Below are positions 1 through 41,954 of a stretch of 41,954 nucleotides of DNA, piece by piece (the stretch's first letter is position 1; every line of letters starts with the position of its first letter). Location of the stretch: NCBI RefSeq assembly GCF_000687815.1, contig NZ_JHXU01000006.1, positions 1 through 41,954 of the forward strand, in the 5' to 3' direction. The notes under the pieces were generated by a model. The model worked only from the letters and a program-made list of their open reading frames with translations. It had not been told where the DNA came from and did no database searches. The position numbers and the translations under genes were made by a program. This DNA is from Mycoplasma elephantis ATCC 51980 (GTDB taxonomy: Bacteria > Bacillota_I > Bacilli_A > Mycoplasmatales > Metamycoplasmataceae).

Positions 1-126
1 TGTGTTACATCTGATTTTAATTCCGCAACATCAGATTTTAATTGTGTTACATCTGATTTTAATTCCGCAACATCAGATTTTAATTGTGTTACATCAGATT
101 TTAATTCCGCAACATCAGATTTTAAG
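1..126 (-). repeat. 42-bp tandem repeat, three copies (21-bp half units)
   Basis: Three consecutive 42-bp units, each made of two related 21-bp halves. They encode the alternating heptads of the partial coiled-coil gene. Copies differ by single bases (atctgatt against atcagatt). Both 21 and 42 are multiples of three, so copy-number change would alter coil length without shifting frame. The array continues past the window edge. Confidence 0.95.
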
Positions 127-536
127 ATTTTTATATCATTTTCTATTGCATCAAATCTGGGATTAATTTCATCAAATATCTCGGTTTTTAGTTTTTTATT
201 TGATTCATCTAACATTATTCTAAATTTATCTTCTTGTTTTTTTAACATTAATTCAAATTTAATTTCTTGAATTTTATTCGATTCATCAATCATATTTTTA
301 AAAACAGGTATTATTGCTTGTATCAAACCATCAAAATTAGTTATTTCAGGTGTTTTTGTATTTTTTTTCATATTACTTCCACTCCATTTGATTACAATAT
401 ATGAATAATCATCACTATTTTCATTAATCATTTTATCACATTCAACATTTTCATATTTATTAAAAACGTGATTAATCTCTTTTTTAGTAACCCTTCTTTC
501 TTTTCTAAGGATTAGTTGTTTTTCTTTTTTATCCAT
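1..536 (-). CDS. Heptad-repeat coiled-coil protein, 5' part (runs off the window)
   Basis: I do not recognise a named family. The ATG is at 536 and follows a GGAGGA-type ribosome site by about 12 bases; 178 codons lie in the window and no stop is reached. Residues 1-60 are polar and basic, with one stretch ending SYIVIKWSGS. A long helical region follows, ending in exact heptads that alternate LKSDVAE and LKSDVTQ, with Leu and Val spaced 4-3 as in a parallel coiled coil. The layout (short head, then degenerate heptads) recalls the DUF16-type coiled-coil proteins of Mycoplasma pneumoniae, but that is a resemblance in design only. A TATTAT-like -10 lies just upstream of the ribosome site. There is no signal peptide or membrane segment in the visible part, so it is probably cytoplasmic. 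Confidence 0.8.
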   Translation of the reverse strand, partial: MDKKEKQLILRKERRVTKKEINHVFNKYENVECDKMINENSDDYSYIVIKWSGSNMKKNTKTPEITNFDGLIQAIIPVFKNMIDESNKIQEIKFELMLKKQEDKFRIMLDESNKKLKTEIFDEINPRFDAIENDIKILKSDVAELKSDVTQLKSDVAELKSDVTQLKSDVAELKSDVT

Positions 537-878
537 TATGTTTTCTTTCCTCCACTATAATATGTCGAAAAAATCGGGATTTTTATTAAAAAAATAAAAA
601 AATATGAAATAATGAAAAAAAATAATACTTTCAAAGTAAAAAAAGTAATTATGTATTTAGTTATAATTCTAAAAATAGAACAATAATAAAGAATTAAAAA
701 AATTTATAGATATGGAAAAATAATTTATTAATAAATGATAAAACAATATATGAGAAATTAAAAAATATATGAAAGAATCATGGCATATTTATTTTTAAAA
801 TAAAAACATTTTAATCAATAAAATAATTTTTATTTATTTTTTATAAAATTAATATATTGCATTTATAAAAGAGGCAAA
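537..878. other. Intergenic region between divergent genes
   Basis: 342 bases, extremely AT-rich and without a convincing gene. The left end holds the ribosome site and a TATTAT-like -10 for the leftward coiled-coil gene. The right end holds the AAAGAGG ribosome site of the permease gene and several TATAAA/TATATT strings that could be its -10. No strong hairpin terminator was found. One 24-codon ATG ORF near 612 looks like chance. Confidence 0.6.
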
Positions 879-3800
879 ATGATCAAATTATTTAAAGAAG
901 TTTTTAAATCTCTTTCAAAAAATAAAGTAATAATAATTGGTTTAACTTTTTTAGTTTTTTTAACATCTGGTATCTTTACATTACTTTTTAATCTTAGAAG
1001 TTCATTTAATAATCAATTTGATGATTACAAAAAAGTTTCTAAGTTGCACAATATAACTGCGGACTTAAATTTACCTAGTAGCGGTAGCTCCTATGCGGGG
1101 GGGTACTTTGTAAATGATTTTCTTAAAGATAATCAATATAAAAAAGATAAAAATGGTGAATTTAAAACATCAAAAGAATGAAAAAATAAGTATGGAGAAA
1201 GAAATTGGGATGACCCAATAACATATGTTTCAAAGAATGATTGAGAAAAAAAACCTTCTTATAAAGTTGATTTATTTTCATTAGAAGAAGAAAAAAATAA
1301 AGATTATATTTCTTTAAAGTCATTTAATGCTAATTGAGATGATAATTTATATTTAAAAAAGAGTGATTTTAATGCTATATATTCTCATTATTTGGTTAAT
1401 AAAAACTCACCCGATAAAAATTTATATAATTTTATATTAAAAAATAAAGACTCTTATTTTGAAGTAAATGAAAAAGTTTTTAAAGATTTAAATAAAAAAC
1501 CTACTTTTGTTATATATAAAAAAAATAATAATAATTATGATTCAAATTTAGTAAATAAAAATTTATTTTTAGATGATAAATTTATTTTAGAGGACTATTA
1601 TACTAATTCTAATGAGTTTTCAAAATTAGTAAATTTTCAAAACTCAGAAGATAATACAAAAATTTACTTTAAAAATATTACACCAGCTTTTTTTAATATA
1701 GATACTAAAAAAATAACTTTTGATTTTTCCGAAGCAAAAGAATGAATAAATTTAGGTGTTGGAATTAAATTATCTAGCGAAAATACCGCAAAATTGTTTA
1801 AGTTAAAACGTCATGAAACATATCAAAATTTATTTGTTGAGGATAATGATAGTAATGTTTTTTTATTTGAACCAATTATAGAAAATAATCATAGTAAAAA
1901 AATATTCAAAAATTGAAAGTTAAATACAAAAGAATGTTCTTTCGAAAACTTAAAACCAATTATTTTTGAAGAGTTAAAAAAGCAATTTTTAGATCGAATA
2001 GATTTGTCAACACCAAATAAAATTGTATTAAAAGTATTCGATATTCGGAATGATTTATTTTTGCCAAATGAAAAATATGCTATAGATTCTAATTTTGTTT
2101 TTAAAGAGATTCAAATTACTAAATATTTTAAAAAACATTTTACCTCAACTTATTCAGAAAAATATATAAAGCCAGATATTAAATATAAAGATTTATGAAC
2201 CGGTTCATTTAAAAGTTTTATGGAAAAAATATCTGATTTTAATACACCAGAAAACTCTGAATATATAAATAAATATGGAAATATTGACGAATATGAAAAA
2301 TTAAGTTATTGATCTAAGCAATTGTTAGTTTTTTCATGAAAAGCAGATACTAATTCGTTCGACTTAAAACAAAACCTATTTAATTTTAGTAATATATCTG
2401 AGCCTAGTTTTATTGCTAAGGGTTATGAAAAGGATAATGTTAATGTTGTAGGAATCGAGGATATTGAAAAAATACTATATTGTTTTAACGAAAATGAAAC
2501 AAACTTGAAAAAAGATAATAATAATGAACTTGAGGAATATACAATTCGCAATATTGAAAAAGAATATCATTCAAATTGAGATAAAAACATAAAAAATGAT
2601 CAAATCTTAAAAAAGATTTTTAATCCAAATATTAAAAATAATCAGTTTGAAAAAATATCAAAAGGTGCTGAATTTTTCAATATTCAAGAATCTATTAGAC
2701 AAATAACAAATCTTATTGGTAAGGAAAATATTGGGTATAGAGAAACACTAACAATAGACGGGTTTAATGAAGAAACAAATAAAAAAAATGTGTTTCATTT
2801 TGTAAACACAGGGGATGAAAATAATGAAATAAACAATGTGAAATTAAAAATAGGTAAACTTTATAACGAGTTTTATGAACCTACTATGTTAAATAGCATA
2901 AGTTCATCAAAAAGTTTATTTTATAAAACAAAACAACTCCCAACATACGTGGCTGCTCAAGTAGTTGCTCAAATCTTCAAAAATGTTAATCCTGATCCTG
3001 AATATTTTGATACTGATATAAGGTTTGAACAAGTTGGCGTTGTCAATAAAATTACAAATGAAATAAAAACATACAATTCACAAAAAGTTGTAGTTTTATC
3101 TCCATACTTATTGGATGAAAATAGTAAAGATATAAATAGTGATGTATTTATTGAAGGAGAAAACAAATACCAATATGCTATTACAAAAATTGTAAACAAA
3201 TTTATTTTATTAAGAAGAAATAAAGACGAAACATTATGAAAAAGTGTTGATCCCAATTTATTTAAAGACCAAGAAATAAAAAAATCTGATAATAGAATGA
3301 ATGAATTTGAAATGAAAAACTTTTTTATAAAAAATAATTGATTCACTATTCATTATAATTCACCAATTAAAGAACATGGCTGAGCTAAACAAGATCCACA
3401 ATTTAAAAATTTTGTTTATCTTCCAATGATTTATTTGGCTGCTCACAATGAATTAATTTCAGAAGCATATAAAACCGGAACAGTTAATTTTATGGTTTCA
3501 AATGTTGAACGTGTTCTTTTAAATTTAGATTTAGTAAAAAACAATTTTATTGATGTTGAATTCATATCAAAATTTGTTTCTGTCGGAAAGAAAATTCTTG
3601 AAGAGAGTAATTTCGGGAAAGTTTTTGCCACTGGCAAAATAAACTTAAAAATTATTCCTATTTTGATGATTGATATTTTTTATGAGTTATCAAATGAGAA
3701 TCCCGGAATAATAAATAAACTTTTTAGTAATTTTTTTCAACAAGTAAATTTACAAATTTTAAATCAGCCAAATTTTGAAAAATATTTTGAAAAAGAATTT

Positions 3801-6800
3801 AATAAGATGAATTATCTTTTTGATAAAGTTTTCGGGTTTAGTATTTTAAAAAAAATACCAGCAGAAACTTTATTAAACATTTCTAAAGATCCTCGTGAAA
3901 TGATTCAAGCATTTTCAGATTTGATAAATTCGATTGATTTCAAAAAATGATTATCAATAATGCATGATTTTTTTCATTTAAAAGATTCACATGGGAATAA
4001 TTTATATTATGGATCTTTTGATAATGAAAATTATGAGAGAGTTTTATCATCAATTGACATAATAAAACCATTATTGGCTTCTATAGATACTCACCAATTT
4101 ACAAAATCTTTAGTGAAATTAATTGAAAGTATTGACTTTAATTCATTGCTTGGTCATGAGAACAGTATTTTAAGTTCATTACTTCCATCTGATAGCCCAT
4201 TATGAAAAATTATTGATAAATTAAATCAGAATAATGACTCAAAAAATCATCCAGAAAATAATTTTAAAGAACTAAAAATGGGATTAATAAAATTAATTAA
4301 TATCTTAGATCTAGATTTATTCTTTAAAAAATTAGGATTAAATAATTTTGAAGGTGATCGTGTTGATGTTTATTATTCCCCTAATATAGTTGATGGTGTT
4401 GAAGATCCATCAATTATTCATAAATTGCGTCTAGGAATGTTTAAATTATCAAATATTATAAAAGCATTTTTTGAATCAATTTTTGAAGGAAAACAAAATA
4501 ATGTAATTCTTAAAAATATATTAATAGATATGTTTAATTTATCAAATAAAACCGAACCATTAATGGGAATTAACATACCTGCACCAGATGATAAAAAAAT
4601 AAGCATTTTTGATTTAATATCATTAACAAATGTTAAAAAAGATTCAAATAAATTAAATGAATTTCAAATATTTGACTTGTTAAGCAAAACAGTAAATGAT
4701 ATAAATGAAAAAGTGATTAATAAAAACTATTTAAATAGACAAGAAATTGAGTTTATTAATTATTACTTAGATATAGATACTGATTTAATAGATTCTATTT
4801 ATATAGAGAAATTAAAAGAAAAACTAAAAAATTTTTCTGTTCTAAAAGATATTTTAATAGGCAATAACTCAATATTAAATATAAGTAATAATTTCTTAAA
4901 TATTTCGCAAACTAATGGGTCGATAGGAATAATTACTGACAAATTTAATGAACTTCTTAATAAACCAGAAGATATATACGGTCAATCAAGTCTTATGTCT
5001 CCGTTATATTTCTATCTAACAAAATTATTTACTAATATAGATAATTCAGAAGATGCTAAATATGTAGCTGAAAAAATACTTAATTTTATTTTCTTGCCTT
5101 CGTCAAAAGAAATTTTGGATGAATTAATAAGTGAAAAATTAGAACCAAATGAACCTAATATTAGGAACATAAATATATTAAAAACTGTGAACGGACTTGT
5201 TAACTATAGAAATATAGCTGATAAATGATGTGATTTTAAAAATAATAGTTATTTAAAAAAATATATTGAACAAGATCCAATTCTTGCAAAATATCTTTTT
5301 AAAAAAACTTCTTCAAATAATGTGTTGTTTGAAGAAATTAAATACGATACCTTTTATTATTTTGCAATGCTTGCCTCTAGCAAAAAGTTCACAAAAGACG
5401 ATGGTTTTGAATCGTTAAAAAACGGTTCATATTATTTAACACAAAAACAATTTATTGATTTAGTTACAAAAAAAGATAATTTTGAAAATATAGATTTATT
5501 AAGCAAATTTATTTATAAATATTCAAAAACTTCGCAAATTCTTTTAAATCTTAATATTCCACCATTAATTATTAATCCATATTTAACACCAATAAATACT
5601 GGAATCCTTTTATCGTTTATTTCAAACACTAATAAAGATGGTCAATCGTTAGAATCGGGGAATTTGGCGCACATTTTGCTTAATAAAATAGCTGATTTTG
5701 ATCAACTTACAAACAACAAAATATGATTAAAAAGTTTTATAGATTCTATATTGCTTGATGTCTTACCAGAAAAAAACAATATTTATTCTTTAATTAGTAA
5801 AGATCAATTAAATAATCTTGTTATTGATAATGCTTATTTTGATTACTTGAAAAAATTAGATGAAAAACAAGACTTATCAGTTTTCGGTATTAATCTAGTT
5901 GATTTAATATATGAATCAATTCATTCTATAACTTATAAAAGTGCAGTAGATGATTTAATTAATTTTAGTGATGTTGGTAGTTATGTTGCTAAAGCAAATT
6001 ACTTATATTTATCACTAAATAATAAAGAAATTTACAAACCGAAAGAAAATTTTAAAATACCAACAGACCCTGTTGAAATTGAAAAACTTATTGCTCAATT
6101 AGATGATAAATATATATTAAATGTTAATGGAAGTAAATTTATAATTTTGGGGGAAGAAACAACTGTTGATTATTTGTATCCTGTTATTGATGAAAATAAT
6201 TTACAAGTTAATTCAAAAAACCAAGCTATTGTATATGTAAATAATAAAGGATTCGATCGTATTAGAAACGCATACCAAGGTAATGTTGTTAAAAAATATT
6301 TATTAATAAAAAATAATAAAGATATACCAAATGAACAACTTAAACAAGACGTTGAAAAAGTTATAAGTGACATAACTGGTCCTGGTGATCTTATAAAAAG
6401 GGTTTATTTATATGATGAAATAGATCCTATTAACCCCGAAAGATCAATGAGGGTAATGATGCCTTCATCAATAATTAATATGATTGATAAAACGAGTGTT
6501 TTAATTATTTCTGCTCTTATAACACTTGTAGCTTTATCAATAATATTTATAATTAGACGTTATATTACATCTAAATCGAAGGTACTAGGTATTTTGATGT
6601 CTCAAGGTTATAGTAGAAAAGAAATTGCAACATCATTGTTAGTTTTTTCCGCCTTCACATCAATAATAGGGGGGGTTCTTGGTTACGTTATTGGGTCTCA
6701 AATGCAATTATACTTAATGGACATTTTTGGAAATTATTGAACATTACCAAAAGAAAAAATACCATTTAATTGATTCTCAATGATATTTACAATATTTATC

Positions 6801-9260
6801 CCATTCATAGGTTCTTCTTTACTAATTTTCGTTATAACATATTTAATGTTATGTATTAAACCTATAGATTTAATGAGGGGTTCAAATGAAATATCTTTCA
6901 AAAAAACTCAAACATTAATTTCGAAATCAAATAAATTAAATATAAAAAACAAGTTTTCTTTAAGTTTAATCTTAAATTCAATTGGTAAATTAATTTCTTT
7001 CATGTTTTCAATTTTACTAACTACAATTGTTTGTGCATTTAGTATAGTTTCTATAGGGAAGTTTGAATCAATAACAAAAGATACATATAGTAATAGATAT
7101 TATAATTACAAGATTGATTTAGGAACACCAACATTAGAAGGTGGTGTATATAGGACTTATGGGTCTCAAGACTTAGGAAATTCCATTTATGTTCCTAGCG
7201 GAACATCGAATGAAATAGAAACTCCGCTTTATAATTATTTCCGTCCAGGATATTCAAAAGCAATTAATTATAATAACAATAATGGTAATGTTGCAATTAA
7301 TTCAAAAAATTATGAACCTCATATTATTACTCAATTTAGTGTAAATATTGGTATAGATGCAGGGGTTAGTGTTGATCCATGGCAAATAACTTATAATTCA
7401 ATGCCCGATACACAAAAATCAAAAGTTAATGCTGTTCGTGATTCTGTAGGTTTTGCATTGCAAAATGCGAAAAATCCAAATTATGAATTGCATTATAAGT
7501 TACATGATATTGTCCTACAAAATATTTATGAAAAACTTAAAAAAACATACCCTGATAGAATTAAATTAATTACAGATATAGATATTATTAACAACATAGA
7601 ACACAAAAAAGAATACGATTTAGAAATAAAAGATAAATTAATAAAAAAAATATTACAATATGAAGCTGAAGCTAATTCTTATAATGAGGATAAAATTGAT
7701 AAATATTACAATTCATTAATTAATAACAATTTAATTTTTAAATATGTTAACTTATTTGGTGTTTATGCTCTAGATAAAAAAACTAACAAAAAAACTGATT
7801 TTTTCCTTTACACAAATACAAAAATAAATAATGAATTTAAATATTGTAAAAAAGTAAATTCAGAATCATATAATGAAGAAGACATTACTAGTACTTCACA
7901 TAGAAGTGAATATAGAGATTTTTTAATAAACGGTTATAAAAGTATTTATTTAAATCAATTTAATAATTCTATTTTTAAAATTAATAATAATTATAAAGAT
8001 TATTATATTTCATTTGGAGGAGTATTCTTAGATCCTAAACATGATGAAAAATACACTTATGTTGAATCAAAAATCAATGATTCAATTATTAAAATTTACG
8101 GATATAAAGAAAATTCTAAATTTATTAAACTAACAAACAATCTTTCAAATAATTTGCATAAATATCAAGGAAAATATATTCCTCTTATAGTAAATGAGGT
8201 TGCAAGTCATAAATTTAATTTGCATGTTGGAAGCGTTATTGAACTTTCTACCTTAAATAAAACAAATAGATATACAAATAAACTAAAAGAGATAATAAAT
8301 AATAAAAAAAATGATGAATCAAAATGTAAGTTTGAGGTTGTCGGAATCAATAAGACATTTATTAATTATGAATTTATAACAACAAAACAAAAAGCCGATG
8401 AAATTCTTGGGCTAGATAAATTATTTAATAACTTAGAAGAACCATTTAATGGGATAATGACAGACGCAAAAATGCCGGAGCAAGTAACGGGTTCTTCAAC
8501 CTTATATTCTCCTAGTGGTTATTGACCTGCATTAAATAATTTTGAAATTGAAACGCTTTCACAACAAGATAAAGAACAAATATTTGATAATTTATTTGGA
8601 ACCAATGTTACATGAACATCAAATAATTCGCAAGATAGTTGTGTTTTTGAAGAATTAGGATTTACAAAAGAAGAAACAATGAAGTTTCTAGGATCTTTTG
8701 ATAACCCTATTGAAATTAAGGATGCAAAAGCAAATCAATTAGAACAATCAATAAATAAATATTCTGGAATATTCGACAAACAATTATATGTAGCGCTAGC
8801 CACATCTATTGATTCAAAAGATATAGAGTCTGGTTTTGCATTAAATATTGCTGGTACAATTGAGAGTTTATTAATATCTATTATTGTTATTTCATTTACT
8901 ATTTCTATTATTATTTTAGTTATCATTTCTACAATATTAATCAATGAAAATCAACGAAACATAGCGATTCTAAATGTTTTAGGTTATTCACAAAAAGAGC
9001 GGATATGACTAATATTTTCTGTATTTGTGCCATTCATTATTATTGCATTAATAATGAGTATTCCAATAACTATCTTCTTAATTAACTTATTTACAACATT
9101 AATTCTTAATTCAAGTTCTATATTTTTACCATTGACTTTAACAATTTGACCAGTTTTTGTCACAACTGTCATAATATTTACTGTTTTCTTAATAACAACA
9201 TCATTGGCATGATACTCTATTAATAAAATGAAAGCAATTGATTTATTGAAAGGGAAATAA
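879..9260 (+). CDS. Giant ABC transporter permease, FtsX-type (2,793 aa)
   Basis: One open frame of 2,793 codons once TGA is read as Trp; the ATG follows AAAGAGG. Residues ~16-40 form an N-terminal membrane segment, followed by ~1,830 residues with few hydrophobic stretches, probably extracellular. The FtsX core begins near residue 1870: a membrane helix, then the coupling-loop motif LGILMSQGYSRKEI, then two more helices ending in the IDLMRG motif. A further helix lies near 2030-2060, then a second external domain of ~600 residues. A second FtsX block starts near 2660, with AILNVLGYSQKERI, three helices and IDLLKGK at the C-terminus. This duplicated FtsX plan matches large mycoplasma permeases. 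The stop overlaps the ATPase start (TAATG), so the two are translationally coupled. Substrate unknown; lipoprotein or peptide export and surface-protein handling are guesses. Two G7 tracts (1097-1103, 6669-6675) encode Gly-Gly. Confidence 0.93.
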
Positions 9261-10138
9261 TGAAAAAAAATGAAAAAAATTCAATATTTGATAAAAAAGT
9301 AAATCGTAAAAATATTTTTAATATAATAAACGAGCATAACGAAAACATTATTACAATACCATATAAAATAATAAGAATAATAAATAAAGCAAACAAAAAA
9401 CCACGTCCAAAAGATGAAAATAAGAATTTAAAAAATGCTGAAGACAATATTTTTGATATTCAAAACGTTACCAAATATTATTTAAGCGGCAATACCTTGA
9501 CCAATGTATTAAAAAATATTTCATTTACTATTAAAAGAGGCGAGTATGTTGCCATTTTAGGTAAGTCTGGGAGTGGTAAATCAACATTGCTGAATTTAAT
9601 GTCGGGATTAGATAGGGCAAGTAATGGCAATGTTATTGCAAATAATGTTAATTTACCATATTTATCAGATGGTAATTTAACAAAATTTAGGCGAAACAAT
9701 GTAAGCTTTATATTCCAATCTTATAATTTGCTTGAAAATTTAACTAGTTATGATAACGTAATGTCTGGAGCATACTTACAAAAAGATAAGAAAAAAATCT
9801 TAGATATAAATGAATTGTTCAAAGAATATGATGTTGAAGATGTTAAATTTAAGTTTCCGAGTATGATGTCAGGTGGTCAACAACAAAGAATATCAATCTT
9901 AAGAGCTTTAATAAAAAATGCACCTATTATTTTTGCTGATGAACCAACAGGAGCTTTAGATCCCAATACAGCAAAAATAGTTCTTGAGAGTTTAGATAAA
10001 ATTAACAAAAAATACAATACAACAATTATTATGGTTTCACATGATAAAAAAGTTGAAAATTTAGTTGATAAGGTTATATATTTAAAAGATGGAAACATTG
10101 TTGACATTAAAATAAACAAAACAAGAGGCAAAATTTAA
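9260..10138 (+). CDS. ABC transporter ATP-binding protein (LolD/MacB-like)
   Basis: 292 aa. A basic N-terminal extension of ~65 residues precedes a complete nucleotide-binding domain: Walker A GKSGSGKST, Q-loop FIFQSYNLLENLT, signature MSGGQQQR, Walker B IIFADEPTGALD and H-loop VSHD. The EPTGALD form and the YNLLENLT segment are typical of the LolD/MacB group that partners FtsX-type permeases. Its start codon shares one base with the permease stop, so the pair forms one two-gene transporter. The N-terminal extension is not part of the usual ~230-aa family length. Function: ATP hydrolysis on the cytoplasmic face driving the giant permease. The ATPase call is firm; the transported substrate is not visible. 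Confidence 0.95.
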   Translation: MKKNEKNSIFDKKVNRKNIFNIINEHNENIITIPYKIIRIINKANKKPRPKDENKNLKNAEDNIFDIQNVTKYYLSGNTLTNVLKNISFTIKRGEYVAILGKSGSGKSTLLNLMSGLDRASNGNVIANNVNLPYLSDGNLTKFRRNNVSFIFQSYNLLENLTSYDNVMSGAYLQKDKKKILDINELFKEYDVEDVKFKFPSMMSGGQQQRISILRALIKNAPIIFADEPTGALDPNTAKIVLESLDKINKKYNTTIIMVSHDKKVENLVDKVIYLKDGNIVDIKINKTRGKI

Positions 10139-10165
10139 TCTTAAATAAATTATTTATTAAAAATG

Positions 10166-10171
10166 TATAAT
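10166..10171 (+). promoter_or_regulatory. -10 box ahead of the riboswitch
   Basis: A perfect TATAAT preceded directly by TG. The expected transcription start, 7-9 bases downstream, falls at about 10178-10180, exactly where P1 of the purine aptamer begins. No good -35 is visible. The fit suggests that the aptamer opens its own transcript rather than being the 3' end of the ABC operon. Confidence 0.6.
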
Positions 10172-10179
10172 TTTTTTAA

Positions 10180-10243
10180 TGGTGTATATATAGTTTATAA
10201 AGGTAACTACGTTTCTACCACCTACCAAAAGGTGACTACACCA
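10180..10243 (+). promoter_or_regulatory. Purine riboswitch aptamer, guanine-type core
   Basis: The three-way junction can be traced base by base. P1 is TGGTGTA (10180-10186) paired with TACACCA (10237-10243), 7 bp. P2 is TAGTT (10191-10195) with AACTA (10205-10209); its loop carries GG at 10202-10203. J2/3 contains the family hallmark GTTTCTACC (10211-10219). P3 is CACCT (10219-10223) with AGGTG (10230-10234); its loop carries CC at 10225-10226, which can make the conserved loop-loop kiss with the P2 GG. J3/1 reads ACTA, so the specificity base (position 74 in the xpt numbering) is C at 10236. That base selects guanine, or 2'-deoxyguanosine in some mollicute variants, over adenine. An intrinsic terminator follows 22 bases later. 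Confidence 0.85.
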
Positions 10244-10265
10244 CCCCCTTTTTTCTATTTCATAT

Positions 10266-10291
10266 AAAAAAAGCACAGTTTGTGCTTTTTT
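10266..10291 (+). terminator. Intrinsic terminator after the riboswitch
   Basis: Stem AAAAAAGCACA with TGTGCTTTTTT, loop GTT, ending in a T run. It lies between the purine aptamer and the kinase start, so it is either the riboswitch expression platform or the end of a short aptamer-only RNA of ~115 nt. I found no convincing antiterminator pairing between the P1 3' strand and the terminator arm; only the CTTTTTT just after P1 could compete for the A-rich left arm. Confidence 0.8.
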
Positions 10292-10306
10292 AATTTTAAA
10301 TAAATA

Positions 10307-10312
10307 TATAAT
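10307..10312 (+). promoter_or_regulatory. -10 box giving a possible leaderless kinase mRNA
   Basis: TATAAT with exactly six bases before the ATG at 10319, so transcription from here would start at or next to the start codon. The kinase gene has no Shine-Dalgarno sequence, which agrees with leaderless translation. No clear -35 is visible, and AT-rich chance matches are common. Confidence 0.4.
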
Positions 10313-10318
10313 AATTTA

Positions 10319-11050
10319 ATGTATAAAATTACTCAAGGACTTACAAATTATTCATATATAGAAGATAAATTTTTTGTTCAAGAAAAAAATAAAAATCCGT
10401 TTAATCATAATATTGATTATTCCATTTTAAAAATACTTAATTTTATTCCTAAACTAATATATCAAGACGACAAAAAATTAAAGTGAGAATTAATTGAGGG
10501 AGTAATCCCTAAATTGACAAATGAAAATATTTTGAAAATAGCCGATTGTTTAAAAGAACTTCATAATTCAAAATTATCTTTTCCAAAATTTAATTTAAAA
10601 AATAGAATAAATAAATATTTACAAATAATGAAAAACAAAAATATAAATATAGAAAAGGTAAATTCATATTATCATCGTATAAACAAGATATTATCAAATA
10701 TGTCAAAAAATATTCCTTGTCATAATGATTTGTGACTACAGAATATGTTAATCAAAAACAACAAAATATATATTGTTGATTGAGAATATGCAACAATGGG
10801 GGATAAACATTTTGACCTAGCGTATTTTATTGAATCAAGTAATTTAACAGATGAACAAGAGACATTATTTTTAAATAGATACGATGATTATGTTTATGAA
10901 TATGTTTTACAACAAAAAATTTTAGTTAATTATTTAATTATATTATGAGTCAATTCTCAAGATATAAAATATTTTGATGATAAACCTTATATTGAAAAAC
11001 TGGATAAGTATCATAATGAAATATTAAATAGAAGAAAAAAAGAATCTTAG
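10319..11050 (+). CDS. Choline/ethanolamine kinase-like phosphotransferase (LicA/APH fold)
   Basis: 243 aa. The catalytic (Brenner) motif is near residue 133 as CHNDLWLQN (HxDxxxxN) and the Mg-binding motif near residue 152 as IVDWEYATMG, followed by FDLAYF. This is the aminoglycoside phosphotransferase/choline kinase fold. The N-terminal nucleotide-binding lobe is short and weakly conserved. Mycoplasma relatives are usually annotated LicA (choline kinase), which would phosphorylate choline for lipid or glycolipid head groups; thiamine or other small-alcohol kinases of the same fold cannot be excluded. The first ATG (10319) is used; it has no ribosome site and sits six bases after a TATAAT. 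The gene follows a purine riboswitch and terminator, an unexpected partner for this family. Its last four bases overlap rbfA on the other strand. Confidence 0.8.
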
Positions 11051-11061
11051 GATTCTTTTTT
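11035..11061. terminator. Bidirectional terminator between the convergent kinase and rbfA genes
   Basis: Stem AAAAAGAATC with GATTCTTTTT, loop TTAG, flanked by A and T runs so that it works on both strands. The loop contains the stop codons of both convergent genes. Confidence 0.8.
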
Positions 11062-11382
11062 AATATTTTCGAGTATTTTATCTATTCGTAATGCATCGTC
11101 ACTTAGTTTATCTTGAACAAATATAATGTTTGGGATTTTTCTTCATTCTAAATATTGTGCAAGTTGCTTTTTTATATAGTTCGTTGCTCTAATTAATTTT
11201 TCTAAACCTTTATTTTTATTTTTTAAAAAACTCATAAACACTTTTGCGTGTGATGAGTCATTTGATAAACGCAAATCAACAATAGTGGGAAGAATAATTT
11301 CTTTATCGTCTAAATCTTGTATTATTATGCTAAGAATGTTTTTTAATTGCTCTTCTTTTTTAGAAATTGTAATACTTTTCAT
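11047..11382 (-). CDS. rbfA: Ribosome-binding factor A
   Basis: 111 aa, normal for the family. The KH-like core shows the familiar pattern: N-terminal KKEEQLKNILSIIIQDL, the strand IVDLRLSNDSSHAKVFMSFL, the helix pair LIRATNYIKKQLAQYLEWRKIP, then IIFVQDKLSDDALRIDKILENI. RbfA binds the 30S subunit and helps mature the 5' end of 16S rRNA. The Trp in YLEWRKIP is a TGA codon. It is the last gene of ftsY-ylxM-rbfA, two bases after ylxM, and ends inside the hairpin shared with the convergent kinase gene. Confidence 0.92.
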
Positions 11383-11384
11383 GT

Positions 11385-11606
11385 TTATTCCTTATTAAGT
11401 TTTTCATTTATTTCGAGTAATTTTTGTTTTGCTTTTTTTATTGCGTCATAAGCATTTGCTCTAGTTGTACCAAGTTCTTTACCTATTTCACCATAAGTTA
11501 AATCATTTATTAAATATAACTCAAAAATTAATTGTTGTTTTTCTGTTAAAAAATTTTTATATTTATCCCAAAGTTCTAAAAGTTTTGTTCTTTCATTTAA
11601 ATCCAT
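11385..11606 (-). CDS. ylxM: YlxM/UPF0122 family HTH protein
   Basis: 73 aa. The sequence is a sigma-70 region-4-like helix-turn-helix: LTEKQQLIFELYLINDLTYG, then EIGKELGTTRANAYDAIKKA. YlxM in Firmicutes and mollicutes sits beside ffh or ftsY and is linked to the signal recognition particle. Here it starts one base after the ftsY stop and ends two bases before rbfA, so it must be read from the same mRNA. It is shorter than many YlxM proteins (~105 aa), lacking the variable C-terminal tail. Confidence 0.88.
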   Translation of the reverse strand: MDLNERTKLLELWDKYKNFLTEKQQLIFELYLINDLTYGEIGKELGTTRANAYDAIKKAKQKLLEINEKLNKE

Positions 11607-11607
11607 T

Positions 11608-12678
11608 TTACTCCATTAAAGAATTAGTCATACCATAGATAAAGTTATCGAGATCAAATTCTTCAAGATCATCTAATCCCTCTCCTAACCCAATTAATTT
11701 TACATCTAAGTCAAATTCATCCTTAATAGAAATAATGATGCCCCCCTTACTTGTTCCATCCATTTTAGTGAGTATTAAACCTGTTAGTTTTGTAATACTA
11801 TTAAATTCTCTAACTTGTGAAATAGCATTTTGTCCTGTTGTTGCATCTAAAACAAGAAGACATTCATGAGGCATTGAGGGATCAGTTCTTTTTAAAATTT
11901 TGTAAATTTTTTCAAGCTCGTTCATGAGATTTATTTTATTTTGTAATCTACCGGCTGTATCAATGATTAATAAATCAAAATTTTCATTTTTCGCCTTTTC
12001 AAGCCCTTTATAAACAACGCTTGCAGGATCGGCATTACTTTTTTCTGATTTAACTATTTCACATCCAATTTTAGTGGTTCATTTTTCAAGTTGATCAACT
12101 GCTCCCGCTCTAAAAGTATCTGCTGCAGCTACTAGAACCTTTTTACCTTGTTTTTTATAATTGTTTGCAAGCTTGGCGATGGATGTAGTTTTTCCGCTTC
12201 CATTAACACCAATAACAATAAATACATTTAAACAATTGTCATTAAAATTCAAAGTTGTATCAACTGTTGTTTTATTTGCGTAAACCATAAACATTTTATC
12301 AACAACAATTTCGTTAATTAATTTTATATCAGTAACATTATTAATTCTAACTTCTTTTTTTATCTCATTAATTATTATCATTACGAGTTTTGCCGAAATA
12401 TCTGACATAATTAATATTTCTTCTAAATCTTCAAAATAATCTTCATCAATTTTATTATGACTTGTTTGTAGTTCTAGAAGTTTGCGAGAAAAAGAATTAT
12501 TTATTTTTGATAAACCAGCAACATATTTATTAGAATTATGTTTTTTGTAATACTCATCTTCTAATTTTGCAATATTTTTAGCTTCAATGTCAATTTCTTT
12601 TTTTGATACAATATCTTCTTTTTTATCCGATACATTTAATTGAAAAATTTTATCTTTTAATTTTTTAAAAAAACCCAT
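11608..12678 (-). CDS. ftsY: Signal recognition particle receptor FtsY
   Basis: 356 aa. A short charged N-terminal A region ([11 protein letters not shown], an amphipathic membrane-targeting start) leads into the NG domain. GTPase motifs: G1 [27 protein letters not shown]3 [10 protein letters not shown]4 [10 protein letters not shown], and the C-terminal [13 protein letters not shown]. It docks ribosome-SRP complexes on the membrane and hydrolyses GTP with Ffh. FtsY rather than Ffh because the Met-rich M domain is absent and the G1 loop is FtsY-like. The ATG at 12678 is six bases after a TATAAT and has no ribosome site. First gene of the operon with ylxM and rbfA. Confidence 0.96.
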
Positions 12679-12684
12679 ATATGT

Positions 12685-12690
12685 ATTATA
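12685..12690 (-). promoter_or_regulatory. -10 box of the ftsY operon, leaderless arrangement
   Basis: TATAAT on the minus strand followed by ACATAT and then ATGGGT. The start point expected from this -10 coincides with the A of the ftsY start codon, and no ribosome site fits between. Confidence 0.6.
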
Positions 12691-12844
12691 TTAAATTAAT
12701 ATATTAATTTCTTTAATATTAGAATCAAATATTTAAACCATATTTTTTAAAATATCAGTAAAAAATAAAGAGAATTTACTTAAATTTGTATAAATATGTT
12801 TATGAAATAATTTAGGAATTAAATCTAAAAATAAAAATATATTT

Positions 12845-12850
12845 TATAAT
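12845..12850 (+). promoter_or_regulatory. -10 box of tpiA
   Basis: TATAAT 25 bases ahead of the tpiA ATG; the AAGGAGA ribosome site lies between. The -35 region shows no clear match to TTGACA. Confidence 0.55.
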
Positions 12851-12874
12851 TTTAATATTGTTTAAGGAGAAAAA

Positions 12875-13591
<717 letters not shown>

Positions 13592-13599
13592 ATAGTTAT

Positions 13600-13627
13600 A
13601 AAAAACATATCAAACGATATGTTTTTT
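13600..13627. terminator. Bidirectional terminator between tpiA and smc
   Basis: Stem AAAAAACATATC with GATATGTTTTTT, loop AAAC. The smc stop codon (13626-13628) overlaps its right edge. Confidence 0.85.
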
Positions 13628-16556
13628 ATTTTTCTTCTTCTTGCAACATTTTCTTCGCATCTTCAATACTTACAGTAAAGAAAGAAGTAATACCTCTTTT
13701 TTGCATAGAAGCACCAACTAAACGATCAACATTAGCCATTGTGCCATGACGGTGTGTAACTACGAGGAATTGGGTGGTATCTTTTAATTTTTGTAAGAAT
13801 TCGGCATAACGAATAACATTAGATTCATCAAGGGCCGCTTCAACTTCATCCAAAATACAAAGAGGTAATGGTCTAGATTTTATAATGGCAAATAATAAAG
13901 AAATAGCAATTAATGATTTTTCTCCTCCTGAAAATAATTTAAGGTTTTTAATCATTTTTCCTGGAGGTTGAGCTTCAATATCTATTCCGGATTCTAAAAC
14001 ATTATTTGGTTCGGTAAATTTAACGGTAGCACTACCACCGCCAAACATTGCACTAAATACATTATTTATTTCTTTATTTACTGCATCTACAACATCAGTT
14101 AATCTTGAAATAATTATTTTATCAAGTTGTGATATAGCCTCATCTATTTTATTTTTTGCTTCTGAAATTTCATTATAACTTGAACTTAAGATATCATATT
14201 CCTTTTTAACTTCTTCATATTCATTTAAAGCGTCTAAGTTAACGGTTCCTAAGTCATCTATTTCTCTGCGAAGTGTTTTAACTATTTTTGTTGCTTCATC
14301 AATTTCAAGTTCTAAAACATATTCTTCTTTTGCGACATCATATGTCATTTTATAATGTTCACTTAATCTTTCTGAAGATTGTTTTAATAAAATTTGAGAA
14401 CGATCCTTTTCTCTAATTTTTTCATTAAACTTAGCTTCGAAATCTCTTAATTGTTTTTCTAATTCCATTTTTTCAAGTGTTGATTTTGTAATTTCTTTAG
14501 AAAATTCAGAAATTTGTTCTTGTTTTGCATTAATATGCGCTGTGTTTTCAATTTGTTTTGTCTTAAGAACTTCAACGTTTGTTTCAATATTTATGGTATT
14601 AGAAAGTTTTAATTCTTCATTTGATAAATTCTTAAATTTAATATTCAATTCAGTAAGTTCGGCTTCAATTTTTTCAATGTTTTGTCTTATTTTAAAAACT
14701 TCTTCCGTGAAACCTGTAATGGTTTTCATTTTATTTTCATATTGAATTTGAATTTTATTTATTTCACTACGAAGACGTTTTTCAAATTCATCATGTTTAG
14801 GTAAGGCTTCTTCTAGTTGTTTAATTTTTTCTTCAAGTCCAAAAATATTATTTTTAACTTTTTCTCCACCTTGCATAACCCCGCCAGGTCTAACAATATC
14901 TCCATCAAGTGATACAACAGTATATCTTTTATCTAATAAATTAGCTATTTTGTTAGCATTTTCTATAGTATCTGAAACAAGAATGTTTCCTAAGAGGAAT
15001 TTGACTAAAATACTAAATTTTGGTTCTGTTTTAGCAAGGTCGCTAGCTATACCTATAAACCCTTTCATTCCTTCTAATATATACAAATGTTCTTGTCTAA
15101 CAAATTTTGGAGAAACAGATGACAAAGGGATGAAGGTTGCTCTACCATTTTTATTATTTTTTAAAAAATTAATTGCTTTTATAGCTGTATCGGGTGTATC
15201 GACTACAATATTTTGTGAACTTGAGCCTAAAATAATCGACATAGCATTATGATACTCTGTATCAAATTTTATTAAGTTTGAAACAGTTCCCTCTAAACCT
15301 TTAAAAAGAAATTTGTTATCTAAAATTGTTTTAGTTCCTTGAGATAAAAAGTTTTGAGATTTATGTTGTTCCTTAAGAGAAATTAATGTTGCGCTTATTA
15401 CTTGGCGATTGCGTTCATTAGTAGCAAGCTTGGCATTTAATTCTTGCCTTGTCATTTCAAGTTGATTTGCTTCAACTTTATATCCTTCTGCCTTTTCTTT
15501 AATGTTATCTAACTGATTTGTAAGAGCTAAAAAGTCATCATTTTTATCTCTAATTTCATCTTTCAATGATTCAATAATTTGCTCAGGTGTTGCATCTGTT
15601 AATCCGCCATAAATAATTTTTCTTTGCTCAGATTGGCGAATTTTTGCTATTTCTATGTTTCTTAGTTTTAAGTTAATTGAATCATTTTCATTTTTTAGTT
15701 CTTGAAGTTCTTTTTCTAAGTCATATTTAAATGTTGATTTGTGTTTAATTATGTCAATCGTTTCATCTAAGCGTTTGTTAAGATTTATTTTTGTTTCATC
15801 AACCCCGTTAAGTTCTGTTTCTAGTTTTTCTAATAATTCAGTATGATGACCAATATTGTTTACAAGCAAACCTATTTCAACTTCCTTTAATTGTTTACTT
15901 TTTTCTACTCAAATTTTTGCTTTTTCTGCTTGTTTTTCTAATTTATTTAGTAATTTTTCTTGAGTTTTTACTCGATCATGAACTTTTTCAAGTTCTACCA
16001 TGGTTCTTTCAAGTTTTCTAAGAGCTTCATCTTTCCTTGTCTTATAAATACTTACACCAGCAGCCTCCTCAAAAATTCCTCTTCTTTGAATAGGGCTCGC
16101 TTCAGCTATATCACTAACTGTACCTTGCGAAATAATTGCGAGAGAAGATTTTGATATACCTGTTTGCATTGCTATTTCTTTTATATCTCTTAGTCTAGCC
16201 TCTTCCCCATTAATAAAATATAAGTTTCCCGGCACATTTCTTTTAATAATTCTTGATATAGTAAATGTATCACCTTGGTTTTGAATAGTTCGATCTTTAT
16301 TATCAAATGTAAGGGTTACTTCTGCACTATCCATTTCAGGAGCAGTTTTGCTTCCGGCAAAAATAACATCATTCATGTTATCTCCACGAAGTTGTTTTGA
16401 AGAAGATTCTCCTAAAACTCAACGAACAGCATCATTTATATTTGACTTTCCACTACCATTTGGCCCCACTATTCCTGTTACGCCCCCATCAAATGTTAGC
16501 GTAACTGGATCAGCAAATGATTTAAATCCGTGTGCAAAAATTTTAATTAGTTTCAT
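13626..16556 (-). CDS. smc: Chromosome segregation protein SMC
   Basis: 976 aa, the usual size in mycoplasmas. The N-terminal head starts [20 protein letters not shown], with Walker [10 protein letters not shown] at ~31-39. Long coiled coils flank a hinge around residues 390-560 ([12 protein letters not shown], then [11 protein letters not shown], then [13 protein letters not shown]). The C-terminal head carries the signature [19 protein letters not shown] near 868 and Walker [16 protein letters not shown] near 895. SMC loops and compacts the chromosome as a ring with ScpA/ScpB. The start lies inside the end of rnc (14-base overlap); its GGAGGT ribosome site is within the rnc coding sequence, so the two are coupled. 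Confidence 0.97.
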
Positions 16557-17286
16557 TATGAACCTCCTGATATTTTTTTAAACCATTTTCTGCCGCAATG
16601 GTTTCTGCGTTTTGTTTGCTAGTACCAACCCCTTCACCAAAAATCATATCATTTACCATTAGTTTACAGTGAAACAAAATATGACCATTTTCAACAAATT
16701 CTCTTGTTTCATAAACAATTTCGCCTATTTTATGTTTTTGAATAACCTCTTGAAAAAGAGATTTTGGGTGTTCTTTTACTATATCAATTTTACTTAAATG
16801 TTTATCCAATTTTGGTTTTAATATTTTATTTAAAAAATTATTAAGATTTTGCAAATTTGAATCTATATATATACAACCACAAAGCGATTCAAATATATCG
16901 CCCTTAATCTTACTTTGTTCTTTATTGTCAAGATTTTTTAATGAGTGAAGAATTAAATCTGTTAATCCTATTTCATCAGTAATTTTACCTAAAGAAGAAT
17001 TTTTTACAACTTCAGATTTTATTTTTGTTGCAACACCAGGATCATTTATTCTTTTTTTATCTAAAATTTTATAAATTTTTTCGGCAGCATAAGCACCTAT
17101 TAATGAATCACCAAGAAATTCTAACAGTTCATAAGTTTGTAATTTATGTTTTTGGTTGTTATAAGAACCATGAGTAAAAGCAGTTATAAAAAAATTGATA
17201 TCATTAAATGGTATCTGATATTTATTTAAAATGTCTTTAACTTTATTTAGATAAAAAGCTTTAGATTCCTTGTTTGATATATCCAT
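16543..17286 (-). CDS. rnc: Ribonuclease III
   Basis: 247 aa. The endonuclease domain carries the signature [15 protein letters not shown] with the metal-binding Glu and Asp, and the second acidic pair in [16 protein letters not shown] double-stranded-RNA-binding domain follows ([12 protein letters not shown] at its start, [18 protein letters not shown] at its end). RNase III cuts double-stranded RNA, including rRNA precursors. Its ATG shares bases with the plsX stop (TAATG) and its end overlaps smc by 14 bases, placing it fourth in a tightly packed operon. Confidence 0.97.
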
Positions 17287-18266
17287 TATAAAAACTCTTC
17301 TTTTATTTTATTAAAAATATTATTATCTAAACCAATTTTTATTTGATTTAAAGCTCCTAGAAATGCTTTTTTATCGCTTGAACCATGGGTTTTGATTGCC
17401 ATTTTATTAACACCCATTACTCATGCGGCGCCTACATTTCTATAATCTAAATCTTCAGCAACTTCTTTAAAAGCGCTTTTGAGAGACAAAGCAGCTAACT
17501 TCCTAGTAAAGGTTTTGGTTAAAGACTCCTTTAGAATTTTAATAAAGTTAAGAACGGTTCCTTCCATTGATTTTAATACCAAATTACCTGAAAAACCATC
17601 ACAAACAACAACATCACAATTACCTAATAATAAATCTCTCGGTTCAATAAAACCTTGATAATTAACATTTTCAGATTTAAGCATTTCATGAGCTTCTTTT
17701 TGTAAATTACCGCCTTTATATTCTTCTGTTCCGATATTTATTTGTTTTACTATAGGATTTTCTACATTAAACATGTATTTATAAAAAATTCTAGCTATTT
17801 TAGCTCATTCTACCAAATAATTAGGTTTTGTTTCAATGTTTGCTCCGGTATCAAGTAATAAAAATTTCTTATTTTTTATCATTGTGGGAATCATTGGCAT
17901 AAAAGCTGCTCTAGAAATACCTTTTAATCTTTTTAAAATAAGTGTGCTTCCAACAAGAAACATTCCGCTATCACCACAAGACAATACTGCATCAACTTGA
18001 TCGGATGCGAGTAATCTAATTGCATCTATCATAGAACTAGACTTTGATATTTCTTCGCGAATATTCTGTGAAAACTTAATAGTATTTTTTGAATCTATTA
18101 TTTTTATGTTTTTTAAATTGCTTGAATAATATTTATTAATTTCTTCCAAATCACCAACTAATCAGATTGTGTAATTAGGGTTTTGTTTAGCAAAATCTAA
18201 ACTTGCACTTATAGCCGGCTCAACCCCTTTATCATTACCCATAATATCAAATGCTATTTTATACAT
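17286..18266 (-). CDS. plsX: Phosphate acyltransferase PlsX
   Basis: 326 aa. The N-terminus reads MYKIAFDIMGNDKGVEPAI, matching the DxMGxD start of PlsX; later family segments include VLSCGDSGMFLVG, DTGANIETKP, NCDVVVCDGFSGNLVLKSME and DYRNVGAAWVMGVN. PlsX makes acyl-phosphate from acyl-ACP for PlsY, the first acyl step of glycerophospholipid synthesis. It sits directly after fakA, overlapping by TAATG, which supports a joint role: FakA-derived acyl-phosphate and PlsX act on the same intermediate. In a mycoplasma that takes up host fatty acids, PlsX may run mainly in reverse to charge ACP (inference). Confidence 0.95.
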
Positions 18267-19888
18267 TATTCAACTCCTATAAGAAATTGGTAATTAGGTT
18301 GGTTACCATTAATTATTTCTACCTCAACATTATGTTTTAAAGAAATATAATCTGAAATTTTTTCTGCATCAATTTTGCTTGCTTCGTCCCCATAGTATAT
18401 AGAAACAATCTCGCTTTTTTTATCTATCATATCATCTACAGCAATTTTTGCCGCATTAATATAAGTATCAGCAGTATTTATAATTTTATTATTTACTATA
18501 ACAAGAAAATCATCTTTTTTAATTTTAATACCCTCAATTTTAGTGTCTCTCATTGCTTTGGTTATTTGGCAACTTTTTACAGACTTAATAGAGTCTAACA
18601 TACATTCTTTATTTTCATCAGCTGTAGTATCTGAATTAAAATACATAAGAGCAGTTAAACCTTGTATCTGTGTCTTTGTTGGGATGATTATTACATTTTT
18701 ATCTGTAATTGTTTGTGCGGCTTGTTGAGCAGTTAAAATAATATTTGAGTTATTAGGAAGTATGAAAATGGTTTTAGCATTTGTATTTTTTATAGCGCTG
18801 ATAATTTGTGATGTAGAAGGATTTTGTGTTTGCCCAGATTCAATTACGTAATCACAATTTAATTCTTTAACTTTTTGAATTATTCCTTGTCCTAAGTTAC
18901 ATGAAATTATTCCGCATTCTTTTTTATTTAAATTAGGAGAGTTTTTAATACTTTTATTTTTTGATTCATTTGCCTGAATTGACATGTTATCAACTTTAAT
19001 TTTAATAAACTCACCATACTTTTGACCATTATTCAATAATGCGCCAGGTTTTAAAGTGTGCCCATGAACTTTAAGGAGATTTTCATCATTAATAACAACT
19101 AGTGAATTAGTGTTTTTTTCAATAAGTTTAATAAACTCATCTTTATTAAAATTTTGAGGGTTTTTAAGATCGACTATAAATTCTGTACAATAACCAAATT
19201 CTTCATCATAAATTTCTGTTTCAAAAATAAAGGTATGTTTTTCCTCTTTATCATTAATTTCAACAGGGTTACCTTTTAGAGATAAATATATCCCCTCAAT
19301 TATTAAAAGTAATCCCTCCCCTCCAGAATCATTTACTCCAACCTCTTTTAAAACTGGTAATTTGTTAGGTGTGTTTTCACAAGAAACTCTTGCATAATCG
19401 ACCGCGTTTCTCATAAATTCAACTACAGATACATTTGACTTTTTAAATTTTTCTAAAATTTCAGTTGTTTCACGAATAACACTTAAAATTGTTCCTTCAA
19501 CAGGCTTTAGAACAGAAGCATATGCTTTTTTAGTTGCTTCTCTAAAGCCAACAAGAAGCTCATATGTATCTATTTCTTTTTTTCCTTCAAAGGCAATAGA
19601 AAACCCCTTAAAGATTTGTGAAAGAATAACCCCAGAGTTACCTCTTGCTCCCATTAACATGCTTTTAGCAGCACAATTAGCCACTTCACTAATTTTATCG
19701 AATTCGCTTTTTTGTAAATCTATTTTTGCTTGATTTATTGTGCTTGACATATTTGTTCCAGTATCACCATCTGGTACAGGAAAAACATTTAAACTATCAA
19801 TTCTTGATTTACTATTTGTAAGATGGTTCGCAGCAGATATTATTGCCTTTTTTCATTCATTTGCGCTTATTGTTGTGTATTTACTCAT
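18266..19888 (-). CDS. fakA: Fatty acid kinase catalytic subunit FakA (DAK1/DegV-type)
   Basis: 540 aa. The Dak-like ATP-binding N-domain shows NVFPVPDGDTGTNM (nucleotide/Mg site) and MGARGNSGVILSQIFKGFS; LKPVEGTILSVIRE and NDSGGEGLLLIIEG follow. The C-terminal part contains IILTAQQAAQ, typical of the family. FakA phosphorylates fatty acids presented by a FakB (DegV) partner, giving acyl-phosphate for PlsX/PlsY. No FakB gene lies in this window. The start at 19888 is chosen because it keeps the conserved SAANHLTNSKSRIDSLNVFP region; the next Met would delete it. Overlaps the upstream asp23-like gene by 8 bases and plsX by 1. Confidence 0.95.
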
Positions 19889-20189
19889 AAATAACCCCTC
19901 TAATAAATATTAAAATTTCTTTAATTTGAATATTTTGTTTATTAGCCAAAAATACAATAGTTTTAGTTAAAGATTGAGCTATATTTTTGGATGACACATT
20001 ATCTTTTATGACTATTGAAATTTTTACAGCAAAAATATTATTATGTTCGGATAAATAAATATATTTGTGTCATGAATTACGATCAACAATTTCAAAAGCA
20101 TTATTAGTGTAATCAAGTTTTGTTAAACCATAAACACCAGGAGTTGTTTCAAGAACTTTTTCAACTATTTCTTTTATTTTGTGATCCAT
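19881..20189 (-). CDS. Asp23/Gls24 family envelope-stress-type protein
   Basis: 102 aa, no membrane segment. The fold is recognisable from IKEIVEKVLETTPGVYGLTK and the following strands (NIFAVKISIVIKDN, then an IAQSLTKTIVFLANKQNI helix). Members of this family lie next to fakA throughout the Firmicutes. ATG at 20189 with a strong AGGAGG ribosome site six bases upstream; the stop lies eight bases inside fakA. Its molecular role is unknown; a link to fatty-acid kinase or the membrane is suggested by synteny. First gene of the five-gene operon ending in smc. Confidence 0.88.
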
Positions 20190-20219
20190 ATTTACCTCCT
20201 TTATACAAAATATTAAACA

Positions 20220-20232
20220 ATTATATATTATA
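20220..20232 (-). promoter_or_regulatory. -10 region of the asp23-fakA-plsX-rnc-smc operon
   Basis: Two overlapping TATAAT strings on the minus strand (20220-20225 and 20227-20232), 31-43 bases ahead of the first ATG. No clear -35. Which is used cannot be told from the sequence. Confidence 0.45.
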
Positions 20233-20442
20233 TATGTTTGTTTTTTATAAACAATAATATTATAAATAACACAAATTAAACAACATAAAAAAATGAAACA
20301 AAAAATTATTGTTTTCAATATAAATTAAAGAGTTTTTATTGTATTTACAAAATAAAATGAATACAAAAAACAATAGTTTTTTTAAAAAATAATCGAAATT
20401 CAAGCAAATTCATTAAATATATTTAGTTTATTAAAAAAATGG

Positions 20443-20448
20443 TAAAAT
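20443..20448 (+). promoter_or_regulatory. Extended -10 box ahead of the membrane-protein pair
   Basis: TGG followed by TAAAAT, an extended -10 arrangement, about 40 bases ahead of the start at 20489. This is the best promoter candidate in the 20190-20488 divergent intergenic region, which otherwise holds only AT-rich sequence. Confidence 0.5.
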
Positions 20449-20488
20449 AATCTTATTAATAATAATTAAATTATAAAAAGGAATGTCT

Positions 20489-21526
20489 ATGAGAAAAATA
20501 ACAAAATTTTCCCTTAGTTTAGCTTGTTTAACCACAGTGACTGCGGGGGTAAGTGCGGCAGTTTTTGCGGCAAATAAATATAACTCTAGCGAAATCACAA
20601 CCTCTAAAACATTGAGTTTTGCATATAAAAATCCTTCTAGATTTTATATGGTAACTGATAGTGAAGCAGTTGATAGAGCTATGAAAGGGTATGAAATCAA
20701 GGTGGGTATACCTACAGAATCTGGAAAATATAAAGATTTTCCAATAGGTTCTTCATCTCCTATTGATGTTTTTCCATCTAATATTTGGATAGAATTCAAA
20801 GGAACAAGAAAAGAAGATGTTAAAGACGTTTTATTCGTATTGCAAGGGCTTGAACCAGACCTTACTAATGGTAATCTAAAAGTTTTATATAGTTTTAAAA
20901 AAAATAATGAAGAATCTGATGTTAAGGAATACATTATAAAAGGTTTTAAGAAAACATCAACTAATGAACAACTTAAAGAAGATGACATTACACGTAAAAT
21001 AGAACAATTAAGAGTTGAATTTAATAATTCTAGAACTAATTCTGAAGAAAGAAAAGAGAAATTCATTAGTATTCAAGCACTTAACAAAGTATTGGCTGAT
21101 TCAAAAGGTTCAAATTGAAATTATAATGAAGTTTCTAAAGAAGATAATTTAGTAGCCACAGACGTAAATGGCAATAGCAATGATAACGCCGCATTTAAAG
21201 AAGTTAAAAAAATAGCTAGCGACTTAAATAAAGATATAAACAGCCATAAATCAAATGATGGATCAAGTTTAAGTAAACACGGATTTAATAAAACTATTTC
21301 TAAAATGAATGCTTTAAAATCAGGATTTTCTTCACCTGTAGCTAAAGTAGCTACTCAGCAAAAAATTAGCGCATTAATAAAAGAATTTAAATTAATTGAA
21401 GATACAGTACCAAATTATAATAATAATTCAATTTGAATTTGAGTTGTACTTGGAATAGGTGTTTTATTCACCGGAATATTTGTATGATTGTTAATTATGG
21501 CTATTTTAAGAAAGCATAGAGCTTAA
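20489..21526 (+). CDS. Membrane-anchored exported protein, unknown function
   Basis: 345 aa, not recognised. An N-terminal signal segment (basic MRKITK, then a hydrophobic run SLSLACLTTVTAGVSAAVFA) leads to a polar external domain of ~290 residues, followed by a C-terminal membrane helix (IWIWVVLGIGVLFTGIFVW) and a short basic tail LRKHRA. No lipobox Cys is placed for cleavage; the Cys at residue 13 is inside the hydrophobic run. The second ATG (20489) is preferred over 20483 because AAAAAGGA is adjacent to the first and seven bases from the second. The external part has helical, Lys/Glu/Asn-rich sequence. Followed after 31 bases by another C-terminally anchored protein, probably in the same transcript. 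Confidence 0.85.
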
Positions 21527-21557
21527 TTAAAATAAAAGCGATAGAAAGGAATATACA

Positions 21558-22451
21558 TTGTCAGATAATCAAGAAAATAAAGTTACTCAAGAACAATTTC
21601 AAAAACCAGAAAGAGAATTTTGATATTGTTCTTGAACAAATAAAGGTGACAAAGAAGCTTGAAGGCTTAAAAAGAAAAAATCAAACGATGTTAAGTATTT
21701 TAAAGATCAAGAAGAAGCAATTGCTTATTATATGTCTTTAGAAATAGATGGTTATTTATGATTCCATGCAAATGGTAAATATGTAAGAAACATTAAAACC
21801 ATACGTTCTTTAGAATCAAAAGAAACAATTGTATTTGACTCATTTGATTCTGAGGAAAAACAAAAAGAACAAGAAAGAAAACTTGAGGAAGCTATTAAAA
21901 GAAATCAAGAAATCTTACAAAAACAATGAGAGGAAAAACAAAAAGAATTAGATCAAAAAATTTCTCAAGTAGAAGAAGCTAAAAAAGATCTAGAACTTAA
22001 GTCTGAAGCTATGCAATGAAAATTACAAGAAATGAATGATAATGTGAATGAATTAAATGAATCATTTGCAAGTACACAAGTTGAAGAAAATTATAATGAA
22101 GTTCAAAATAATGCCAACAATCCACAACCAGAAAATCAATTTGTTCAACAACCAAGTTCAAATGAAACACAATTAGCATTATATAATCCTAATGCTCAAA
22201 CACAAGCTCAACAACCTAATCCACAATTTCAACAACAAATGCTGCCAGCATTTCAATATCCTAATACAATGATGATGCCAGCTATATACCCAACTAATCA
22301 AACCCAATATTTTTACAATAATCAACCAAAAATACACTGATTAGAACGTATCACCCCAAAAGTTATAGTATTAACATTCTTCTTATCATTATTTATTTGT
22401 TTAATAATTATTGCTTTATGTGCTCGTTCTGGTTTGATACCTTGATTTTAA
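21558..22451 (+). CDS. Tail-anchored coiled-coil protein with an N-terminal DUF2188-like domain
   Basis: 297 aa from a TTG start preceded by GAAAGGA seven bases upstream; no ATG fits, as the first in frame would remove the N-terminal domain. Residues ~20-75 (WYCSWTNKGDKEAWRLKKKK, then FKDQEEAIAYYMSLEIDGYL and WFHANGKYVRN) resemble the small DUF2188 fold (W..., Ai.ya, h.nGk.) by eye. Residues ~95-165 form a Glu/Lys/Gln coiled coil, ~170-255 are Asn/Gln/Pro-rich and disordered, and a C-terminal helix (VIVLTFFLSLFICLIIIALC) anchors it, with the N-terminus inside the cell. It may be the cytoplasmic partner of the exported protein just upstream. Five Trp codons before residue 165 are TGA. Confidence 0.85.
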
Positions 22452-22452
22452 G

Positions 22453-22473
22453 AAAAGGCTATGGCCTTTTTTT
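22453..22473 (+). terminator. Terminator of the membrane-protein pair
   Basis: Stem AAAAGGC with GCCTTTT, loop TATG, followed by further T residues, two bases after the preceding stop codon. Confidence 0.85.
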
Positions 22474-22532
22474 ATATCCTTTAATTTAAAAGGAATATTA
22501 TATATAATATAATATTAATATATTAGTATAGT

Positions 22533-22538
22533 TATAAT
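22533..22538 (+). promoter_or_regulatory. -10 box of the giant repeat protein
   Basis: TATAAT in an AT-rich stretch, 30 bases ahead of the ATG at 22568 with AAGGGA between. Several other TATAAT-like strings lie at 22500-22520. Confidence 0.45.
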
Positions 22539-22567
22539 CTTATAACAAAAACAAGGGAATGTGCACC

Positions 22568-23551
22568 ATGAAAAAAATAAAAAGGATAATTTTAATACTA
22601 TTATTTCCATTAATATTAATGGCTTTTTTTGTTTACCATTTAACAACAACAAACTTTGATAATAATATAAAAACTGTTAAAGTAGAAAAGAAAAGATCTA
22701 ATGGGCTAGAATTTGCATCAAGTGTTACCGATCAAGAAAAAGATGATATTAAAAAAATAAATGATGTCTGAATTAATAATTTAGGACTTTTTTTAATTGA
22801 AGTAAATGTTTTAAAAAAAGATAAATATAAGGGTTGAGTAGATAATACAAAAAAATATTTTATATGTGATGGCCTGAATGCGACTAAAAAAATTGGTAAA
22901 CAATTATTAGATGGAGATTGTTTGGAAATAAATCCCGATAATGTTGTTTCTCAAGATTTTAAGTCATTGAGAGATAATATTTTTCCTAATTATAAATACT
23001 CAATTGATTTTGTTAAAAAAACTGATTTTCAATTTCTGACAATAGATACTAAAGAAGAAAAATATGATAATGTAATATCATTTTATGATGTAAATATAAA
23101 TATAAATAGAAAAGATGCAAATAAAACAAAAATCAGTTCTATTAAAAATATGATTCCATGTTTGCGTGTTAGCCAATATGGTAGAACGATTTGTTATGAA
23201 TATTATAAAAATTTAAACTATTTCGGTCCAAAAAAACCAAGAATAGATATTTATTGAGAGAATGCAGGGTTTGAAAACCAATTAAAAGAAATTAAAAATA
23301 TTAAAAATTTTATAACCAACAAGTTAAAAAACATGGTTGAATCTTATTTTAAGGCTAATTTAGATGTTGATTCAAATTATGATTTTAGTGGGGGGGAATG
23401 ATTTATAGATCATTCAAGCGAATTAATTTCTAAAAAATCCGAAAATAAAAAAACAGCATTTATTTGAGAAGGTGGAGAATATCCAAATTATCCATCAAAT
23501 AGATATTTTGAATTAGATACACATTTTTTATATGATGTTAGAAATTTTTAG
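22568..23551 (+). CDS. Giant surface protein, 5' part ending at an in-frame TAG
   Basis: 327 aa up to TAG at 23549-23551. The ATG at 22568 (rather than 22559) gives a proper signal-anchor start, MKKIKRIILILLFPLILMAF, with AAGGGA nine bases upstream. The following ~300 residues are polar, Asn/Lys/Asp-rich and external. No lipobox Cys, so it is membrane-anchored rather than lipidated. The reading frame continues after the TAG without any shift and with the same composition for another 5.2 kb, so this looks like the first part of one ~2,060-codon gene broken by a single nonsense codon. If translation ends here, the product is a short anchored stub. A G7 tract at 23390-23396 (Gly-Gly) lies upstream of the stop. 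Confidence 0.8.
23549..23551 (+). other. In-frame TAG nonsense codon
   Basis: The codons before (AGA AAT TTT) and after (GTA GGA ATA GAG) are in the same frame, and both sides have matching Asn/Lys/Asp-rich coding character. A single-base change from CAG, AAG, GAG, TGG, TTG or TCG would explain it. Confidence 0.9.
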
Positions 23552-26500
23552 GTAGGAATAGAGTTAGAGAAATTATCGAATGATTTTGTGGACTCAAGCG
23601 TAGTTTTTAAATTAAAAGATAAATCAAATAAGGATTATTATCCATGATATTCTGAATCAACTCCATATACAGATAAAAATCTTAAATTCATTTTTGATAA
23701 TATATACAAAAAAACAAATACAACGAATATACAAGATATTAATAGATTATTTTTTAAACCAACAAACGTAGATTTAAATAAATATGATACATTACCAATT
23801 TGAACAAAAAATGATGATATTACAACAACCGGTTGAAGTTTTGTGTATCAAGGAGATTCTATTAATACTTTTAATTCTATTGATGAATTTAAAAATGTAA
23901 TTACAGACAAATCAAAATGAGAATTATATTTTGGTAATACTCCATTTAACAAATATTTTGCTCCATATGAATTGTCATTAGGTATAAGTAATATTAAAAA
24001 AGATAGTGATAAGTATATATTTTCTGTGTATCTTAATTATAAAAAGAAATATATAACGTCAGACACATTCACTATTTTTGAAGATAAAATAAATCAATTT
24101 TATAATTTTAAGTCAAGGAATATTTCAAAACATTACTTGAAAATTTTTAAAAAACGCGATGAAGGAGATATAAATAAATATTATTTAAATTTCAATGGTA
24201 ATGAAATTGAGTGAGACCAAGTTAAAAACAATCTTAAAGAAATACCATTATCAATAGATAAGAAAGAAAAAATAAGAATTACTAATAGTGGGTTTGATAA
24301 AGATTATGGTCAGTTTAAAATTGAATATATCCATGACACTTTGTCTACACCATATGACTATTTAATTTATTCATATGATAAAAATGATGTAAATAGCATT
24401 CTTGATAATCTTGCATTTAAATATAAGGGCAAGATAGATTTTAGTTTAAGTGAGCAAGATATTAAAAATTATATTAAAATTCATTTATTATCTTATAACA
24501 AGATTTATGATTTTAAGGACGATGCAAATATTAATCTAGCTATTACAAAAGATAATTTAGTTATTGATAAAGAAAATAAAAAAATATATATAAAGATTAA
24601 TTACAAACATTCTGATAATAAAACATATTTTAGAATGTTTGATATTTCCTATTTCGAAGAAAAAAGCGATGATGATATTAAAAATGAATTAAAAAACATA
24701 GTAGATAGTTTAAATATTGATCAAGCACAATTTAATAAGACAATGTTTCCTTCAGAAATTTCTAAAGATAATATAAAAATAGAAAATGAAATTTCAATTA
24801 ACAAAAATTATTTTGATACCAAAATAGAATTAACTCCAGATAATGTTATTGGTAATTTAACAATTAAATTAATAATAACTTCTAAATTGAACCCTTCTAT
24901 TGAAGAACAAAAAGATTCCCCTTTTAATGGTTTTCTGACATATCAACAATATGTAGACAAGATGAATAATAATGAATCTATAGAAATATTATTAACAATA
25001 GATAGAAATAAATTACCTTCAAAAATAACTTTAGAAGAAATTAAAGAACATATAAAAGTTAAAATTAAAGAAAATAAAAACACAAAATCTCATGTAGTAA
25101 AAGATAATCAATTCACTTTATCTGTGGATGAATTAAAAGTTATTAAACAAGATAATCTAATGGGAGAAATAATTGTTTCTGGTTTGAAATTAAGGCTTTT
25201 GCATGATGGAACTTATGTTGATTCAACAGAATTAATTAAAATTAATCCTGATAAAACAATTACATTTAATGGCTTTTCAACATATGAAAATGAATTAAAA
25301 AAAGTAAATTTTGTATATGATGTAAATAAAATTAGGGATTTATTCCCTTCAGAAGTAACTAATGAAAATATAGGATTAGATATTAGCAATTATGAAAATC
25401 TAGACAAAGATAATTTTAAAGATATAAAATGAAATATTAAAAATCAAAATAATGTAGAAGGCAATATAGAAGTTAGTGTTGAATTAAATTATGAATATGA
25501 AATAGGAAATAAGATCCCCGTTACAATCCCAGTTAAAACTATCAACGGATTCCTTACATACCAACAATATGTAAATAAAATGAATAATGATGAATTTATA
25601 GAAATATCATTAACTCCAGATAACAAAAAATTACCTTCAAAAATCAGTTTAGATTATATTAAAACTCATATAAAATTTAAAATTAAAGAAAATAAAAACA
25701 CAAAATCTCACGTAGTAAAAGATGATCAATTTACTTTATTAGTTGATGACATAAAAATCATAAATCCTGATAATATAAATGGCGAAATAACCATTTCAAA
25801 ATTGAGATTAAAACTTTCATATGATAAAACAAGTCCTTATTTTTTCGTTTATTCAACAAATTATATTTCCGATAAATCAGTACCAGGATTTTCGACATAC
25901 AAAAAACAATTAGATAATGTTAAAGTTAATATTTATGCTGATAAAGCTAAGGAATATTTCCCAAAAGAAATAACTAAAAATCACGAAATATTTATACTAG
26001 AAAATTTTGGAGATTTGGAAGAAGGGAAAATAATAAAAGATATTGTTGTAGATAGTTTTGATAATATAAAAGGTACAATTAATGTAACAATTAATCTAAA
26101 ATATAATCACAATAATATTGCAAGAGATCATATTTCTTCAAAACAAGATAAAATACAATTTCCGGGTTTCCTTACATATCAACAATATGTAGATGAAATG
26201 GTTAAAAATAGCAATATAGAAATAAAATTAGATAGAGCAGACATAGATAAAATACCATCAAAAAATGATATAGCGACTCATAAAGATTTAATAGAATTAA
26301 AAGTAAAAAACAATCCAAAATCAAATATTGTTTCTAATGACAAGTTTGAATTAATTAAAGATTATATAACAGTATATAATGATGATCTTAATGGGATAAT
26401 AACTATTTCTGGTTTGAAATTAAAACTTAAATATGATATTAATGGTTCTGTTGATTCGACAATTTCTATTCCTAATGAAGAATTTAATAATTTTTCAACA

Positions 26501-28759
26501 TATAAAAAACAATTAAATAAGATAACGTTTAAAGTTGATAAAAATAAAACAAAAGATTTATTCCCTTCAGAAGTAACTAGTGAGAATATAGGGTTTGAAA
26601 TTGTTGATTACAAAGATTTGGATCGCAATAAACTTAAAAAACCAGAATTAACTATTTATGATAAAAAAGACGAAGAAGGACAACTACTAATTGATGTTAA
26701 ATTAAATTATGAATATGAAAATGGTAAACCTAATGTGTCTGTTACATTATACAAACAACCAATTAAAGATTTATTAACATATGAAAAATACCTACATGAT
26801 TTATTAGAAAATTACAAGAGTGATTTATTAATCGAAACAAGTGAAAATAATTCATTTTGAAGTGATAAACTGCCTAAAGAATTAAAAGTTGAAGATTTAA
26901 AAATAAATGTAAAAAATCATGATAATCATAAAGAAATTAATAATAAAATACATATAAGTTCTGATCATATTGAATTTAATAAAGATAATATGAATGGTAT
27001 TTTAAAAATTACAAAGTTAGGTATTAATTATGATAACAACTGAAATTTTAAATCTAATCAAAAAGATATTTCTAATGATGCAATTATTTTTGATTTTTTC
27101 GATTCATGACAAAAACAATTTAAACGTTTTGAAGTAAATGTAATGTTTGAAGATAAGGATGAGATTTACGGCAAAATAACAATTGATAATAAAGAAAAAA
27201 TAAATGTTTTACCTAAAGCTTTTATTTTTGATAACCATCATAAATATTCTTATATAAACGGTAATAAAACTGATAAACCACCATATATTGATTGTAAATC
27301 AGGAATTATTTCAAAAGATGATGAACAAGGGGTTGTTGAAATTGAATTATCTTATTGACATACAGCAGATACTACTAATTTATCCAAGAGTAAAACGGTT
27401 CTATTCGAAAACTTTATAACAATAAATGATGTAAAAAAACAATTACAAAATTTAAAAAGTGATGACTTTGTTAAACTAAACGCCGTTAAACCAGACGACA
27501 AGTCTAGTCAAATCCCATCAACATTTTGTCGCGAAGAATTTACAAGAATTTATAAATTTAGTCCCGAGAAAGAAAAAGAATTGAAGCGCGCATTTATTCC
27601 ATCTTCTAAATGTATTTATGCAAATGATATAGATGGTATTATAAGATATAATGTGCAAGTTAATAGATTTGGTATTGAAGAAACAATTGTAATTGAAAAA
27701 CGAGAAAAAAAATGAGAAGATCATTTAAAAGATGAGTTTAAAAATTATGTAAATAGAAATATTAAAGGTACCTTTAAGGTTGAAGTAGATAATAATGTTA
27801 TAAAACAAGAATATGTAGGAACGGGTAACGAACTAGATATATATAAACCAGGTGTTTTACCATCTGATTTAAATAAAAATATAAACAATAATGATTATTT
27901 TAAATATCGAATAAATAAATTTGGCTATTTCAAGAATATTAATGATTTAAATAAAAACAATAATGATAAAGAACAAGTAATGATAAGAATAGATGAACAA
28001 AATAATGTATCTAAAGAAGAAAAAAGATTTATCTGAATGGATTTAATTCTTGAACAAACCCTTCATGAGTATGATGATGTTACTGGTGATGTATTAGTTT
28101 CCTTTGTTCTTAAAAATGATGATATCAAGTTTAATGAGAGAATCGATAAAAAAACATATCAATTATGAAGTATTAAAAAAGATTTAGAATATACAAGAAA
28201 TAAAGCAAAAAATATAAGTTCCTTATCTTGAAGTAAGATTGAAGATGTGAAAGAAGCTCTTGATGTTTTCGAAAAAAATGTAAATAGAATAAAAGATAAT
28301 GAGTTATATAATGAGAAACATAAAGATATTTACAAAGAATATAAAGATGAATTAGAAAACCTAAAAGAAAAATGATATACAAAAGAAGATGATAGAATTA
28401 ACAAGGAAATAGATAAATTAAAGAGCATAACTGAAGTAAATATAAAAAATGCTTCAATTCTAGAAAACCTTACAGATAAATTCAATGAAGATAAAACAAA
28501 TATAGAAAATGAAATAAGTAAATTAAAATTAGAAAAAAACAAACAAGATGGAAACAAAATACTAAAAGATCTTGAATCAAAATACAATAAAAAATTAAAA
28601 GAAATGACAGACATATTGAATGAATCATTAAGTACTAATTTGAATTTTGTTTCACTATCATTACTTATTATTGGTTTATTAGGTATAATTGGTTCCGGTT
28701 CATGATTATATTTAATCTTTAATAAAATAAGAAAAAATAAAAAGGATTACAATGTATAA
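23552..28759 (+). pseudogene. Giant surface protein, 3' part downstream of the TAG
   Basis: 1,735 codons in the same frame as the 5' part. If expressed alone it would need an internal start (first candidate GTG at 23588, without a good ribosome site) and would lack the export signal, so I treat it as the separated remainder of one gene unless the TAG is read through or is a sequencing error. It holds three tandem 206-residue repeats (24929-26782), each with two related halves containing FLTYQQY...LPSK and FSTYKKQL...FPSEVT. These resemble the lipoprotein-associated repeat (Lipoprotein_17, PF04200 type) of mycoplasma surface proteins. A Lys/Glu coiled coil follows (~28200-28620), then a C-terminal membrane helix (VSLSLLIIGLLGIIG) with a basic tail. 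Its stop overlaps the next gene by 8 bases. The lack of any other disruption argues that the break is recent. Confidence 0.7.
24929..26782 (+). repeat. 618-bp (206-aa) tandem coding repeat, three units
   Basis: Units begin at 24929, 25547 and 26165, exactly 618 bp apart. The start of each reads Gly-Phe-Leu-Thr-Tyr-Gln-Gln-Tyr-Val. Units 1 and 2 are close at the DNA level (for example 25052-25131 against 25670-25749, few differences); unit 3 is more diverged. A weaker LTYEKYL start near 26771 suggests a fourth, degenerate unit. Within each unit a second, related half begins about 324-342 bp in. Confidence 0.9.
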
Positions 28760-28973
28760 CGAAAAAGATGAAGAAATATTTGAAGCAGATATTTTGGATG
28801 TAACAACAGATCAAAATATAAATGCAAATAAATCTAAAGAAATTAATGCAGATGTAAAAATTCAAGTTGTTCATAATCCTAAAAATAATTTATTAATATA
28901 TTTTATAGTTTCTATTGTTTTACTTTTGATTTTTCTAGCATTAACTATATATGGTGCCGCGACACTAAAATAA
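28752..28973 (+). CDS. Small tail-anchored membrane protein
   Basis: 73 aa, not recognised. The first ~45 residues are acidic and polar (MYNEKDEEIFEADILDVTTD) and the last ~25 form one membrane helix (LLIYFIVSIVLLLIFLALTI), ending ATLK; the N-terminus is most likely cytoplasmic. Its ATG overlaps the stop of the giant protein (ATGTATAA) and AAAGGA lies eight bases upstream, so it is translationally coupled to the giant gene and probably works with it at the membrane. A terminator follows directly. Confidence 0.8.
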   Translation: MYNEKDEEIFEADILDVTTDQNINANKSKEINADVKIQVVHNPKNNLLIYFIVSIVLLLIFLALTIYGAATLK

Positions 28974-28980
28974 TAAAATA

Positions 28981-29009
28981 AAAAAATAAGAAGTAATTCT
29001 TATTTTTTT
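28981..29009. terminator. Terminator after the giant-protein operon
   Basis: Stem AAAAATAAGAA with TTCTTATTTTT, loop GTAA, flanked by A and T runs; it also serves the leftward tRNA transcript. Confidence 0.85.
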
Positions 29010-29040
29010 ATGCATATTTTAATTGGCGTGATTAAACACA

Positions 29041-29115
29041 TGGCTGCCCCAGTTAGATTCGAACTAACGCGTGTCGGTACCAAAAACCGATGCCTTACCG
29101 CTTGGCTATGGGGCA
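29041..29115 (-). tRNA. trnQ: tRNA-Gln (UUG)
   Basis: 75 nt including an encoded 3' CCA. Acceptor TGCCCCA against TGGGGCA with discriminator G. The anticodon stem TCGGT/ACCGA encloses loop TTTTGGT, giving anticodon TTG. T-loop TTCGAAT. It follows tRNA-Tyr on the same transcript with a 5-base gap. Confidence 0.96.
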
Positions 29116-29120
29116 AAAAA

Positions 29121-29204
29121 TGGTGGGGGGGGAGGGATTCGAACCCCCGAATCCGAAGAAAGTGGGTTACAGCCACCCGCATTTGGCCGCTTTGCTACCC
29201 CCCC
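29121..29204 (-). tRNA. trnY: tRNA-Tyr (GUA)
   Basis: 84 nt with encoded CCA. Acceptor stem of seven G against seven C; anticodon loop CTGTAAC gives GTA; a long variable arm (class II) and T-loop TTCGAAT are present. The anticodon stem has one G-T pair. Confidence 0.95.
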
Positions 29205-29226
29205 ACATTTGCTATAAAGCTTTTTA

Positions 29227-29232
29227 ATTATA
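29227..29232 (-). promoter_or_regulatory. -10 box of the tRNA-Tyr/tRNA-Gln transcript
   Basis: TATAAT on the minus strand, 22 bases before the 5' end of tRNA-Tyr. It lies between the end of the DHH gene and the tRNAs, so the tRNAs can be transcribed independently. Confidence 0.55.
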
Positions 29233-29274
29233 ATACAAATATGTCATTTTTAATAAAAAATAATGCTTTATGCA

Positions 29275-30237
29275 TTATTTTAATTTATTTATTTCAATAT
29301 TTGACATATCAATAATTTTCTTAATATCAGATTTTTTATATATTGTAGCACCAGACGCATATGCATGACCTCCACCATTAAATTGCATTGCAATTTTATT
29401 AATTTTAGGACCATTAGATCTTAATCTAACTCGATAAGTATTTTTATCAATCTCGATAAAAAACAATCATATATAATTATCTTCTATATTAGAAAGCAAA
29501 TTATTATATTTGCCTATATCTGAAGATGAAATATTAAATAAATCTTGTATTTTTTTGGTAGCTATGTAATATAGTACTTTCCCATCCTTTTTAAAATTAG
29601 AAAGTATGTGCGATTGTATTCTTAAATCTAATAATGTCTTTTTATATAATTCATTATGTATTTCGAATATATCTAAATTAGCTTGTTTTATTAATTTAGC
29701 AACACAGTTAAATGTTCTAGGCTTAACCCCTGGATATAAAAATCGTCCAGAATCTGTATTTATACCTAAATAAAGATATTTTGCTGAATTATTATTAATA
29801 AGTCATTTTGATTTAATTGCTAAGTCGGTAATTAATTCAGCAGCCGCACAAAAGCTTGAATCTATATATTCGTAATCAAATTTAATATCTGAATTTGTAG
29901 GATGATGATCAATTCTTAATCGATGTGTTATTCTATCTTCTAATAGAATCTCAACATTTTTAATTCTTTCTTTATTACCTACATCTACGACAATACCTAG
30001 TGAATTTTCATAATTTATATCAATTGAATTATTGAATTTGAAATCAAGAAAATTATAATTATTTTCGTTATCGCCAATTATGTAAACACTCTTATTACTA
30101 TAATTATTTTTTATTAATTCCGCCAATCCAGATTGACTTCCTAGACAATCTCCATCTGGTCTAATATGATGAAAGATTATTATATTATCATGCTTTTCAA
30201 TTATTTTTATTACTTCTTTTCAATTGCCTATTTTCAT
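29275..30237 (-). CDS. DHH/DHHA1 phosphoesterase, NrnA-like oligoribonuclease/pAp phosphatase
   Basis: 320 aa. DHH domain motifs: HHIRPDGDCLGSQSGLAE (metal site), VVDVGNKERI in place of the usual D-T-A/G-N, IDHHPTN (the DHH motif), and the DHHA1 end FNGGGHAYASGATIYK. In mycoplasmas NrnA-type enzymes degrade short RNA and dephosphorylate pAp; some relatives cleave cyclic dinucleotides, so the exact substrate is uncertain. The ATG at 30237 follows AGGAATGT, and a TATAAT lies 17 bases further upstream (30254-30259). Runs into the tRNA region without a strong terminator. Confidence 0.9.
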
Positions 30238-30253
30238 ACATTCCTATTTAAAT

Positions 30254-30259
30254 ATTATA
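30254..30259 (-). promoter_or_regulatory. -10 box of the DHH phosphoesterase gene
   Basis: TATAAT on the minus strand, 16 bases before the ATG with AGGA between; divergent from the tRNA-Gly promoter. Confidence 0.5.
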
Positions 30260-30282
30260 TTTACAAAATATAAAATATGTAG

Positions 30283-30288
30283 TAAAAT
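30283..30288 (+). promoter_or_regulatory. -10 box of tRNA-Gly
   Basis: TAAAAT 12 bases before the mature 5' end of the tRNA, which gives a very short leader. Confidence 0.45.
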
Positions 30289-30300
30289 ATTATTACTTAT

Positions 30301-30374
30301 GCAAATGTAGTTCAATGGTAGAACATTAGCTTGCCATGCTAAATACGGGAGTTCGATTCTCCTCATTTGCTCCA
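30301..30374 (+). tRNA. trnG: tRNA-Gly (GCC)
   Basis: 74 nt with encoded CCA. Acceptor GCAAATG with CATTTGC, discriminator T. Anticodon stem TTAGC/GCTAA around loop TTGCCAT gives anticodon GCC. T-loop TTCGATT. D-arm AGTTCAATGGTAGAAC. Confidence 0.96.
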
Positions 30375-30392
30375 TATAAATGAAAATTTACC

Positions 30393-30425
30393 AAAAAATA
30401 AATAGTTTAACCATTTATTTTTTTT
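30393..30425 (+). terminator. Terminator of tRNA-Gly
   Basis: Stem AAAAAATAAAT with ATTTATTTTTT, loop AGTTTAACC. A/T-only stem, but long, with a T run after it. Confidence 0.65.
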
Positions 30426-31151
30426 ATTTAAAAATTATTCATAAATCTTATTTAATTAATTTTGAATTTTTTAATATAAAAATAACTAAAAAATTTGTTT
30501 TATTTTAAATATTGTTGGTATGGCAAATTCATTACAACGTTTTAAATAAATAGAATAATCTAAAAACTAAAAAATAGTAAAAAAACAATAGAAAAAAATT
30601 TTAAACAGACTACCCGGTTTTAACATTTTTTTATAAATAAATCTAAAAAAATTAAATCTGAAACATCCATTAAAATAATTACTTTATAAAGAATATAATG
30701 GAAAAATTTATTTTTATGTTAAAAAAATCAACAAAAGCTATTGTTTTTCATAAATTTTTAATAGCAAAATTTACAAAAATTTTATTTTTATACTTAGCTA
30801 ATTTTATTCCATTATATAAATTATAAAAAGTGATTTTGTTGAATGGGAATATGAATTATATGAATTAAATAAAAATTTATACACAAAAATAAAAAAAGCG
30901 TAATAATAATTTTGCAATCGAATTTAAGATTGATTCAAACAATTATGTTTTATGGTTCTTATCATGACCCAATAAAATAGTTATTGGCTATTAATAATAA
31001 CATAAAATATATGAGAAAAAAATATCAGTAAATTTGATACTTATAATCCTCTTAATTTATGATTGCAAAGATAAAATCTTTGTTTTTTATTATTTTTATT
31101 TTATAAATATACAAAATTTTATCTTTTAATAATATAAAAAAGGAGATAAAA
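30426..31151 (+). other. 726-bp gap without an intact gene; possible decayed coding sequence
   Basis: No conserved gene. A 42-codon ATG ORF (30698-30826) encodes a basic hydrophobic peptide. Just after it, 30829-30903 reads as an acidic-helical fragment (DFVEWEYELYELNKNLYTKI) and, one frame over, 30911-30994 reads FAIEFKIDSNNYVLWFLSWP. Both look more protein-like than the surroundings and use TGG or TGA Trp codons, so they could be remnants of a decayed gene. No source is recognised. The right end carries TATAAA and the AAGGAG ribosome site for the Lon-like gene. Confidence 0.4.
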
Positions 31152-33422
31152 ATGTCGAGTGACAATAATAAAAATAATCAAAATGTTGATTCAGATAATA
31201 AGAAAAAAATCATAAAAATTGATGATTTATATGAAATAACAAAAAAATTATTTAAAAGAAATTATCATAATATTCAAAGAATATTGGAGAAATATTATTC
31301 ATCTGTAGGTGCAATTAAATTACATACTACTTCGCCTGAAGAAGATAGTTATTATGAAACTATTAATGATAGATTCACAAATATGCTAAAACCATATTGA
31401 AATAATGCTTGAAAAGAAATTATCAAATTCAATCATTTTGTTGAATTATGAGGTTGTTATGATGATAATGGTAATGATGTGTTTAGAGAGCTTGAAAATT
31501 CGCAAATAGAAAATTTGTTCGAAGATGCTGAGGTTTGATGCGATGATTATAATTCATCTAAACCTGATATATCAAATAAAAAAAATAATCCAATTAATAT
31601 AGATTGTAATTATGATGATGACACTAAGAATGAATCATCCTTAAAAGAAAAAGAAAATATTAATAATGAAAACACTGTTAATAAAATAAACAAAAAAGAA
31701 TTATCGGATAATGAACAAAAAAATGATTTTTATTATGAAAAAAATAAATATCCAAAACATATATTAGATAATAACTATAATTTATCAAAAAAACAATCTT
31801 CAAAAATGTTTTCTCCCGGAAGATCTTGAGGAGATGAAGGACGAGATGAGCAAATTGAAAATATAATAAGGGAATTACCGTGAAAAATTGTTAGTTTAGA
31901 ATCAAATGATTTAAATAAAGCTAAAAAAATAATTAATGATAATGTATATGGAATGCAAGATGTTAAAAATAAAATTTTTAATTACATAAATTCCTCATTA
32001 TATATATCCAAACATAAAGAAAATAATTTTGTTCCCATAACTAAAGATTTATTACTTGATCATTCTTTATTTAATTATGTTAATGAATCTAAAGTTATTC
32101 AAACTAATAAACCGATTTTACTATATGGCGAACCTGGTGTTGGAAAAACACATATAGCAAAATTTTTTGCGGAAGCATTAAATAGAAAATTTGGAAAAAT
32201 TTCAATTAACGGAATGAACCAAGCATTTTCATTAAAAGGCAATAAAAAGGAATGGTCTCTTGCGGATTGCGGAGATATTATTAAAACGATTAAAAAACTA
32301 AAAGTATCTAATCCCGTAATTTTGCTCGTCGAAGTCGATAAGGCTGGTTCTAGTGATAGTTATGGGAATTTGCAAGATGCATTGTTAGATATTTTAGACC
32401 CTGAACAAAATAATTCGTTTGTTGATGAATTTTTGGAAGAAAAATATGATTTATCTAGAGTACAATTCATTTTAACGGCAAATAATATATCAAAATTAAG
32501 TAAACCACTTATTGATAGATGCACTAAAATAGAAATAAAACCATATTCATTAGAAGAAAAAATACAAATAGCAAAAAACTTTATAATCCCAGACATAATA
32601 AAATCTCAATACCTAACTGAAAAATTATTTTCTTTTAACAAGAAATTATTAAAATATATAATTGAAAATTATTGCAATAGTGCGGGCCTTAGAGAGTTAA
32701 AATCTTATTTAATAACATTATGCGCTCATGTTCAAGAAAAATGTAATAATGAAGAAATAACAGAATACGTTTTTAATAAAAAAATTATAAAAAAGATTTT
32801 GGGAGAGCCTAATTATTTAGCGGCCTCAAAAATAAAAAATAATAAAGGTTATACACCAGGAATTATTAATGGTTTATATGCAACAACAAGTGGGACTGGA
32901 GGTGTTACTGAAATTGAAATTTGTAAGTTAAAAAGTAATAAAAATAATACTGATTTCTTAGGTAATTTTGATCAAAGTACAAGAGATTCTTTTAATATAG
33001 CTCATGCTTATGTATGAGAAAATATAAAACAATTAAATTTGGGTGATTTTAACTTTGATGATTATTGTTTTAAACTTAGTATGCCATTTTCTTCTTTACC
33101 GCGTTCAGGAACTAGTGCGGGTATGGCGTTTGCTATTGGTCTTATTTCAATAATTAAAAATATACCAATATCAAACAAGATAGCTATGACAGGAGAAATT
33201 ACTGCAAAAGGAAATATTTTACCAGTAGGTGGTTTAGAGCATAAAATTCAAGGAGCTTTGGAATACGGTATTCAAAAAATGTTCGTACCAAGCGAAAACA
33301 AAAAAGATGCAGAAAAAATTATTGGTCTTTGAAAAAATAAAATTCAACTTATATTTGTAAATGAATTTAGTCAAGTTTATGAAGAAATTTTCAATTCTAA
33401 GGTTAAAATTGGGATAAAATAA
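31152..33422 (+). CDS. Lon-like AAA+ serine protease with an atypical N-terminus
   Basis: 756 aa. Residues 1-~235 do not match the usual Lon substrate-binding domain: they include a helical section (~25-120) and a long Asn/Lys/Glu/Asp-rich linker. The Lon pattern starts at ELPWKI (~240) and the AAA+ module has Walker A GEPGVGKT (~325), LDILDPEQNNSFVDEFLEEK and the LIDRC arginine region. Walker B reads ILLVEVDKAG instead of ILLDEIDK, so its Asp is Val (residue 393) while the catalytic Glu remains. The usual pore-loop segment is diverged. The protease domain is complete: Ser655 in GTSAGMAF and Lys698 in GGLEHK, 43 residues apart as in E. coli Lon (679/722). Likely degrades cytoplasmic or membrane proteins; ATPase strength is uncertain. 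Strong AAGGAG ribosome site. Coupled by TAATG to a 46-aa membrane peptide. Confidence 0.85.
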
Positions 33423-33562
33423 TGTGAGAAATTATAGAATGATTATTTAATATAATACGAGCAATTTTTTTATTTTATTGAAAAGTCCTTAAAACAATAC
33501 TAATTTTTCTTTTTCCTATTGCGGCGCCATTTCTATTAATTCTTCTACTTTGTTCTTGTTAA
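33422..33562 (+). CDS. 46-aa hydrophobic peptide coupled to the Lon-like gene
   Basis: The ATG shares one base with the Lon-like stop (TAATG, 33420-33424). Three internal TGA codons read as Trp, hiding it from a standard-code scan. It starts MWEIIEWLFNIIRAIFLFYW, an amphipathic, Trp-rich helix, followed by a membrane helix (ILIFLFPIAAPFLLILLL) and a CSC end. A terminator begins 12 bases after its stop. Position and coupling suggest a membrane partner or adaptor for the protease. No family recognised. Confidence 0.65.
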
Positions 33563-33573
33563 CTCATAAAACG

Positions 33574-33603
33574 AAAAAATAAATGGGTTTCCATTTATTT
33601 TTT
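33574..33603. terminator. Bidirectional terminator between the Lon-like operon and rsmG
   Basis: Stem AAAAAATAAATGG with CCATTTATTTTTT, loop GTTT; T runs on both strands. Confidence 0.88.
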
Positions 33604-33606
33604 TTC

Positions 33607-34269
33607 TTAATATTTTAAAATATTATTTCATGTTAGTGGAAAGTTTGTTGGTGTCTTATTTTTTTTATTATATGAAACTATTTTTAAATCTTTTAATGTG
33701 TCACACATATTTATAATTTTGAGATCTAAATTTAATTGTTCCACAACTTTCTTGGCTTCGCCGATTTCTAATTGAATATTTTTGCCTTTGATAAAGCCAA
33801 ATAAAGCATTATTTGTTCCTAAATGATATGTACTCAAGATTAAGTTTTTTAATGAAGTTACAGCTCTAGCTGTAATTACACTAAAAATATGTTTGCTCTT
33901 AAAATTTTCTGCTCTAAAAGGAAATACTTCAATATTTAAATCCAATTCTTTAGCAATAATTTTTAAGAAATTAACTCTTTTTAACATTGGTTCTAAAATT
34001 GTTAATTTTAAATTAGAGTTACAAATTAAAAAAGGTATACACGGGAATCCGGCCCCGCTACCAACATCAACTCAATTATCATTATTATTAATTTTAAGTT
34101 TTTCTAAAAATTTAATAGATTCATATATTACGTCTTTTCAAAGTATATCTTTTTCAAATCCGGTTAAATTCATTGTTAAGTTATATTTTTCTATTAATGA
34201 AACGTATTTTTTAAGCTTTAGAAAATAATTTGGGTAATTATTTTCTACAAGCTTTTCAAAGTTTACCAA
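33607..34269 (-). CDS. rsmG: 16S rRNA (guanine527-N7)-methyltransferase RsmG
   Basis: 220 aa. The SAM-binding core reads NWVDVGSGAGFPCIPFLI, followed by LTILEPMLKRVNFLKIIAKE and the family segment SVITARAVTSLKNLI. Methylates G527 of 16S rRNA. No ATG fits the conserved N-terminus (YVSLIEKYNLTMNLTGF); the upstream limit is a TAA at 34281, and a TTG at 34269 with AAGGGAAG about six bases upstream is the best start. That places the start inside prs, a 32-base overlap, so the two genes are coupled. The C-terminal end passes one TGA-encoded Trp before TAA. Confidence 0.92.
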
Positions 34270-35227
34270 TTTCTTCCCTTAGGTTAGCATACACCTTACT
34301 TACACTACTATTTGTAGAATTTGCCTTTATAACATCAGATATAAATTGATCTAAGCTAACAATTTCAAGTTTTTTGAATTTATTTTTTAATTCTTCTTTA
34401 TCTAATGAATCTGTTATTATAACTTTATCTACATAATCTGCATCCTCAAAAATTTCAAAACCTCTTGAGAAAATACCGTGAGTAGCGGCGATAATTACCT
34501 TTTTTGCACCACTTTCTTTTACAAGTTTTGCAGCTTTTAAAATTGTGCCACCTGTATCTATAATATCATCAATAATAACGACAGTATTTTTATTAATTGC
34601 ACCAATCAAACCCATTGTTTCTGTTTTGTTTGGGCCTGTGCGACGTTTATCAATAATAGATATTTCTATATTATGTGATAATTGATCGGCTAAAAGTCTT
34701 GCCCTAACTGTGCCACCATGATCAGGAGAAACAACACAAACATCATGATCTTCTTCTAAAATTTTTTTTGCAAGAACAAATTGTGCCCTTAAATCATCAA
34801 CAGGTATGTCGAAGAACCCTTGAATTGATGGGTTATGTAAGTCAATTGTTATTATTTTGGTTGCTCCTGCTACTTCTAATAAATTAGCAACAAGTTTTGC
34901 CCCAATTGGTTGACGACCAGAATCTTTTCTATCTTGCCTTGCATATCCATAGTATGTTAAAACAATATTTATTGATTTTGCACTTGCTCTTTTTAATGAA
35001 TCAATAAAAATTAATAATTCCATCATGTTATTATTTACTGGTGTTCCAGTATTTGCAATAACAAATACATCTCTATTTCTAACCGTATCTTCTGAACCTA
35101 GCATGGTTTCACCATCGGCAAACACTACTTTATTAATTTTAGATTGTGTTATTCCTAATTTTTTTGATATTTTTATACCCAACTTTTCTGAATTATCTAA
35201 ACAGAAAAGCATAATATTGTTTTTCAT
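34238..35227 (-). CDS. prs: Ribose-phosphate pyrophosphokinase
   Basis: 329 aa. Family motifs: FADGETMLG near the start, the flexible-loop region YYGYARQDRKDSGRQPI, metal-binding IDLHNPSIQGFF, VSPDHGGTVRARLLA, and the PRPP-binding loop VVIIDDIIDTGGT. Makes PRPP from ribose 5-phosphate and ATP for nucleotide salvage and synthesis. Under code 4 the frame continues past the TGA at GKL into WKACRK and stops at TAA (34238-34240). A TATAAT at 35253-35258 gives a short leader with a G-rich ribosome site. Confidence 0.97.
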
Positions 35228-35252
35228 TTAACCCCCAAACCTTTATATTTTA

Positions 35253-35258
35253 ATTATA
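35253..35258 (-). promoter_or_regulatory. -10 box of prs-rsmG
   Basis: TATAAT on the minus strand, 25 bases before the prs ATG; the GGTTTGGGGG stretch between supplies the ribosome site. Confidence 0.55.
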
Positions 35259-35301
35259 GTAAATTAAATATTAATATTTATATAATATTATTAATAATTA
35301 A

Positions 35302-35307
35302 TATACT
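35302..35307 (+). promoter_or_regulatory. -10 box of the trigger-factor gene
   Basis: TATACT followed by AAATAAGGGGTTTT and the ATG at 35322; AAGGGG is the ribosome site. Divergent from the prs promoter. Confidence 0.5.
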
Positions 35308-35321
35308 AAATAAGGGGTTTT

Positions 35322-36578
35322 ATGATTGTATCAGATTCTAATAATATATATAATGTAACAATTTATGGCGATGAACTTAATGAGTTAATATTAAGTCTTG
35401 AATCAGAATTTTCTAATAAGTGGAATACTACCGAATCAAATAAAACGCGCTGATATTTATATGAAAAATATGCAAATGATATGGCAAAAAAGGTTCGTCA
35501 AGAAAAAGAAGGAATTGCCATTGTTCAATTTTTGGATACATCTTTTAACTATAAATATAAAAATAATTCAATTGAACTTTCAATAGAGTATGGTGAATAT
35601 AAGCTCTCAGAAAAAAGTTTAATAATTAGATTAAAAAACAATTTAATTAAACTACCTACAATTAATGAAAATATTGTTGATAATGTTTTAGAAAATATGG
35701 AATATGAAAAAGCAGAATACATTGAAATTCAAGATAAAATTACTGAAAAACATGCAATTTTAGCGGATATTAGTATTTTCAAAAACAATGAAATAATGGA
35801 AGAATTATCAATGCAAAATAAGCGACTTGTTTTATCAAAAATTGATGATGAATTTGGTCTTTTAAATAATATTTTAGGCATGGTTGAAGGTGAGGAGAAA
35901 ACATTTGATTTAAAACCTAAAAATGAAATGTTTAAAAAAATTGAATTAAAGTGCAAAATAAAAATTCATAAAATATATGAAATAAAAAAACACTTAATAA
36001 GTGATGATGATATAAAAAATATGAAAATAAAGGATGTCACAAATTTAAGAGAACTAAAATCATTTATATTACTACAAAAAAAATTAGAAGTTATGGAAAA
36101 ATTTATGACATCTTATCTTAAAAAAATAAGTCCTGAAATAATTGAAACATCAAAAATTGATGTGCCATTAAATTTTATTAATGCATTTTATTTTGCTAAT
36201 ATGTTTAAGGAACAAAATCAAATAAAATTAGAATTTGGATGTTTTGAAAAATATCTTGAAGTTTCAAAAATAACAGAAGAAAACTTTAAAAAAAGAATAT
36301 GAGAAAAAAGTACGTTTGATGCATTTTATGAAATTTTGAAATTTGAAGTTCATAACAAATATATTTTTAAAAGAGATAAAAAATTATTTAGCAATTTTGA
36401 AGATATTGTTCTAAAATCCCATAATAAAGTTGATTACGATATACGTGATGATATTTCTTATAAAGACAAAATTGAGAACTCATTTTTAATTTTAGAAACA
36501 TTTTTATGCATTATTTCTTTGGTAAACAATGATTTTTTTAAAAAATATTTTCAAGACAAAAAGTTTCCTTATATATAA
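35322..36578 (+). CDS. tig: Trigger factor-like chaperone, divergent
   Basis: 418 aa; typical trigger factors are ~430-480. The domain order fits: an N-terminal ribosome-binding domain ending in a helix with KLPTINENIVDNVLENMEYE, then a PPIase-like section with ITEKHAILADISIFK, FGLLNNILGMVEGEEKTFDL and LKCKIKIHKIYEIKK, then a helical C-domain starting LISDDDIKNMKIKDVTNLRE. It would bind nascent chains at the ribosome exit. Identity is low: the GFRxGKxP ribosome-contact motif is not recognisable, and several PPIase active-site positions seem lost. Trigger factor is the best match by architecture. Followed after 39 bases by lemA. Confidence 0.72.
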
Positions 36579-36617
36579 TTAATATGTTAAAAATCTAGTT
36601 ATAGTTAGGAGTAAAAA

Positions 36618-37247
36618 ATGGCTAATTTATACAGCAAAAACCCAGAAGAAAAAGAAAATAAAATTGTGGTTGACACAGAAAGCAAGCAAGCTACTACAAG
36701 TGGTGTTGGTATGTTTTTCTGATATATATCATTTTTATTAATAATACCTATTATTATTCATGTAAAAATGAAGAATGATTTAATGCGTAAGCAAACAAAA
36801 ATTAATGAATTAAGTGGTCAAATTGATACGCAATTAGTTAGAAGAAGGGATGTTTTGGTTAAATTGTTTGAAGCAACCAAAGGTTATGTAAAACATGAAC
36901 AACAAACACTCGAACAAGTTACAAAAATGCGTAATTTTCCAATAATAAATGATCGTGAAAAAGCAACTGAATTAGAAAATTCTGTATTTGGTCGCTTATT
37001 TGCAGTTAGTGAAAATTATCCAGATTTAAAAGCTGATAAACATTTTGCTATGTTAATGGACGAAATAACAAACAGCGAAAATCAAATAGCGGCAGTGAGA
37101 AGATTCTATAATGCCGAAGTTAATAATTTTAACCAATCATTATTTACATGACCTTCAAATGTTATTGCAAGTTCAATGGGTCTTTCAACAATAAGTGTTT
37201 TTGCAGCAACAGCAGAACAAAAAAGAGATGTTGAAATTAAATTTTAA
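36618..37247 (+). CDS. lemA: LemA family membrane protein
   Basis: 209 aa. A polar N-terminal stretch, one membrane helix (MFFWYISFLLIIPIIIHVKM, ~31-52), then the LemA helical bundle: INELSGQIDTQLVRRRDVLV, LFEATKGYVKHEQQTLEQVT, FAVSENYPDLKADKHFAMLM and the closing segment ITNSENQIAAVRRFYNAEVN. The C-terminus keeps FTWPSNVIASSMGL. The family is membrane-anchored; its function is unknown. AGGAGT lies seven bases before the ATG. Terminator follows. Confidence 0.93.
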
Positions 37248-37253
37248 TATAAT

Positions 37254-37282
37254 AAAAAAAATCAACCATTAGGTTGATTTTT

Positions 37283-37284
<2 letters not shown>
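37254..37284. terminator. Bidirectional terminator between lemA and dnaK
   Basis: Stem AAAAAATCAACC with GGTTGATTTTTT, loop ATTA; the dnaK stop (37283-37285) overlaps its right edge. Confidence 0.9.
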
Positions 37285-39164
<1,880 letters not shown>

Positions 39165-39178
39165 AAAATATATTTTTA

Positions 39179-39203
39179 TAAAAAAACACACATAGTGTGT
39201 TCT
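39179..39203 (-). terminator. Terminator of grpE
   Basis: On the minus strand AACACAC and GTGTGTT pair around a 3-base loop, followed by a T run. It begins five bases after the grpE stop and separates grpE from dnaK. Confidence 0.8.
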
Positions 39204-39207
39204 TATT

Positions 39208-41954
39208 TTATTTCTTTTTTGAAATAGCAACTTTAGCAGGAATAATAACTCTATCATGTAACATATAACCTGGAGTAATAACTTTTGTTATTTTATTTTC
39301 ATTTTTACCTTGTTCTATTTCGACAACCATTGATGTTTCTGGATCAAAATCATCACCAACTTTAACATCTATTTCTTTAACTCCGCCATGTTTAAAACCA
39401 TCAATCATTTGGTTTTTAACCATATCAAAACCTTTAGCGAAGTTTTTAACTACACCATTTTCATGATTTAAACCAGATTGCAATGCGAGGTTAAAGTTAA
39501 TGAATAATGGTAGCATTTTTTCAAAAAACGATTGATTTCCAAATTTTTTGACATTTGCCATTTCAGATGATAAAAGCTCTTCTTGAGTTTGACGAATTTT
39601 TCTAAATTCTTCATCGTTTTTATCTTGTAATTCTCTTGCTTTTTCAACAATTTGTTGATCTTTTTGTATTAATTGTTGATTAAGTTCTTGTATTTGCATA
39701 TTTAAGGCATTAATTGTAGCCTCAGAATTTGCGTTTGCTCCTTGATTAACTGGATTTTGAATAGATGAATTCAACTGCACTTGTAAGTCAGCGACTTGCT
39801 TTTTAGTATTATTTATTTCATTTCTATAAGATTCATTTTGTGTTTCAAAAATAGAGTTTGATTTAAATAATTCTTCATTTTTTTCTTGTAATTCTTTAAT
39901 AAGTTCATTATTTTCGGTTGCTTTTGCTTTAAGATTTTGGAATTGTTTTTCCATATCAGTATTTACAAAATCATTTGGAGTATCATTATTTTCTTGATTA
40001 GGTTGTATTGTTTGAGATTTATAACTATTTAATTCATCAAGTGTTTCATTTAGTTCATCTCTAACAACATTCATATCTGATTTTAATTGAAGCTTATCTT
40101 TTACAAGTTCCGTGTTTTCTGCCTTTATTTTATTTATAAGGACTATATTATCTTCTATTTGATTGTTTAAGTTTTGGAAATTAAGTTTTATATTTGTATT
40201 TTCAATATTTAATTTATCATTTATATCGCTCAAATTTTCAATTTTCTTTTCTAAATCATTTTTGATAACGTTATTTAAATTATTTATCTCGGCTTCATAT
40301 TTACTTATATCAATTTTCAAATTAGTATTTTCTTGACTTAAATTTAAATTAACATTTCGTTCTTCTATTAATTGTTTTTTTGATAGCGTTAATTCATTAT
40401 CTAATTTAACTTGTACTTGTAGTGCTTCATTTATTTTATTATTTAGATCATTGGTTTGTTTTTCAAGTTGATTTTTAGATGATGTTTTTAAATTTTCGAA
40501 TTGGATAGTTAATTCTTCATTTAATTTTTCTAATGATTGTTTTTCTATATTAATATCACTAATTTCTTCATTTAGTGATTCTAATTTTGATTCATTTTCT
40601 TCTAATTTATATTCTAATTTAGCAATTTGTTCTTTGTGTAAATTAATTTGATTATTTGCATCATCAATATCTTTTTTATATTTTTTATTTAATATATCAA
40701 TTTTATTTTTACTATTAATAGTTAATTCATTATTTTGTTTTGTTAAATTATCTAAGTTATTTTTTGTGTTTCTTAATTCATTTTCTAATTTGATGTTTAC
40801 AGATTTTAATTCATTATTTTCATTTTCGGATATTTCATATTCGCGTCTTAAATTACTGTCATTTTTCCTTAAAATTTGAACATCTATAAGTAAATCTTTA
40901 ATACGTGATTTTAATTGCTTTTCATTATTATTCCCGCTAAATTCTTTTTCAATATTCATCGAGGTTTGTCTAGCATCTTTAAGTGTTTTATTTTCAGATG
41001 AAACAATATTAAAATCTGTTTGAGTCTTTCTTAAGTCTTTAACAAGTTGTGTGTTATCAACTTTTACTTTTTCTAATTCATGTTCTGTTGCTGTATTTTT
41101 TACCTTAATTAAATTTAAATCAGATGTCAAGGTTTTAACTTTATTTATTAATTCTGTATTTTTAGATTCTATTTCTTCAATTTTTCTTTTAGATTCCAAC
41201 TCCTGTACATTAAATTTTACTTTTTCAACACTTAATGCACCTGCTATTTTCTTTTCTTTTAAGTATTTTTCTTGAGTTTCTTGGGCAATTTTTTTATATT
41301 TATCACCGTCTTGTTGTAGTTTTGAAATAGATTTTTCTAATGAGATTTGATTATTTTTTAATGATAAAATTTCTTTTTTAGAATTTTCGGTTAACTCTAA
41401 AATTCTTTTTTCATATTCATTTTTTTGAGCAACTTCTTTGTTTATTAAACTCTCTTTTTCTTTTTCAAGTTTAGAAATAATATTATTTGTTTTATTTGCT
41501 ATTACTTCACGTTCATTATTTAGTTCTTTAGATATTTTTTGGTTGCTTTTTTCTAAGTTTTGTATATCTTTTTTAAGGCTTGCTAACTCTTTTTTATTAT
41601 TATCTGTTAATGTTTTTATTTCTTTTTCATGAACTTTAGAAAGTTCTTTATTCTTTGTGCTTAAATCATTATTATTTGTTTCTAATTCAAATATTTTTTT
41701 ATTTGTTTTATCAATAATTTCTTGTTTTTCAGTTGCTCATTGAGTATTTATTGTTTGATTTTGTTTAATTAAATCAGAATTTTCTTTTCTTAAGGTGTCA
41801 ATTTCTCTCTTGAATATTAGTTTTGTTTCTTTGCTTTGCTTTTCAAAATTTTTTTGATTTTCTTTTTCTTTTTTAATTAATTCACTATTTTCTGTTTTAA
41901 ATTTAGAAATTAACTCGCTCGAATTTTCGAGAGAATCTTTTGTTTTTTCAAACT
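39208..41954 (-). CDS. grpE: GrpE with a giant N-terminal coiled coil, C-terminal part (runs off the window)
   Basis: 915 codons are in the window and the frame is still open at the edge. The last ~130 residues are a normal GrpE domain: a helix with EELLSSEMANVKKF, FFEKMLPLFINFNLAL, NFAKGFDMVKNQMIDGFKHG, then the beta part VKVGDDFDPETSMVVEIEQG and ITPGYMLHDRVIIPAKVAI. GrpE releases ADP from DnaK. The remaining ~780 visible residues are almost unbroken coiled coil rich in Glu, Lys, Asn and Leu, without membrane segments. Normal GrpE is ~180-220 aa, with a helical dimer stalk; here the stalk is at least four times the whole usual protein. Very few Trp (one TGA seen at 41737-41739). Ends in its own terminator before dnaK. 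Confidence 0.92.

Follow-up and report, generated by a model that had tools for sequence, protein, structure and literature searches.

A conserved guanine-class aptamer in Mycoplasma elephantis that may belong to a separate short noncoding RNA

The window analyzed here is a 41,954-nucleotide stretch of the 770-kb genome of Mycoplasma elephantis ATCC 51980 (G000), in which UGA encodes Trp. An earlier note on this DNA had assumed that mollicute code, and TGA is indeed read as Trp in the neighboring genes. An FtsX operon ends in an ABC ATPase gene, and 42 nt behind the ATPase stop codon lies a purine aptamer, which is followed by a linker, a hairpin, and a kinase gene. The permease gene of the window (879-9260) encodes a 2793-aa FtsX-type protein, in which Pfam recognizes little outside the FtsX domain. 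The features discussed below are as follows.

9260-10138, + strand: MacB/LolD-type ABC ATPase gene at the end of the upstream FtsX operon; the same neighbor is present in the sister species (G002).
10166-10171, + strand: promoter-like TATAAT, called from the sequence; the G002 aptamer also has an upstream TATAAT (TGATATAAT).
10180-10243, + strand: guanine-type purine aptamer (RF00167, 47.1 bits), with none of its 17 pairs lost in G002 and 2 of them compensatory.
10244-10267, + strand: C/U-rich linker CCCCCUUUUUUCUAUUUCAUAUAA, a candidate output module, conserved in G002 and predicted to be single-stranded.
10267-10291, + strand: intrinsic-terminator-like hairpin with a U-run (about -11 kcal/mol, z -6.2).
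10307-10312, + strand: TATAAT, a likely leaderless kinase promoter, at -12 from the kinase ATG.
10319-11050, + strand: gene for a LicA/choline-kinase-like (APH-fold) kinase, matching PF01636 and PF01633.
Contig C19 of the same genome, 731-3068, - strand (L056): guanine riboswitch ahead of xpt-guaA; the contig is 4.4 kb long.

The earlier note had proposed a promoter-like box before the aptamer, a terminator after it, a kinase of the LicA/APH fold, and a TATAAT serving that kinase. All four were located. It had also described a guanine-type aptamer, which we searched for with covariance models. In a focused scan of 301 bases against all of Rfam, RF00167 matched at 10162-10258 (+) with 47.1 bits (E 4.5e-7), above its gathering score of 37 bits, and a whole-genome RF00167 search returned the same aptamer, again at 47.1 bits (E 2.8e-7). 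A fast Rfam scan of the entire window returned three tRNAs only, and the aptamer was presumably removed by the filters of that scan. The parts that the note had named are all there: a 7-bp P1 (10180-10186/10237-10243), P2 (10191-10195/10205-10209), P3 (10219-10223/10230-10234), GG in L2 and CC in L3, the J2/3 sequence GUUUCUAC, and C at the specificity position (10236). P2 and P3 are each one or two pairs below the canonical lengths. The fold energy of the aptamer alone was not above chance (z about -1), so we base the case for it on conservation and the covariance model rather than on stability. By these sequence measures, we consider it a genuine member of RF00167.

The guanine contacts of the riboswitch are U22, U51, and C74 (PMC9295807). 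All three are kept in the window aptamer, as read from the RF00167 alignment, and the core looks guanine-type and matches guanine-I. The altered binding-pocket bases that would be expected of a 2'-deoxyguanosine riboswitch such as 2'-dG-I were not found. Therefore, 2'-deoxyguanosine, which had been raised as a possible ligand, is less likely, and guanine or hypoxanthine is the predicted ligand.

We extended the analysis to the genus by using RF00167 with relaxed filters. G002 has an aptamer with 40.5 bits, and no aptamer of this type was found in the third genome of the genus by the same search. Each of the 17 stem pairs is kept in G002, and two of the pairs have undergone compensatory changes (G-C to A-U in P1 and U-A to A-U in P3), in a covariation assessment that comprises two sequences only. 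The two aptamers are identical at 59 of 70 aligned columns. As a background, fourfold-degenerate sites in five flanking orthologues were identical at 109 of 270 positions (40%), so these sites are close to saturation. The promoter stretch of the element (19/40; 48%) and its terminator (12/28; 43%) are at this background. The linker is not: 22 of its 24 aligned positions (10245-10268) are identical (92%), for which the binomial chance is about 2e-6 given a background of about 45%. Therefore, the aptamer and linker have been under constraint, while the promoter and terminator sequences have drifted. In a BLAST search of 135 family genomes, the element was found in these two species only; the remaining matches were short, A/T rich, and due to chance.

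This conservation bears on one simple explanation, which is that the element is the relic of a riboswitch whose purine gene has been lost and that it has no present function. A purine gene is adjacent in neither species, as that explanation would predict. However, aptamer and linker are strongly conserved at a divergence that has saturated fourfold sites, which speaks against a relic, and we consider this explanation very improbable.

The conserved linker is a new finding that the earlier note had missed. Structure prediction left it largely unpaired in both species, and pairing back onto the aptamer reached at most about 6% over most positions, with values as high as 22% at a single C of the G002 linker. 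When its pattern was searched on both strands of 320 genomes of the order, it was found in the window genome and G002 only, with no second exact copy or complement. A search for trans targets with AAAAAAGGGG gave 5 sites versus 2 for the control in G000 and 4 versus 4 in G002, counts that include the element itself. These are few and near the control counts, so there was no enrichment and no convincing trans target. A duplex scan of the linker against the window and the G002 region returned only the self-antisense as strong.

Transcription of the element is expected to start near 10178, although TATAAT boxes are common (57 in the window's + strand). Its end is predicted from the terminator hairpin, and a hairpin of different sequence lies at the corresponding place after the G002 aptamer. 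The terminator was predicted in both species whether P1 was open, closed, or blocked. An antiterminator search that used folding with a blocked P1, nascent lengths, and duplex scans yielded nothing convincing that was conserved and coupled to P1 in both species, and no terminator or antiterminator exclusive with P1 was found in the window or G002. We also noticed a wobble-rich helix between the P1 5' strand and the terminator 3' arm, which was judged to be due to chance.

The kinase gene appears to have a promoter of its own. In M. gallisepticum, a promoter is made up of a TA[T/A]AAT box, and leaderless mRNAs occur in small number (PMC4245973). A -10 box lies at exactly -12 from the kinase ATG in the window, G002, L028, L032, and L031 (L031 by eye), and -12 is the spacing expected of a leaderless mRNA. 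There is no Shine-Dalgarno sequence before the kinase gene. The kinase is 45% identical to that of a named relative, Mesomycoplasma hyorhinis, and its best NCBIfam match is thiamine kinase (80.7 bits, below the cut-off). Orthologues occur across the family in varying gene surroundings, and no aptamer was seen before any of the family orthologues examined.

The G002 aptamer is at the equivalent place, following the FtsX permease and ATPase genes as in the window. However, what lies downstream has changed. Homology between the window and G002 runs from 818 to 10270, is interrupted over 10271-10303, and picks up again at 10304 with the kinase promoter. Within the break, the window has the hairpin only, whereas G002 has a hairpin of its own and a TrlF-like cassette of about 3 kb (L055) between the aptamer and the kinase gene. 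The cassette encodes a split TrlF-like PHP-type protein and an AAA ATPase, both matching NCBIfam TrlF below the cut-off. It is defense-like and has been inserted or lost exactly between the linker and the kinase promoter. A diverged PHP copy of the same family is present in the window's own genome (G000:C5:43136-43828). Directly downstream of the aptamer, then, there is no purine transport or salvage gene in either species: there is the kinase gene in the window and the TrlF-like cassette in G002. In the synteny comparison suggested by the earlier note, the aptamer thus stays where it was and the cassette separates it from the kinase gene.

These findings must be weighed against the possibility of a conventional cis riboswitch, in which guanine would alter termination at 10267-10291 and allow read-through into the kinase gene. 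The aptamer, terminator, and kinase gene are on the same strand in the classical order. The linker U-run can also pair weakly with the A-rich terminator base in homologous columns of both species (about -2 kcal/mol in nascent window RNA). However, that helix does not overlap P1, so the ligand could not control it directly. The G002 cassette might be a late insertion that broke the link. Its family is sporadic (12 of 58 relatives), so insertion into G002 is plausible, and a recent insertion would leave the same picture; the element could then owe its form to earlier selection for kinase control. Even so, the kinase gene comes with a conserved promoter of its own at leaderless spacing, it lacks a Shine-Dalgarno sequence, and its orthologues elsewhere are without an aptamer. 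We consider cis control rather unlikely. The synteny in G002 and the promoter spacing also disfavor the kinase as a purine-linked target, so it is probably not the target of the aptamer. The earlier note had offered three options. Two of them, that a purine controls the kinase or that the kinase acts on something purine-linked, have lost support, whereas the third, a stand-alone RNA of about 115 nt with a separately promoted kinase gene, has gained it.

The aptamer might instead serve the operon upstream, tuning 3'-end formation or stability of the ATPase mRNA with guanine. That operon is the upstream neighbor in both species that carry the element. However, common descent would lead one to expect the same gene order in any case, both species have TATAAT boxes in the stretch that separates the ATPase gene from the aptamer, and the transporter is MacB/LolD-like rather than a purine carrier. 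This explanation seems improbable to us.

Purine riboswitches are generally viewed as purine-gene leaders, and the window genome has one further copy (65.3 bits) that is exactly that. It precedes xpt (above the NCBIfam cut-off) and then guaA (L001/L056). It belongs to RF00167, like the window aptamer, but it sits in the classical leader position before the genes for xanthine phosphoribosyltransferase and GMP synthase and has no linker. Against this textbook arrangement, the window copy stands out as unusual. G002 has only weak xpt homologues, and the element under study is its sole detected purine riboswitch. As a close xpt is missing from both sister genomes, the xpt-guaA operon may be a recent acquisition. 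In g14, another genus of the family (L014, L019, L021, L018, and L020), purine aptamers precede genes that resemble purA and the gene of a PnuC-like transporter, as judged by eye. Compared with guanine-I (RF00167), the window element has the three-way junction, U22/U51/C74, the GG/CC loop contacts, and a score above the cut-off. It differs in having no purine gene downstream, no antiterminator that we could find, slightly short P2 and P3, and a conserved linker before a seemingly constitutive terminator.

A stand-alone RNA of about 115 nt fits best because the aptamer of G002 keeps its place while the cassette parts it from the kinase. The leaderless kinase promoter, the aptamer-free orthologues, and the P1-independent terminator suggest that the kinase gene is transcribed alone and that the aptamer RNA ends before it. 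We put the chance at about even that the guanine-class aptamer makes up the 5' portion of a short noncoding RNA of its own, in which it is followed by a conserved output tail. Such a transcript (about 10178-10292) would begin at its own TATAAT, fold into the aptamer, carry the conserved single-stranded C/U-rich linker behind it, and end at the terminator, which is predicted to form regardless of P1 closure. Binding of guanine (or hypoxanthine) would alter its folding or stability and hence how accessible the linker is; the linker, in turn, would act in trans, on a second RNA or on a protein. A more tentative proposal is that the RNA is a trans-acting regulator in which guanine determines the exposure or dosage of the linker as a seed or protein-binding site, and we regard it as possible but doubtful.

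To our knowledge, few riboswitches work as RNAs in their own right. In layout, the nearest precedent appears to be EutX/Rli55, an AdoCbl-riboswitch noncoding RNA with an aptamer and an effector site on one RNA (PMC5821096). Like the RNA proposed here, EutX/Rli55 has an aptamer and then a second conserved module, in a short transcript that is not a gene leader. However, its ligand and aptamer class are different, and the window element, described here from sequence evidence only, has no EutV-type dual hairpin that we could see and no known partner. If the stand-alone reading is true, the few free-standing riboswitch RNAs on record (EutX/Rli55) would be joined by one of a new ligand class. Mycoplasmas have few transcription factors, and a regulator-poor mycoplasma would gain a purine-responsive small RNA.
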